Part shown: in pieces, positions 1-64,000 of the stretch
How the letters are laid out: each line of letters begins with the position of its first letter
Numbering within the stretch: position 1 is the first letter of the stretch
Program-made: the position numbers and the translations under genes
Assembly (NCBI RefSeq): GCF_001882345.1
Contig: NZ_MINL01000001.1
Location: 747,944 to 811,943, forward strand
Reading direction: 5' to 3'
DNA: 64,000 bases
Source of the DNA: Halomonas sp. QHL1
Lineage (GTDB): Bacteria > Pseudomonadota > Gammaproteobacteria > Pseudomonadales > Halomonadaceae
The notes under the pieces: generated by a model
The model's database searches: none
What the model was told of the DNA's origin: nothing
What the model saw: only the letters and a program-made list of their open reading frames with translations

Positions 1-728
1 CCAGTAGCAACAAAAGCGCTATCGAAAACCACTTCGACACCCACGCCGAGCTTGAAGCCAGCCTGGAAGCGAAGGGTAAGCACGAGCTTTTGGCGATGCT
101 ACGCAACTTAGTGCCTGATGATGTCAGCATTATCAGTATTCGTCAGGGTGTTCCGTTAGGGCTGGGTCACGCGGTGCTATGCGCTCGCCCGATCATTGGT
201 GACAATGAGCCTTTTGCTGTGCTGCTTCCCGATGTGCTGGTCGATAATAGTGCCAACGAGTCGACCGATTTGGCCGGCATGTTGGCGGCGTATGATCAGC
301 AGCAAACGGCGCAGCTGATGGTAGAAGAGGTAGCCTGGGAGCAAGTTGAGAAATATGGCATCGTGGCGCCAGCCGGTGACGTGCCTGCCCCAAATCAATC
401 GGCAGATCTAGTGGGTATGGTGGAAAAGCCGAAGCGTGATGCGGCGCCCTCAAATCTAGCAGTGATTGGTCGTTATGCGCTGCCAGGCCATATTTTCCCT
501 ATTTTAGAAGCAACACAGCCCGGTGCGGGCGGTGAAATTCAACTCACCGATGCGCTGGAGACCCTGCGCGAACAGTCGGGCGTTCAGGCATACCGTATGC
601 AGGGCACTACCTATGACTGTGGTCAGCCGCTGGGTTACCTTGAAGCCACGCTTGCCTATGCGCGTCGTCACCCTGAGTTTGGTGAGGGTTTCCAAGCCCT
701 GCTATCACGTTACCAACAGGGAGAGTAA
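1..728 (+). CDS. galU: UTP--glucose-1-phosphate uridylyltransferase, 3' part
   Basis: GalU makes UDP-glucose from UTP and glucose-1-phosphate in the cytoplasm, feeding LPS and capsule sugars. The gene enters the window already open: frame 3 is open from base 3 and ends at TAA 726-728, so the N-terminal third with the nucleotide-binding start is missing. Visible family marks are PLGLGHAV, LLPDVLVD, the GGEIQLTDAL stretch and the C-terminal YDCGQPLGYLEATLAYA, which matches the GalU sugar-binding end. A UGD-like gene starts 3 bases after the stop, so the two are probably co-transcribed; galU-ugd pairing is common for UDP-glucuronate supply, but see the defects in that neighbour. Confidence 0.93.
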   Translation, partial: SSNKSAIENHFDTHAELEASLEAKGKHELLAMLRNLVPDDVSIISIRQGVPLGLGHAVLCARPIIGDNEPFAVLLPDVLVDNSANESTDLAGMLAAYDQQQTAQLMVEEVAWEQVEKYGIVAPAGDVPAPNQSADLVGMVEKPKRDAAPSNLAVIGRYALPGHIFPILEATQPGAGGEIQLTDALETLREQSGVQAYRMQGTTYDCGQPLGYLEATLAYARRHPEFGEGFQALLSRYQQGE

Positions 729-731
729 CCC

Positions 732-2024
732 ATGCGGGTGTTACTTTACGGTAGCGAATTGAGCGCAGCGACAGCCGCCGCTGCGTTGGCCTGGGTGGGG
801 CATCAGGTGCAGTGGTTGCCACACGCTGATGCCCCCTGGTCAGCACTTTCCCAAGTAGATTGGCTCCGCAGCGAACCTCAACTGATGGCGCATCTGGAGC
901 ATGGCCTTGCGGAAGGGACGCTGCAGGTCATTGAGCAGCTTAAAGAGGCCCACACGCCTGAAGTGATCTGGCTGGCGTTATCTCCTGCGCAGCGTAGTTC
1001 AGCCAGTGCGCTGGTTGAAGACCCGCTGCTGGTCGATCAGCACGGCATCGTGCTTATCAATAATTCAACGTTCCCGGTTGGCGAGACCGAGCGCCTGCAT
1101 GCGCTGATGGGCATGCAGCACACCAGCGTGGCGCTCCCTGATACGTTGGAAGAGGGACGGGCGTGGGACTCGTTTACCCGCCCCACACGGCGGCTATTAG
1201 GCTGCGACGATGCCACTGGTGAGCAGGTGACCAGGGAGCTCTTACGCGCCTTTAACCGCCGCAGCGAGGTATTTCAGTGTATGCCGCGCCGCGCTGCCGA
1301 GCTCACCAAACTGGCTATTAATGGCATGCTCGCCACGCGCATCAGTTATATGAATGAAATTGCGGGCTTGGCTGATACCCTGGGGGTGGATGTTGAGCAT
1401 GTCCGCCAGGGGATGGGCGCCGACTCACGCATCGGGTTTGAGTATCTCTACCCCGGTTGTGGGTTTGGTGGGCCGAACTTCTCCCGGGACTTGATGCGTC
1501 TGGCCGATGTTCAGCTGCAAAGCGGCCGCTATTCAGCACTGCTTGAGCAGGTAATGGATATTAACGAACAGAAGAAAGAGACCCTATTCCGTAAGCTCTG
1601 GGCTCACTTTGCGGGCGAGTTGGCAGGTAAAACAGTGGCAATATGGGGCGCGGCGTTCAAGCCTGGCACCGCGCGTATTGACCACGCGCCAGTGTTAACG
1701 CTGCTCGAGGCACTTTGGGCGCAGGGTGTTCATGTTCAACTCCACGACCCGGCGGCAGTGCCTGCGCTTCACGCCTTGGTAGGCGAGCGTGACGACCTGC
1801 GCACCTATACGCATGACCCCTACCAAGCCTGTGAGGGAGCCGATGTACTGATGCTGGTGACCGAATGGAAAACGTATTGGAACCCAGACTGGCACCGACT
1901 CGGCGCACTACTAAACGCTAAGCTCGTCTTAGATGGACGCAATATTTACGACCCTGAGTTTGTTGCCAGCTGTGGATTAATGTACCGAGGTATTGGCCGT
2001 CGTGCCGACCCGAAGACTCTTTGA
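732..2024 (+). CDS. UDP-glucose 6-dehydrogenase-like protein, catalytic residues lost
   Basis: At 430 aa it has the full length and three-domain layout of the UDP-glucose/GDP-mannose dehydrogenase family. The central AELTKLAINGMLATRISYMNE keeps the family Lys and Asn, and the C-terminal domain keeps AFKPGTARIDHAP and VLDGRNIYDP. Key positions differ. The active-site loop reads GFGGPNFSRD where active enzymes have GFGGSCFPKD, so the nucleophilic Cys is Asn. The N-terminal Rossmann loop is GSELSA instead of GxGxxG. The acidic residue expected after the second strand is absent (VQWLPH), and NPEFLREG is replaced by LPDTLEEG. Normal NAD-dependent oxidation of UDP-glucose is therefore unlikely. It may be a sugar-nucleotide-binding pseudoenzyme or have another role. 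It follows galU by 3 bases and is followed at once by a coiled-coil gene. Confidence 0.8.
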   Translation: MRVLLYGSELSAATAAAALAWVGHQVQWLPHADAPWSALSQVDWLRSEPQLMAHLEHGLAEGTLQVIEQLKEAHTPEVIWLALSPAQRSSASALVEDPLLVDQHGIVLINNSTFPVGETERLHALMGMQHTSVALPDTLEEGRAWDSFTRPTRRLLGCDDATGEQVTRELLRAFNRRSEVFQCMPRRAAELTKLAINGMLATRISYMNEIAGLADTLGVDVEHVRQGMGADSRIGFEYLYPGCGFGGPNFSRDLMRLADVQLQSGRYSALLEQVMDINEQKKETLFRKLWAHFAGELAGKTVAIWGAAFKPGTARIDHAPVLTLLEALWAQGVHVQLHDPAAVPALHALVGERDDLRTYTHDPYQACEGADVLMLVTEWKTYWNPDWHRLGALLNAKLVLDGRNIYDPEFVASCGLMYRGIGRRADPKTL

Positions 2025-2033
2025 GGAAATGTC

Positions 2034-2855
2034 ATGCCAGACGCCACCGCATCCTCTCGTATAGTGCCCGATGTGGATCAAAGCTTGACGGCGCACCACT
2101 TGCGTCACCGAAAGGGGCCCACGCTATGGCCACTATGGCTATCTTTGCTACTGATTATTGCGCTAATGGGCGCAGCGGCGGCTGGACTTTGGTACGAACG
2201 TGAACGACTGTTAGATGAGTTGCATCGGGTGAGTGGGGAAGTCTCCAATGTGCATGCTCGGTTGGATTCGGATGACACTGGCGTACAAGATACGATAACC
2301 TTTGTACAAGCTCAGATGTCGACTCTTTTCCAAGAGCAGGAGCAGCTATCAATGTCGTTGGCCGCTACCCGGGAAGAGTTATACGGTTTTCTCACTTCTA
2401 GCGAGGATACGGTCTCTAGTGATTCCATCAACACACTGGTGCAGCAGTTGTCTCAGCTTAGAGAGCAAGCCGAACTGCGCGATAGTCAATTAATGGCGGT
2501 GCGGGAATCTCTTGACGCCTTGGAACAAACGGGGTCGTCGGGCCGTCAAAACCTTGTTCAGGAAGTGTCTCATCTGGAGCAATTGACCGACCAGCGCATT
2601 GAGGGACTGGATAGCCAGCTCAACAGTATCAGTAGCGCTTGGGAAGAGCAGCTGGCGGCGCAAAGAACCGCGATAGAGGCCCGTTTTGATGAGCTGGAAA
2701 CATCCGTTGCAGAGATAGAGGCACCAGTAGATCAAGCAGCCCTGGAAGCGTTGGAGCAGGAGTGGTCTCAACGGCTTAATTCGCTGGAAAGCGATGTGCG
2801 TCAAGTGCGTCAGGCACAGCTTGCCTTCAGTGCTCAGTTAGAAATGTTGCGTTAA
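2034..2855 (+). CDS. membrane-anchored coiled-coil protein of unknown function
   Basis: A 273-aa protein I do not recognise. Residues 1-30 are polar with a basic patch (HHLRHRKG), residues 31-53 form one hydrophobic helix (LWPLWLSLLLIIALMGAAAAG), and the rest is long, Glu/Gln/Leu-rich and heptad-like, so it should be a single-pass inner-membrane protein with a periplasmic coiled coil. The start ATG lies 7 bases after a GAGGA Shine-Dalgarno that overlaps the stop of the UGD-like gene, indicating translational coupling. It sits between sugar-nucleotide genes and tamA-tamB, which hints at an envelope job, but nothing in the sequence names one. Confidence 0.75.
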   Translation: MPDATASSRIVPDVDQSLTAHHLRHRKGPTLWPLWLSLLLIIALMGAAAAGLWYERERLLDELHRVSGEVSNVHARLDSDDTGVQDTITFVQAQMSTLFQEQEQLSMSLAATREELYGFLTSSEDTVSSDSINTLVQQLSQLREQAELRDSQLMAVRESLDALEQTGSSGRQNLVQEVSHLEQLTDQRIEGLDSQLNSISSAWEEQLAAQRTAIEARFDELETSVAEIEAPVDQAALEALEQEWSQRLNSLESDVRQVRQAQLAFSAQLEMLR

Positions 2856-2959
2856 TGAGTCTCATTGGAAGTATGAGTGTGATTGCTTAATTTTTAACAT
2901 GCTAATGCGTTGAAATGCTTAGGCGATGAAGCCGCTGATTTAGGTTTGGATAAAAATGT

Positions 2960-4813
2960 ATGGGAAGACAACGGCGATGGACATCAGCCACAGAGCGCAC
3001 CTTTACAGTCGTGCTATCGCTGCTGTGCGTTTCACCTGGCGCATGGGCATTAGAAGCGACTATCGAGGGTGTTTCTGATGAGGTCGAAGGCAATATTCAA
3101 GCCTATTTACAGAACATCGATGCGGCACAATACACCGAGGTGCGTTTAGAGGGCGAGATTCGTCGGCGTACCGAGGAAGCAATGCGTGTTTATGGCTATT
3201 ACGAACCTGAAATAACGCTTGAACGCGCCACTGATGAACGTGCGTGGCTTGAAATCGAGCCCGGCCCTCAGGTTGAGATTGAAATTCTGTCAATCAATGT
3301 GGAAGGCGATGCGAGTGAAGACCCGCCTTTCCAACAGGCCGTAGAAGACTTTCCCCTGGAAGAAGGGGATGTGTTACGGCATGCCCCCTGGGATCGATTA
3401 AGCAGCCAATTTTCAGGATTGGCTATCGAGCGTGGCTACTTTGACTGGGGCTTTACAGATCGGCGCATGGAAGTGCGTCCGTACCTACAAAGTGCGCGCC
3501 TCTATATGGGTTTTGACAGTGGCCCCCGCTACCAATTTGGTGAATCCTCCATTATAGGCAGCCATATTGAGCTTGATCGGCTGCGTCGCATGCAGCCCTT
3601 TGAGCGAGGCGACCCCTATTTGGCACAGGCCCTGGCAGACTATAATCAATCGCTTGCTGAAACCGGCTGGTTTAGCTCGGTGTCAGTGCGCCCGCGCCTT
3701 GAAACAGCTCAAGAATTAACCATCGCTCCCTCTGGTGGTGGTGATCCTTGGTGGAGTGAAGCCACCGCCTCTCAGCCAGAGCGCCCGCGAGTCACCAGTG
3801 CTGCTTTGGCCAGCGCGCTTGGTCTCAATACCTCCAGTGATAAACAGCTGCCTATCGACGTCACTGTTGAACCCGCTGATCGTCACCAGTTTGAAGTGGG
3901 TGTGGGCTACGCCACCGATGTAGGGCCGAGGCTGCGTTTCGGCTGGGAACAGCCATGGATTAATCGCTATGGTCATAGCCTTGATCATGACCTCTATTTA
4001 TCCGCTCCGGAGCAGCGATTTACCGGCGTATATAACGTGCCGCTTGAGGATCCACTTCGCGATAGTTATCGGCTTCAATATGGCATCCGTAATATCGACG
4101 ATAGTGATACCCAGTCGCTAGAAGGTACCGTCGAGCTGGCCCGGCGATGGGAGTTTGATAACGATTGGGTCCAAACGGTCTATTTCCGCACTACCTATGA
4201 GGACTTCGAACAGGGCGGTGAAGCGGATCAAGTGTGGCTCTTCTATCCAGGTATCCAGTGGTCGCGTACGCGGACACGCCCTCAGCGCTTTCCATTATGG
4301 GGTGATCGTCAGCAGCTCTCGTTAGAGTATTCCGATACCGTTTGGGGCTCGGATGCAACATTCGCCCGCATCACGGGGGATACGGAGTGGATCCGTATGA
4401 TCGGCAACGACAATCGCTTCTTGGCGCGTATTAGTTTAGGCGCCATTGAAACCGATGACTTTGCCAAAATACCACCATCGCTGCGTTTTTTCGCGGGTGG
4501 TGACCGCAGCGTGCGTGGTTACTCCTATGAGAGCTTATCTCCCCGCAACGAAGAGGGACGGCTACGCGGTGGGCAGCAAATGCTCACCTCGACTCTGGAA
4601 TATCAGCGTCGAGTAACGGGGGATTGGTGGGGCGCCACCTTTATAGATAACGGCGATGCATTTGATAACTGGGGGCCTAATGATTTGAAAACGGGCGCCG
4701 GGGCCGGGGTGCGCTGGGTCTCGCCGGTGGGGCCCATTCGCTTTGACATCGCCCACCCTTTTGACCACGAAGACGATTGGCGTTTGCACTTTTCCATCGG
4801 ACCGGAATTCTAG
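2960..4813 (+). CDS. tamA: translocation and assembly module outer-membrane protein TamA
   Basis: TamA is an Omp85-family barrel that works with TamB in assembly or lipid homeostasis of the outer membrane. This 617-aa protein has an N-terminal signal peptide ending near SPGAWA (about residue 31), POTRA-like repeats to about residue 260, and a C-terminal Omp85 barrel with the FAGGDRSVRGYSYESLSP loop typical of TamA/BamA lid regions, closing in a terminal Phe as expected for a beta-signal. A Ser/Gly-rich insert lies near residues 255-280. tamB follows after 9 bases with its own Shine-Dalgarno, the standard tamA-tamB order. Confidence 0.92.
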   Translation: MGRQRRWTSATERTFTVVLSLLCVSPGAWALEATIEGVSDEVEGNIQAYLQNIDAAQYTEVRLEGEIRRRTEEAMRVYGYYEPEITLERATDERAWLEIEPGPQVEIEILSINVEGDASEDPPFQQAVEDFPLEEGDVLRHAPWDRLSSQFSGLAIERGYFDWGFTDRRMEVRPYLQSARLYMGFDSGPRYQFGESSIIGSHIELDRLRRMQPFERGDPYLAQALADYNQSLAETGWFSSVSVRPRLETAQELTIAPSGGGDPWWSEATASQPERPRVTSAALASALGLNTSSDKQLPIDVTVEPADRHQFEVGVGYATDVGPRLRFGWEQPWINRYGHSLDHDLYLSAPEQRFTGVYNVPLEDPLRDSYRLQYGIRNIDDSDTQSLEGTVELARRWEFDNDWVQTVYFRTTYEDFEQGGEADQVWLFYPGIQWSRTRTRPQRFPLWGDRQQLSLEYSDTVWGSDATFARITGDTEWIRMIGNDNRFLARISLGAIETDDFAKIPPSLRFFAGGDRSVRGYSYESLSPRNEEGRLRGGQQMLTSTLEYQRRVTGDWWGATFIDNGDAFDNWGPNDLKTGAGAGVRWVSPVGPIRFDIAHPFDHEDDWRLHFSIGPEF

Positions 4814-4822
4814 GAGAAAGAC

Positions 4823-7800
4823 TTGTCGCAGGTTGCACCAGCTACGTCTGATAAACGCCGTATGTTGTCTCCCAAATATCGCGTCTGGCTCCTGTTCTGG
4901 AGCCTTGTGCGACTCGTGATCGTACTGCCTATTTGGCTGTTCGGCATTGTGGCGCTGATTGTGGGGATAGCGTTATCACCCTGGGGCACCGGCGTGCTGC
5001 TCTCCCAGGGAGAACAGCGCGATTTTTTCTCCTATGCACATCATGAAGGTGGCTTGCTCGACCATTTTCAGCTCGAAGATTTCCAGCTACAGCTGGGCGA
5101 AACTCGCGTAAACGTGGATGAGTTCGAACTGCAGTGGGCGGATGACTGTGTGCTGTCAGGGCGCTTATGCATCGATACGCTGCGTGTGGTAGGCGCCGAC
5201 ATCCGGCTAGGTTCATCCGGTGAGCAAGCGCCACCTCCCGAAGAAGCAGGGAGCCCGCTGGCTATTCGTTTTCCTTTTCCCATCGAACTTCGTTCGCTAC
5301 TGCTGGACGATGTTAGCCTTAGGCTTGCCGATGGTACCGAAGTGGCGTGGCGCTCATTAAGTTCGGCGGCCCTTGCTGAAGGAAACTCGGTACGACTCTC
5401 GCCAACGCACCTGGAGCAACCCCGCCTATACTTGCCACCATCGTCGGGCGTTCTGCTAACTCAAGGCATTGAAACAACGCTTTATGCTGAAGCTATCGAT
5501 GCCGCCATCTTGCTCAATCAACCACCCCAAGAGGTCCAGGCGGCGGTGGATACGCCAGAACAGCAGCTCGAAGAACGCGAGCGCCTGGAACTACCGGATA
5601 TCACGCTACCGGTAGATATCCAAATACCTGAATTCACGCTCAACGATTTCCGATTGGAAGGAGCCACCGAGTACCGCGTTGAGCGACTGCGGCTTGGGTT
5701 GTTAACCGAAGGTGATAACGTCGAAGTAACTGAGCTTTCCGTTGTTACCCCGGATGTAGAGGCTGAATTAACCGCGAGCGCCACCTTAACCGGAAATTAC
5801 CCACTCGAAGCACGTTTAGCCGTCGAACTGTTTTTACCTGAGATATACCCAGAGTTAAGTGGTGAATCTTTAATCTTGACGCTGTCTGGCCCACTGGATG
5901 CACTTGAAGCCCAGTTGGATGCATCCGGTGCGGTCAATGCGTCACTAAGCGGTCAAGTCGACGCACTCGCCCCGACGCTGCCGTTTCAACTGCAGCTGCA
6001 AAGTGACCAAGTGCAGTGGCCTTTGCCTGTCAGCGAAGATATCAGTAGAGATGAAAGCGTCGATGACAGCACTGAAAACGCGACAGCCCAAGGCGAAGCT
6101 TCCACCGAGCCTTATATAGTCGATGGCCTGGATCTACAGTTAACCGGCAGCCTAAGCGATTATAGTGCTCAGTTAGCTATGACGGTTGAGGGCCCGAGCC
6201 TGCCGCGCACGCAAATTAGCGTCACCGGCGAGGGCGATCTAGAACAGTTCAGCTGGCAACCGCTCACCCTCGCAGTCGACGAAAGCTCCCTGCGCAGCGC
6301 AGGCAACATCAGCTGGGTAGCACCGCTACAGGTCAATACGACTATCCGTCTGGATCAGTTTAACCCTGCCCACTTCGTGGATCAGCTAGAGGGTAATTTA
6401 AACGGTGATATTGAGCTTACGCTGAGTCAGCAAGAGGACGAGTGGGCGATTAGCGTACCCAATTTAGCGATTGACGGTGAGCTGCGCGACTACCCACTAA
6501 CCCTGCAAGCGGCTTTTGATGCTAACAGCAACCTGGAACTGGATATTGAGGAGTTGTTGTTTACCCAAGGGGATAATCGTTTAGAGGCGGCTGGACAAAT
6601 CAGTGAACAGGCCATGTCGTTAAACGCCGATATTGCGCTGCGCCAGTTGCAAACGCTCTCCCCGGACTTGGCGGGCACTATCGTGGGCACGCTAGAGGCC
6701 AGCGGCAGTTTTAATCAGCCGCAATTACTCGCCAATTTACAGGGTGATGGCGTGCGTTTTGGCCAAAATCGCATTGAACGGCTTGCCTTAGATGCCGATG
6801 TGCAGGGTATCGATGACCCTATCCTCGACGTACAACTGGCACTACAAAACGTCAATGCCGGGGGGCAGGCACTTACTAATATTGAGGCCAATCTTGCCGG
6901 ACGCCTCTCTGAACATCAGCTTGAACTGACCGCCCAAGGCGCCAACAACAGCGTTCTAAGCCGTGCGCAGCTTGCTTTAGCTGGCCGTTTCGACCAACAG
7001 GGCCAGCTGTATCAAGCTCGTGTTACTCCTCTGGAAATCGATTCTGACGCGGGGGATATTCGTCTTGAAGCGCCCCTAGACCTGCGCTATGACCTGGCCA
7101 ATGGTCAGGCGCGCCTGTCACCGTTCTGTCTGCGCCGTGAGCAGGGCGGGTTGGTCTGTTCTGAAGAGGAGATCAATGCGTCTGCGCAACAGGGCAACGC
7201 CGTGCTTTCGGTGCGGGAAGTGCCGATGGAAATGCTGGAGCCCTTTTTGCCGGAAGAGTGGCAATTAGAGGGTGATACAACGGCGGATCTCGTCGCCAAC
7301 TGGGGCCAGGGCGGTGCCCAATGGCAGGCAGATCTACAAATTCTTAGCGAACTCGCGATTACCGCCGTGAACGATTATGGTCAGCCTGTGCAACTGCCGG
7401 AAATCAGTTTAGACGCTCAGATTGAAGCCAACCAAGCCCAGGCGGATGCCAATGTATCTCTCTCGCTTGCCGAGGCGGGTGACCTCAACTTAGATTTGTC
7501 GGTCAACGACCCACTTGGGGCCGGCGCATTATCCGGTGAGCTGCGCGCCAACAATGTATCGTTACAGCCTTATCGGCCCATGCTGGTGGGGATGGAACGA
7601 TTGGAAGGCGATCTTAGCGGCAGTGTCCAAATTAGCGGTTCGAGCGCTGCGCCGGACTTACAGGGTCAGCTTGGACTGCGCGGCATAGGGGTAAGTGGCC
7701 CGGATATACCTGTCGATGTTCAAGATGGTGAACTGGTGGTCTCTTTCGACGGTGAACAGGGAGATATTGACGGTTATCTGGCCGCTGAGCGCGGGCGTAT

Positions 7801-8893
7801 GGAAATCACCGGTGACGCTTATTGGCCAAGCGGCGATGGTTGGCGAATTGGTGTTGACCTGAATGCCGTCCAAGAGCCTATTTTGGTCGTATTGCCCCAG
7901 TTCGGCCGGCTTGAGGTAGCCCCTGATATACGTATCCGGGTTACGCCGGAAAGACTGCAGGTGAGAGGGGATGTCAATTTGCCCTGGGCACGGCTTGAAA
8001 TTGGCGATATGCCCTCATCGGCCGTCACGCCGAGTGGCGATGAAGTGATTATTACCGAGCGCGATGATCGCCAGGCGGAAATTGAGGCTCAGCGAGCGGC
8101 TGCCAATGAGGATGGCCCCAGCGCCGCGGACGAGCTTGCTGCTACCGGCATGGCTATTGATGTGCTGGTGACGTTAACGCTGGGCAGTGATATGCAAATT
8201 TCAGCCTACGGTTTGGAATCTGGCTTGGGAGGCTCACTGGAAATTCGTCAAAGCAGCGGGGCGTTGCAGCTGTTTGGCGATGTTAATTTGGTTGATGGCC
8301 GTTTCCAAGCGTTCGGCCAAGACCTGGTTATTCGCCGTGGTGAGCTGCTGTTTAGTGGACCGCCAGATCTACCTACACTCGACTTCGAGGCCATTCGTAA
8401 CCCTGACGTTACCGAAGATGATGTCATCGCAGGCTTGCGGGTAACAGGCAGCGCCGAAGCGCCGAACGTCCTGATCTTTTCTGAACCGGCGATGGATGAA
8501 TCCCGTGCGCTCTCTTATCTATTACGGGGTCGCGCGCCGGATTCCTCAGGTGGCGGTGTTGATAGCGCACTAACCACTGCTTTAATTGGTATGTCATTAG
8601 GGCGCACCGGTGGTGCGGTGGGCTCCATTGGTGAAGCCTTCGGTATTGAAGATTTAACTCTGGATACCGCTGGGGCCGGCGACGACAGCCAAGTCGCTGT
8701 CAGTGGCCAGCTCACCGACGATTTAAGGATTAGTTACGGCGTGGGAATTTTCTCGCCGATTGCCGAACTAACACTACGCTACACGCTGTGGCGTAACCTT
8801 TATGTACAGGCCGTATCGGGTACCAGCCAAGCGGTGGATTTAATCTACACTTTTACCCGTTCCGGTGATCCTGAGATCATACAACAGCAATAA
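4823..8893 (+). CDS. tamB: translocation and assembly module inner-membrane protein TamB
   Basis: TamB is an AsmA-like protein spanning the periplasm from the inner membrane to TamA, carrying lipids or assisting autotransporter and barrel assembly. The 1356-aa product starts with TTG 2-3 bases beyond an AGGAGAAAG ribosome site; no better ATG exists nearby. Residues 22-52 form the membrane anchor ([20 protein letters not shown]). The body is a long run of alternating beta-strand repeats rich in Leu, Asp, Gln and Gly. The last 350 residues match the TamB/DUF490 domain: [21 protein letters not shown], and the ending [16 protein letters not shown]. Length is in the usual 1200-1400 range. Confidence 0.92.
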
Positions 8894-8904
8894 GTGAGGG
8901 CGAA

Positions 8905-9537
8905 ATGTCATTGTTTTCAAAAACGTTTTCAAGTGCTAGCCGTGTACTACCTGGGCGCGATGCGCCCATAGAGACAAGCGACGTACATACCATTAATGGC
9001 CATTCGCTACATACGCCATTTCCCGAAGGCCACGAGGAAATCGTGCTAGGTATGGGCTGCTTCTGGGGCGTTGAGCGTCTGTTTTGGCAGTTGCCCGGCG
9101 TATATGTCACTGCAGCGGGTTATGCCGGCGGAGAGACACCTAACCCTACCTATGAAGAGACGTGCACTGGGCGTACTGGCCACACCGAAGTGGTGAGGGT
9201 GATTTATGACCCACAGCAAGTTGAGTTGGAAACGCTGCTGCAGGTTTTCTGGGAACAGCACGACCCGACCCAGGGAAATCGCCAGGGTAACGACATTGGC
9301 TCGCAGTATCGCTCCGCCATTTTTACCACCAGCCAAGCGCAGCAAATGGCAGCCGAACAGAGCGCAGCAGCCTATCAACAGGCGCTCGACAAAGCGGGCA
9401 GAGGGCCGATCACCACCGAGATAAAGCCGCTAGAAACGTTTTATTACGCGGAGGCCTACCATCAGCAGTATCTGGATAAAAACCCCAATGGCTACTGCGG
9501 GCTAAAAGGTACTGGCGTCACCTGCCCAATCGGTTAA
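8905..9537 (+). CDS. msrA: peptide-methionine (S)-S-oxide reductase MsrA
   Basis: MsrA reduces the S epimer of methionine sulfoxide in proteins, repairing oxidative damage. The 210-aa protein carries the catalytic GCFWG with Cys52, the [14 protein letters not shown] block, [11 protein letters not shown] and the [19 protein letters not shown] block. Two further Cys at 198 and 207, in the C-terminal [10 protein letters not shown], fit the resolving cysteines of the long MsrA type. About 45 residues precede the catalytic core, as in Escherichia coli MsrA. It starts 11 bases after tamB and may be read through from it. Confidence 0.95.
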
Positions 9538-9587
9538 AAATCGTATTATTAACTATTTAACCAACGATTCATCGACAGGAAGCCGTT

Positions 9588-10115
9588 ATGCAGCAACGTT
9601 ATCACCAGAAGTGGGCTTCCCCGCGCGGCGCGCTAGCCAGCGCCTTGGCATTATTGCTTTGCACGCCGCTGGTTTGGGCAGGCGAGGAGGCGAGTGCGCC
9701 AGCTATGCCCCAAGCCGTTAGCGACACGCCATTCGCAAGCGAACGCGAAGCCGTTATTTGGCGCCGCGAGGAGCTTAAAGATATTGAGAGTCTGGTGCGA
9801 CAGCTACGCTTTGATCTGATTAACAATCAAGATATAGAGGCCGCCACGCCGCGCCTTCTCGAGCTACAAGAGCGCGCCAGCGCACAACGTTTGCTGCCTG
9901 CGTTTATAGCGGGCACCCACGGCAGTGGTTCCGAGGCGCGAGCCTCAATTTGGGAGGAGTGGGAGGACTTTGGCGCTGGTTTTATCGACCTCGAAGGTAA
10001 AATCGCCAATTTAATAGAGGTGGCCGAACAAGAGAATCCCCGTGACACTACACGCGCGCTTTCAGAGGTAGGTGCCAGCTGTAAGAGCTGTCATCGCACC
10101 TACCGCTACGACTAG
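9588..10115 (+). CDS. periplasmic c-type cytochrome, cytochrome c'-like
   Basis: A 175-aa protein with an N-terminal signal peptide (hydrophobic run then WAG, cleavage near residue 31), a helical body, and a single haem-attachment motif CKSCH at residues 165-169, almost at the C-terminus. One CxxCH near the end of a four-helix-type domain is the arrangement of the cytochrome c' family (Cytochrom_C_2). The haem partner and role are not evident. Neighbours are msrA upstream and carbonic anhydrase convergent downstream, neither of which points to a respiratory chain. The family is likely; the function is open. Confidence 0.75.
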   Translation: MQQRYHQKWASPRGALASALALLLCTPLVWAGEEASAPAMPQAVSDTPFASEREAVIWRREELKDIESLVRQLRFDLINNQDIEAATPRLLELQERASAQRLLPAFIAGTHGSGSEARASIWEEWEDFGAGFIDLEGKIANLIEVAEQENPRDTTRALSEVGASCKSCHRTYRYD

Positions 10116-10157
10116 CGTAGCGGCAAGTGCTGGAGAAATGGGCGCGGAGGAGGGCGT

Positions 10158-10805
10158 TTAGTCGCCTTGCTGAACGCGATCAATGCGGTAAAGCGTTTCT
10201 ACCTGTTCTAAGCCACTTACAGTGCAATTAAGATCTTTAACGCGGCCATCACTTAACCCGTAGACCCAGCCATGCACTGAGATCTGCTGTCCACGCTGCC
10301 AAGCGCGCTGCAAAATCTTGGTGCGGCATAAACTATTAACTTGGGCTTTAACGTTGAGCTCACACATGCGATCGATTTGATCTTCAAGTGGGAGATGATC
10401 CAGCGAATTCCTGTGGTGGTTGTACTGTTCGCGCACCGAGTGCAGCCAGTAATCCACTACGCCACATTCGCCTCCCATCATGGCAGCCTTGATGCCCCCG
10501 CAACCATAGTGACCGACGATCATAATATGGCTGACTTTAAGAACATCCACCGCGTACTGAACCACCGAGAGGGCGTTCATGTCGGTGTGGTGAAGCAAGT
10601 TGGCGACGTTGCGGTGTACAAAAACTTCCCCGGGCGGGAGTGCAATAATTTGATTCGCTGGCACGCGGCTGTCGGAGCAGCCAATCCATAAATAATCGGG
10701 GTTCTGCTGGTTCGACAAGCGTTTAAAATAGTCGGGGTCTTCTTCGCACATGCGCTCAGCCCAGGCGCGATTATTATCGAGTAGCGTCGCAATAGGGTCA
10801 GACAT
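10158..10805 (-). CDS. can: beta-class carbonic anhydrase
   Basis: It interconverts CO2 and bicarbonate in the cytoplasm. The 215-aa protein has the beta-class zinc set: Cys43 and the Asp45-Ser-Arg47 dyad in WIGCSDSRVP, then His99 and Cys102 in VGHYGCGG. GQQISVHGWVYGLSDGRVKDL near the end is also typical. I chose the ATG at 10805 because GGAGA precedes it by a normal gap; an upstream in-frame ATG at 10835 would add ten residues without homology. It is convergent with the cytochrome gene and divergent from gor. Confidence 0.93.
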   Translation of the reverse strand: MSDPIATLLDNNRAWAERMCEEDPDYFKRLSNQQNPDYLWIGCSDSRVPANQIIALPPGEVFVHRNVANLLHHTDMNALSVVQYAVDVLKVSHIMIVGHYGCGGIKAAMMGGECGVVDYWLHSVREQYNHHRNSLDHLPLEDQIDRMCELNVKAQVNSLCRTKILQRAWQRGQQISVHGWVYGLSDGRVKDLNCTVSGLEQVETLYRIDRVQQGD

Positions 10806-11008
10806 AGCGTCTCCAGAAATGTTAAAGGGCGTCAAAGCGGATGATCAAGGCCCTACTCAGGGTGAAATTAGGCCGTGTATGACGTAGGCCAGTACAGAAT
10901 AGCAGAAGAAGGTTTTAACCTTCCCAGGTAGTCAGGTCAACCACTGGACTTGGCCAATGGGCAACACGATATTGATTCATACGAATTCTAACTCCCCAGG
11001 AGCAAATC

Positions 11009-12391
11009 ATGGCAGACGTTTCTGAATACGAATATGACCTTCTGGTTATTGGCGCAGGCTCTGGAGGGGTACGCGCGGCGCGAATGGCCGCGGCTACCGG
11101 CGCCAAAGTGGCCATTGCCGAAGATCGCTATTTGGGCGGAACCTGCGTCAATGTCGGCTGTGTGCCCAAGAAGCTTTACTCCTACGCTGCCCATTTCCAT
11201 GACAGCTTTGATGATGCGGCAGGTTTTGGCTGGCAGTTGCCTGGCCCCGCCAGCTTCGATTGGGCCACACTACGTGACAACAAAATCAGTGAAATCAAGC
11301 GTCTAAATGGCATCTATCAACGCATGCTGGAAGGCGCTGGAGTGACACTCTTCAACGCCAGAGCACGCCTGGCCGATGCGCACACGGTGACGTTAAGCGG
11401 CGAGCATGGCGATACATCGGTGACTGCTCAAAAAATCGTTCTCGCTACCGGTGGATGGCCCTGGGTGCCCGACTTTCCCGGCAGTGAACACGCACTGGAT
11501 TCCAATCAGATTTTTGATCTGGATACGTTTCCTAAGCGCTTTTTAGTGCTGGGCGGGGGTTACATTGCGGTGGAATTTTCGAGCATCTTTAATGGACTGG
11601 GCAGCGAGACGCACCTCATCTACCGGGGCGAGCTGTTTTTGAAAGGCTTTGATCAACAGGTTCGCGAGTTCACTTGCGCTGAAATGGAAAGAAAGGGGGT
11701 CTACCTCCACTTCAACACTAACATCGAGCGTATTGAACCCAGCCAGGACGGCTACAATGTTCATCTTACCAACGGCGATGTGCTTGAAGTCGATGTGGTG
11801 CTTGCAGCCACTGGGCGGAAAGCCAATATTCGTGACTTAGGACTTGAAGCGTTGGGATTATGCTTGGATGACGCGGGCAAAATCCCCGTAAACGAGCGGT
11901 TTGAAACAGCGCTGCCTTCAGTTTTAGCGTTAGGCGACTTGATTGATGGGCCTGAATTAACGCCGGTCGCGCTGGCAGAGGCGATGCAGCTTGTCGATAT
12001 TCATTTTGCCGATACGGTTCCCCAGCCGTTGGATTACAGTACGATTCCTACCGCCGTTTTTTGCCATCCTAATATCAGTACCGTAGGGCTTTCCGAAGAG
12101 GCCGCACGGGATAAATTTACCAATATACGTGTGTATAGCACCGATTTTCGGGCCATGAAGCACACGCTGTCGGGTAGTCATGAGCGCACCTTAATGAAGC
12201 TGATCGTGGACGATGCCACCGATGTAGTCGTCGGGGCCCATATGGTTGGTGATGATGCGGGTGAAATCATTCAGGGAATTGCTATCGCGGTAAGGGCTGG
12301 TCTTACCAAGCAGGACTTTGACCGCACCGTGGGCATTCACCCTACGGGGGCGGAGGAGTTCGTCACGCTACGTACGCTCACGCGTACTTAA
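11009..12391 (+). CDS. gor: glutathione-disulfide reductase
   Basis: A cytoplasmic FAD flavoenzyme that reduces oxidised glutathione with NADPH. The 460-aa protein begins with the FAD Rossmann motif GAGSGG at residues 15-20, followed by the redox disulfide GGTCVNVGCVPKK (Cys46, Cys51). The second nucleotide fold reads VLGGGYIAVEFSSIFNGLG. The C-terminal interface has the catalytic His in GIHPTGAEEF. Length and motif order match bacterial Gor. A Shine-Dalgarno (CAGGAG) precedes the ATG, and a hairpin terminator follows the stop, so it appears monocistronic. Confidence 0.93.
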   Translation: MADVSEYEYDLLVIGAGSGGVRAARMAAATGAKVAIAEDRYLGGTCVNVGCVPKKLYSYAAHFHDSFDDAAGFGWQLPGPASFDWATLRDNKISEIKRLNGIYQRMLEGAGVTLFNARARLADAHTVTLSGEHGDTSVTAQKIVLATGGWPWVPDFPGSEHALDSNQIFDLDTFPKRFLVLGGGYIAVEFSSIFNGLGSETHLIYRGELFLKGFDQQVREFTCAEMERKGVYLHFNTNIERIEPSQDGYNVHLTNGDVLEVDVVLAATGRKANIRDLGLEALGLCLDDAGKIPVNERFETALPSVLALGDLIDGPELTPVALAEAMQLVDIHFADTVPQPLDYSTIPTAVFCHPNISTVGLSEEAARDKFTNIRVYSTDFRAMKHTLSGSHERTLMKLIVDDATDVVVGAHMVGDDAGEIIQGIAIAVRAGLTKQDFDRTVGIHPTGAEEFVTLRTLTRT

Positions 12392-12405
12392 CAACACTCA
12401 AGGAT

Positions 12406-12431
12406 AGGCGTGCCAATGGCGCGCCTTTTTT
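12406..12431 (+). terminator. rho-independent terminator after gor
   Basis: AGGCGTGCC pairs with GGCGCGCCT across an AATG loop (9 pairs, one of them G-U) and is followed by a run of T. It lies 15 bases after the gor stop and separates gor from the ectoine operon. Confidence 0.85.
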
Positions 12432-12535
12432 GTCAGCTGCTTGCGCTATTCTAAAGGTGATAGCGGTGAGCGGTGATTGCATCATCCTCTCATAACAGAA
12501 AATTATGGAAAGCGAGACGGAGAATAATATGGCTT

Positions 12536-12564
12536 TTGAATTGCTCATAATCAGCTGTTATAAT
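12536..12564 (+). promoter_or_regulatory. sigma-70-type promoter of ectABC
   Basis: TTGAAT at 12536-12541 and a perfect TATAAT at 12559-12564 are separated by exactly 17 bases. Transcription would start near 12571, giving a leader of about 25 bases before the ectA ATG at 12597. The stretch around it is clearly more AT-rich than the flanking coding sequence. In characterised Halomonas, ectA has both vegetative and stress-sigma promoters; I can only see this one clearly. Confidence 0.7.
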
Positions 12565-12596
12565 GATCATCAAATTCGCTACAGCGAAGCATAACT

Positions 12597-13175
12597 ATGA
12601 GCACGCCGACACAACCTTTTACTCCGTCTGCTGACCTTGCTAGACCAACAGTGGCTGATGCTGTCGTGGGTCATGCGGAGACACCGCTGTTTATTCGCAA
12701 ACCCAATGCGGATGATGGATGGGGAGTTTACGAGCTTATTAAAGCCTGCCCGCCGCTGGATGTGAATTCCGCCTATGCCTACCTGCTGCTTGCGACCCAA
12801 TTTCGTGACACCTGTGCAGTGGCGACCAATGAAGAGGGCGAAATCGTTGGTTTTGTGTCTGGTTACGTCAAGGACAACGCTCCTGACACCTACTTTCTAT
12901 GGCAAGTGGCTGTCGGTGAAAAGGCGCGTGGTACCGGGCTAGCGCGGCGCTTGGTCGAGGCGATTATGTCGCGCCCCGAACTTGACGATGTGCATCATCT
13001 TGAAACCACCATCACGCCAGACAATCTAGCCTCTTGGGGCTTGTTTCGTCGCTTGGCTGCACGCTGGCATGCGCCGCTTAACAGCCGCGAATACTTCTCT
13101 ACCGAACAGCTCGGAGGAGAGCATGATCCGGAAAACCTGGTTCGTATTGGCCCGTTCCAAACAGACCGCATCTAA
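12597..13175 (+). CDS. ectA: L-2,4-diaminobutyrate N-acetyltransferase EctA
   Basis: EctA acetylates L-2,4-diaminobutyrate at the gamma-amino group with acetyl-CoA, the second step of ectoine synthesis. The 192-aa GNAT protein has the acetyl-CoA loop VGEKARGTGLARRLVEAIM (residues about 103-121), preceded by YFLWQVAV and followed by HHLETTITPDNLASWGLFRRLA, all typical of EctA. It is first in ectABC, directly after a strong promoter. Its Shine-Dalgarno is weak. The N-terminal 30 residues are variable, as in other halomonad EctA proteins. Confidence 0.96.
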   Translation: MSTPTQPFTPSADLARPTVADAVVGHAETPLFIRKPNADDGWGVYELIKACPPLDVNSAYAYLLLATQFRDTCAVATNEEGEIVGFVSGYVKDNAPDTYFLWQVAVGEKARGTGLARRLVEAIMSRPELDDVHHLETTITPDNLASWGLFRRLAARWHAPLNSREYFSTEQLGGEHDPENLVRIGPFQTDRI

Positions 13176-13254
13176 TACACCGCTTTTAAACGGTAAACAC
13201 GTATTGGACTTACTGTTTTTCCCGCTCATGTTGCTCCGGGCAAGCAACGCCTAA

Positions 13255-14553
<1,299 letters not shown>

Positions 14554-14602
14554 TTAAGCGTTACGCTGAAGCAGTAAGCTCAATAGTTTTAGTCAAGGAT
14601 AT

Positions 14603-14626
14603 AGCGGCTGGTAATCGCCAGCCGCT
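14603..14626 (+). repeat. stem-loop between ectB and ectC
   Basis: A perfect 9-bp stem (AGCGGCTGG pairing with CCAGCCGCT) around a 6-base loop, sitting 7 bases before the ectC ribosome site (GGAG 14634-14637). It lacks a long T run (only TTT), so it is not a strong terminator. It could be an mRNA-stabilising or processing element, or a weak attenuator that sets the ectC dose. Confidence 0.6.
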
Positions 14627-14644
14627 TTGCAACGGAGTACTCCT

Positions 14645-15034
14645 ATGATCGTTCGTAATATTGAAGAAGCGCGTAAAACAGAGCGTCTAGTGACCGCCGA
14701 AAATGGCAACTGGGACAGCACGCGCCTGGTGTTGGCCAACGACGGTGGGAACTTTTCTTTTCATATCACGCGAATTTTCGAGGGCACTGAAACACATATT
14801 CACTACAAACATCACTATGAGTCTGTGTACTGCATCGAAGGCGAAGGCGAGGTGGAAACCCTAGCGGATGGCAAAATTTGGCCTATCAAGCCGGGCGATA
14901 TCTACATCCTTGACCAGCATGATGAACATTTGCTGCGGGCACATAAAACCATGCACCTAGCATGTGTATTTACACCGCCAATTACGGGCAACGAAGTTCA
15001 CCAGGAAGACGGCTCATACGCACCTTCTGAATAG
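14645..15034 (+). CDS. ectC: L-ectoine synthase EctC
   Basis: EctC closes N-gamma-acetyl-diaminobutyrate to ectoine. The 129-aa cupin starts [16 protein letters not shown], the invariant EctC N-terminus; an in-frame TTG 18 bases upstream (14627) is disfavoured because GGAG is placed 7 bases before the ATG. Glu59, Tyr87 and His95 stand at the positions expected for the metal ligands of EctC, within [15 protein letters not shown] and [12 protein letters not shown]. It is the last gene of ectABC; no ectD hydroxylase follows. A hairpin terminator lies 54 bases after the stop. Confidence 0.97.
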
Positions 15035-15088
15035 CTACAGCACTTAACGAACGCTTTGTTGTCTCAAGAGTAGACAAGCAATGGAAAA

Positions 15089-15118
15089 AGCAGTCTGCTA
15101 AAGTAGGCTGCTTTTTTT
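15089..15118 (+). terminator. rho-independent terminator after ectC
   Basis: AGCAGTCTGC pairs with GTAGGCTGCT (two G-U pairs) across a TAAA loop and runs into seven T. It ends the ectABC operon. Confidence 0.85.
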
Positions 15119-15164
15119 GCTAAGTATTTGTTTTTCTGTGATTAAATCCTGTTTTAACAAAGGG

Positions 15165-15695
15165 TTATGATTTATCAAATACTAGCGTAATTTCACCAAG
15201 CGTGAAGCCAAATTTGCGCATGGCGGTTCGATTAATCAAGCGGCCATCCGGCTGAAGGTACATCCAGTCATCCATGGTGAATGAGATCATTCGACCATCG
15301 ATTTCGACCTCTAACGGATAGCGCATGTGGAAAGCGTGACCGTATTGACGTGCTTCGACTTGGCCCTCCACGTCATTGGCAGTGCCAATCCAACGGTGCT
15401 CATCGATTCGGTCAAATGTCCAAACGCGTCTATCGGTTTCACCGTCTGAAAACACGAAAGACTCGTCCAGTGTCAGGGTGTTATCTTCGTAACTGCCTTG
15501 GATCTCCACGGTAAAACGTCGCTGTACCTCGCCGGAGTAATCCTGCACCATGCCCCAGGCTCGGGTGGTGCCCGCAAAGTATTCGGCGATATCCAAACGA
15601 GGTTCAGAGTCAGCGTAGTCTTCAATATCAACGCCAGCACAACCAGCCAACACAAAAAGTAGTGCGAAAAAGCTAATACGCAGTGAGCGGATCAT
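15165..15695 (-). CDS. DUF3833-family lipoprotein
   Basis: A 176-aa protein with a type II signal peptide: a hydrophobic run and the lipobox LAGC with Cys19. The body has the DUF3833 pattern: LDIAEYFAGTTRAWGMVQD, GQVEARQYGHAFHMRYPL and MDDWMYLQPDGRLINRTAMRKFG. The family is widespread in marine proteobacteria and uncharacterised; an outer-membrane lipocalin-like role has been suggested only from its fold. It is convergent with ectC and divergent from the next gene. Confidence 0.85.
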   Translation of the reverse strand: MIRSLRISFFALLFVLAGCAGVDIEDYADSEPRLDIAEYFAGTTRAWGMVQDYSGEVQRRFTVEIQGSYEDNTLTLDESFVFSDGETDRRVWTFDRIDEHRWIGTANDVEGQVEARQYGHAFHMRYPLEVEIDGRMISFTMDDWMYLQPDGRLINRTAMRKFGFTLGEITLVFDKS

Positions 15696-15933
15696 AAGTC
15701 ATTTCCTATATGAAAACGGATATCGGTACAATTGTGGTAAAATATTTTAATAGCATAGAACACCTCAGAGCTTATGACTACAGCGTACGGACGAGTTCGC
15801 TTAATATATATTATGTTAAATCAAATAAACTAAGCTTCTGTAAATTGGTATCCGAAAAGCTGTGATGGCGTTGGACACTAGTCTCCCATCTCCTTATCAT
15901 TCCCCAACCTATTGTCCAAGGATATCTCTTGAT

Positions 15934-16770
15934 ATGCGCCCAGGTGTTTTGTGGCTTATAGCTGGCTTGTCACTTTCGATCGCAGGTTGTGCAGCAACCA
16001 AGCCGGAAACGAATCAACCGCCCCCTTTAAGTGAAGCCTCATTCAATTCTCGTATCCTGGAATTAGAAAGCCAGTTAGCGCAGCAATGCGACACAGGTAC
16101 GGAGCTGCAGGAACGCCAACTTGATCAGCAGCAAACACTGACTGCCGATATGCGTGAAGTGGGCAGTTTGCTGCGCTACCTTCGCCAGGATGTGCAGCAG
16201 TTAGAAGCCATGCGTGAAGAGCCTGTCATCATCCGTGAAGAGTGTGAAATTGACGAGAGTTTGACCACTAAAACCCTATTGGGGCGCAACGAGTGGGTAG
16301 GTTTTCCGAGCCTAGGAACGTATTTAAAAGCGCGTGTCGATTCCGGTGCCAACACATCTTCACTTTCAGCGGACGAAATAACGCCTTTTGAGCGCGATGG
16401 CGAAGACTGGGTACGTTTCAAATTGGCGCTTAACGAAGAAGATGTAGCCGTAGATTCACAGCGAGAAGAGTGGATTGAAGCGCCAATCGTTCGCCGAGTA
16501 CGCATTATTCAAGCTTCCGGTGAAGAGTCACGCCCGGTCATTTCTCTATTAATGACCCTAGGACCAATTCGCGAAAATGTCGAATTCACGCTCAATAACC
16601 GCTCTCATCTCGATTACCCGGTGCTGCTTGGACGGCGCTTTATAATGGATATAGCGTTGATTGACGTCGCTAGCACCTATTTACATGACCGCCCCGAGTT
16701 TCCTGGTGGCGAGCCAGCGGAACAAGCTGGTGAAGATGAAGCGGTTGATGAAGACGATAGCGAAGAGTAA
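15934..16770 (+). CDS. retropepsin-like RimB/DUF785-type lipoprotein
   Basis: A 278-aa lipoprotein (lipobox SIAGC, Cys19 from the chosen start) with a short coiled-coil stalk (about residues 35-95) and a C-terminal domain of the putative ATP-dependent zinc protease/RimB family. That domain has a retropepsin-like loop ARVDSGANTSSL (Asp136) and the closing YPVLLGRRFIMDIALIDV. The ATG at 15934 is preferred over 15862 because AAGGA precedes it and it gives a clean signal peptide. It is the first gene of a three-gene unit with an inactive-transglutaminase/7TM protein and an ATP-grasp ligase, an association described by comparative genomics for amide-ligase systems. It is expected to be anchored in the periplasm. 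Confidence 0.85.
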   Translation: MRPGVLWLIAGLSLSIAGCAATKPETNQPPPLSEASFNSRILELESQLAQQCDTGTELQERQLDQQQTLTADMREVGSLLRYLRQDVQQLEAMREEPVIIREECEIDESLTTKTLLGRNEWVGFPSLGTYLKARVDSGANTSSLSADEITPFERDGEDWVRFKLALNEEDVAVDSQREEWIEAPIVRRVRIIQASGEESRPVISLLMTLGPIRENVEFTLNNRSHLDYPVLLGRRFIMDIALIDVASTYLHDRPEFPGGEPAEQAGEDEAVDEDDSEE

Positions 16771-16803
16771 CCGCTCTGACGCTTTACGAAGAAAGGAATC
16801 TCC

Positions 16804-18327
16804 ATGTCACGGTTAATGTTTTATATTATTGTCGGCTTCCTGCTAGTCGTAGGTGTTGCTACCAGCGTGCATCGCCATGTGCAGTTTGAGATTCCCTGGC
16901 TGCCCGGTGAACAGCGTCAGGTGTGGGAAATTGAGGCTGGCATTACTTTTAATGCTCAGGATGGTCCCGTTCAGGTCGACTTGGCTTTGCCATCACACCA
17001 GGCTGGCTACCGTGTATTGACTGAAAACACGGCTTCATCTGGGTATGGGCTTGCATACCAGGCGGATGAATTGGGCCGTACTGCCCGCTGGACTATTCGC
17101 GAAGCCGTGGGTAGCCAAATGCTTTACTACTCGGTGCAAATGCTGGTATCTCAAGATGCGCGTTCACCGGTACAGACACCTCCTGAAGCGCCCGCTAGCA
17201 CGCCCTGGGAAAGCCCCTATGACACGGCGGCCAGCCAGCTAATTGAGCAAGCTTGGGCACGCAGTGCCAATAACGCTACCTTTGCTCGCGAGCTAATCCT
17301 CGATATTAACGGTGAGCGCCAGGGTGAAAATGCGCGGCTGCTGCTTTCACAAGAAAACCCTGCGGCGCTAGTGGTTCGGTTACTCAACCAAGCGGGCGTT
17401 CAAGCTCGTGAGGTAAGTGGTCTGCTGCTGGAAGATGGGCGTCGTCGCCAAACGCTAAGCAGTTGGATTCAGGTGTTTGATGAAACTGGCGAAGAGTGGG
17501 CCATTTTTCACCCGCTGACGGGTGAGCAAGGCAAACCGGATAATTTGCTGCTGTGGGAAACCGGTGGCAGAGCCGTGTTGGAAGTTCAGGGCGGCACCAA
17601 TTCCCGGGTCACCTTCTCCATGATGACCCATGATCAGCCTGCTTCGGCGGCGGTACGTAATCACTACTCTGAAGACACGCTGCTGAATTTCTCCATCCAC
17701 AGCCTGCCACTGGAAGAGCAAGCTCTGTTCCAAACTATCTTGCTCATTCCCATTGGCGCGTTAATGGTGGTTTTTTTGCGTGTGCTGGTGGGCATTAAAA
17801 CGTCCGGTACCTTTATGCCGGTATTGATCGCCCTCGCCTTCATTCAAACCACCCTTCCCACCGGCTTGATTGGTTTCCTGCTCATCGTTGCCGTTGGTCT
17901 GATTATTCGTAACTATCTTTCCTACTTGAATTTATTGCTTGTAGCCAGGGTCTCGGCGGTAATAATAACGGTGATTGCGATTATCTCGATCTTCACCGTG
18001 CTGGCCTACCGTATGGGGCTTAGTGCTGGCTTAACGATTACCTTCTTCCCGATGATCATTTTGGCCTGGACCATTGAGCGCATGTCGATTCTATGGGAAG
18101 AGGAAGGCCCTAAGCAGGTGTTAATCCAAGGCGGCGGCAGTTTGATCACGGCTGTCCTTGCCTACCTGGCGATGAATAACCCCTGGGTGCGCCACATTAC
18201 CTTCAACTTCCTTGGTGTTCAGTTGATATTGATGGCGTTGATCTTGCTGCTGGGCAATTACACCGGCTACCGTTTACTAGAGCTGCGCCGCTTCAAACCA
18301 ATCACTGACGATGAGAAGCCCTCATGA
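16804..18327 (+). CDS. inactive transglutaminase domain fused to 7 TM helices
   Basis: A 507-aa inner-membrane protein. Residues 3-20 form an N-terminal helix, a periplasmic part with an inactive transglutaminase-type fold lies at about residues 150-290, and seven or so hydrophobic helices follow from about residue 312 to 495, ending in a short basic tail. In the transglutaminase part I see no Cys-His-Asp triad (WIQVFDETGEEWAIFHPL replaces the usual catalytic region), matching the family's description as inactive. Its ATGA overlaps the start of the ATP-grasp gene, and it lies 33 bases after the retropepsin-like gene, so the trio is an operon. It could bring a periplasmic signal or substrate to the cytoplasmic ligase. 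Confidence 0.88.
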   Translation: MSRLMFYIIVGFLLVVGVATSVHRHVQFEIPWLPGEQRQVWEIEAGITFNAQDGPVQVDLALPSHQAGYRVLTENTASSGYGLAYQADELGRTARWTIREAVGSQMLYYSVQMLVSQDARSPVQTPPEAPASTPWESPYDTAASQLIEQAWARSANNATFARELILDINGERQGENARLLLSQENPAALVVRLLNQAGVQAREVSGLLLEDGRRRQTLSSWIQVFDETGEEWAIFHPLTGEQGKPDNLLLWETGGRAVLEVQGGTNSRVTFSMMTHDQPASAAVRNHYSEDTLLNFSIHSLPLEEQALFQTILLIPIGALMVVFLRVLVGIKTSGTFMPVLIALAFIQTTLPTGLIGFLLIVAVGLIIRNYLSYLNLLLVARVSAVIITVIAIISIFTVLAYRMGLSAGLTITFFPMIILAWTIERMSILWEEEGPKQVLIQGGGSLITAVLAYLAMNNPWVRHITFNFLGVQLILMALILLLGNYTGYRLLELRRFKPITDDEKPS

Positions 18328-19337
18328 GTTGGCTGAAGAACTGGACGTGGCCCACGCGCTTGCGGGATAAAGGCATTATCGGCATGAATCGCCGCAATAT
18401 TCGCTACATTGGGCGATATAATAGCCGCCGTCTCTATCCCCTGGTCGATGACAAGCTTAAAACCAAGTTACTGGCTCAACAGTATGGGATTACCACGCCC
18501 GAACTGATTGGCACGGTAACGACACAGTTTGGCGTTAAGCACATTGGCGCGATGCTCACGGGGCACGCAGGTTTTGTCATCAAGCCTGCCAAGGGGAGCG
18601 GCGGCAAAGGCATACTGGTGATTGAAAAAGTTGAAGATAATAACTTTATCAAACCCAGTGGTGCGAAACAGACGCTTGTTGATATTGAACGTCACGTTTC
18701 GAATATTTTGTCCGGCCTCTACTCATTGGGCGGCTCACCCGATGTGGCGGTGATTGAAACGCTGATTAATTTCGATGAAAGCCTGATGGATTACACCTAT
18801 GAAGGGGTTCCCGATATCCGGGTTATCGTCTTCAAGGGTTACCCCGTTATGGCCATGATGCGTCTCTCCACCGCGGCATCCGACGGCAAGGCTAACCTGC
18901 ACCAAGGGGCAGTGGGCGTTGGCTTGAACATTGCGACTGGTGCTGCCCTGCGCGCCGTTCAATTTGATAGGCCCTGCTTTAGCCACCCGGACACGGGGCA
19001 CGATCTGGCAAGCCTGGTCGTACCCCAGTGGGAAACGCTGCTTAACTTGGCGGCGGGATGTTATGAAATGACCGGGCTAGGCTATCTAGGTACTGATATG
19101 GTGCTGGATCGTAAGTATGGTCCTATGCTGCTTGAGCTTAACGCGCGGCCCGGTTTGGCTATTCAAATGACCAATGGTGAGGGTTTGCGCCGCCGCCTTG
19201 ATCTCATTGAGCGTCAACCCGACAACGTGCCCCCGAAACAACGAGTGGCCTTTGCCCAACACCATTTTGCGCGGCAAAGTGAGCTGGTAGACAGCGAGTC
19301 GGTAGAAAGCTCTGACACCTCGTCCACCGGCGCGTAG
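18324..19337 (+). CDS. alpha-L-glutamate ligase-like ATP-grasp protein
   Basis: A 337-aa cytoplasmic ATP-grasp ligase related to RimK. The glycine-rich ATP loop is FVIKPAKGSGGKGILVI (about residues 84-100); the late Mg-binding segment is LLELNARPGLAIQMTN. Members of this branch occur with the 7TM protein and the RimB-like protein encoded just upstream, and are predicted to form an amide bond between an amino acid and a peptide or cofactor; the acceptor is unknown. The start overlaps the previous stop by 4 bases, showing translational coupling. The C-terminal tail is Ser/Glu-rich and looks disordered. Confidence 0.88.
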   Translation: MSWLKNWTWPTRLRDKGIIGMNRRNIRYIGRYNSRRLYPLVDDKLKTKLLAQQYGITTPELIGTVTTQFGVKHIGAMLTGHAGFVIKPAKGSGGKGILVIEKVEDNNFIKPSGAKQTLVDIERHVSNILSGLYSLGGSPDVAVIETLINFDESLMDYTYEGVPDIRVIVFKGYPVMAMMRLSTAASDGKANLHQGAVGVGLNIATGAALRAVQFDRPCFSHPDTGHDLASLVVPQWETLLNLAAGCYEMTGLGYLGTDMVLDRKYGPMLLELNARPGLAIQMTNGEGLRRRLDLIERQPDNVPPKQRVAFAQHHFARQSELVDSESVESSDTSSTGA

Positions 19338-19380
19338 ACTACTAACGAGAGCTAGGCTAACAACGTTCAACGAGTTGCCC

Positions 19381-19827
19381 ATGACCCAAGCGAGTACACT
19401 ACTACAGCAGGCGGAGTCGCAGTGCCATATCCGCGGCGTCCGCTTCACCCCTATTCGCCGCCGCGTGCTGGAGATGATTGCCGAAAATGGCGGCGGGCTA
19501 AAAGCCTACGACCTGCTTGATAAGCTCTCTACCGAGCATGCGGCCGCCCGCCCACCGACAGTTTACCGGGCGCTGGAGTTCTTGATTGATCAAGGCTTGG
19601 TGCATCGCATCGAGTCGCAGAATTCCTATGTGGCCTGCGCTTGCCCAGAGCATGCCCACGGTTTTCAGCTACTCATTTGCCGTCACTGCGGTTATGTCGA
19701 AGAGCTGCACCTGGATGAGATTAGCGATCAACTGGCAGCGCTGGCAAAACGCCAGGGCTTTAACGTTGAGCGCCAAACCATTGAGCTCCAAGGGCTCTGT
19801 CAGGATTGTCGAACAGCTAGCGAGTAA
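19381..19827 (+). CDS. zur: Zur-type Fur-family zinc uptake repressor
   Basis: A 148-aa Fur-superfamily repressor. The N-terminal winged helix includes [29 protein letters not shown] and [21 protein letters not shown]. The zinc-binding half has [24 protein letters not shown] and a final CQDC, the cysteine pattern of Zur rather than Fur. I take the ATG at 19381; a TTG two codons earlier is possible. hisI follows 5 bases after the stop and then yidD, giving a zur-hisI-yidD unit. Zinc-dependent self-control is likely, but I see no clear Zur box in the short upstream gap. Confidence 0.88.
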
Positions 19828-19832
19828 ATTGT

Positions 19833-20309
19833 ATGTCCCGTTTTGATCACATCGCACCGGATGCGCTGTTTAAGCAACTAGAGCGTGCCACTCCCGAAGA
19901 CAGTCTACCCGCGGTGTCTACCCTGCTAGCGGCAGTGCGTTTTAATGCTGATGGTTTGATCCCCGCCATTGCACAGCAGCACGATACGAACGAAGTGTTG
20001 ATGATGGCGTGGATGAACCGTGAGGCGCTGGAAGAGACGCTAACCACCCGGCGTGTTTGCTACTATTCGCGCTCGCGGGAAAAACTATGGCGCAAGGGTG
20101 AGTCGTCGGGTCAGCAGCAGCAACTCGTCTCTGCCGCCCTTGATTGCGATGGCGATACGCTATTACTACAAGTCGAACAAACGGGCCCTGCTTGCCACAC
20201 TGGGCGACGCAGCTGTTTCTATATCGCTGTAGAGAAAGAGCAGGCCTCAATTACCAGTAATCCGCTGATTGACCCTGACGACCTTTACGGCAAGAAAACC
20301 TCGTCATAG
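19833..20309 (+). CDS. hisI: phosphoribosyl-AMP cyclohydrolase, zur-linked
   Basis: HisI opens the adenine ring of phosphoribosyl-AMP in histidine synthesis and needs zinc. This 158-aa protein has an N-terminal extension of about 40 residues before the core ([14 protein letters not shown]), then [32 protein letters not shown] and the metal site DCDGDTLLL with [13 protein letters not shown], all three Cys present. It stands alone, away from other his genes, and between zur and yidD. HisI paralogues in Zur-controlled operons are known and thought to back up the normal enzyme in zinc shortage, which I infer here. Confidence 0.88.
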
Positions 20310-20311
20310 CC

Positions 20312-20644
20312 ATGGCACAATGGATTTCAGCACTGCGAGCTGGTTCGCGCTGGTTATTGATGAAGATGATGATTGGCTGCGTAAGAGTCTATCAATATAC
20401 ACTCAGCCCCCTTTTAGGCCCGCGCTGCCGCTTCTGGCCGAGCTGTTCGTCTTACACGATCGAGGCGATTCAGGTACATGGGCCATTAAAAGGCGGCTGG
20501 ATGGCACTCAAACGGATCGTTAAGTGCCACCCAGGTAATCCTGGTGGTATGGATCCAGTGTCTGGTGGCCGCAGCGAACAGCTTTGCCGCGAGGATGATG
20601 AAAAGGCATCGTCGCCCTCTTGCTGTGATCATCACCCTCGCTAG
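20312..20644 (+). CDS. yidD: YidD-family membrane protein insertion factor with Cys/His tail
   Basis: A 110-aa protein with the YidD core: [37 protein letters not shown], then [17 protein letters not shown]. YidD is a small amphipathic inner-membrane-associated protein that helps YidC insert proteins, and is normally encoded between rnpA and yidC. Here it follows hisI by 2 bases in a zur operon, so it is probably a second copy. After the core comes an extra tail with one Cys, then SCCDHHP, rich in potential metal ligands. Note the conserved core Cys in PSC and KCHP. The family is secure; the link with zinc is inference. Confidence 0.88.
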
Positions 20645-20653
20645 CTTGTTTTG

Positions 20654-21070
20654 CTACTTCTGCTGCGCTACCGCGTAGATCTTCTCGAGCATGGCGTGCA
20701 GGCCATTGCTACGTGTAGGTGACAAGTGCTTGTCTAACCCTAAATCAGTCATAAAGTGCGGTTCGGTAGCACGGATTTCAGCGGCTGTGCGTTCACTATA
20801 AATACGCAGCAAGACGGCAATCAGTCCGGATACGATGGCTGCATCAGAGGTCGCTTTAAAAACCAGCTTATCGCCCTCCTCCTCATGGCGCATCCATACG
20901 TTTGACTGACAGCCCTGAATTTTAAACTCCTCGATCTTCCACTCTTCGGGAAAGTCAGGCAGCTGCTTACCCATATCGATAATGTACTGATAACGATCCA
21001 TCCAGTTATCGAATATCTCGAAATCTTCGATCAGCTCTTGCTGGGCCTGCTCGGCGCCGGAAGTGCTCAT
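20654..21070 (-). CDS. sufE: cysteine desulfuration protein SufE
   Basis: SufE takes sulfane sulfur from SufS and passes it on for Fe-S cluster assembly. The 138-aa protein has the active Cys54 in IQGCQSNVW, the N-terminal YQYIIDMGKQLPDFPEEWK and the C-terminal LGLDKHLSPTRSNGLHAML, all characteristic. No sufBCDS lies nearby. Its stop faces the end of yidD (convergent). It reads in the same direction as the recombinase upstream, 66 bases away, and as nfuA beyond the recombinase/KfrA pair. Confidence 0.94.
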   Translation of the reverse strand: MSTSGAEQAQQELIEDFEIFDNWMDRYQYIIDMGKQLPDFPEEWKIEEFKIQGCQSNVWMRHEEEGDKLVFKATSDAAIVSGLIAVLLRIYSERTAAEIRATEPHFMTDLGLDKHLSPTRSNGLHAMLEKIYAVAQQK

Positions 21071-21136
21071 GCTATTTCCTTCTCTATTGGAATTGGCGAC
21101 TGATATTTTGAGTCATAGGGATACTCATTGGGGCCA

Positions 21137-22300
21137 TTATAACGGCTCGAAGGAGTCTTGAGGGAGGTTGTGTCCTGAAACAGTCAATCGATGGCGCTGC
21201 TGCTCGCGATGCCACTCATTATCTTCGGTATGGAGATAGCGTGAGGTGGTATCGAGGCGCGCGTGACGGGCACTTTCGGCCAGATGGCGCAAGCTAATGC
21301 CCGATTGAGCTTGGTGGGTAATCGATGTGTGCCGTAACCAGTGCGGCGTTGCTTGGTTAAGTGCGGCAATATGTTCAGGTGCGCCGCCATTATCTTCAAG
21401 TGCTTGCGCAGCCTGCTGAAATGTAGTCCGAATAAGCCGATAAAGCTGGTTATGCCCCAGGCCGCGCTGGCCATCCAGGGCGCGAAGCAACGGTGTCTCT
21501 GCGTCCAGCTGGCTGGGACTATCAGACAGGCCCAGTGTTTGGCGCCACCGCTGCAGGCAAGTCAGCATATCCTCGGGCAGCGGAATTCTTGCCATTTTGC
21601 TGCCCTTGCCCACCACATGCCACCACCAGCGCCCTTCGCTGCGCTGGAAATCGCCCATACGCGCATCCGCCATTTCGCTAATACGTGGCGCAAGCAGATA
21701 GGAAAAGCCAAAGATAAAGCGCCGCCGGGCATGTTCAAAATGAGCGCGATCGCCCTCCCCAGCTTCTAACGGTTTATTCAACCACTCCCACAGCCATGCC
21801 CATAGATCGCCCTCAAGATAGCGCTCAATTCGCGGCGTTTGATTATTCAGGCGGCGGGATTTATCGCGCATTAAGCGGAACGGGTTGTGGTTAACCCACC
21901 CCGCTTCTACCAACCACGCGAACAGACCTTGCAGTATCACCAAGCTTTGACGCCGGCTGGCGGGCGATAACACGCCGCGAAATGGCCGCCACGCCGGGTG
22001 CGCACGGGGCTTGGAGGGCCCAACCCACTGCTCACTAGGCTGTGGGTCAGCAAGAAAGGCTTCAAAGCGGCGCAGCGTTTCGCGATTTATATTGTCAAGC
22101 GTGAGCCCTTGGCTAGCCAGCCAGAGCAGTAGCCGCTCCGCCTCTCGACGGTACGTTTTCCAGGTTTGCGGGCTGTCCACGTACTCCTCAAGCCATGCGG
22201 ATACTGCCTGGGCATCGTTTTGGGCGCTAATACGCCCTCCATTGGGCGTCTCTTTTAGCGTCAATAGTTGGCTGGTGGGTGTAATAACTTCGTTCGCCAT
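21137..22300 (-). CDS. tyrosine-type site-specific recombinase
   Basis: A 387-aa tyrosine recombinase. The N-terminal SAM-like core-binding domain spans about residues 30-140 (DSPQTWKTYRREAERLLLWL). The catalytic set is complete: Arg206 in APRISEMAD, Lys232 in GKGSKMARIPLP, His320 and Arg323 in HWLRHTS, His346 and nucleophile Tyr355 in HARLDTTSRYLH. It is longer than XerC/XerD and lies alone, without excisionase or phage genes. It is transcribed divergently from a KfrA-like gene with two perfect inverted repeats between them, suggesting a stable functional pair rather than a prophage integrase. Target site unknown. Confidence 0.88.
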   Translation of the reverse strand: MANEVITPTSQLLTLKETPNGGRISAQNDAQAVSAWLEEYVDSPQTWKTYRREAERLLLWLASQGLTLDNINRETLRRFEAFLADPQPSEQWVGPSKPRAHPAWRPFRGVLSPASRRQSLVILQGLFAWLVEAGWVNHNPFRLMRDKSRRLNNQTPRIERYLEGDLWAWLWEWLNKPLEAGEGDRAHFEHARRRFIFGFSYLLAPRISEMADARMGDFQRSEGRWWWHVVGKGSKMARIPLPEDMLTCLQRWRQTLGLSDSPSQLDAETPLLRALDGQRGLGHNQLYRLIRTTFQQAAQALEDNGGAPEHIAALNQATPHWLRHTSITHQAQSGISLRHLAESARHARLDTTSRYLHTEDNEWHREQQRHRLTVSGHNLPQDSFEPL

Positions 22301-22366
22301 GCCCGTAGCTACTCTCTTTTAAAGGCCTTTTATATCCAATGGCCTGAAGTGTGCCTCTGTAGTCGT

Positions 22367-22402
22367 ATAAATTCAAGATAAGACGGGTAATCTTGAATTT
22401 AT
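22367..22402. repeat. 36-bp inverted repeat between recombinase and kfrA-like gene
   Basis: Perfect 13-bp arms, 22367-22379 (ATAAATTCAAGAT) and 22390-22402 (ATCTTGAATTTAT), around a 10-base spacer AAGACGGGTA. Not followed by a T run, so not a terminator. Its size resembles a recombinase core site or a repressor operator. Confidence 0.75.
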
Positions 22403-22422
22403 GCCTATTATCATAAATAAAA

Positions 22423-22444
22423 TTACGTATTACATAATACGTAA
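22423..22444. repeat. 22-bp near-perfect palindrome upstream of kfrA-like gene
   Basis: Arms TTACGTATTA and TAATACGTAA with a 2-base centre CA, 67 bases before the kfrA-like ATG. KfrA proteins bind palindromes in their own promoters, so this is the best candidate operator. Confidence 0.7.
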
Positions 22445-22511
22445 ATATTGCCTTTTGCCCGGTAAATCCCGACAATGGCGGTCACAAAAGCTCTCAAGGA
22501 AGGATCATTTC

Positions 22512-23552
22512 ATGGCCCGCAACGGCATACAGTACAGCGATGTTCAACAAGCCATTGATGCCCTGCTGGCCCGTGGCGATACACCTAGCGTGCAGCGTAT
22601 TCGCGATGTGCTGGGCACCGGCAGCTTCACGACGATTAGTGATCACTTTCGCTTGTGGCGCAGCGAGCGAGAGCTGAATCGCGACGTGCCCCCGCCCAAG
22701 GGTGTACCGGAAGTCGTGGTGACCATGGCCAGCGAGCTATGGCGTGAGGCCCAGGAAGTGGCGAATCAAACGCTGCTTCACTACCGCGAAGATGCCGACC
22801 GCCAAGTGGCGGATGCCCAGCAGCTCGCAGAGGATGCTAGACAGCAGGCGGCTAACGCCGAGCAGCGTGAAAGCGCCCTCGGAGAGCACTTGCGTCATAT
22901 GGAGCAGCGCATGGAGGCGTTGAACCGGGAATTAGCCGCCAGCCAAACCAGCGAACATCACTGGCATCAACAAGCCGAAGCGTCGCAGGAGGAAGTCATT
23001 CAACTTAAGCATGCGCAACAGCAGCTAGAGAACCAGGCAGGCGCGCAGCGCGATGCGCATAGCCAAGCCATTAAGGAGCAGCAGGTAGCGTGGGAGCAGC
23101 GCCTAGCACAAGAGGAGCAGCGCCATGAGGCGGCTGAAGGAAGACTGATGGCGATGCTGGATAACGCTCAGCAGGCGCGCGCCCAGGAAGAGAAGAGTTA
23201 CCAAAAACGTTTGCAGCAGTCAGAGCAGCGCATTGAGTCATTGAGCCAGGAGCTAAAAACAAAGCAGCAGGCTATGCATCAACTTCAGCTAGAAGCCAGC
23301 GAACGCGAGCAACAGATTAGCGAGCAGAAGCAGACAATGGCAGCATTGGAAAAGCAGGAGAAAACGCTGACCAAGCAGCTAAATGAGGCTAAAGCCGCGC
23401 TAAACAGCCAAGCCCAGCAGCATGATGAGCGCGAAGCTGCGCTACAAAAAGCGTGGCAAGAGAAACTTTGGAGCCGCATGGAAGCGCTGCAAACACAGCT
23501 TACGGCGCTCCCCGATGCGCTTTCAAAACAGAGCAGTGAGCCAGGCCAGTAA
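22512..23552 (+). CDS. KfrA-like DNA-binding coiled-coil protein
   Basis: A 346-aa protein. Residues 1-110 match the KfrA N-terminal DNA-binding domain (YSDVQQAIDALLARGDTPSVQRIRDVLGTGSFTTISDHFRLWR). Residues from about 115 to the end are one very long Gln/Glu/Ala coiled coil, as in plasmid KfrA, where the rod self-associates. The ATG at 22512 follows an AGGAAGGA site and begins with the domain; an earlier in-frame ATG inside the 36-bp repeat would add 37 non-matching residues. KfrA homologues aid plasmid stability and autorepress; this one is on a chromosome beside a divergent tyrosine recombinase. Confidence 0.85.
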   Translation: MARNGIQYSDVQQAIDALLARGDTPSVQRIRDVLGTGSFTTISDHFRLWRSERELNRDVPPPKGVPEVVVTMASELWREAQEVANQTLLHYREDADRQVADAQQLAEDARQQAANAEQRESALGEHLRHMEQRMEALNRELAASQTSEHHWHQQAEASQEEVIQLKHAQQQLENQAGAQRDAHSQAIKEQQVAWEQRLAQEEQRHEAAEGRLMAMLDNAQQARAQEEKSYQKRLQQSEQRIESLSQELKTKQQAMHQLQLEASEREQQISEQKQTMAALEKQEKTLTKQLNEAKAALNSQAQQHDEREAALQKAWQEKLWSRMEALQTQLTALPDALSKQSSEPGQ

Positions 23553-23569
23553 TCAAACTAAAGACGTAA

Positions 23570-23599
23570 AAAAGCCCAGCGTTTCAAGGCTGGGCTTTT
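23570..23599. terminator. bidirectional terminator between kfrA-like gene and nfuA
   Basis: AAAAGCCCAGC pairs with GCTGGGCTTTT across an 8-base loop; the A run on the left and T run on the right allow it to stop transcription from both convergent genes. Confidence 0.9.
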
Positions 23600-23616
23600 G
23601 ACCGTGTACCGTAAAT

Positions 23617-24240
23617 TTAGCGGTAGTAGGCGTTGGTGGTATCACTATGATCAGTAACGTCGCGAATACCGGCAAGCTCCGGAATGCGCTCCATCAGGGT
23701 TTTTTCAACGCCATCTTTCAGGGTTAAATCAACCGCTGCACAGCCCTGGCAGCCACCGCCAAAGGCGAGGACGGCGTACTGCTGCTCGGTCAGTTCAACC
23801 AACTTTATTTCGCCGCCGTGAGCAGCAAGCCCGGGATTGATCTCGCTGTAAAGCACGTAATTAATACGGTCTTCAAGGGGACTATCCGCATTTACCTTGG
23901 GCATCTTGGCGTTGGGTGCTTTGATCGTCAGCTGACCACCCATCCGGTCCGCGTTGAAATCCACCACTGCCTCTTCCAAAAAGGCCAAGCTGTTTTTATC
24001 GAGAAAAACGTTAATTTTCTCGAGCTCCAGCGTGACATCGGTAGGCTCTTCTTCGCCGGGACGGCAGTAAGCTAGGCAAGTTTCCGCGTAGGGTGTGCCC
24101 GGCTGAGTAATGAAAATGCGTACCGCAATACCTTCGACGTTCTGCTTTTCCAGCAGTTCTGCCAAGTATTCCTGCGCACTGTCTGTGATATCAATACCTT
24201 GGGTATCGATTTTAGTATCTGCTTCGCTAGTCGTGGTCAT
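23617..24240 (-). CDS. nfuA: Fe-S biogenesis protein NfuA
   Basis: NfuA carries a 4Fe-4S cluster and delivers it to apoproteins, especially under oxidative stress or iron limitation. The 207-aa protein has an A-type-carrier-like N-terminal domain and the C-terminal Nfu domain with [17 protein letters not shown], whose CxxC binds the cluster. I use the ATG at 24240 (MTTTSEAD), preceded by GGAGGA; a start at 24282 would add 14 residues of unrelated sequence. It is divergent from metH, and the recombinase/KfrA pair separates it from sufE. Confidence 0.94.
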
Positions 24241-24263
24241 GAGGGCTGTCTTCCTCCCGTGGT

Positions 24264-24278
24264 AGTGGCGGCGCCACT
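24264..24278. promoter_or_regulatory. 15-bp palindrome upstream of nfuA
   Basis: AGTGGC and GCCACT around GGC, 24 bases before the nfuA start. It could be an operator or a leader hairpin; I cannot assign a regulator. The rest of the nfuA-metH gap shows no clear riboswitch. Confidence 0.35.
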
Positions 24279-24532
24279 TCACATGTCATTTGTGTCTATG
24301 GTAAGCAAAACAGCGCGCTGACACAATCCCGACTGTTTTAGTAGGCTATTTAAGTGTTGCGTCTCAAGATCGCGTATTGATTGTCTTTACTTATGCAACG
24401 TATAGCACTCCCTAGGGGCGCCTTTTGCACTCCCTTTTGTTATCATTATGCGCCTTATAACGACAGATGCTGCTTTTCCGACGATAACAACATCCCCTTT
24501 GACGACTGTGACGCTGGAGAACTCCCCCTGCC

Positions 24533-28228
<3,696 letters not shown>

Positions 28229-28231
28229 TTA

Positions 28232-29557
28232 ATGCTGTTTGTCGCTCGCCGTCACGGCAAGGTAATTCGCCTTGCCTTACCCATCATGCTGGGCATGCTG
28301 TCGCAGAGCATGCTCAACTTGATCGATGCCGCGCTGGTGGGGCATTTGGGCGAGGTAGCGCTGGCGGGTGTAGGCGTGGGCGGTTACGCGATGTTTATGC
28401 TCAGCGCTATTGTGTTTGGGCTCTCTTCCAGCGTGCAGTCACAAACCGCCCAGCGCTTGGGCGCTGCCCACACGGACATCGCCCATCCGCTTAACTCGGG
28501 GCTGGTGATTGGGCTTGCGGTTGCCCTTCCGCTGTCGCTCTGGGCTTGGTGGCAAGCACCGCTGCTGATTGGTTTGATTAGCCAAACCGCCGACGTTCAA
28601 AGCGTCGCCGTCGACTATTTCCGTTGGCGGGTGGTGTCACTGATGGCCATTGCGCTAACGCTGTGCTTTCGTGGCTACTGGAACGGTCGCCAGCAAACGC
28701 ATCTCTACTTGCGTATCATCGTGGCGGTTCACTTGATTAATGTGGCCGTCAGCGCGGGTTTGATCTATGGATTTGCCGGACTACCCAAAATGGGCGCGAG
28801 CGGCGCGGGGGCTGGTACTACACTATCGCTGTTTATTGGCTTGATTGTATGGTGCTGGGTGAGCACAAAAAGTCTTTCTATAGCGCATTTTTTGAAACAT
28901 CTGCCACGCATAGCCACTCTGCGCACTACCCTGTTACTTGCCGCCCCTCACTCTTTACAGCAGTTTTTATTTGCAGCGGGTTATGCGGTACTCATTTGGT
29001 TACTTAGTCAACTAGGCACCGCCAGTGTCGCAGTTGGCCATGTGTTGATTAATCTGTCACTACTACTGATTTTGCCTGGGGTGGGCATCGGCGTAGCTGC
29101 GATGAGCTTAGTGGGTGAAGCATTAGGTCGGGATGCGCAGCACGAAGCCCACCGCTGGGGACTGGATGCGCTGCGGGTCGCTTGGCTGCTACTGCTTGTG
29201 CTGGCGCTGCCTATGCTAGTGATACCTGAACAGGTACTTGGGATTTTTTTTAGCAGCGGAGAGCTAGTCGAGCTGGGAAAACTCCCTCTGCAGCTTACCG
29301 GCGTGATGATTGTGCTGGATGCCGCAGCTCTAGTGCTCGCGCAGGCCTTAATGGGTGCGGGCGCGCAACGTACAGTAATGATGCTGACCCTAGGGATGCA
29401 GTGGTTGCTTTTTTTACCCCTGGCTTGGTGGGTAGGGATTGGTTTAGACCAGGGCTTATTAGGTATCTGGCTTATGCAACTGCTTTATCGATTGATAAAT
29501 TCGGCTGGATTTTTATGGGTATGGCAGCGCCGCCGGTGGCTGGCCCCGGCTTTCTGA
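28232..29557 (+). CDS. MATE-family multidrug/toxin efflux protein
   Basis: A 441-aa membrane protein with about 12 hydrophobic helices in two halves. The first opens with IRLALPIMLGMLSQSMLNLIDAALVGHLGEVALAGVGVGG, the MATE N-lobe signature; the second repeats the pattern from about residue 230 (LLLAAPHSLQQFLFAAGYAVLIWLLSQLG). It should exchange Na+ or H+ for cationic drugs or metabolites. It starts 3 bases after metH with no separate ribosome site of note, so it is translated from the metH message; the reason for the pairing is not evident. DinF-like or NorM-like placement is uncertain. Confidence 0.88.
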   Translation: MLFVARRHGKVIRLALPIMLGMLSQSMLNLIDAALVGHLGEVALAGVGVGGYAMFMLSAIVFGLSSSVQSQTAQRLGAAHTDIAHPLNSGLVIGLAVALPLSLWAWWQAPLLIGLISQTADVQSVAVDYFRWRVVSLMAIALTLCFRGYWNGRQQTHLYLRIIVAVHLINVAVSAGLIYGFAGLPKMGASGAGAGTTLSLFIGLIVWCWVSTKSLSIAHFLKHLPRIATLRTTLLLAAPHSLQQFLFAAGYAVLIWLLSQLGTASVAVGHVLINLSLLLILPGVGIGVAAMSLVGEALGRDAQHEAHRWGLDALRVAWLLLLVLALPMLVIPEQVLGIFFSSGELVELGKLPLQLTGVMIVLDAAALVLAQALMGAGAQRTVMMLTLGMQWLLFLPLAWWVGIGLDQGLLGIWLMQLLYRLINSAGFLWVWQRRRWLAPAF

Positions 29558-29712
29558 CCAACTGCCTAGCCCATAGCTGTGTTCTAAATAGCTTTTAGAG
29601 ATAAAAAGATAATTATATATTCTTTTGTAGAATATGACGCCCGCGTTAAGGTGACGCTACATTAACGTCCGTCTCAACGTGACCATTTCGCTTTTTAGCA
29701 GGATCGTGCCAC

Positions 29713-31365
29713 ATGTACCGTTATGATATTCACGACCAAACCCTGGTTGATGAGCGTGTCGCTCAGTTTCGCGACCAAATGGAACGCTACCGCGCCGGGC
29801 GTTTGGGAGAAGAAGAGTTCCGCCCCTTACGTTTGCAGAACGGCCTCTATATTCAACGCCATGCGCCCATGCTGCGTATTGCGATTCCTTACGGCATGCT
29901 GGCGGGTAACCAGCTGCGTGCCCTGGCTGAGATTACCCGCCGCTACGACCGCGGCTACGGCCACTTTACTACCCGGCAAAATTTGCAGCTGAACTGGCCT
30001 GCTCTTGAAGACGTGCCGGATATTTTGGCAGATCTCGCCAAAGTACAGATGCACGCGATTCAAACCAGTGGTAACTGCATTCGTAACACCACCAGCGACC
30101 AGTTTGCTGGCATCGCCAACGATGAAGTGGAAGACCCACGCCCCTGGTGCGAATTAATCCGCCAGTGGTCGACTCTGCACCCAGAATTCGCCTATTTGCC
30201 GCGTAAGTTTAAAATCGCGGTTAGCGGTGCGGCCCAAGACCGTGCAGCTATCCAAGTACACGATATTGGCCTGCGCCTATGGCACAACGCCGACGGCGAG
30301 CTACGGGTTAAAGTGTTAGCCGGTGGTGGCCTGGGCCGTACCCCGATGATTGCGGACGTGGTACGCGAAGACTTGCCCTGGCAACATCTGCTCACCTACC
30401 TGGAAGCCTGTGTCCGGGTTTACAATCAGTTTGGCCGGCGGGATAACAAGTTCAAGGCGCGGATTAAAATCCTTGTTAAAGCCCTGGGCATTGAGGAATT
30501 CCGTCGCCGGGTGGATGAAGAGTGGGCACACTTGAAAGACGGCCCGCAAACGCTTAACCAAGCAGCCGTCGATGCAGCCAAAGTTCACTTCCCCGAGCCT
30601 GATCGCCGTCCGGTTGCAGAGAACGCCAACGAAGATTTTGATCGTTTACGCGCTGAAAATCGCAGCTTTGCGCGTTTTGTTACCAACAATGTGACCGATC
30701 ACAGAGTGCCTGGCTACAAGGCCGTAACGCTGTCGCTGAAACGCCGTGAGCACGCCCCTGGAGATGTCACCGCTGACCAAATGGAAGCCGTCGCTGATTT
30801 AGCCGATCGCTACAGCTTTGGTGAAGTGCGCGTCACCCACGAACAGAACCTAGTGCTTTCTGACGTACCGGTCGATGATCTGGAAGCGCTATGGAAAGAG
30901 CTTGAGGCTTTGGGTATGGCGAACCCCACCGTGGGCACGCTCAACGACATTATCTGCTGCCCTGGCGGCGACTACTGCAGCTTAGCCAATGCGGTCTCTA
31001 TTCCCATCGCACAGGCACTGCAGGAACGCTTTGAAGATCTTGATTTCTTGTATGATCTCGGCCCGCTGGATCTGAATATCTCCGGCTGCATGAACGCCTG
31101 TGGCCACCACCATGTTGGCCATATCGGCATCCTGGGCGTGGATAAAAAAGGCGAAGAGTTCTATCAGATATCGATTGGCGGCAACTCCACCGACGATGCC
31201 TCTCTGGGCAAAATTCTGGGCCCGTCCTTTTTCCGCTCCGACGTGCCGGACGTGGTTGAAAAAGTATTGGAAGTCTATGTGTCGCAGCGTCATGAGGACG
31301 AACGCTTTTTGGATACTTACCGCCGTATTGGCTTAAAACCCTTTAAGGAGCGTGTCTATGCCTAA
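29713..31365 (+). CDS. cysI: sulfite reductase hemoprotein subunit
   Basis: It reduces sulfite to sulfide in assimilation using sirohaem and a 4Fe-4S cluster. The 550-aa protein has the two nitrite/sulfite reductase half-domains; the first contains TRQNLQLNWP and QTSGNCIRNTTSDQFAG. The cluster cysteines lie in CCPGGDYCSLA (near residue 416) and SGCMNACGHHHVG (near residue 458). The form without CysJ-like fusion and followed by a DUF934 gene is that of Pseudomonas-type CysI, which probably takes electrons from ferredoxin or a separate reductase rather than CysJ. Confidence 0.92.
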   Translation: MYRYDIHDQTLVDERVAQFRDQMERYRAGRLGEEEFRPLRLQNGLYIQRHAPMLRIAIPYGMLAGNQLRALAEITRRYDRGYGHFTTRQNLQLNWPALEDVPDILADLAKVQMHAIQTSGNCIRNTTSDQFAGIANDEVEDPRPWCELIRQWSTLHPEFAYLPRKFKIAVSGAAQDRAAIQVHDIGLRLWHNADGELRVKVLAGGGLGRTPMIADVVREDLPWQHLLTYLEACVRVYNQFGRRDNKFKARIKILVKALGIEEFRRRVDEEWAHLKDGPQTLNQAAVDAAKVHFPEPDRRPVAENANEDFDRLRAENRSFARFVTNNVTDHRVPGYKAVTLSLKRREHAPGDVTADQMEAVADLADRYSFGEVRVTHEQNLVLSDVPVDDLEALWKELEALGMANPTVGTLNDIICCPGGDYCSLANAVSIPIAQALQERFEDLDFLYDLGPLDLNISGCMNACGHHHVGHIGILGVDKKGEEFYQISIGGNSTDDASLGKILGPSFFRSDVPDVVEKVLEVYVSQRHEDERFLDTYRRIGLKPFKERVYA

Positions 31366-31906
31366 TAAAGCTGATGAGACGCAAGCTGAAGCGGTTGAAC
31401 AGGCGCCGGTTCATGTCGATCATTTGATTGTCAATGGCGAGCTTGCGGCACAGAACGCTTGGTGCGTCTCCTACGATGAAGACGCGCTACCGGAGCAGCG
31501 TCCGGCGTTTGTGCCGCTAGCGTTGTGGCAGGCCAATCAGCAAGACGCTGAGCTGGCGCCGCTTCTGACCAGCGATACTGCGCTTAATACAGAGCTTGCA
31601 GCGGAAGTAAGCAAAGCGACGGCGATTGCCGTCGACTTCCCCGCCTTTACCGATGGCCGTGGCTACACCATCGCCCGTCTGCTACGCGAACGCTACGGCT
31701 ATAGCGGCGAAGTGCGCGCGGTGGGTGACGTGCTTGTAGATCAGTTAGAGTATATGCGCCGCTGTGGTTTTACCGCTATGGCGCTGCGCGATGACCAGCA
31801 TCCTGAGGATGCCCTACGCGCACTAAGCTTTATCAGCGTTCGCTATCAACCCGATGTTGAAGAGCGTCAGGCGCTGTTTGAACGCCGCTTAGGTGCAAAT
31901 AAGTAG
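31358..31906 (+). CDS. DUF934 protein, CysI partner
   Basis: A 182-aa protein of the DUF934 family, habitually encoded after cysI in gammaproteobacteria and needed there for sulfite reduction by an unknown mechanism. Visible motifs are AIAVDFPAFTDGRGYTIARLLRERYGYSGEVRAVGDVLVDQLEYMRRCGFTA and the late SVRYQPDVEERQALFERR. The ATG at 31358 lies 7 bases after AAGGAG and overlaps the end of cysI by 8 bases; a GTG at 31352 is too close to the ribosome site. No membrane segment. Confidence 0.9.
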   Translation: MPNKADETQAEAVEQAPVHVDHLIVNGELAAQNAWCVSYDEDALPEQRPAFVPLALWQANQQDAELAPLLTSDTALNTELAAEVSKATAIAVDFPAFTDGRGYTIARLLRERYGYSGEVRAVGDVLVDQLEYMRRCGFTAMALRDDQHPEDALRALSFISVRYQPDVEERQALFERRLGANK

Positions 31907-31932
31907 ACACAGAGCGTGAATCTTATAAGCAC

Positions 31933-31958
31933 AATAGGGCAGCTTCAGCTGCTCTATT
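31933..31958 (+). terminator. terminator-like hairpin after the cysI unit
   Basis: AATAGGGCAGCT pairs with AGCTGCTCTATT (one G-U pair) with a 2-base loop, 27 bases after the DUF934 stop, followed by TATTTG. The U tract is short, so it may also serve the convergent smr gene. Confidence 0.65.
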
Positions 31959-31987
31959 TATTTGTGAATAGCTGGAGTTTTAAACCA

Positions 31988-32578
31988 TTAACCCCGCCTT
32001 TTCTGCTGGCGCTCGCGGTTATTGGCTTTGGCACGATCGCTTTTGCGAAGCATCACCCAGGTAGCACCTAACCCACCTTCCGATGGCTGTGCGGAGACGT
32101 ACGCCTGCACTTCCTCAAACTGGCTGAGCCACTTGGCAAGGTACGAACGCAGTACGTTCGTAGGGCTATCAATCTCACGCCCGCGGCCGTGCACGATCAT
32201 TACGGAGCGTAAATCGTGGGCATAGGCTTCTTGAATAAAAGGGAACAACATGCGGCGGCACTCAGTTAATGGGCGCCTAAGCAAGTGGAGCTGCGCTTGA
32301 ACGCTATAGCCACCGTGCTTTAATTTATCGACAACGCCCTGCTGAATGCCCTCGCGGCGATACTCCATGGGATCAAAGGGGGGCAGCAGATCGACAAAGT
32401 CGTCGGATAGAAAGTTGCGCGCGCCCATCTCTTCCTCTGCCCACTCCCGCCGAGCCAATTGGGATTCAGAGGGGCTTTTGCGATTAGCGCCTGGGTCAGC
32501 ACGATTTCTCGGTGGCAGCGGTTTCACATCACCTACGAGAGCACGAAAATCCATCTCATCACGAAGTGGCTGATTCAT
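31988..32578 (-). CDS. smrA: Smr-domain protein, SmrA-type
   Basis: A 196-aa protein with an N-terminal disordered linker and a C-terminal Smr domain (about residues 95-185): HGGYSVQAQLHLLRRPLTECRRMLFPFI, then VMIVHGRGREIDSPTNVLRSYLAKWL, the HGRG loop being the Smr signature. Smr proteins without MutS are nucleases or RNA-binding factors; bacterial SmrB acts on collided ribosomes, while SmrA's substrate is unclear. The N-terminal length favours SmrA (YdaL-like) over SmrB. Basic tail at the end. Confidence 0.85.
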   Translation of the reverse strand: MNQPLRDEMDFRALVGDVKPLPPRNRADPGANRKSPSESQLARREWAEEEMGARNFLSDDFVDLLPPFDPMEYRREGIQQGVVDKLKHGGYSVQAQLHLLRRPLTECRRMLFPFIQEAYAHDLRSVMIVHGRGREIDSPTNVLRSYLAKWLSQFEEVQAYVSAQPSEGGLGATWVMLRKSDRAKANNRERQQKRRG

Positions 32579-32786
32579 TGCAGGCTCCTACGGCAGGGTG
32601 TAATGAGCACCTATTTTACATACATACTTTACACACATAGCCTAGCAAACCCGTGTAGTTTGCTTAAGCTGATTCTGTAAGTCGATAACATAGAACTTGT
32701 CATCGCCTCCTTGGCGCGACAAGCTAAGCATCAGTTTATTATCGCCCCTGTTCACTTTTTTACCGTACATTGCGAGGCGCCCTGGT

Positions 32787-33266
32787 GTGATTAAAACGGT
32801 CTGGCTAAAACGCCTTTTGATTTTAAGCGGTGTGGGGCTACTCAGCCTAGCCGGGTGGCTCTGGTTAACCATGCTCAGCCCGTGGTTTTATGACCGCCCC
32901 GATGATCTTCCCACTATTGAACAGCGCACTCATCAGGTCTTTGTGTATGGCACGCTACGCTATGCCCCTATCCGCTTGGCCGTCATGGGTAGTTTTGGCG
33001 CTCCAAAGGAAGCCGTGCTAGAGGGGTATCAGCGCAGCGGTCTCGACCTTTCACCCCAGCCAGGAAGTAACGTGGAAGGCTTATTGTTACGCGTGGATGC
33101 CGAAGAGTTGGCTCGCCTTGATCGCTACGAGCGGCTGGGAGTTCGCTACGAACGGATGGCAATAACCCTTGGCGATGGCACTCGCGCTTGGGTCTATCTT
33201 CGCCTCCCAGAGCAACAAAATGCCTTTGTACCACACACGGACTTCCCGATTGCTCTGGTACCATAG
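32787..33266 (+). CDS. membrane-tethered gamma-glutamylcyclotransferase-like protein
   Basis: A protein of about 159 aa (189 from an upstream ATG at 32697) with one hydrophobic helix near the N-terminus (LKRLLILSGVGLLSLAGWLWLTML) followed by an AIG2/gamma-glutamylcyclotransferase-like domain: VFVYGTLRYAPIRLAVMG, VEGLLLRVDAEELARLDRYERLG and the closing AWVYL. I prefer GTG 32787, which has GAGG upstream and puts the helix at the N-terminus; this is not certain. Most family members are soluble, so the anchor is unusual. It may release 5-oxoproline from a gamma-glutamyl compound. Confidence 0.7.
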   Translation: MIKTVWLKRLLILSGVGLLSLAGWLWLTMLSPWFYDRPDDLPTIEQRTHQVFVYGTLRYAPIRLAVMGSFGAPKEAVLEGYQRSGLDLSPQPGSNVEGLLLRVDAEELARLDRYERLGVRYERMAITLGDGTRAWVYLRLPEQQNAFVPHTDFPIALVP

Positions 33267-33306
33267 ACCCCTATGGTAAGACGTATTTCCGTAACAGTTT
33301 CCATGA

Positions 33307-34334
<1,028 letters not shown>

Positions 34335-34348
34335 TAGTAAAAACCAGG

Positions 34349-35038
34349 TCAATAAAACCAAAGCCATAGGACGACGCCAGCGGCGATAAGTAATGCACCC
34401 AGCGCGCGTATACGCAGCGTGGCAGTATTAAACGGCTCATTACGTTCATCGACAGGCTGCTGGCGAAAACGTTTGGTACCTACAAACATCGCCGCTACCA
34501 GCGATTCGCCCAGCAGCCGATGTACGATCAGACCAGCGAGATGCAGCCCGATTAGGATGATGAGTAGATCACTATTGAGCTGATGCAAGGTTCTAAGCTG
34601 GCTGCCCACCCCATCGCCAAATAAGCCATAGAGCGGTGCCTGAAAAAAGATATCGTCACTTAAGAACAGGCCACTCACTGCTTGAAAACTTAGCGAGAGC
34701 AGCATCAATAGCACCATCCAGCCGCCTAGCGGATTGTGACTGGCATAAGCGCTGGGTTGGCGCTTGAGGAGCATCTTGGAATAGGCGACTGTTTCAGCGG
34801 GTGGATATAAAAACGTTATAAATCTCGCATACACACTGCCCAGAGCTCCCCACAACCAGCGGAAGATGAGCAGACCTATTACCAGGTAGCCCGCTTGTGC
34901 GTGCACTTCAACCGGGAATAGGAAGGGCGCACCGCTGGTCTTGGTGGTATAAAAAGAGACCAACACCGCCGCCACTAAGCCCCAGTGAAACAGGCGAATC
35001 CAACCATCCCATACCTCAATCGCTACCTTATCGCGCAT
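34349..35038 (-). CDS. cytochrome b561-family di-haem membrane protein
   Basis: A 229-aa membrane protein with about five helices and the prokaryotic cytochrome b561/Ni-Fe hydrogenase cytochrome b pattern: VWDGWIRLFHWGLVAAVLVSF (His18), VEVHAQAGYLVIGLLIFRWLWG, then HQLNSDLLIILIGLHLAGLIVHRLLG, giving His ligands for two haems. It likely moves electrons between the quinone pool and a periplasmic c-type cytochrome or catalytic subunit, but no such partner is adjacent. Divergent from pdxH. Confidence 0.87.
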   Translation of the reverse strand: MRDKVAIEVWDGWIRLFHWGLVAAVLVSFYTTKTSGAPFLFPVEVHAQAGYLVIGLLIFRWLWGALGSVYARFITFLYPPAETVAYSKMLLKRQPSAYASHNPLGGWMVLLMLLSLSFQAVSGLFLSDDIFFQAPLYGLFGDGVGSQLRTLHQLNSDLLIILIGLHLAGLIVHRLLGESLVAAMFVGTKRFRQQPVDERNEPFNTATLRIRALGALLIAAGVVLWLWFY

Positions 35039-35244
35039 GGCCTGTTCTCTCCCAGTAGTGATGAGCCCAAAATGATGAGATAGCTTCGCATTAATTTTGG
35101 CTTTCTCCTAGAATGCGAGACAGTTAGCCGCAATCGATAGTCACAACGATAAATCGCGACGCGTTTAACATCCTTTGATGTCGGTCACTTGAGCTTTAAA
35201 GGCAGACCAGCGAACATGGATGAAATTCCAGGGAGAAGCATTCG

Positions 35245-35889
35245 ATGACACGTAACATAGCCGATATCAGGCGTGATTATGAAGGCGGCAAGTTAGACGA
35301 GTCCCAGGCACCCGATGATCCATTCGTGTTATTCGATGAGTGGTTCACCCTTGCGTTGGAAAAAGAGGGTCAAGATGGCAACGCCATGACGCTAGCCACC
35401 GTTGATAGCCAGGGCCGCCCCCACGCTCGAGTGGTGCTGTTAAAGGGATTTGATGAGCACGGCATGGTTTTTTTTACCAATTACCACAGCCATAAGGGCA
35501 GTGAATTGAGCAATGTGCCCTTCGCGGCCATGACGTTCTGGTGGCCTTCACTCTCCCGTCAAGTGCGCATCGAAGGGCCTGTTGAACAGATTTCAGCCGA
35601 TGAGTCTGATGAGTACTTTGCCAGCCGCCCCCGGGGCAGCCAATTGGGCGCTTGGATTGCGACTCAAAGCGTGGTGATTCCTGGCCGTAAATGGATCGAA
35701 GAGCGTCAAAAGCGCTTTGAACAAGCCTACGATGGCCAGGACATCCCCCGCCCGATCCACTGGGGTGGCTATCGTGTCACTCCGGAAATGATCGAGTTTT
35801 GGCAAGGCCAGCCTAGCCGCTTACACGATCGCCTACGCTTTGAGCGTCGCGACGGCGGTGAATGGAGCCGTTTCCGCATGGCGCCATAA
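35245..35889 (+). CDS. pdxH: pyridoxamine 5'-phosphate oxidase
   Basis: An FMN enzyme that oxidises pyridoxine or pyridoxamine phosphate to PLP. The 214-aa protein has AMTLATVDSQGRPHARVVLLKGFDEHGMVFFTNYHSHKG, FWWPSLSRQVRIEG, SRPRGSQLGAWIATQS and the C-terminal RLHDRLRFERRDGGEWSRFRMAP, all diagnostic. PLP is the cofactor of EctB among others. A clear terminator hairpin follows. Confidence 0.95.
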   Translation: MTRNIADIRRDYEGGKLDESQAPDDPFVLFDEWFTLALEKEGQDGNAMTLATVDSQGRPHARVVLLKGFDEHGMVFFTNYHSHKGSELSNVPFAAMTFWWPSLSRQVRIEGPVEQISADESDEYFASRPRGSQLGAWIATQSVVIPGRKWIEERQKRFEQAYDGQDIPRPIHWGGYRVTPEMIEFWQGQPSRLHDRLRFERRDGGEWSRFRMAP

Positions 35890-35918
35890 CGTCAGTTCAG
35901 CAACAAGCTTGTGGTTTG

Positions 35919-35941
35919 GGCCTGCGTTTTATACGCAGGCC
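35919..35941 (+). terminator. rho-independent terminator after pdxH
   Basis: GGCCTGCGT pairs perfectly with ACGCAGGCC across a 5-base loop and is followed by TTCTT, 30 bases after the pdxH stop. Confidence 0.8.
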
Positions 35942-35974
35942 TTCTTATAGCTGTTATTAAAGCTTTTAAAAGGC

Positions 35975-38722
35975 CTAATCGGGTAGGCTCTCAAGCCGGT
36001 GGCGCTGCCATTCACTTTCGGGTTCATTTAGGCGCAGCACGGCATCAATCACCTGCTCCTCCATGTTGTAGCGGCATTTAAAGCCTAAGTGCTTCATTAG
36101 CGCCCGCATCGGATGGTTATCGACCATAATTTTGCCGATCATCTCCAGAGTGCCAATGTTAGTGCAGTAATCGATCATCTTCTTCATCAGCAGGCTACCA
36201 ATACCCAGCCCCTGCAGGTCATCGCGAATAATGACCGAGAACTCGGTACGAATATTGTCCGGGTCATTCCATACCCGCACCACCCCAAGCATCTCTTTGC
36301 TGCCATCGTCGCCTAAATATTCAGCAATGAATGCCATCTGTCGGTCGTAATTGATATGCGACAGAATAGATAAGTCACGCTGGGTTAAGTTGGACTTGTT
36401 ATGGAAATAGCGGAAACGAATACTCTCTTCCGAGAGCTGACGATGGAAAGTGGTAATTAGGTGAGCGTCTTCGGCACGAATAGGCCTTACCTCGACCTGC
36501 CAGCCGTTTTTCAGCGTCACCCATTCACGTAGCTCTTCAGGGTACGGCATGATCGCAAAGCGCGATGGTGTACCCAGATCCATGGCGAAATCAACGGCGA
36601 CCATGCCGTCACGATTCAGCAGTAGTGGATTCACTTCCAAACCCCGCAGATCGCTTAGATCGGAGGCCATTTGCGATAGCTTGACCAGCATTTGGCACAA
36701 GTGCTGAATGTCACGCTCTGGGTCGGCGGAGTGTTCCCGAATTAATGAGGCAGCGTGGGTTCTACCCACGACATCGGCAGCCAGGCTCATATTGAGCGGC
36801 GGCAGAGCCACTTGGCGGTCGGCCAGCACGTTGACCTTATAGCCACCGATGCCGAAGACAATAAGCGGGCCGAACACCGGGTCCCGAGTAATGCCCGCGC
36901 ATATCTGCATTGAGTGCTTGCCACGCTGCATGGGCTGCAAGCAGTACTCGCGGATCGCGTACTCGGGAAATTTCTCAGCGACCTTCTCGCCTAGCTGACG
37001 AACGCCTTCCGCTACCTGTTCGGGCGTGTCTAAATCCTGTAACAAGCCCGCGGAAATTTTATGCGGGTGCTTGCGGTAGCGGTAAGGTCGGCAGTTGCCT
37101 TCATGAACCACTTTCAGCGCTTTGGTGCCAGGAATCTCCGCAGCGCGGGCAAGCGCTTCATCGGGGTTGGCCAAATACACGCTGGGCGCCGTGGGAATAC
37201 CATAGGCTTCAAGCACTTGCGCGGTTTCAGAGTGAGTTAAGGTTTGCCTGCCTCGCTCTTTTGCCTGCTTAATCAACGTACGGCACTGGGCGCGTATTTC
37301 TGGACTGGTGGAGAACGGCAGACTGGGGGGAATCTCCTGCAGCAGCGCTTGAACGCGCTGATAAATCACCATATGCATAAACGCCTTAACGGCTTTTTCT
37401 GGTGAAATATAGGTCGGAATCCCAGCTAAATTGCAGATATGGCGCGCATTAAGCGCCTCTTTTAAACCCATCCAACTGGTCAGCAGATTGCGGCGAAACT
37501 TCTTGCGGTTATCGATCAGCGCCTGGGCAGTCACTAGCGATGGCGCCATCCGGGTGGGCGCGTGAACCACCAGCACCGCATCCACGTTGGCATCCGCGGC
37601 CACAATCTCCAGCGCTTGGACAAATCGTTCGGGCGAGGCGTTGCCGCCCAGATCCACCGGGTTTTCGCCCGGCTTGCTCATGTCGACCTCGCTACGGTGC
37701 AGCGCTGCCTGGGTTTCAGCGCTAAATTCAGCCAATTTGCCGCCTGCGCTAATCAGCTTATCGATAGCCAGCATGGCGGGACCCAAACCGTTTGACACGA
37801 TGGCTAGACGATCGCCCTTTAGGGGTTTCATGCGCGAAAGCGTTTCCAGCGCATCGAGTAGCTCGTCGGAGTCATCTACCCGCACGACCCCTGCCCGGGC
37901 AAAAGCAGCATCAAACACTACGTCGCGGTTAGCAATCCCCGGCGTGGGTGCCATGCCGGAAATATCCGATTCTGGCGTGCGACCGCTTTTTATCGCCAGA
38001 ACCAAACGATTACGTGACGCATCGCGCACGGCGGTCATAAAGTGCTGGGCGTCGCTGATTCGCTCAAGGTGCAGCATAATGGCCTGAGCGGGCGAGAATT
38101 GATTAACGTAATCGATCAGGTCTGGCAACAGCACGTCGACGCTGTCGCCAACGGTAATCAGGTGAGAAAAGCCCACATCACGCCCCGCGGCCCAGTCGAT
38201 CATTGCATTGGCAAGCATTCCGGACTGGCCCAGGTAAGCGACGCGGCCCGCTTGCACCGGTTGACTGGCATACGAGGCGTTAAGCTTTTTGCCTGGGACA
38301 ATCAGCCCCATACACTCGGGGCCTAGTACACGAATGCCCGAGACGCGTGCTGCACTCAACATGCGTTCGCGAACGGAGCCCTTATTACCCTTATCCCGAT
38401 CCAGGTAAGCGCCTCCTGAGAGTACCAGGGCCGCTTTGACACCGTACTGCCCAAGCTTTTTAATCAGATCAGGGACGCCTTCAATAGGCGAGCAGACCAC
38501 GGCTAAGTCGGGCACTTCAGGTAGCTCGCTTACGCGGCTTACGCACGGTACGCCGAAGACCTGGGAGTAGCCTTTAAGATTGACCGCCCAGAGCGGCCCT
38601 TTAAAGCCACCCTCCTGAATGTTTCTCAGCACTAAACCGCCCAACGACCCAGGCTTTTCAGAGGCACCAAACACCGCTAGTGTGCGAGGTTCGAAAAAAT
38701 GGTGTAAAAAGCGCGTACTCAA
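35975..38722 (-). CDS. Pat-type protein lysine acetyltransferase (acyl-CoA synthetase-GNAT fusion)
   Basis: A 915-aa fusion of an NDP-forming acyl-CoA synthetase-like region (CoA-binding fold 1-130, ligase fold to about 460, ATP-grasp about 490-710) and a C-terminal GNAT domain (about 740-890, with LQGLGIGSLLMKKMIDYC). Pat/Pka enzymes acetylate lysines of metabolic enzymes such as acetyl-CoA synthetase. The position of the catalytic phosphohistidine is Pro259 (APTPG), so the synthetase part should be inactive and regulatory, as in known Pat. The start is TTG with GGGGAG 7 bases upstream. It is divergent from a deacetylase-family gene. Confidence 0.88.
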   Translation of the reverse strand: MSTRFLHHFFEPRTLAVFGASEKPGSLGGLVLRNIQEGGFKGPLWAVNLKGYSQVFGVPCVSRVSELPEVPDLAVVCSPIEGVPDLIKKLGQYGVKAALVLSGGAYLDRDKGNKGSVRERMLSAARVSGIRVLGPECMGLIVPGKKLNASYASQPVQAGRVAYLGQSGMLANAMIDWAAGRDVGFSHLITVGDSVDVLLPDLIDYVNQFSPAQAIMLHLERISDAQHFMTAVRDASRNRLVLAIKSGRTPESDISGMAPTPGIANRDVVFDAAFARAGVVRVDDSDELLDALETLSRMKPLKGDRLAIVSNGLGPAMLAIDKLISAGGKLAEFSAETQAALHRSEVDMSKPGENPVDLGGNASPERFVQALEIVAADANVDAVLVVHAPTRMAPSLVTAQALIDNRKKFRRNLLTSWMGLKEALNARHICNLAGIPTYISPEKAVKAFMHMVIYQRVQALLQEIPPSLPFSTSPEIRAQCRTLIKQAKERGRQTLTHSETAQVLEAYGIPTAPSVYLANPDEALARAAEIPGTKALKVVHEGNCRPYRYRKHPHKISAGLLQDLDTPEQVAEGVRQLGEKVAEKFPEYAIREYCLQPMQRGKHSMQICAGITRDPVFGPLIVFGIGGYKVNVLADRQVALPPLNMSLAADVVGRTHAASLIREHSADPERDIQHLCQMLVKLSQMASDLSDLRGLEVNPLLLNRDGMVAVDFAMDLGTPSRFAIMPYPEELREWVTLKNGWQVEVRPIRAEDAHLITTFHRQLSEESIRFRYFHNKSNLTQRDLSILSHINYDRQMAFIAEYLGDDGSKEMLGVVRVWNDPDNIRTEFSVIIRDDLQGLGIGSLLMKKMIDYCTNIGTLEMIGKIMVDNHPMRALMKHLGFKCRYNMEEQVIDAVLRLNEPESEWQRHRLESLPD

Positions 38723-38825
38723 AATGCGTCTCCCCTGAAATGAATCGCGGCTGTACGACTTATTGACACTGTCGCCCAGGCCCTGAAGGCGATTAAGGTG
38801 GCATCAATAATAATGGAGCGTTGGA

Positions 38826-39767
38826 ATGATTACCGCCTACCTTACCCACCCAGACTGCTCATTGCACCACATGGGCCCGGAGCATCCTGAAAGCCCCCAG
38901 CGTCTGGAGGCCATTCGCGCTCGCCTATCTCTTGCTGGGTTATTACAGCAAACCATGCAGGCCGATGCCAAGGAAGCCTGCGAGGAGGCTCTTGCCAGGG
39001 TACACCCCTTGCGCCACCTGCGCTCTCTGGATAAATGTTTGCCCACCGAAGGTATCGTTACGTTAGACAGCGATACCATGATGAACCCTGACAGCCTGCA
39101 AGCCGCGCGGGTGGCCGCAGGAGCGGTGATTCGTGGGGTAGATCAGGTATTTAAGCGTCAGGCGGATAATGTCTTTTGTGCGGTTAGGCCGCCAGGCCAC
39201 CATGCGGAAGCCAGCGATGCGATGGGGTTCTGTTTTTACAACAATATCGCCGTCGGCGCGGCCCATGCGCGAGCTAAATACGGTGCCAAACGTATCGCCA
39301 TTTTGGATTTCGACGTGCACCAGTGCAATGGCACCATCGATATCTTTAAAAATGATCCCGAGGTGCTTATCTGCACCAGCTTCCAGTATCCGTTTTACCC
39401 GTGGCGTTATTTGCGCAGCGAGTGGCAAAACGTGGTGAATACCCCGCTGGAAGTGGGCACCGATGGCCCAGAGTTCCGGCGCATCATCGAAAACCACTGG
39501 CTACCTGCCCTGCACGCCTTTAAACCTGACTTGGTGATGCTATCCGCGGGTTTCGACGCTCACCGTGATGACCCCATGGGTGATATCTGCCTAGAGGATG
39601 AAGACTTCTACTGGATTACCCATCTGGCCATGGAGATCGCCACCCTGTATGCCGATAACCGCATTGTATCGGTGCTTGAAGGCGGCTATAACCCAAAGTC
39701 GCTGGCGAGTGGCGTTGAGGCGCATCTAAAAGCGCTTTTGGGACTGCCTTTCGCTGAAGTGCCTTAG
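38826..39767 (+). CDS. histone deacetylase-family protein
   Basis: A 313-aa arginase/deacetylase-fold protein. The HDAC signatures are RPPGHHAEASDAMGFCFYNNIAVGAA (His125, His126) and LDFDVHQCNGT (metal ligands Asp163 and His165), with the third ligand in LSAGFDAHRDDP. The family motif is usually DVHHGNGT; here Gln-Cys replaces His-Gly just after the metal His, which may tune the substrate. Members act on acetyl-lysine, acetylpolyamines or related amides. Its divergent neighbour is a Pat-type acetyltransferase, so reversal of protein acetylation is a fair inference. Confidence 0.87.
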   Translation: MITAYLTHPDCSLHHMGPEHPESPQRLEAIRARLSLAGLLQQTMQADAKEACEEALARVHPLRHLRSLDKCLPTEGIVTLDSDTMMNPDSLQAARVAAGAVIRGVDQVFKRQADNVFCAVRPPGHHAEASDAMGFCFYNNIAVGAAHARAKYGAKRIAILDFDVHQCNGTIDIFKNDPEVLICTSFQYPFYPWRYLRSEWQNVVNTPLEVGTDGPEFRRIIENHWLPALHAFKPDLVMLSAGFDAHRDDPMGDICLEDEDFYWITHLAMEIATLYADNRIVSVLEGGYNPKSLASGVEAHLKALLGLPFAEVP

Positions 39768-39891
39768 CATACACCTTAAGCACTCTTGCCTCTGGCGGCC
39801 GTTCTTGGCCACTTCTTTGCTGTGATATCATGGTTGTTTACGCGCGCCTATAAACACGCACCGTTAGACAACGCAGCCAATGTGACGACCT

Positions 39892-40524
39892 ATGACAGCT
39901 ACGACTGAAGAGCATGCCGCGCTGCGTATTGCATCGGGAAGCAAACCCTTTGTTGAACCGTTGCGTTTAGGCGAGCGGCTCAAGCAAATTCGCCTCGCTA
40001 ATCAGTGGACGTTGGAAGAGGTTAGCCAGCGCACCGGGCTTGCTCGCTCAACGCTCTCTAAAATTGAGAACGACCAAGTCTCCCCCACCTTTAGCGTGGT
40101 GCAAAAACTCACTACCGGGCTTAACATCGACCTGCCGCAATTGCTCACGCCCCCCAAACGGGAGCGTTACACCATGGGGCGGCGCGATTTGACCCGTAAA
40201 GGCAAAGGGCAACTGCACCCCACGCCCACGTACGAGCACGAATTATTGGGCCATCAGCTCGCCCAAAAGCGCATGATTCCGTTCAAAACCATCGTACGGG
40301 CACGCAGCTTTGACGAGTATCATCAGTGGGTACGCCACGATGGCGAAGAGTTTTTGATGGTACTGCACGGCGATATTATGCTGTATACCGAATTTTACGC
40401 CCCGCTAGTGCTAACCGAGGGCGACAGCATCTATTTTGATAGTGATATGGGCCACGCCCTGGTATCCACCAGTCCAGACGATGCCGTTGTTTTGTCGGTG
40501 TGTACGCGCGGTGATGTGGATTAA
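39892..40524 (+). CDS. XRE-family regulator with cupin domain
   Basis: A 210-aa regulator. Residues 24-80 form a Cro/C1-type helix-turn-helix (LGERLKQIRLANQWTLEEVSQRTGLARSTLSKIENDQVSPTFSVVQKL), and about 125-208 form a cupin (WVRHDGEEFLMVLHGDIMLYTEF, LTEGDSIYFDSDMGHALVS). This class (PuuR/SutR-like) senses small metabolites through the cupin. The target is not evident: upstream lies the deacetylase gene in the same direction, 124 bases away, and downstream the convergent tus operon. Confidence 0.88.
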   Translation: MTATTEEHAALRIASGSKPFVEPLRLGERLKQIRLANQWTLEEVSQRTGLARSTLSKIENDQVSPTFSVVQKLTTGLNIDLPQLLTPPKRERYTMGRRDLTRKGKGQLHPTPTYEHELLGHQLAQKRMIPFKTIVRARSFDEYHQWVRHDGEEFLMVLHGDIMLYTEFYAPLVLTEGDSIYFDSDMGHALVSTSPDDAVVLSVCTRGDVD

Positions 40525-40558
40525 GACTGTTCCAAAACCTGCAAGTCATTCACACCGG

Positions 40559-40909
40559 CTATAGGCAGTTGGTAGGCTTCGGCAGTCCGGCCAGACGAGC
40601 AATTCGCTTTGCCGGGCTGCCGGGGAATAGCTGCATCAGGTAAATCGAGCGCCCTTTCTCTTCACCCAGTGCGTTTTTGGTTGCTTTCACAAGCGGCCGC
40701 ATCGCCGGTGCCATTTCATAACGATGGTAAAATGCCCGCACTACTTGGATGACTTCCCAATGTTCAGCGGTAAGCGTTAAACCCTCTTCTTCAGCCATTA
40801 AATGAGCAACGGATTCGTCCCACTCTGACTGATTAACGAGATAACCCTCCGGGTCTAGCGGAAACTTATTTGGCGAATAAAGATAACGGTATATTTTTGG
40901 TTCGGACAT
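40559..40909 (-). CDS. tusE: TusE/DsrC-family sulfurtransferase
   Basis: TusE accepts persulfide sulfur from TusBCD and hands it to MnmA for 2-thiouridine in tRNA. The 116-aa protein ends LAGLPKPTNCL with the reactive penultimate Cys115. The second cysteine of true DsrC, about ten residues earlier, is absent (AKRIARLAG), so this is TusE rather than a sulfite-reduction DsrC. Last gene of tusD-tusC-tusB-tusE, 2 bases after tusB. Confidence 0.92.
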   Translation of the reverse strand: MSEPKIYRYLYSPNKFPLDPEGYLVNQSEWDESVAHLMAEEEGLTLTAEHWEVIQVVRAFYHRYEMAPAMRPLVKATKNALGEEKGRSIYLMQLFPGSPAKRIARLAGLPKPTNCL

Positions 40910-40911
40910 AC

Positions 40912-41202
40912 TTAGTACCAGGTAACTGTCTTTTCATACTGCTCGGTGAGTGACACAAAACCGTCCATCTCAAGCGTTGGCAGCTCATTATCCTCGGCGA
41001 TGCTGGCCAGTCCGCGCGCGGTAAGATCTTCTGATAATAGGAATATGCGCGCCTTGCACTGCTGCCATGTTGCCCAGGAAGGATCAAGGGCAGCTGTTAC
41101 CGCTTCTTCGATCAGCAGCACTGCATCCTGATCGCCTATCGCCTGCTGCATTTGAGTGGATGCACTACTGTCAGGCGCTTTGGTGAGGATGTGTAGAATC
41201 AT
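40912..41202 (-). CDS. tusB: sulfurtransferase complex subunit TusB
   Basis: A 96-aa DsrH/TusB-type subunit, starting MILHILTKAPDSSA, which is the usual TusB opening, and ending VSLTEQYEKTVTWY. It forms the TusBCD heterohexamer that carries sulfur for tRNA 2-thiouridine. It lies between tusC (17 bases upstream) and tusE. TusB lacks the catalytic cysteine role of TusD; the single Cys (WQQCKAR) is not at a conserved active site. Confidence 0.88.
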   Translation of the reverse strand: MILHILTKAPDSSASTQMQQAIGDQDAVLLIEEAVTAALDPSWATWQQCKARIFLLSEDLTARGLASIAEDNELPTLEMDGFVSLTEQYEKTVTWY

Positions 41203-41219
41203 AGTGCGCTCACTAGGCC

Positions 41220-41585
41220 CTAAAAGTTAAGTATCTTGGCGTGTTGCTGCAATAGCCCGGGTATTTCCTGATCCGCTATTAGGGAGATGCCCTCCACCAG
41301 GGAGTCGGCGGATAGATGCATCGCATGCAGCGCCCCTTCTGCTACCCAAAGCTTGTCAATATCATACATTTCCAACATATCGATGGTAGGCAGCGTGGCT
41401 TTTTGGCCCGGCGCGCCACTGCCCTGCTCGTTCAGCAGTGCCATTATACCCTGCCCCATAAACAGCAAATGTACGGGCTGACCAAAGGCAGCCGCGACCA
41501 ATGCGGCATCTAACCCTTCACGTAACCAGTTTGAACCGTGGGGCGCGTGGCGAATTATCACTAATAGCGCATCAGATGTCGCCAT
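41220..41585 (-). CDS. tusC: sulfurtransferase complex subunit TusC
   Basis: A 121-aa DsrF/TusC-type subunit with LLVIIRHAPHGSNWLREGLDAALVAAAFGQPVHLLFMGQGIMALL, the family's N-terminal half, and YDIDKLWVAEGAL later. I chose the ATG at 41585 because AAAGGAG lies just before it; a start 18 bases further upstream would overlap tusD. Part of tusDCBE. Confidence 0.9.
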   Translation of the reverse strand: MATSDALLVIIRHAPHGSNWLREGLDAALVAAAFGQPVHLLFMGQGIMALLNEQGSGAPGQKATLPTIDMLEMYDIDKLWVAEGALHAMHLSADSLVEGISLIADQEIPGLLQQHAKILNF

Positions 41586-41595
41586 TGGCACTCCT

Positions 41596-41985
41596 TTAAG
41601 CAAACGTAATCAGGCGATCAGTGCGTTGCTGTAGCTCAAGCAGTTGCCCAAGCCCGGTCAACTCAAAAGGCGGTACTACATTAAAGGCCTGCTTGCCGTG
41701 TCGCTGCGCTTCAGACTCGCTCATCAGCCCACGCCGAAGCGCTGCAGCAATACAGACATCCAATTGAACTGCGTGCTGCTGATTCAGCTCAGCCCAAGCC
41801 TCTGTAAGGTTGAGCTCATCCTGGGGGGGAGCCATCAGCGAAGAGGCATTATGAACGCCGTCGTGATAGAAAAAAACACCCGCAATTTTATGCCCACGTG
41901 CGAGGACGGCATGGGCAAAACGTAATGCAGAGTGAGGGGCTGGGCTGCTATACGGCGCCCCCATCACCAATAAGCCGTACTGCAT
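41596..41985 (-). CDS. tusD: sulfurtransferase complex subunit TusD
   Basis: A 129-aa DsrE/TusD subunit that receives sulfur from TusA. The active Cys78 in QLDVCIAAALRRG is at the same number as in E. coli TusD. It starts MQYGLLVMGAPYSSPAPHSALRFAHAVL, as the family does. First gene of tusDCBE, transcribed away from the yccA terminator. Confidence 0.93.
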   Translation of the reverse strand: MQYGLLVMGAPYSSPAPHSALRFAHAVLARGHKIAGVFFYHDGVHNASSLMAPPQDELNLTEAWAELNQQHAVQLDVCIAAALRRGLMSESEAQRHGKQAFNVVPPFELTGLGQLLELQQRTDRLITFA

Positions 41986-42013
41986 GATGATAATACCTGG
42001 TAACGGTTACCCT

Positions 42014-42047
42014 AAAAAAAAGACAGGCCCTAGCAATAGGGCCTGTC
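42014..42047 (-). terminator. rho-independent terminator after the BI-1/YccA gene
   Basis: Read on the minus strand, a perfect 11-bp stem (GACAGGCCCTA with TAGGGCCTGTC, 4-base loop) runs into eight T. It ends the YccA-type gene and separates it from tusD. Confidence 0.92.
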
Positions 42048-42070
42048 ATATCGTCTATCGCTTGCTTAGA

Positions 42071-42751
42071 TCAATCGTTGCTCATAATACCCAAGATCGA
42101 CAACAGGCTAACAAACAGGTTGTAGATGGATACGTAGAGCGTCACTGTGGCGAGAATGTAGTTAGTTTCGCCAGCGCGGTGAATAATCTCACTGGTTTGA
42201 TACAGAATGGCCGCTGAAGCAAACAGCACAAAACCAGCAGAAACCATCAGTGAGAGCGCCGGGATATTAAAGAAGAAGCCAGCCACCATGGCCAGAATCA
42301 ACACAATGGCACCCGCCATCAGGAAATTGCCCAAGAAGCTGAAGTCTTTCTTGGTGGTTAGCGCTACCGCTGAAAGGCCAACAAACGTCAGGCCTGTCAT
42401 GGCCAGCGCATTCATGATCAACGCACCGCCGTTAGGCAGGGTCAGATAGGCAGACAGAATCGGCCCAAGCGTAAAGCCCATAAACCCGGTAAAGGCGAAC
42501 GTTGCCAACAAACCGGCTGCAGAGTTCGCGGTTTTGTGAACCAGGAACATCAAGCCGTAGGCACCAATCAAGAACACAAAGATGTTCATTTGTTGGATAC
42601 CGAGGGCTACAGCAGCGCCTGCGGTGACTGCTGAGAACAGCAGCGTCATTGCCAGTAGCGCGTAGGTGTTACGCAACACCTTGTTAGTGCTAACACTGTT
42701 GGCAACATCACTCGATTGAGGACGAGCCATACGTGAATCGTTGTAAGCCAT
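42071..42751 (-). CDS. yccA: Bax inhibitor-1/YccA-family membrane protein
   Basis: A 226-aa protein with seven hydrophobic helices after a polar N-terminus of about 30 residues. YALLAMTLLFSAVTAGAAVALG and the final LYVSIYNLFVSLLSILGIMSND match the YccA branch of the BI-1 family, whose E. coli member inhibits the FtsH protease. The ATG at 42751 is preceded by GGGAG; 13 further upstream codons exist but do not match. In E. coli yccA is also next to tusE, so this neighbourhood is old. Confidence 0.9.
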   Translation of the reverse strand: MAYNDSRMARPQSSDVANSVSTNKVLRNTYALLAMTLLFSAVTAGAAVALGIQQMNIFVFLIGAYGLMFLVHKTANSAAGLLATFAFTGFMGFTLGPILSAYLTLPNGGALIMNALAMTGLTFVGLSAVALTTKKDFSFLGNFLMAGAIVLILAMVAGFFFNIPALSLMVSAGFVLFASAAILYQTSEIIHRAGETNYILATVTLYVSIYNLFVSLLSILGIMSND

Positions 42752-42925
42752 GTGTTCATGCTCCCTAATGGTATTTCCAACAACTGACAAGCATGCCGTT
42801 ACCGAGTTCCAGACGCAAGCCTTTGTCTATTTAGCAAAGTCTTCCTCGTAAATGGTTATTCAACGTTGAGCCAGCCTAACCAGCATTGTCTATGCTTGTT
42901 GAACACTCCTTTGGACACCACAACG

Positions 42926-43684
42926 ATGAAAAAAATTCTACTCCCCGCCAGTGCATTAACCCTTTTAGCGTTAGCAATGCCCACCATGGCTTTCTCTCCT
43001 GCCGGAGAGGATATTGCCTATAGCGTGAATGAAGAGGATTTTCAGGGCTATTTTGTATCAGCAGGTGACAATGCCAAGGGTAGCGTATTGATCGTTCATG
43101 ACTGGGACGGGCTGGATGATTATGAGCGCCAGCGCGCTGATATGCTGGCCGATGAGGGTTACGACGTATTTGCCGTAGATCTTTACGGTGAAGGCAATCG
43201 CCCCCAGGCTGTCGAAGATAAACGAGCCGCTACCAGTCGACTCTATCAAGACAGAGAGCGGATGCGCGCCTTAACCCTAGGCGGTTTAGCCCAGGCTAGA
43301 GAGCAAGGCGCTGCGGAGCAAACGGTGATCATGGGTTACTGCTTTGGTGGTGCCGTGGCGCTAGAGATCGCCCGCTCCGGTGAAGCCGACAACATAGCAG
43401 CGTACTCCAGCTTTCACGGTGGACTAACAACGCCCGATGGCCAAGCCTACTCAAATGAAACCGCACCTATCTTTATCGCCCACGGCGGCGCCGACAGCGC
43501 GGTGAGTTTAGAAGACGTCGCCGCTCTGGCGGAGGAGTTAGAAACGGCAGGCTTAACTTATGAAGTAGGTATCTATTCCGGCGCACCCCACGCCTTCAGC
43601 GTATTTGGCAGCGACGCCTATCATGAACGCGCCGATCAACGCTCTTGGACGGCCTTTAATGTCTGGTTAGATGAAATGCTTTAA
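42926..43684 (+). CDS. periplasmic dienelactone hydrolase-family protein
   Basis: A 252-aa alpha/beta hydrolase. The chosen start gives a signal peptide (MKKILLPASALTLLALAMPTMA). The fold shows SVLIVHDWDGLDDYERQRADMLADEGYDVFAVDLYGEG, nucleophile elbow MGYCFGGAVALE with Cys as nucleophile (the dienelactone-hydrolase type), and the late Asp/His in AHGGADSAV and SGAPHAFSVFG. Export to the periplasm is unusual for classic dienelactone hydrolase, so another ester substrate is likely. Monocistronic. Confidence 0.85.
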   Translation: MKKILLPASALTLLALAMPTMAFSPAGEDIAYSVNEEDFQGYFVSAGDNAKGSVLIVHDWDGLDDYERQRADMLADEGYDVFAVDLYGEGNRPQAVEDKRAATSRLYQDRERMRALTLGGLAQAREQGAAEQTVIMGYCFGGAVALEIARSGEADNIAAYSSFHGGLTTPDGQAYSNETAPIFIAHGGADSAVSLEDVAALAEELETAGLTYEVGIYSGAPHAFSVFGSDAYHERADQRSWTAFNVWLDEML

Positions 43685-43687
43685 AAA

Positions 43688-43724
43688 AATAACCCTAGTA
43701 GCTTTTGGCGCTGCTAGGGTTATT
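43688..43724. terminator. terminator between the hydrolase and a small minus-strand gene
   Basis: AATAACCCTAGTAGC pairs with GCTGCTAGGGTTATT with one G-U pair. On the minus strand it is followed by seven T, so it best serves the small gene at 43779-43949; it may also stop plus-strand transcription. Confidence 0.85.
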
Positions 43725-43778
43725 GACCATGCAATTTAGCAAAGGGTATTTAAAAACCTGTATTTAGGTGACCACTGA

Positions 43779-43949
43779 TTAGCTTTTCGCTTCACCTGCA
43801 TCTTCATTTTCATCTTTATGCGGTGTAACGGTGGTCAGAGCCGTTTGACGGGCATCTTGAGGGGAATTATAGAGACGCACATCGACCAAATGCAGTACCG
43901 CCAATTGCGCAAACAACACCGCAAAACAGACGATCAAACCTTTCAACAT
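43779..43949 (-). CDS. small membrane protein, 56 aa
   Basis: A short gene reading MLKGLIVCFAVLFAQLAVL at the start: one N-terminal hydrophobic helix (residues 4-22), then a polar tail ending HKDENEDAGEAKS. It is probably a single-pass inner-membrane micro-protein. Support comes from its amino-acid make-up, a strong dedicated terminator 55 bases downstream and a palindrome just upstream. I do not recognise a family. The ribosome site is weak. Confidence 0.6.
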   Translation of the reverse strand: MLKGLIVCFAVLFAQLAVLHLVDVRLYNSPQDARQTALTTVTPHKDENEDAGEAKS

Positions 43950-43969
43950 GGCGGCATATCCAGAGATGG

Positions 43970-43993
43970 GGGCTAATATCCGAATATTAGCCC
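43970..43993. promoter_or_regulatory. perfect palindrome upstream of the 56-aa gene
   Basis: GGGCTAATAT and ATATTAGCCC around CCGA, 20 bases before the start of the small membrane protein. No T run follows, so it looks like an operator or leader hairpin. Confidence 0.5.
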
Positions 43994-44096
43994 ATCGCTA
44001 ACCAAACACAATCTATTTTATATGTTTCAGACAGCCAGTTTGAAAATGCGGAATAGCGCGCACAGCAGCGGTTCAACGGAGAAGATCATGCATCGG

Positions 44097-44279
44097 CTAC
44101 TCCTTAACAGATACCTTGCGCAGATCTTCAACCGTCACCCCCTCTGGCAAATCTGATTCCTCCGCAGGCAGCCATACAGGAGAGAGATCGCTATCTTCTC
44201 TACCATCTTCATGTTTATGACCTGGAATGCGATAAACCACCTGACTGTGGTGGTGATCCCATGCAAATATACGATCCAT
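44097..44279 (-). CDS. small acidic hypothetical protein, 60 aa
   Basis: A 60-aa hydrophilic product, MDRIFAWDHHHSQVVYRIPG at the start and DLPEGVTVEDLRKVSVKE at the end, with a His cluster and many acidic residues, as in other halophile proteins. No signal peptide or membrane segment. It lies 147 bases upstream of the 56-aa gene on the same strand. The even composition favours a real gene, but the ribosome site is poor and I recognise no family. Confidence 0.45.
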   Translation of the reverse strand: MDRIFAWDHHHSQVVYRIPGHKHEDGREDSDLSPVWLPAEESDLPEGVTVEDLRKVSVKE

Positions 44280-44491
44280 ATGCTTAGCCTATTAAAAAGA
44301 GAATTGTAGCTATGACATGCGCGTCTAGCATGATGTTCCACCGCATCTCATCAATGCTAATATATGCAGCCTTTATTAAGCCCGTTGAGGTTTCAGGCAA
44401 CTAAATAAAGAAGCCATTTAGCACCAGCACCAAATCATCAACTCCATGCCGAGCAAACTAGGCTGTCACACCATCATCATAAGAGAACGCT

Positions 44492-45553
44492 ATGCCTGTT
44501 ATTCAGCGACTGCTCCGCGTACTTAAAGCGTCTACGCTACAAATTTCGTGGACATTTCTACTTCTGATTGTGCTCGCCCATATGGGTACCACCTGGGTGC
44601 TTTTTTCGCTGGTCGGCGAAGCGATGGCCGACTCCCCTACCGATTGGGTTTATTTTTATATTGTCGTCTCCAGCACAGTGGGGTTCGGTGATTTCAGCCC
44701 GACAACCGTGGTGGGAAAGTGGATCGCCACGCTCTATCTCATTCCAGGCGGCATTTCTCTGTTTGCTGCCTTAATCGGTAAAGCAACAGTCACACTTTCA
44801 AATTTTTGGAGACTGCAGATGCAAGGTAAAGGCGATTTCAGCCACTTATCCGGCCACACCCTCGTGATTGGCTGGCACGGCGAAACCACAGAGCGCATTT
44901 TGGACATTCTCAAAGCTGATAAAAGCTTGCCCGATGAAATAGTGCTCTGCGTTATCAAAGAGATGAGCAACCCCCGTCCGGCAGATTTAAAATTTATTAA
45001 AGGGGAGAGTTTCTCCAACGCTGAGCTTCTCAAGCGGGCCGGGGTTCAGAGCGCCAGCCGCATCATCATTTACGACACCAGCGATGACCGGGTTGCCACC
45101 GTCGCGCTGAGTGCCTACAGCCTTAAAGCTAAAAACGCGCATATCGTCGCCCACTGCGCCAATCCTGATACCGCAGCCATGTTGCGGCGTACCTTGCCAG
45201 GCATAGAATGTACCCAAGCACTAGCGCTGGAAATGCTGGTTCGCTCAGCGTCTGATGCAGGAATTTCACGGGTCGTCAACGAACTGCTCGCGGTTGATCG
45301 GGGCGCTACCCAATACCAAACCAGGTTAAGTCAGCCGCCTGCCGGTGCCACCTTTGGGGACTTATTTATGCAAGCCAAAAAGGTCTTCAACGCCACTGTG
45401 CTCGGGCTTGCCAATAGCAGCGATGACAGCGAAGGCAACATGCTCAACCCCGCCACTGATCGCACCCTGCAGGATGGCGACATTGTCTACTACATGGCCA
45501 ATACGCGGCTTTCACCGCAGCAGCTGAGTGAGCTACTCACCGCGGAACGTTAA
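44492..45553 (+). CDS. two-TM potassium channel with RCK domain
   Basis: A 353-aa channel. Helix 1 is about residues 20-42, the pore loop carries the K+ filter TVGFGD (62-67), helix 2 is about 74-96, and the rest is a cytoplasmic RCK/TrkA-N-type domain (HTLVIGWHGETTERILDIL) with a TrkA-C-like end (LQDGDIVYYMANTRLS). The filter has Phe where many channels have Tyr, a common bacterial variant. The nucleotide loop GWHGET is non-standard compared with GxGxxG, so the ligand may differ. It converges on the cation ATPase gene. Confidence 0.9.
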   Translation: MPVIQRLLRVLKASTLQISWTFLLLIVLAHMGTTWVLFSLVGEAMADSPTDWVYFYIVVSSTVGFGDFSPTTVVGKWIATLYLIPGGISLFAALIGKATVTLSNFWRLQMQGKGDFSHLSGHTLVIGWHGETTERILDILKADKSLPDEIVLCVIKEMSNPRPADLKFIKGESFSNAELLKRAGVQSASRIIIYDTSDDRVATVALSAYSLKAKNAHIVAHCANPDTAAMLRRTLPGIECTQALALEMLVRSASDAGISRVVNELLAVDRGATQYQTRLSQPPAGATFGDLFMQAKKVFNATVLGLANSSDDSEGNMLNPATDRTLQDGDIVYYMANTRLSPQQLSELLTAER

Positions 45554-45609
45554 AAAGTGGGGGGTAGCCTTCTTTCATGAGCTAAACAGAATGGCTTGCC
45601 CTTGCTAGC

Positions 45610-48345
45610 TCACTGCCCTAGCCAGCCTGCCCTACGCACCAGCATTTTCTCAACTTCCAGCACCATCATCATGGCGATGCCGATACTGATGATTAACACC
45701 CCGTCTGCAATACCGAGCGGCCGAGTATCGAACAGGCTATGCATAACTGGCAGATACGTGAATGCAAGTTGAGCAAAGACGACCAAAGTGACCGCTATCA
45801 GCACAGCGGGGGTACCCAGTACGCCACGCCAGTTAAAGGAGGTCATGTGCAGATAACGCACGTTGAAAAGATAGAATATTTGCAGTACCACGATGGTGTT
45901 AACTACCAAGGTGCGACTCATGGCTAGCTCATCCCCTCGGCCAAGCGAGTAGAAGAAAATACCCAGTACTGCCATCAGGAACAAGAACGACACCAACACG
46001 ATGCGCCACACCAGAAAGGGCGTCAGCAAGCCCTGCCCTGCAGGCCGTGGCCGACGCTGCATAACATTGGGTTCGGCCCCCTCAAATGCCAGCGATAACC
46101 CCAGTGTGACCCCTGTGATAAGGTTGATCCACAGGATCTGAACGGCTGACATCGGCATAGCGAAATTAAACAGAATCGCGGCGATGACGGCTAAGACTTG
46201 CCCCCCATTGGTCGGTAACGTCCAAGCCGTCACCTTACGAATATTGTCGTAGACCACTCGACCTTCATTCACGGCGGCCACGATGGAGGCGAAGTTATCG
46301 TCGAGCAGAACCATCTGCGACGCCTCTTTTGCCGCATCGGTACCTTTATGCCCCATACCGACACCGACATTTGCCTGCTTCAACGAGGGCGCATCATTAA
46401 CGCCATCACCGGTCATTGCCACTATGGCACCGGTCGATTGCAGCGCTCGAACAATACGCAGTTTGTGTTCGGGGTTGGTTCGGGCAAAAACACTGGTATC
46501 GGTAACGATGCCAGAAAGATCGCTATCGGCAATATCGTCGAGCTCACGCCCCGTTAGTACGTGGGGGTCGTCATCAAGCCCTAACTGGCGAGCAATAGCC
46601 GCTGCGGTCGCGGCGTGATCGCCGGTAATCATTTTCACCATAATACCGGCGGAGTGGCACTCCTTAATGGCGGCCATTGCCTCTTCCCGCGGCGGGTCAA
46701 TAAAACCTATTAAGCCAATAAAAACCAACTCGTCATCGAGGTCAGCAAACGCTAGCTTGTTGGTACCGGATGAAAACCGCTTAGTCGCTAAGCCGAGCAC
46801 CCGTTCCCCCTGAGCAGCCGCCTCTGCTATGCGTGCTGTCCAGGCATCCCGTTCCAGCGACACACTTCCCTCACCATCCGCCTGAAGAGAGCATAGTTGC
46901 AGCAGTTCGTCCGGGGCACCCTTGACGAAAACCTGAGCCCCCTCCGATGCATGGCAGTTGAGCGTGGCCATAAAGCGGTGTTTGGCATCGAAGGGAATCT
47001 CAGCAAGGCGGTGCCACTCATGGCGAGTAGGCTCGGGTTCCAGGCCAGCCTTAATAGCCAACGCCACCAGCGCCCCTTCCATGGGATCGCCAATCACATG
47101 CCACTCCCCGTCGGTATGGTTCAACTGGGCATCGTTACACAGCAGCCCGGCCAGGATCAGGCTATCGATATCCGTCGGCCGGGTATCCTCCGTGAAGTTC
47201 CCCGCCGTCTCCACTGTCAATCGCCCTTCCGGCACATAGCCCGATCCGGACACCGTCATTCGGCCACTGGGGGCTTCCAGTCGGCGCACGGTCATCTCGT
47301 TGCGCGTTAGCGTACCGGTCTTATCGGAGCAGATAACCGACGTAGCCCCCAGCGTCTCCACCGCTGGAAGCTGCCGGATAGCGGCGTTACGCCGTGCCAT
47401 ACGCTGCACGCCGATAGCCAGCGTGATGGTAATGACGGCGGGCAGGCCTTCAGGGATCGCCGCAACGGCCAAGGCCACCACGGCAATCAGCGCCTCCGAC
47501 CAGACATGGCCGCGCACCAGCACCGCAAAGGCAAACAGAACAACCGTCACGGCCAACGTGACCCAGGTAAACTGCGTTCCGAAGCGATTTATCTGCTGTA
47601 GCAGTGGCGTGGTCAGTGGTTGAACATCGCGCAGCATTGTACTGATTCGCCCGATTTCAGTATCGCTACCGGTGGCCACCACAACCCCTGTCGCCTGCCC
47701 AGTGGCCACCAGCGTGCCCGAGTAAGCCATGGAGTGACAATCACCCAGCGCGGCCTCCTTTGGGGCCGGTGACACCCGCTTTTCTGCCGCTACCGACTCG
47801 CCGGTCAGGATAGCTTCCTCTATCCGCAATGAGCTGGCACGGATAAGTCGCAGGTCTGCAGGCACTCGATCTCCTGCTTCCAGGGATACGATGTCGCCCA
47901 GAACGATCTCATCGACGGGCACTTCGACGTGCTTCCCTTCTCTGAGTAGATGAGCGTGAGGTGCGATAAGGTTGCGGATTGCGTTCAGCGCTTTTTCCGC
48001 CTTGCCTTCCTGTACAAAGCCGACCACAGCGTTGACCAAGACCACCGCAACAATGACCGACGCATCGACAAAATGCCCCAGCAACGAGGCAGCAACAGCC
48101 GCCGCCAAGAGGAAATAGATCAGTGCATTATGAAAATGAGCAAGAAAGCGAAGCAGCGGGTGTCGACCAACTACTGCCGGTAACTGGTTCCGCCCATACT
48201 TCTCCAAGCGCTTGGTAGCTTCATCTACTGTCAGCCCCGATTTCGAAGTTTCCAAGTCAGCAAGGACATCATCGGCATGCCTCGCATGAACCTGCAAAGA
48301 CGGGCTTTCTGATGACAAACCGGTATCGGCAGTAGGCGTGTCCAT
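45610..48345 (-). CDS. P2-type cation-transporting ATPase
   Basis: A 911-aa P-type ATPase with TGES (181-184), the phosphorylated Asp341 in [17 protein letters not shown], the hinge [20 protein letters not shown] and an N-terminal cation-ATPase domain. About ten helices. PEGLP (298-302) keeps the helix-4 Glu of Ca2+-type pumps, but helix 6 reads [21 protein letters not shown] where Ca2+ pumps have an Asp after the Asn-Leu pair; this variant occurs in a bacterial/cyanobacterial branch whose ion is unsettled (Na+, K+ or Ca2+). Halotolerance context makes Na+ or K+ plausible. Confidence 0.87.
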
Positions 48346-48405
48346 CCTGTCTCCCTAGCAAGCGAAAATAGCGGTAATGCGATACTGTCGTTGCAGACAT
48401 TAGCG

Positions 48406-51072
48406 TTATAGATTGAGCACCACCGTCACGGTGTCGGTCTCATCTTTGACTGGCTGGGTGACAAACCCAAACTCATCCGCCATTTGCCGCATGGCATGGT
48501 TTTCTCGCAGAATATCGGCGTAGAGCTGCAGAATGCCACTATCCCGAGCATAGTCGAGAAGTTGCTGCATAAGACGATAGCCAAGTCCCGTTCCTTTCAT
48601 ATCGCTACGCACCATAATCGCAAACTCAGCTTTTTCCTTGTCAGGGTCAGCAGACAGTCGAACCACCCCGACGATTTCCTGCTTGCCAGGAGTCATCGCG
48701 ACAAAGGCCATTTCTCTGTCATAGTCGATCTGGGTGAGCCGAGCCGCGAAAGCATGATCAACACTCCGAATGGCGGCAAAGAAGCGTAGTCTCACATCGT
48801 CGGGCGAAGAGTGACGCAGCATGTCGACCAGCGCGCCTTCGTCTTCAGGGCGTATGGGGCGCAAAGCATAACGCTGGCCATTACGGGTTTCGATAACGCG
48901 TTCGAGCTGCTGCGGGTAAGGGCGAATAGCAAGCGGGCGACGTTGGCCATGGGCGTCCCTGACCACAATACGCGCATCCAGGGCGACCACGCCGGAGGAG
49001 TCGGCCAATAAAGGATTAATATCGAGCTCGGCGACGCGGTCCAGATCGCAGACCAATTGTGACAGTTTGATCAGCGTAAGCGTAATGGCTTCCAAGTCGA
49101 CCGCAGGACGATCTCGATAACCCTGTAGCAAGCGCGAGATACGTGTCGTACGGATCATCTCCTTCGCCAGCAGAGGATTGAGCGGCGGGAGGCCGATGAC
49201 TCGGTCGCCGATGACTTCCGCCGCCGTGCCACCCTGGCCAAACAGAATGATCGGCCCAAAGACGCTGTCTTCAGCGACGCCTAGAATCAGCTCATGCGCA
49301 CCAGGGCGGCGAATCATCGGCTGCACATTGAAGCCATCGACCCGCGCCTCCGGCGCAACGCGTCGAACGCTAGCGAGCATATCCGTAGCCGCCTGAGATA
49401 CCGCAGCGGATGAGGCAAGGTTCAACTGCACTCCCCCCACATCAGACTTGTGCGAGATATCCCGCGACAATATCTTCAGTACCACGGGGAAGCCCAACTG
49501 CTTTGCCGCCTCGCTGGCTTCCTCCGGCGTCTTCACCGCAATGGCCGCTACGGTTGGAATACCATAAGCCGACAGTATTGCCGCTGCTTCCGGCTCGGTC
49601 AGTACGCTACGACCATCCTCGAGCACACTGTCGATGATGGCTTCCGCGCTGGCTTTGTCGATGATGATATCGTCAGCAACGGCTGGCGGCGTCTCCATCA
49701 ACGCTTGCTGATTACGCCAGTAGTTCGACAAGTGCGAAAAGGCTGCAATGGCCTGCTCCGGCGTTTGATACGTGGGGATGCGCTTCGCGGCAAACAGCTG
49801 GCGGGCCTCGGCAGGCGCCGCTTCACCCAGCCAGCAGGTTAACACCGCAGGGCGCCGCTCCCCCAACGTCGCGACCACGGACTGGGCAGCGTCAAGGCTA
49901 TCGGCAACCGCCGCGGGGCAGTTCATCACCAAAATCGCATCTGCTCCACGCTCATCGAGTAACGCTTCAAGTGCGCCTGCATAACGTTGACCCGGTGCAT
50001 CGCCGAGGATATCGACCGGATTGGCATGGGACCAGGCTTTGGGCAGCAGAGCATCCAGCCGCTCGATCGTCGTCTCGGAAAGCTCTGCCAGGTGACCCTG
50101 CCGATCAGCCAGCTCATCGACCGCCAGCACACCGGCTCCTCCACCGTTGGTAAGGATGGCCAGCCGGTCGCCTTTTACACGGATGCCGGTCGCCAGCGTG
50201 CCTGCGGCTTGGAATAGTTCATCGAGGGTATTGACCCGTAGCATACCCGCACGCCGGAACGCCGCGTCGTAAACAGCATCAGAGCCGGCTAGCGCCCCGG
50301 TGTGTGATAGCGCGGCCTTGGCGCCCGCATCGCTGCGCCCTGCCTTAACCACCACCACAGGCTTGTTCCGCGAGGCCATACGGGCCGCCGATAAGAACTT
50401 ACGTGCCTCGGTCACAGCCTCCATATAGATCAGGATGGAGCGCGTTTTAGGATCAAGCGCCAGGTAGTCGAGCATGTCCCCGAAATCGACATCACTCATC
50501 GAGCCAAGGGAGACCACATGCGAAAAACCGATGCCCCGCGCCGATGCCCAGTCAAGAATCGAGGTCGCTACTGCGCCGGACTGGGTCACAAAGGCAATGT
50601 CCCCTTTTTGCGGCATGATATGCGCAAAGCTTGCGTTGATACCTCTGTGCGGCAGCAGAATACCCAGGCAATTGGGCCCGACAATACGCATCAAATAAGG
50701 CTTGGCGGCCTCCAGCATTGCCTGTTTAAGTGCCTTTCCATCAGCACGCTCGCCTTCACCGAAGCCCGCGGTGATCACCACGGCCGCTCGACACCCCCGC
50801 TCCCCAAGTTCGCGGATAAGTCCCGGTACGCTGTCAGGGGGCGTGGCGATAATGGCCAGGTCGGGAGCCAGCGGCAATTCACTGACGGTGTGGTAGTTGA
50901 GCGACGAGCGAATGGCCCGCTCGTTTGGATTCACGGTCAGAATAGGCCCTGCAAAACCACCCTCGAAGAGGTTACGCGCCAGCACCGCACCCACTGAACC
51001 AGCGCGGTTGCTTGCACCGATCAGCGCTATCGTGTCAGGCGAAAACAGCGCATTAAGATTGCGTATCGACAT
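48406..51072 (-). CDS. acyl-CoA synthetase (NDP-forming)-GNAT fusion, second Pat-like protein
   Basis: An 888-aa protein with the same plan as the Pat-type protein at 35975-38722: CoA-binding fold, ligase fold, ATP-grasp (about 490-690), then GNAT (about 720-880, TGLGYRLMQQLLDYA). Unlike that one it keeps the phosphohistidine loop ALSHTGALAG with His257, the residue used by ADP-forming acetyl-CoA synthetases. It may therefore be an active acyl-CoA synthetase, an acetyltransferase, or both. It is followed downstream by the P-type ATPase gene on the same strand, 60 bases apart. Confidence 0.86.
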   Translation of the reverse strand: MSIRNLNALFSPDTIALIGASNRAGSVGAVLARNLFEGGFAGPILTVNPNERAIRSSLNYHTVSELPLAPDLAIIATPPDSVPGLIRELGERGCRAAVVITAGFGEGERADGKALKQAMLEAAKPYLMRIVGPNCLGILLPHRGINASFAHIMPQKGDIAFVTQSGAVATSILDWASARGIGFSHVVSLGSMSDVDFGDMLDYLALDPKTRSILIYMEAVTEARKFLSAARMASRNKPVVVVKAGRSDAGAKAALSHTGALAGSDAVYDAAFRRAGMLRVNTLDELFQAAGTLATGIRVKGDRLAILTNGGGAGVLAVDELADRQGHLAELSETTIERLDALLPKAWSHANPVDILGDAPGQRYAGALEALLDERGADAILVMNCPAAVADSLDAAQSVVATLGERRPAVLTCWLGEAAPAEARQLFAAKRIPTYQTPEQAIAAFSHLSNYWRNQQALMETPPAVADDIIIDKASAEAIIDSVLEDGRSVLTEPEAAAILSAYGIPTVAAIAVKTPEEASEAAKQLGFPVVLKILSRDISHKSDVGGVQLNLASSAAVSQAATDMLASVRRVAPEARVDGFNVQPMIRRPGAHELILGVAEDSVFGPIILFGQGGTAAEVIGDRVIGLPPLNPLLAKEMIRTTRISRLLQGYRDRPAVDLEAITLTLIKLSQLVCDLDRVAELDINPLLADSSGVVALDARIVVRDAHGQRRPLAIRPYPQQLERVIETRNGQRYALRPIRPEDEGALVDMLRHSSPDDVRLRFFAAIRSVDHAFAARLTQIDYDREMAFVAMTPGKQEIVGVVRLSADPDKEKAEFAIMVRSDMKGTGLGYRLMQQLLDYARDSGILQLYADILRENHAMRQMADEFGFVTQPVKDETDTVTVVLNL

Positions 51073-51546
51073 GGTAGCGGTACCTAGTGAGGAGTTTTAC
51101 TAGAGCTGCATGCTTACCTTGCCACCCGTGACAGCAGCTTCACGTTATGAACGTGTTATAGCGTGAGCTCACTTACAGGGAAACTCAGCTATATAAATAA
51201 CATGGTTTTATTTTTTAAATCATTGACCTAGAGCAACTATTTTCGATCATGCTTGCTGACACATTTAATAAATAAACAGTCACTCTATTTTTACCTTAAT
51301 ATGCTCATTACTAAATTAGCTAGAATACTTGCAAATACAATAACTGCATACCGACCGAGGAAAGTTACCGCTAATTACAAGTGGGTAGAAAAGCGCACTA
51401 CGTCATCCATACCATTTTATTAACTGACTAATTAGTAATGACTTGCGTATTCAAACAATGATACCGGTCAAAAAACAGGCTATTAAATCCTTTAGTAAAA
51501 GCGATGAGTACTATACTTTTTCCACATCACTGGAGGAACCAAGACA
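51073..51546. other. AT-rich divergent intergenic region, Pat-like gene and phasin
   Basis: About 470 bases without a gene. Two palindromes lie near the Pat-like start: CACGTT-ATG-AACGTG (51141-51155) and GTGAGCTCAC (51163-51172). A possible -10 TATACT for the phasin gene is at 51512-51517, without a convincing -35. The middle is markedly AT-rich. Confidence 0.55.
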
Positions 51547-51996
51547 ATGACAAAATCAGCGTTTCAAAAAGCTTCCACTAAAGCAGCTAATGCTAGTTCA
51601 GCCGATACTAACTCATCTGATACTAACGCAGCCAATGACAACGTAGGTCATAACAGTGTCTTTAATACCTATGTAGTCGATAACAATGACTTGTTCGCTA
51701 TGTGGTATCAGCCTTGGGCTGAAACGTCCAATTCGGCGGCCAAGCTACAATGCATTTGGCTAGAAACACTTAACGACGCATTTCGCCACGAAATGGATTT
51801 CCTTGCGACCATAGCGCCCGTCTATAGCAAGCTTTCACACTGCATGTTGGGCTTGAATGGGCCGTTGACTCCCGAGTCGATGGCATCCTGCTATCACCAA
51901 ATCGCTGGCGACATGAGAGAGGCTACGTTTAACCGCATGCGCAACGTATCGGAACTCAGCGAAGACTTTAAAGAACGTATTTGGTGCGAATTATAG
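51547..51996 (+). CDS. phaP: phasin-type PHA granule protein
   Basis: A 149-aa protein. Residues 1-38 are low-complexity Ser/Ala/Asn/Thr/Asp with a repeated DTN unit; the remainder is helical and amphipathic (FAMWYQPWAETSNSAAKLQCIWLETLNDAFRHEMDFLATIAPVY), like phasins that coat polyhydroxyalkanoate granules. It stands 43 bases before phaC in the same direction with GGAGG ahead of its ATG. The assignment rests on position and general character more than on a sharp motif. Confidence 0.75.
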   Translation: MTKSAFQKASTKAANASSADTNSSDTNAANDNVGHNSVFNTYVVDNNDLFAMWYQPWAETSNSAAKLQCIWLETLNDAFRHEMDFLATIAPVYSKLSHCMLGLNGPLTPESMASCYHQIAGDMREATFNRMRNVSELSEDFKERIWCEL

Positions 51997-52039
51997 GAGC
52001 TGTAATAAAAAACGCCATGGTTGGAGGAACATAGCGCTT

Positions 52040-53767
52040 ATGCTGTTAGACGATACACTGCACGACAGTCTGGACAAGTTGATGCGGGCTTCACTAGCGA
52101 AGCTAACGCTGGGCATCTCTCCCGCGTCGGTTGCTCTGACATATCTGGACTGGTTGTCGAGCTTGGCTCTATCTCCTGGATCCCAAGCCCATCTAGTGCA
52201 GAAAGCCGTGAAGAAACAGCTGCGCTTAGTGCACTGGGCTAGCCATTCAGCATTCGATCCTAATGCGGCTCCCTGCATAGCACCTTTGCCCCAAGACCAC
52301 CGTTTTAAAGACCCGGCTTGGCGCCACTTCCCCTTTAACGTTCTTTACCAAAGTTTTCTGCTCCAACAACAGTGGTGGCATAACGCCACCACTGGCTTAC
52401 GGGGGCTGTCACCTCACCACGAACAGGCGTTGGAGTTCGGCGCCCGCCAGTGGCTTGATGTGCTGTCTCCGTCCAATTACTTGCTGACTAATCCCAGCGT
52501 ACTTGAGAAAACGTTAGCCAGCGGAGGCACTAATCTACTTAAGGGAATGGAGCACTGGTGGGAAGACGCGCAAAACCAATGGTTAGGCAGAAAGCCAGCC
52601 GGATGCGAAGACTATGTATTGGGGCGTGATGTGGCAATTATGCCCGGTAAGGTCGTGTATCGAAACCACTTGATAGAGCTGATCCAGTACGCGCCGACCA
52701 CCAAAGATGTGCACGCAATGCCCATATTGATAGTGCCCGCCTGGATCATGAAGTACTACATCCTCGACCTGTCGCCACATAACTCACTGGTCAGGTATCT
52801 GGTTGACCAAGGGCACAGCGTCTTTATGATCTCTTGGCGCAACCCCACTGAAGAGGATCGCGACCTAGGGATGGACGACTATCGTCGACAAGGCATTCTT
52901 GAAAGTCTGAATGTCATTGCTCAACTGATACCCGACCAGAAGATCCATACCGTAGGCTACTGCTTGGGGGGAACGCTGCTAGCGATTGCCGCTTCAGCGC
53001 TGGCGCGAGACAAAGATGACCGTTTGGCATCGATGACGCTGTTGGCCGCGCAAACCGATTTCCGCGAGGCTGGAGAACTGATGCTTTTCATTGATGAAAA
53101 GCAGCTCACTTTCCTTGAAGATCTGATGTGGGCCCAAGGAATTCTCGATACCAAACAGATGGCGGGTGCCTTCCAGATCCTGCGCTCCAATGATCTAATT
53201 TGGTCACGTATGGTTAACGAATACTTGCTGGCCACACGCCAACCCATGAACGATTTGCTGGCTTGGAATGCTGACGCAACACGCATGCCCTACCGCATGC
53301 ACTCCGAGTATCTGCGCCAGCTCTTTTTGAACAATGACTTTGCCGAAGGCCGCTACCGGGTGGATAATCGCCCGGTAACTTTCAACGACATACAGATTCC
53401 CGTCTTCTGCGTTGGCACCGAGTGGGATCATGTCGCGCCCTGGCGATCCACCTATAAGCTACACCTGATGTCCGACGCGCCAGAAGTGACCTTTCTGCTC
53501 ACCAACGGTGGTCACAACGCGGGCATCGTCAGCCCACCCGAGCATCCACGTCGCCATTACCGTATGGCCACTACTCTTGATGGCGACCCGTATATGGATC
53601 CGGATAGCTGGTTTGAACAGACACCGTGCCAGGCGGGATCCTGGTGGCCCGCTTGGCAAGGGTGGCTGATGGAGCGTTCAGGACCGCTAGTGCCTGCGCC
53701 AGACATCGGCTCACAGGGCTACCCGCCGCTCGAGGACGCCCCAGGCAGTTACGTAAGACAAATGTGA
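52040..53767 (+). CDS. phaC: class I polyhydroxyalkanoate synthase
   Basis: PhaC polymerises 3-hydroxyacyl-CoA into PHA at the granule surface. The 575-aa protein has the lipase-like box GYCLGG with nucleophile Cys308, Asp463 in GTEWDHVAPW and His492 in TNGGHNAGI, plus VPAWIMKYYILDL and FMISWRNP, standard for class I. The N-terminal region of about 190 residues is divergent and Trp-rich. No phaA or phaB adjoins, so monomer genes are elsewhere, as usual in Halomonas. Co-transcribed with the phasin gene. Confidence 0.94.
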   Translation: MLLDDTLHDSLDKLMRASLAKLTLGISPASVALTYLDWLSSLALSPGSQAHLVQKAVKKQLRLVHWASHSAFDPNAAPCIAPLPQDHRFKDPAWRHFPFNVLYQSFLLQQQWWHNATTGLRGLSPHHEQALEFGARQWLDVLSPSNYLLTNPSVLEKTLASGGTNLLKGMEHWWEDAQNQWLGRKPAGCEDYVLGRDVAIMPGKVVYRNHLIELIQYAPTTKDVHAMPILIVPAWIMKYYILDLSPHNSLVRYLVDQGHSVFMISWRNPTEEDRDLGMDDYRRQGILESLNVIAQLIPDQKIHTVGYCLGGTLLAIAASALARDKDDRLASMTLLAAQTDFREAGELMLFIDEKQLTFLEDLMWAQGILDTKQMAGAFQILRSNDLIWSRMVNEYLLATRQPMNDLLAWNADATRMPYRMHSEYLRQLFLNNDFAEGRYRVDNRPVTFNDIQIPVFCVGTEWDHVAPWRSTYKLHLMSDAPEVTFLLTNGGHNAGIVSPPEHPRRHYRMATTLDGDPYMDPDSWFEQTPCQAGSWWPAWQGWLMERSGPLVPAPDIGSQGYPPLEDAPGSYVRQM

Positions 53768-53810
53768 CTGCGCGGATGAGGGGCGGGTAATACGCCCGGC
53801 CACCGCTCCC

Positions 53811-54716
53811 CTACTCCGTAAGACCCCAAAAATGCGCTATATGGCGGGTCGATGATATGCCGACTTCCAGCATATACTTGTCAGCTTCCCCGAGGCCTTC
53901 ATCCCCACCGGCCATGATTGGCGTGCCGTGGCCCATACCCTTAATGATGTATTCCTCAATTACCTCTTGTTCCTGTGCATTGCACCAAACCTGGCGGGGA
54001 AAACCGTCGACCTCTTCCACTCGTGTAGGGGGGCCTTCCACCTTGTGGATCTGCTGCCACTGCCGAACAATGGAATCGGCGTTGGCATTGTCGACGGTCG
54101 AATCGCTGCCGCCATGCCAGACCGAGATCGTAGGCCAGGGCCCGTCGAAGGTGGAGGCTTCGCGCACAAGCTTGTCGAGCCTGTGATCCGACGGGCCGCC
54201 ATATCCTTTCATGCGAACCATCGCCTCTATCAAGTTATCCGCGCTGCGGTAGGGTAGTCCGGCGATGATCGCTCCTCCCGCGAATACCTCCGGATAGGTC
54301 GCCAGCATCACAGATGTCATCGCGCCACCCGAAGACATCCCTGTAACGAAGATGCGCGAGGGATCGATGCCGTGATCATCAACGACCTGCTCTATCATAT
54401 GACGAATAGAAAGTGGTTCGCCGCCGCCACGGCGGCTGTCGCCAGACTTAAACCAGTTGAAGCTGCTAGTGGGATTGTTGGTTTTTCTTTGCTCAGGATA
54501 AAGCAGCGCTATCCCACACTCGTCGGCAAGAGCAGACCAGCCTGAACCGCGATCATAACCCTCCGCCGACTGGGTACTGCCGTGAAGTACAACGACGAGC
54601 GGACCATTCTTAGGGAAGTTCTTGGGTATGTAGGTGTCTGCATGTAACGACCCGGGATCAGTTCCGAATTGTTTCATGTCGGTCAGACGATCTTGGCTAT
54701 CTGAAGATGTCGGCAT
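53811..54716 (-). CDS. PHB-depolymerase/esterase-family hydrolase
   Basis: A 301-aa alpha/beta hydrolase of the PHB depolymerase-type esterase family (LpqC-like): PLVVVLHGSTQSAEGY, GWSALADECGIALLYPEQ, nucleophile Ser in VTGMSSGGAMTSVM, and late His in GMGHGTP. No signal peptide is seen, so it is probably cytoplasmic, which would suit intracellular ester or PHA oligomer hydrolysis. It ends 43 bases from phaC, convergent. True polymer activity cannot be read from the sequence; feruloyl/acetyl esterases share this family. Confidence 0.82.
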   Translation of the reverse strand: MPTSSDSQDRLTDMKQFGTDPGSLHADTYIPKNFPKNGPLVVVLHGSTQSAEGYDRGSGWSALADECGIALLYPEQRKTNNPTSSFNWFKSGDSRRGGGEPLSIRHMIEQVVDDHGIDPSRIFVTGMSSGGAMTSVMLATYPEVFAGGAIIAGLPYRSADNLIEAMVRMKGYGGPSDHRLDKLVREASTFDGPWPTISVWHGGSDSTVDNANADSIVRQWQQIHKVEGPPTRVEEVDGFPRQVWCNAQEQEVIEEYIIKGMGHGTPIMAGGDEGLGEADKYMLEVGISSTRHIAHFWGLTE

Positions 54717-54995
54717 ATAACCTCCTTTGCCATTTTAATATGCGAGAACAGCGTCAGGTGGCGAGCCCCGATGCCAAGGACAAAGAGCGGGGCGAAGAAT
54801 AAGTTATAATCGAACAATTGGTTTACTATGAGATAGGGGCGCTGCGTCCAATGCAGCGCATAGCGCAGCGTCCTTGTTCAGGCATATCCTTTGCCTCGCT
54901 CACCCTTAGGATGACTTTTAAAGCACACACTCACCGTGCGCTATCGAACATAGCGTGGTGGTATTTTCAAAAAATGAAGACTGGAAGCTGCACGC

Positions 54996-56618
54996 TTAGT
55001 CATCCGGTGCTAGCTCCTCCTGCTTAGGTGGGCTGCCCACCTTCACCTCGCTGAGATCTTCATGGGAAAGGCCACGGAACAACGCGAACATCATCGCAAA
55101 CACCAAAATAAACATCGGTAGACCAACAACAGTGATCACCTCCTGCAGTGCAGTAAGCCCCGCATCACCAGCAAGCACGATGAGCATCGCAGCCAGCATG
55201 CCTTCAGAGACGCCCCAAAAGACGCGCTGGTGCCATGGGCCAGGATCCGCGCTGCCGGTACACAGCATATCGACTACCAATGACGCAGAGTCCGATGAAG
55301 TGGCAAAGAAGATGGCGACGATAACAACGGCAAGGCCCTGTATTAATGTGGCACCTGGGAAATTATCGAAAAAGGCAAACATGGCAAGTGGGATGCTTTC
55401 GCCTACCGCAGCGGACAAGATACCGGCCTGAGTCCCCATTGCTTCTCGGGCATCGGGCCCTATCCCGTCAATCTCCATTGCGGACCAGCCAAAGATCGCA
55501 AACCAGACCAGTGTAAATATGGACGGGGCGAACAGCACACCAAGGACGAACTCGCGGATGGTTCGTCCCCGAGAAATCCGTGCTACGAAAATCCCGATGA
55601 AAGGTGACCAAGTGACTGTCCAGGCCCAGTAGAACACCGTCCAACTGCCTTGCCACCCCCAGGTACCGCCATCGCTTGAATAACTTGCCAGCGTGTCATT
55701 CCAGAACGCCATTGGCAGCAAGTTCGTTATGTAGAGGCCAAATGTCTCGACAACGGCACGCAAAAGGAAAACGGTCGACCCGGTAAAAAGCACAAACAGC
55801 ATCAGGCCCACGGCCATGGCAATATTGATATTCGATAACCGTTTCACGCCTGAGTCCAGGCCCGCCACGATAGACCCTACAGCAACGGACGTCAGTACGG
55901 CGATGATGATCACCTTAGTTATGACGGCATCTGGAATATCAAACAATTCCGTTAGCCCCGCGTTAATCTGCTGAGTACCCAGGCCGATAGAAACCGCCAC
56001 ACCAAAAAGAGTGCCGAGTATCGCGAAGATATCGAGGGCTTTGCCTAAGGGACCGAAAATACGGTCGCCTAACAGCGGATAAAATACTGAACTGAAACGC
56101 ATCGGCAGGTTGTAACGGTAGATAAAGTACGCAAAAGCTAGCCCCGGCATAGCGAAAATCGCCCAGGTATGCAGCCCCAGGTGGTAGATCGAAAAACTCA
56201 TAGCATCGTCGGCGGCTTCCACAGAGAAAGGCACAACATCCGGTCTCGGAGGGTTGGAAAAATGGGAAATAGGCTCGGCCACCCCCCAGAACATCAATAC
56301 CGTACCGATACCGCCGGCGAACAGCATAGTGAACCAGGATATGTTGCCGTAGGCTGGCTTCGCATCATTGCCACCTAGGCGGATCGCCCCATAACGGCTG
56401 AGCGCCACCCACAGCAGAAATGCCACCCAACTCGTTACCCCTAAAATAAAAAACCAGCCTAGATTGGTAACGATCCACTCTCGACCCGCACCAAAGGCTG
56501 CCCCGATTGGGCCCGGTGCAATCAGAAGCACCACCAAAAAAACGACCATGATCCCTGCCGATGTAAAAAAAATCACGGGATCAGTCTTGAGGCCCAGCTT
56601 TCTCGCGAGTGCATCCAT
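54996..56618 (-). CDS. BCCT-family transporter with altered substrate cage
   Basis: A 540-aa, 12-helix betaine/carnitine/choline transporter: LFAGGIGTVLMFWGVAEPISHF, YHLGLHTWAIFAMPGL and WTVFYWAWTVTWSPFIGIFVARISRGRTIREF. In BetP the quaternary amine is held by Trp189, Trp194, Tyr197 and Trp374. By local alignment with equal spacing these are Leu147, Trp152, Phe155 and Thr334 here, so three of four cage residues differ. The substrate is likely not a simple trimethylammonium osmolyte. The C-terminal tail is short and acidic, without an obvious osmosensing helix. Separate transcript from the ATP-grasp gene upstream. Confidence 0.9.
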   Translation of the reverse strand: MDALARKLGLKTDPVIFFTSAGIMVVFLVVLLIAPGPIGAAFGAGREWIVTNLGWFFILGVTSWVAFLLWVALSRYGAIRLGGNDAKPAYGNISWFTMLFAGGIGTVLMFWGVAEPISHFSNPPRPDVVPFSVEAADDAMSFSIYHLGLHTWAIFAMPGLAFAYFIYRYNLPMRFSSVFYPLLGDRIFGPLGKALDIFAILGTLFGVAVSIGLGTQQINAGLTELFDIPDAVITKVIIIAVLTSVAVGSIVAGLDSGVKRLSNINIAMAVGLMLFVLFTGSTVFLLRAVVETFGLYITNLLPMAFWNDTLASYSSDGGTWGWQGSWTVFYWAWTVTWSPFIGIFVARISRGRTIREFVLGVLFAPSIFTLVWFAIFGWSAMEIDGIGPDAREAMGTQAGILSAAVGESIPLAMFAFFDNFPGATLIQGLAVVIVAIFFATSSDSASLVVDMLCTGSADPGPWHQRVFWGVSEGMLAAMLIVLAGDAGLTALQEVITVVGLPMFILVFAMMFALFRGLSHEDLSEVKVGSPPKQEELAPDD

Positions 56619-56909
56619 CGTTACGTCTCCCAGTGTCTTTACAGCCCGTTGTTATACTCATCCTTTATAACCAGCTTTATATCCGGCCTTCATAACCAGA
56701 CATTACAACTCGTCTTTAAAGCTAGCCTCTAAAACAACGTAGGAGCTATGTGCCAATCACGCCAAGCTGGGCGAAAGAAAAACGCTATTTCCAGCACCTC
56801 TCGGCTGTATAGAGGTAGGGTGACCAATTCCTATACTCACCCTTGAGAAGACAGTGGCGTCTCGCCTTTATAAACCTTGATGCTTGAACAGAACGTGCTG
56901 GTAAAAAAC
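56619..56909. other. BCCT upstream region with 13-bp direct repeats
   Basis: No gene seen between the BCCT start and the ATP-grasp terminator. CCTTTATAACCAG (56662-56674) and CCTTCATAACCAG (56687-56699) repeat with one mismatch at a 25-base interval, near where a BCCT promoter would lie. Possible regulator binding sites. Confidence 0.45.
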
Positions 56910-56956
56910 AGGCGAGGCCTATCAGCATCTAATGTGGATGCTGATAGGCCTCGCCT
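56910..56956 (-). terminator. very strong terminator after the ATP-grasp gene
   Basis: A perfect 20-bp stem around a 7-base loop; on the minus strand it is followed by TGTTTTTTACC. It lies 30 bases after the ATP-grasp stop and should fully isolate the BCCT gene. Confidence 0.93.
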
Positions 56957-56985
56957 AGAGTTAAACGTATTGCTTTAGTAGAAGC

Positions 56986-58293
56986 CTAGACGTAGAAATC
57001 CAGATCTTCTTGCGCTTTCAATAGATCGCGCATCTTGATGGGGTCGTCTCCAAAGAAGAAGATTAGGCCCCAGTGCGTCCCGAAGGCTGACCGGTCAGGC
57101 ACTGTCTCTTCTGCCGGTGCGACCAGCTCGTGTGACTCAAAGTACGGGTGATTAATCGTTTCTTCGGGCATTTCCAACTTACTGACAACCCGACGGCGTG
57201 GGTACACACCAAAACAGCCTGCGTAGCCCTTCGCATCAACCACTTCACGCGGGAAGAATGCCGCCACTTCCTCTTTCGTGCTTTTCGGGTCGAACACCAA
57301 CATTGACGCTTGATAAGCGTTGAAACCGTAGGCTTTTTCGATCAGTTCGAAAGCTTTGAAGCCGGGTGGACGATAAGCAACTTCGCCAAAGTACATTTCA
57401 CCATCGGCCGTAACGAAGTACTCGGGGTGAATCAAGCCGAACTGGATGTCAAAGGTCTTGATCAACAGCTCGATCTGCTTGGTAATCGCATTGCGCCAGC
57501 TTTCGAGTTCCGCGGTCGCGGGCACGAATACCGAATAGCCCAATGTCACGTATTCCGAAATATTGAGGAACTGAATTTTGCCATCGTGTATCCAGGCTTC
57601 AACGGCAAACTCCCAGCCGCTCAGGTGACTTTCCATTAACAGCGGATATTCTTCATCAGGGATATGGTCAATTTCTTCAATCGTGCGAATCATCCGGTGG
57701 CCAAGACAGCCAGCTTTGTCGAAGGCCTTGACGTGAATCGGGTCATCCGGGTCACCGTCCAGTTTGAGCAGCGTCTGGTTGACGCGCTTCATAAAGCGAA
57801 CGATGTCTTCTTTCTCATGCGCCTCTTCAAAGATCCCGACGCGGATACCGCCAAGCTGGGCACGACGCTTCATCAGGGCCTTGTCACGGAACAGAATGGA
57901 CTGACCGTACATGCGCGGGCTGTCGAGAAGCACGGAGTTGATGGCACCAGACCACTCAACGGTTTCTTCGAACAGCGGGATGGCAACGTCTACACCTTCT
58001 TCCTTCAGCCTTACAGCGATCTCCATGGAGCGATCATTCAAGCGAATAAAGTCCCACGGGATGAAAGGTATGTTGTTCGCTGCACAGAAATCTGCAGCCC
58101 ATTCGGGAGCAACGACAATATAACGACGGTCAAACTTTTGCGCCGCCTTAATCGCGTTTACACTCCATCCAAGTAAGGCAATGTAACCTTTGTTCGGATC
58201 TTTAGGGGTCTCAGTGCCTTTCACCGAGTCCATTTCCGGATCACGCCAAGCTGCTACTGCTTCGGGTAATTGCTTTTCTGATGTTATCGACAT
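56986..58293 (-). CDS. orphan ATP-grasp ligase of unknown product
   Basis: A 435-aa soluble protein of the ATP-grasp superfamily. Residues 35-130 form a Rossmann-like pre-ATP-grasp domain (YIALLGWSVNAIKAAQKF). Residues 140-340 form the ATP-grasp fold, with VKAFDKAGCLGHRM, LLMESHLSGWEFAVEAWIHDGKI and the metal-site segment FVTADGEMYFGEVAYRPPG. The end is GLIFFFGDDPIKMRDLL, as in carbamoyl-phosphate-synthase-like and peptide-ligase ATP-grasps. It should join a carboxylate to an amine, but neither is known. It stands between a BCCT carrier and an exo/endonuclease-family gene, with its own long leader and strong terminator. Confidence 0.82.
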   Translation of the reverse strand: MSITSEKQLPEAVAAWRDPEMDSVKGTETPKDPNKGYIALLGWSVNAIKAAQKFDRRYIVVAPEWAADFCAANNIPFIPWDFIRLNDRSMEIAVRLKEEGVDVAIPLFEETVEWSGAINSVLLDSPRMYGQSILFRDKALMKRRAQLGGIRVGIFEEAHEKEDIVRFMKRVNQTLLKLDGDPDDPIHVKAFDKAGCLGHRMIRTIEEIDHIPDEEYPLLMESHLSGWEFAVEAWIHDGKIQFLNISEYVTLGYSVFVPATAELESWRNAITKQIELLIKTFDIQFGLIHPEYFVTADGEMYFGEVAYRPPGFKAFELIEKAYGFNAYQASMLVFDPKSTKEEVAAFFPREVVDAKGYAGCFGVYPRRRVVSKLEMPEETINHPYFESHELVAPAEETVPDRSAFGTHWGLIFFFGDDPIKMRDLLKAQEDLDFYV

Positions 58294-58614
58294 TCGATGT
58301 CCTCCTTGCTGGTTGACTCAAATTGACTGCGCTGAGATTGGAGCGCACCAAGTGAGCTAAGCCGCAGTCAGTGGTGTTCAGGAGCGATTGAACAAGCCAG
58401 CATTAGAAAAGTTTTTAGCGCACCCGTGTAACTAAGCTAGTCGATCCGGTTACATATGGCAATTAAACTGTAGAGTTTCTGTTGAATTGCTGTAGAACTT
58501 ATCTCGCTGAAAGATGGGGATAATTTCTACAGTCTGTTGCTCAACATGGAGCCGATACGTTGAAAAAAATTCAGGGGATCGAGCCTATACCTACGAATCC
58601 CCCTCTACTTTTTA
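58294..58614. promoter_or_regulatory. ATP-grasp upstream region with three CTGTAGA elements
   Basis: No gene in 321 bases. CTGTAGA occurs directly at 58468-58474 and 58490-58496, exactly 22 bases (two helical turns) apart, and inverted as TCTACAG at 58526-58532. This arrangement suggests binding sites for a regulator of the ATP-grasp gene. A GGGGAT/ATCCCC hairpin at 58574-58603, followed on the minus strand by seven T, probably terminates the upstream exo/endonuclease-family gene. Confidence 0.5.
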
Positions 58615-59736
58615 TTAACCACCATCATGCTCAGCGGCGTCTTCGGCGCCCTCCTCGACCATCTCCTGGGCTTCCTGCTCCTCCTCTTCTGAAGCCTCTG
58701 GCTTTCCGTGATCTTTACGGCCAACAGTGAGCGTTGTTGAGAGGCCGAAGTGATCCGAGCCTTCTACTTTGACTCTGTCGATATCAATCAGGTGGAAGCC
58801 GTCAGAAACGAACAGGTGATCAATTGGGTAGCGCCACCAGGGGTATTCCGCGTGGTAGGTGCTGAGCAACCGCCGACCACGGCGAGGGTCTTTCAGATCG
58901 CTTAAATCGGCAAAAAGCTTGGTAGTGTCGGACCAAGCGACGTCATTAAAATCCCCCGTAACAATCCAACGGTTGTCCGGATCTTTTTCAACATGGCGAG
59001 CAATGAGCATAAGCTCTGCATCGCGTTCACGGCTGTCCCGCCGCTCTTCCTCACTACTAACTTTCCTCTCTTCCAGCCCTGGCGGAACCGGGTGGGCGCC
59101 AACAAAGCGCACTGGCCCGATGTCTGGCGCATCAATCGTTGCGAAAACTGACGGCCGACGTTCAGAAACCAAGTGCTTGACCTCCTGTTCCAGCAACGGA
59201 ATCCGTGACCACAGCACTATCCCCAGCCCCTCACCGCGAACTTCCCCGACCCGGTGTGGGTACTCCTCATCAAGCGCTGCCAGCCCGTCTTCCCAGGCAC
59301 TATCGACTTCGATTAGCAGCAGTAGATCGGGATCTTCGCTTCGAATCATCGACAGCACCTCTTCGAAGTGATCATTCGAGTAGGTAACATTCGCAGTCAG
59401 CACTTTTATAGTCGTCTGGTTTTCGCCGGGTTCTACCTCGGCAGTGGGTACTTCGGTGGACCAGACGGAGGTAAATGGCAGGATATGCATTAAGTGCCAG
59501 CCTGCGATTGCAAGAATCACTACCCCCCACACGGCGTGCTCTTTCTGTGGGCGCTTAAGCCAAGCATGCAGGCCAAGAAGCAATACAGGTACGGCCAATA
59601 ATCCTGTCAACTGAAGCCGTGGAAAATCCCACAGCCTGATCCACCACTGACCACTGGGTATGAATGGCAGCAAGGCCACCACAACCATCAAGAGCACTAA
59701 CAACCGGATGACCCAGAGAAGGAGCTTTAACAACAT
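58615..59736 (-). CDS. membrane-anchored endonuclease/exonuclease/phosphatase-family protein
   Basis: A 373-aa protein. The first 95 residues form about three membrane helices (LLLWVIRLLVLLMVVVALLPF, LTGLLAVPVLLLGLHAWL, GVVILAIAGWHLMHILPF). An EEP-fold domain follows: VLTANVTYSNDHFEEVL, LLLIEVDSAWEDGL, WIVTGDFNDVAWSDT and the final PIDHLFVSDG with GSDHFGLSTTL, carrying Asn, Glu, Asp and His of the metal site. The tail is very acidic. ATG 59736 has GAGAGG upstream. Substrate (nucleic acid, lipid or sugar phosphate) unknown; the active site should face the periplasm or cytoplasm according to helix count. Confidence 0.85.
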   Translation of the reverse strand: MLLKLLLWVIRLLVLLMVVVALLPFIPSGQWWIRLWDFPRLQLTGLLAVPVLLLGLHAWLKRPQKEHAVWGVVILAIAGWHLMHILPFTSVWSTEVPTAEVEPGENQTTIKVLTANVTYSNDHFEEVLSMIRSEDPDLLLLIEVDSAWEDGLAALDEEYPHRVGEVRGEGLGIVLWSRIPLLEQEVKHLVSERRPSVFATIDAPDIGPVRFVGAHPVPPGLEERKVSSEEERRDSRERDAELMLIARHVEKDPDNRWIVTGDFNDVAWSDTTKLFADLSDLKDPRRGRRLLSTYHAEYPWWRYPIDHLFVSDGFHLIDIDRVKVEGSDHFGLSTTLTVGRKDHGKPEASEEEEQEAQEMVEEGAEDAAEHDGG

Positions 59737-60020
59737 GAAACCTCTCAAATGCGGCAACGGTAACCAGGAGAATCCCAGTTATACCGGCCTAGATTGCCGC
59801 AAGCATTGTGACGATTTAAGCATACCCTCCTCTGGATAGCTGTTTTACGCATCCTGATAGGGCTTGCAATGATCGTGCTGGCACTAACAGGCACCATTGG
59901 GGTCTTGGGCTGGGTCGACGTGCTGCCGTAAGCCATGCGTTACCAACTGGTGCTTAGCGACCTATCTCAGTTATTCTACACGCGGTGTTTGCGTTCCATG
60001 ACTGAAGGATAGCCGTATCT

Positions 60021-60962
60021 ATGTTGGGATTCCTGCAGGGATTTTCCTATGGCCTGTTTATGACCTGCCTGCCCTGGCTACTGGTCGGCCTCTTCAATCC
60101 TGGTCTGGCGCTTGCAGTCACGGCTCCCAATCGTCTCCAGGTGATCGCCCGCTATTGCCTGGTGGTTCCCTTTATCAGCATGCTGCTATGGCTGACCTCC
60201 TTGTGGGGTGGATTCAGCCCTAGCCTGTTTGGCTGGCTTGCGGGCATCGTCGCCATTCCTGTGGCGCTACCCGTCGAGCGAACGCTACGCGGCTGGCTGG
60301 CCCGCCGCCGTGAGCGTCGTCGTGAGGCGCAAAGACAGGCCGAAGCAAATCAACGCCGTGCTCAGGAAGAGCGCAACGCCTATGAAACGGGTGTGTCAGT
60401 ACTCGACCCGGCCAGGCCACCTGCGGGGGCCAACGATCTAGTATTGGCCATGTGTCGAGCCAAGCAGAGCCTGCTCGACGTGCAGCGCCCCGATCTCGCG
60501 ATCCTGACAGACCGCCTCTATAGCCGTTACCGGCATGTGATGGACGTACTGGGCGAGCGATTCCACACTGGCGAACTGGCCTTCGAACGCTCGCAAGGCC
60601 TGGTAACTCAAGTCTGTTTTGGCGCGTTAGATACGCTGACGACCATGGCCTCCCAGGCGCGAGGGGTGGTTAGCGTGGACGGTAATTACGTGCGAGGTCG
60701 ACTGGAGCGGGACGGTAAACGGCTAAGCGATGAAGAGCGAGCCGCCCTAGTGCGGCGCCTCGATCTGCTAGTTGAGACTGAACATCGGCTGAATAAGCTC
60801 TCCGCCCGCATCGAATCCGCTCTGACCGTGCTCGACGATACCGCTGTTTCCATGGCGCGCATTGAGACGGCTCGGCCACAGGCGTCGGTCACCACGGATA
60901 AAGCGCTGGAGGATCTGCGCCGCTTCGTCGAAGGTGCGGACCGTTATGCGCGCAAGGATTAA
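60021..60962 (+). CDS. membrane protein linked to TelA
   Basis: A 313-aa protein with three hydrophobic segments in the first 95 residues (MLGFLQGFSYGLFMTCLPWLLVGLF, VIARYCLVVPFISMLLWLTSLW, LFGWLAGIVAIPVALPV), an Arg-rich stretch (RRRERRREAQRQ) and a long helical cytoplasmic part. I do not recognise a named family. It precedes a TelA gene by 63 bases on the same strand, and TelA genes often have such a coiled-coil membrane partner, so the two probably act together in envelope or toxic-anion stress. Confidence 0.72.
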   Translation: MLGFLQGFSYGLFMTCLPWLLVGLFNPGLALAVTAPNRLQVIARYCLVVPFISMLLWLTSLWGGFSPSLFGWLAGIVAIPVALPVERTLRGWLARRRERRREAQRQAEANQRRAQEERNAYETGVSVLDPARPPAGANDLVLAMCRAKQSLLDVQRPDLAILTDRLYSRYRHVMDVLGERFHTGELAFERSQGLVTQVCFGALDTLTTMASQARGVVSVDGNYVRGRLERDGKRLSDEERAALVRRLDLLVETEHRLNKLSARIESALTVLDDTAVSMARIETARPQASVTTDKALEDLRRFVEGADRYARKD

Positions 60963-61025
60963 TCCGGCGGCCGATGGTAATGTGCTCTTTTCACAACGGT
61001 TATTTTAATAGCTCAGGAGATGTCC

Positions 61026-62237
61026 ATGGCTCAGCAATCCGATGACAAACGTCGCCTCTCCCTGCCGCCGGTGGACGAGATCGCTGACCAGTTGGGAGCT
61101 AACCCATTGGGCGAGAACCAAGCCGACTCGCTCAACCCCAATGAGCGCGACATCGACCCTGAGCTTGAGGCGATGGCCGACCGCTTTATCGAAGATATTC
61201 TCGCCGAGGGAGACGAGGCGTCGGTGGTTCGCCAGCGTCATGCCGTGGATGAGATGGGGCTTGAATTGCAACAACAGGCCGCACATCGCAGTGCCATGCT
61301 GCAGACGCCGCTGCGCAAGTTGGCCCACCAGGGCGACGAAGGCGGGCCGGTCGCCAAAGCACTGACCGATCTACGCGGGCGCATGGAGGGGCTCGACCCC
61401 GCTCGCCATCGCTTGGCGCCGACGACGTTGGATCGCGTTCTGTCGGTCATTCCCGGCCTCGATAGCCGCCTACAGCGCTATTTTCGTAAGTTCGAGAATA
61501 CCCAGCAGGCCCTGGACGCGATCATCGAGGATCTCGAAGGCGGTCGCGATATGCTGCACCGTGACAACCTCACCCTAAACGATGACCAGCAGGCGTTAAC
61601 TAAAATTCTTGGCGAGTTGAACCGTCAAATCGCGCTGGGTCGCATGATCGATCGCCGCCTGCAGGACGAGATCGCCGCTCGCGATGGCGATGATCCACGG
61701 CGTCACTTCCTTGAGGAGGAGCTGCTCTTTCCCCTGCGCCAACGCATTGTTGACCTTCAGCAGCAACTCGCGGTGAGTCAGCAAGGCGTGCTGGCGCTAG
61801 AGGTGATCATCCGCAATAACCGGGAATTAATGCGCGGTGTAGACAGAGCGATTAACGTCACCGTCTCGGCGCTGACCGTCGCGGTGACGGTGGCCATGGC
61901 GATGGCAAATCAGCGCCTGGTGCTGGACCGCATCGAAGCCATCAACACCACCACGTCGCAGATGATTGGCGGAACGGCCAAGGCCCTCCGGCAGCAAGGC
62001 GTGGACATCCAGAAGCGTGCCTCCTCCGCGATGCTCGACATGCAAGTGCTTGAGGAGGCCTTCAGCGAGGTGATGGGTGCTATTGACGATCTTTCGAGCT
62101 ATCGGCAGGAAGCCCTGCCCCGGCTGGATGAGCAGATCGACCGCCTAGCGACCTTGGCAAAGCAGGGAAATACGTCCATCGAACGTCTTCAAGAAGGCAA
62201 CGAATCGCAACCAAAAGATGGTCGCGACCCCAGCTAA
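61026..62237 (+). CDS. telA: TelA-family toxic anion resistance protein
   Basis: A 403-aa soluble helical protein of the TelA family, named for tellurite resistance in plasmids and more widely tied to envelope stress and antimicrobial resistance. The core from about residue 130 shows RVLSVIPGLDSRLQRYFRKFENTQQALDAIIEDLEGGRDML, ALEVIIRNNRELMRGVDRAINVTVSALTVAV and ATRVIAN-type NTTTSQMIGGTAKALRQQG. The ATG at 61026 is 6 bases after AGGAG; an ATG at 61020 touches the ribosome site. Mechanism unknown. Confidence 0.9.
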   Translation: MAQQSDDKRRLSLPPVDEIADQLGANPLGENQADSLNPNERDIDPELEAMADRFIEDILAEGDEASVVRQRHAVDEMGLELQQQAAHRSAMLQTPLRKLAHQGDEGGPVAKALTDLRGRMEGLDPARHRLAPTTLDRVLSVIPGLDSRLQRYFRKFENTQQALDAIIEDLEGGRDMLHRDNLTLNDDQQALTKILGELNRQIALGRMIDRRLQDEIAARDGDDPRRHFLEEELLFPLRQRIVDLQQQLAVSQQGVLALEVIIRNNRELMRGVDRAINVTVSALTVAVTVAMAMANQRLVLDRIEAINTTTSQMIGGTAKALRQQGVDIQKRASSAMLDMQVLEEAFSEVMGAIDDLSSYRQEALPRLDEQIDRLATLAKQGNTSIERLQEGNESQPKDGRDPS

Positions 62238-62294
62238 CGGTTCAGGCTTTTCAAAGTGAAGCGCATGGGTAGTTGTATGAGCTAGCTGAATAAA

Positions 62295-62582
62295 CTATTT
62301 GAAACGAGAAGAGGCATCCCGGAAGGCTTTACGCATCAACTCCCATGAGTCTTCCATGCCCTGACGGACAGACTCCCAGGCCGCTTCGCTGGCATGCTGA
62401 AGCTCGTCAAGCCTTTGCTGGGTCTCCGCTTGGCGCTTCTTGAGCCGATCGATATCCTCCTGGTACTTCACCCTCGCCTCGTCACTCGCCTGACGAGCCT
62501 TGGCGGTCAGCCTATCGATATCAGCATTCCACTCATCGAGCCTGGCTTTCATTTCCTCAACGAATTCGTCGCGTTGTCTCAT
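62295..62582 (-). CDS. small coiled-coil protein, 95 aa
   Basis: A highly charged helical protein, MRQRDEFVEEMKARLDEWNADIDRL, with heptad spacing through most of its length and no membrane segment. Similar short coiled-coil proteins are common in proteobacteria and have no firm function. GGGGAGGT before the ATG is a strong ribosome site, so good expression is likely. Convergent with telA. Confidence 0.78.
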   Translation of the reverse strand: MRQRDEFVEEMKARLDEWNADIDRLTAKARQASDEARVKYQEDIDRLKKRQAETQQRLDELQHASEAAWESVRQGMEDSWELMRKAFRDASSRFK

Positions 62583-62747
62583 GGTGATACCTCCCCTTGT
62601 GGTGACGGGTATGACGGGTCTTGCTGTGAATCTCTGTCGTCTATAAAGACTCTTCGGCCCATATCTAGTATTGGCCGCGTCAATTTTGGTTATGTTACTC
62701 CGAATTCGCGGAGAGACGTAACGCCTTGGCTCCTATCACACATCGAA

Positions 62748-63653
62748 TTACGAAGGCTCCACCGCTTCACGATAGGCACGCACGTGTTCGATCAGCGCCC
62801 GCAATTTAGCAGGTTGGTTACGGCGATTTGGAAAGTACAGATAAAAACCGGGGAAAGGTTGTAAGTATTGCTGCAACAACGACACGAGTTCACCGCTTTC
62901 AATCCATGGGAGAAATGTCTCCTCCATGCCAATGGTAATACCACCCCCGGCAAGCGCCGTCCTTATCATGAGCAACATATCGTTGGTCGTGATTTGTGGG
63001 TTAACCCCCACATCGAACTCTCGCCCATTTTCCGCGAACTCCCAGCGGTAAGGTGCCACGCTCGGTGCGGGCCGCCAGCCAATGCAAAGATGGTTCAACA
63101 GCTCGAAAGGCGCCGCGGGCGTGCCATGGCGTTGCAAATAACGAGGAGAAGCCACGACCACTTGGCGTTGTAGCCCAGAAAGCGGCACTGCCACCATGTC
63201 TTGCTCGATCACTTCTCCCAAACGCACCCCGGCATCGAACCCGGCACCCACAATGTCGAATTCTTCATCGGTGACGGTCACGTCCAACGTAATGCAGGGG
63301 TAAGCAGCGGCAAAAGTGGCAACCAGTGGGCCTGAAAGAAATCGCTCGGCGATTGAAGTAACCGCCACCCTTAATAAACCCCGGGGTGGGCCATCATCCA
63401 CAACTTCTTCCACTGCCGACGCAATCGCCGTGAACGGCTCGCTTATCTGCGCCCTTAGCCGAACGCCCGCTTCGGTTAGGCTCACGCTGCGGGTAGAACG
63501 CTGAACCAGTGCAATACCAAGATCATCTTCTAGTCGGCGCATGCTCTGGCTAACAGCCGAGCGAGTGACACCTAACTGGTCAGCAGCAGCACTAAAGTTT
63601 CCGGCCTGCGCGACTGCTAGAAATACCTTCAAAAGATTGAAATCAGCACTCAT
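62748..63653 (-). CDS. LysR-family transcriptional regulator
   Basis: A 301-aa LysR regulator. The N-terminal winged helix is LKVFLAVAQAGNFSAAADQLGVTRSAVSQSMRRLEDDLG, followed by a substrate-binding domain from about residue 90. It is of the AaeR/DsdC-like short-linker type often beside an oxidoreductase gene. It is divergent from a short-chain dehydrogenase gene 240 bases away, the probable target. A 17-bp palindrome lies 12 bases upstream of its start. Confidence 0.9.
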   Translation of the reverse strand: MSADFNLLKVFLAVAQAGNFSAAADQLGVTRSAVSQSMRRLEDDLGIALVQRSTRSVSLTEAGVRLRAQISEPFTAIASAVEEVVDDGPPRGLLRVAVTSIAERFLSGPLVATFAAAYPCITLDVTVTDEEFDIVGAGFDAGVRLGEVIEQDMVAVPLSGLQRQVVVASPRYLQRHGTPAAPFELLNHLCIGWRPAPSVAPYRWEFAENGREFDVGVNPQITTNDMLLMIRTALAGGGITIGMEETFLPWIESGELVSLLQQYLQPFPGFYLYFPNRRNQPAKLRALIEHVRAYREAVEPS

Positions 63654-63665
63654 TGGAAAGCATTC

Positions 63666-63682
63666 CTAACCAACGTGGTTAG
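63666..63682. promoter_or_regulatory. palindrome upstream of lysR gene
   Basis: CTAACCA and TGGTTAG around ACG, in the divergent LysR-SDR gap. LysR regulators usually bind such dyads in the shared promoter; this is a candidate autoregulatory site. Confidence 0.5.
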
Positions 63683-63893
63683 CTTTGGGTAGCTTCTCAC
63701 CATATCGATGTGTCTCTAAAGTTCTATCTAGCGTTCAGCCCGAGCGCTCACCAGGGGAAATGAGCCCTGTCGCGCAACAGTTGCTTTAACCCTTCGCTTA
63801 GCCGCCGACAAAGCTTGTTTCATTAAGGGGACTATCCATAGCAATCCCCCAGAACTCCGTTTTTTACCATGACTATCTTCTAAGGAGATTAAC

Positions 63894-64000
63894 ATGAGCA
63901 ATATCCAGGACAAGGTAATCCTCATCACCGGTGCTAGCAGTGGCATCGGCGAAGCATCCGCCCGCACTCTTGCCAGCCAGGGCGCCAGCGTCGTTCTCGG
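63894..64000 (+). CDS. short-chain dehydrogenase/reductase, 5' part
   Basis: The first 35 codons of an SDR gene, cut by the window end. After an AAGGAG site and ATG it reads [19 protein letters not shown], the TGxxxGIG nucleotide-binding motif of classical SDR enzymes, then ASQGASVVL. Its substrate cannot be told from this part. Divergent LysR regulator upstream. Confidence 0.9.

Follow-up and report, generated by a model that had tools for sequence, protein, structure and literature searches.

Introduction

Within the 64,000-nucleotide stretch of the Halomonas sp. QHL1 genome analysed here (the window) lies a gene for an ATP-grasp protein which raises the question of what an apparently orphan ligase joins, which protein it acts with and how its expression is controlled. 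A preliminary description had proposed that the enzyme and a neighbouring BCCT transporter make or use the same compound. Our analysis leads away from the transporter and points to an undescribed two-part system that would add and remove amino acids inside the cell, consisting of the ligase and a papain-like protein encoded elsewhere in the genome. No publication describing this pair was found in a literature search.

An ATP-grasp ligase under strong constraint

The gene occupies positions 56986 to 58293 on the minus strand and, read from an ATG start, encodes 435 amino acids; the size and the classification as an ATP-grasp protein without a named product, as originally described, are confirmed by the list of open reading frames and by Pfam and NCBIfam. 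The protein is referred to here as the long paralogue. It shows sub-threshold ATP-grasp similarity, scoring 22.6 bits against Pfam ATP-grasp_4, under the 27-bit cutoff, and matches to PDB sequences are weak and of partial coverage (best E values 0.0009-0.002), with L-amino-acid ligases leading. The AlphaFold2 model is moderately confident (pLDDT 68.4). In a Foldseek search with this model, RizA (4wd3) is the top match (E=1.7e-14), followed by BL00235 (3vot), with BacD/YwfE (3wnz) also ranking high. Comparison by VIA gives Z scores of 21.2, 20.5 and 17.8 for BL00235, RizA and YwfE, respectively, although a phosphoribosylglycinamide synthetase (4dim) reaches a Z of 20.3, level with RizA, and PurK enzymes follow closely. 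The matches to many ATP-grasp enzymes in both structural searches, combined with candidate ATP- or metal-binding residues (K189, E228, E291, E304 and R308) that all 31 aligned relatives share, place the ligase within the ATP-grasp superfamily. The resemblance to the L-amino-acid ligases covers residues 33-434 and includes an aligned H-x-E ... G-E-x-x-x-R stretch. The ligase differs from them in sequence, with 16-17% identity, and in being genetically linked, as a rule, to a papain-like protein.

As judged from coding sequence comparison, the long ligase is under strong purifying selection. dN/dS ranges from 0.010 to 0.027 against 29 copies (loci L003-L031), ratios which are rough because dS exceeds 1 in most pairs and which are quoted without six of nine more distant pairs that were saturated or had infinite dS. 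Identity is 86-99% across the best 80 of at least 584 loci, distributed over Gamma- and Alphaproteobacteria. A plasmid search, after which plasmid carriage was rejected, detected one 1.83-Mb Halomonas replicon matching the ligase with 93% coverage and 80% identity, together with seven partial matches at 24-30%. A role in anti-phage defence was considered and rejected, since none of the five proteins submitted matched a PADLOC-DB 2.0.0 family up to E 0.1; the single PHROGs match (E 0.028) is to an uncharacterised family.

A papain-like partner protein

The genome also carries a second ligase copy, 80% identical and without the N-terminal extension of the long paralogue (G000:C1:1403620-1404933, longest open reading frame). 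Located 30 bp behind this short copy is a gene encoding a protein of 685 amino acids (L113:6965-9022), the partner, which represents a candidate new protein family: the partner and its homologues match no Pfam or NCBIfam model at cutoffs. The partner model, of good quality (pLDDT 83.4), consists of helices to approximately residue 395, comprising a helical region of about 370 residues, and a part bearing the catalytic pattern beyond. Each of the 23 sequences compared retains Q402, C408, H566 and N587, in the order Gln-Cys-His-Asn that characterises clan CA, as papain-type enzymes carry ordered Gln, Cys, His and Asn/Asp catalytic residues. The Gln precedes the Cys by six residues and the Cys-His and His-Asn distances are 158 and 21 residues, respectively, the corresponding distances in calpain-1 being about 157 and 24. 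Calpain cores head the VIA comparison, that of calpain-5 aligning 208 residues of partner region 369-631 at an rmsd of 4.5 with Z 7.6, a range in which a match may reflect a common arrangement; in the same list, the unrelated helical Nop9 scores Z 7.0 against the N-terminal part. Foldseek with the partner model returned nothing significant (best E 0.45). The partner thus carries a papain/calpain-like catalytic pattern and is a candidate cysteine peptidase of that group, while differing from calpain and papain in the lack of a sequence-level match and in its long helical N-terminus.

Ligase and partner occur together. In a phylum sample of 398 genomes, the same 11 match both proteins (Fisher 1e-21 overall and 3.6e-15 once the own genus is excluded, values which treat genomes as independent although they are not). 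Within the genus, near-full copies of both are present in 56 of 61 genomes and of neither in five, counting a few matches that are split, ended by contig ends or interrupted by one stop. A pair this widespread is nevertheless missed by the curated models scanned, as neither protein reaches a Pfam or NCBIfam cutoff. A wider tally over 97 genomes (ligase 62, partner 61) counts G015 and G054, which have fragments only, and its ligase figure also takes in a weak match in G063. At 71 fetched loci, not all from different genomes, the two genes are neighbours, and the partner may precede the ligase, follow it or be divergently oriented. By tblastn, partner relatives are found in the fetched flanks of 37 of the best 80 of at least 584 long-ligase loci, a recount which replaces a first neighbour clustering of 81 loci including the window (partner 31, Peptidase_Mx 12). 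Among the same best 80, 28 loci lack partner, Peptidase_Mx and BCCT in the fetched flanks, some of which were shortened by contig ends. The orphan label is right locally and yet misleading, as the family is accompanied by a papain-like protein whose gene lies elsewhere in this genome.

Annotation of the four commonest neighbour clusters, leaving rarer neighbours and the BCCT cluster aside, identified the partner, Peptidase_Mx, an alpha/beta hydrolase and a protein that matches no Pfam model. The Peptidase_Mx gene (PF15887, a zinc metallopeptidase) is present in 16 flanks of the best 80 of at least 584 loci and matched in 59 of 97 relatives. It was rejected as an obligate third component, as the pair exists in genomes G002, G009, G044, G048, G049 and G059, none of which matches Peptidase_Mx; conversely, G015 and G042 have a Peptidase_Mx match without a near-full ligase-partner pair. 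Loci with this gene include L066, L071, L073, L081, L057, L101 and L110, and alphaproteobacterial ones are among them.

Two paralogous sets and an apparently displaced ligase

The ligase tree splits into long and short clades, the long clade receiving support of 100/99 with 29 of 36 rows; the bootstrap is not fully settled. Both clades are found across families. An N-terminal extension of approximately 28 residues is conserved in the long copies and not shared by the short ones. The 61 genomes of the genus contain a near-full long ligase in 33 cases, a short one in 46, both in 23 and neither in five, leaving 10 with a long ligase and no near-full short copy. The pair mostly forms two paralogous sets, short ligase with partner A and long ligase with a B-type partner, with exceptions. 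Several partner subfamilies accompany the one near-uniform long ligase, and subfamily tracks ligase type in part, with three label changes on the tree.

In the window's genome, two ligases are present with one partner, and no partner gene adjoins the long copy. All 10 long-only genomes of the genus keep partner A and in eight of them a short-ligase remnant directly precedes the partner, suggesting that the long ligase may serve partner A in trans. From these gene arrangements, the supposed orphan looks like a displaced, substitutable ligase of a ligase-protease pair. Displacement concerns one lineage, since G079, G229 and G264 retain both partner types.

Alternatively, the long copy could be redundant, a duplicate maintained by dosage whose role does not go further than that of the short copy. 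Coexistence of the two in 23 of 61 genomes and the occurrence of the long copy alone in 10 are compatible with redundancy; the separate and conserved upstream repeats described below, the conserved extension that short copies do not share and the presence of both clades across families all argue against it, and we consider it improbable.

Tagging or metabolite synthesis

Other bacterial systems join an ATP-grasp enzyme to a peptidase. In RimK/RimB and in RloC/RloA of Pseudomonas, an ATP-grasp protein is genetically tied to a peptidase, and a stress phenotype has been published for Rlo (PMC12239564). The ligase-protease logic is shared with the pair described here. However, the peptidases of those systems are retropepsin-like aspartic proteases, whereas the partner combines a papain-like Cys-His-Asn pattern with a helical region, and no RimK family is among the Pfam and NCBIfam matches of the ligase up to E 0.1. 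A tagging role has likewise been proposed for an operon encoding Anbu, ATP-grasp, alpha-E and transglutaminase proteins (PMC6376114). There, too, an ATP-grasp gene adjoins a gene for a cysteine-protease fold, but the annotated recurrent neighbours of our ligase, the four commonest clusters, are neither Anbu nor alpha-E. As the parts differ, we do not file the ligase-partner pair under RimK/RimB, RloC/RloA or the Anbu operon.

We tentatively regard the long ligase as the ligase half of a two-protein intracellular amino-acid or peptide tagging system in which a protease acts as eraser, a reading to which we give somewhat less than an even chance. The ligase would activate a carboxylate as acyl phosphate and join an amino acid or short peptide to a cytoplasmic target. 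The helical part of the partner would pick the target and its cysteine-peptidase part would trim or remove the addition, a writer/eraser arrangement with RimK/RimB-like logic. The long copy would bring the ligase under extra control, probably through a response regulator. Salt adaptation is a likely setting, judged from the hosts.

A ligase next to a peptidase-fold protein would fit metabolite synthesis or transacylation as well. The ligase may produce a dipeptide or an amide, perhaps serving as osmolyte or protectant, with the papain-like partner hydrolysing the product or moving an acyl group, which we hold to be a real possibility though distinctly short of even. L-amino-acid ligases yield free dipeptides, and these enzymes are the closest solved relatives. 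In addition, many named hosts among the best 80 of at least 584 loci belong to genera which we take to be halophilic or marine. Papain-fold transacylases of the BtrH family also occur within predicted peptide-metabolite clusters (PMC2922099). The surroundings of the ligase are less in keeping with a metabolite route, the commonest annotated neighbours being the four clusters named above, with rarer ones unannotated. Furthermore, a helical region of about 370 residues exceeds the needs of a small-molecule hydrolase, and G079, with five near-full partner copies and two ligases, fits target selection better. Tagging is preferred, on indirect grounds, because the partner possesses this sizeable helical region and has diversified alongside a ligase that stays nearly constant.

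The broadest form of the tagging proposal is an undescribed reversible protein or peptide tagging system of halophilic and marine Proteobacteria, in which a nearly uniform ligase works with diversifying papain-like proteases built on a helical scaffold and the Halomonas/Vreelandella ligase has been uncoupled and given its own stress operator; taken as a whole, this is rather doubtful. If the ligase tags proteins, the pair would constitute a new reversible modification in bacteria; should the ligase product be a solute, the pair would extend halophile biochemistry. The natural occurrence of long-only, short-only and double genomes makes the system directly testable.

The BCCT neighbour

The BCCT transporter gene (54996 to 56618, minus strand) adjoins the ligase behind an intrinsic terminator located at 56910 to 56956. 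Its assignment is genuine by Pfam, NCBIfam and PDB comparison, and the non-standard binding cage claimed for it is in line with the sequence, which reads AWTVTW against AWWIAW and AWWVAW in the two solved relatives compared, with Thr at the second Trp of AWW; these Trp residues presumably form the cage of the BCCT binding site. The terminator, on the minus strand, has the 20-bp stem reported previously, which is perfectly paired (arms 56910-56929 and 56937-56956), a 7-nt loop and a T run, the stem being followed by GTTTTTT. It is notable for stem length and not for number, since the scan found one terminator-like site against 2.1 in shuffled sequences.

The proposal that the ATP-grasp enzyme synthesises a compatible solute which the BCCT next to it transports is highly improbable. 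Adjacency in the window and the departure from the Trp pattern of the solved relatives are in its favour, as is a distance of <5 kb in nine (<500 bp in four) of the 21 genomes of the genus that contain both genes. Co-occurrence does not bear it out, however: over 61 genomes, with a BCCT match threshold of E <= 1e-250, long ligase and BCCT are both present in 21, ligase only in 12, BCCT only in 14 and neither in 14, that is, without association (Fisher p=0.31). Similarly, BCCT matches are found in the fetched flanks of four of the best 80 of at least 584 loci, G079 has two ligases and no BCCT match at E 1e-250, and the terminator stem separates the genes. Synteny and co-occurrence thus reject the partnership, leaving the proposed shared compound unsupported, and the transporter is probably an unrelated, chance neighbour.

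The region before the BCCT gene (51547-54716) encodes a 149-aa open reading frame without an NCBIfam match, a PHA-synthase-like protein (TIGR01838, 542 bits, under the cutoff of 622.65) and a PHB-depolymerase-family esterase scoring above cutoff.

Upstream repeats and leader of the long copy

The two CTGTAGA copies exactly 22 bp apart noted in the preliminary description are present upstream of the gene; three 11-bp direct repeats are the better reading. A third copy, TCAACAG, sits midway between the TCTACAG pair, and the element, TCTACAG-N4-TCAACAG-N4-TCTACAG in gene direction, is therefore taken as three repeats with an 11-bp period (58468 to 58496, minus strand; TCTACAG 58496-58490, TCAACAG 58485-58479, TCTACAG 58474-58468), a probable activator site. 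The 7-mer alone is not enriched, as five copies are seen in the window versus 4.85 expected. Across the 4.16-Mb genome, the pair at 22-bp spacing is found a single time, compared with 0 for a reversed-pattern control. The triple repeat has one exact genome match, and allowing up to three mismatches adds one site, as it does for the control.

Conservation was scored over 30 loci (L002-L031), 29 of the genus including the window's own plus G079 of another family, which are related and hence not independent. The mean score is 15.3 of 18 at period 11 versus 11.1-11.4 at periods 9, 10, 12 and 13 and 11.1 in shuffles. Twenty of the 30 loci score at least 16 of 18 and the other 10 score 10-14, so that the repeats are kept upstream of most orthologues examined. 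Exact TCTACAG is present in both copies at nine loci, in one copy at six and absent from 14, with one locus unparsed. Among upstream regions parsed, both the exact repeat pair and the promoter pattern are confined to the Halomonas group, outside which TCTACAG occurs as single stray copies at L059 and L106. When 20 upstream regions from the genus are aligned, the conserved part starts at about the repeats and continues to the start codon. These repeats, combined with the terminator before the BCCT gene, support the earlier view of the gene as its own regulated unit.

Tandem direct repeats that are spaced one helical turn (approximately 11 bp) from each other and precede the -35 element are typical of OmpR/PhoB-family activators. 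The preference for period 11 over 9, 10, 12 and 13 across the 30 loci agrees with this layout and, from repeat spacing alone, a response regulator probably controls the long copy. A putative -35 element, TTGCCA (58457 to 58462, minus strand), identified in the upstream alignment, begins five bases beyond the repeat end, with a putative -10 element, TAGCTT (TAnnnT; 58434 to 58439, minus strand), 17 bp after it. TTGCCA-N17-TAGCTT is conserved; of 109 upstream regions parsed, 44 contain the -35/-10 pattern, none of them outside L002-L048 and with some genomes counted twice. A generic promoter scan found no promoters (2.2 in shuffles) and did not call it. The inverted CTGTAGA copy described earlier does exist (58526 to 58532, minus strand), and the region pairs with 58490-58503 through 14-nt arms that are 93% complementary. 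It is, however, confined to the window's genome among the loci parsed and was rejected as part of the operator, its occurrence probably being due to chance.

Provided that the conserved TTGCCA-N17-TAGCTT is the promoter, the leader would extend from 58294 to 58427 on the minus strand with AAGGAGG before the ATG, and its length of approximately 130 nt would fall within the 100-200 bases first suggested. A riboswitch or structured leader was rejected: Rfam gave four matches under gathering scores over 56500-58800, none within the leader, and the RNAalifold signal from 23 leaders is unconvincing (covariation term -0.31 kcal/mol). Two-sided changes affect five of 16 predicted pairs; for one pair, close to the ribosome-binding site, they are seen in seven sequences. 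Two occurrences of a further sequence, AGCGCACC (GGTGCGCT in gene direction), lie in or at the leader (58342-58349 and 58417-58424), 75 nt apart, and many of the 23 aligned relatives retain them.
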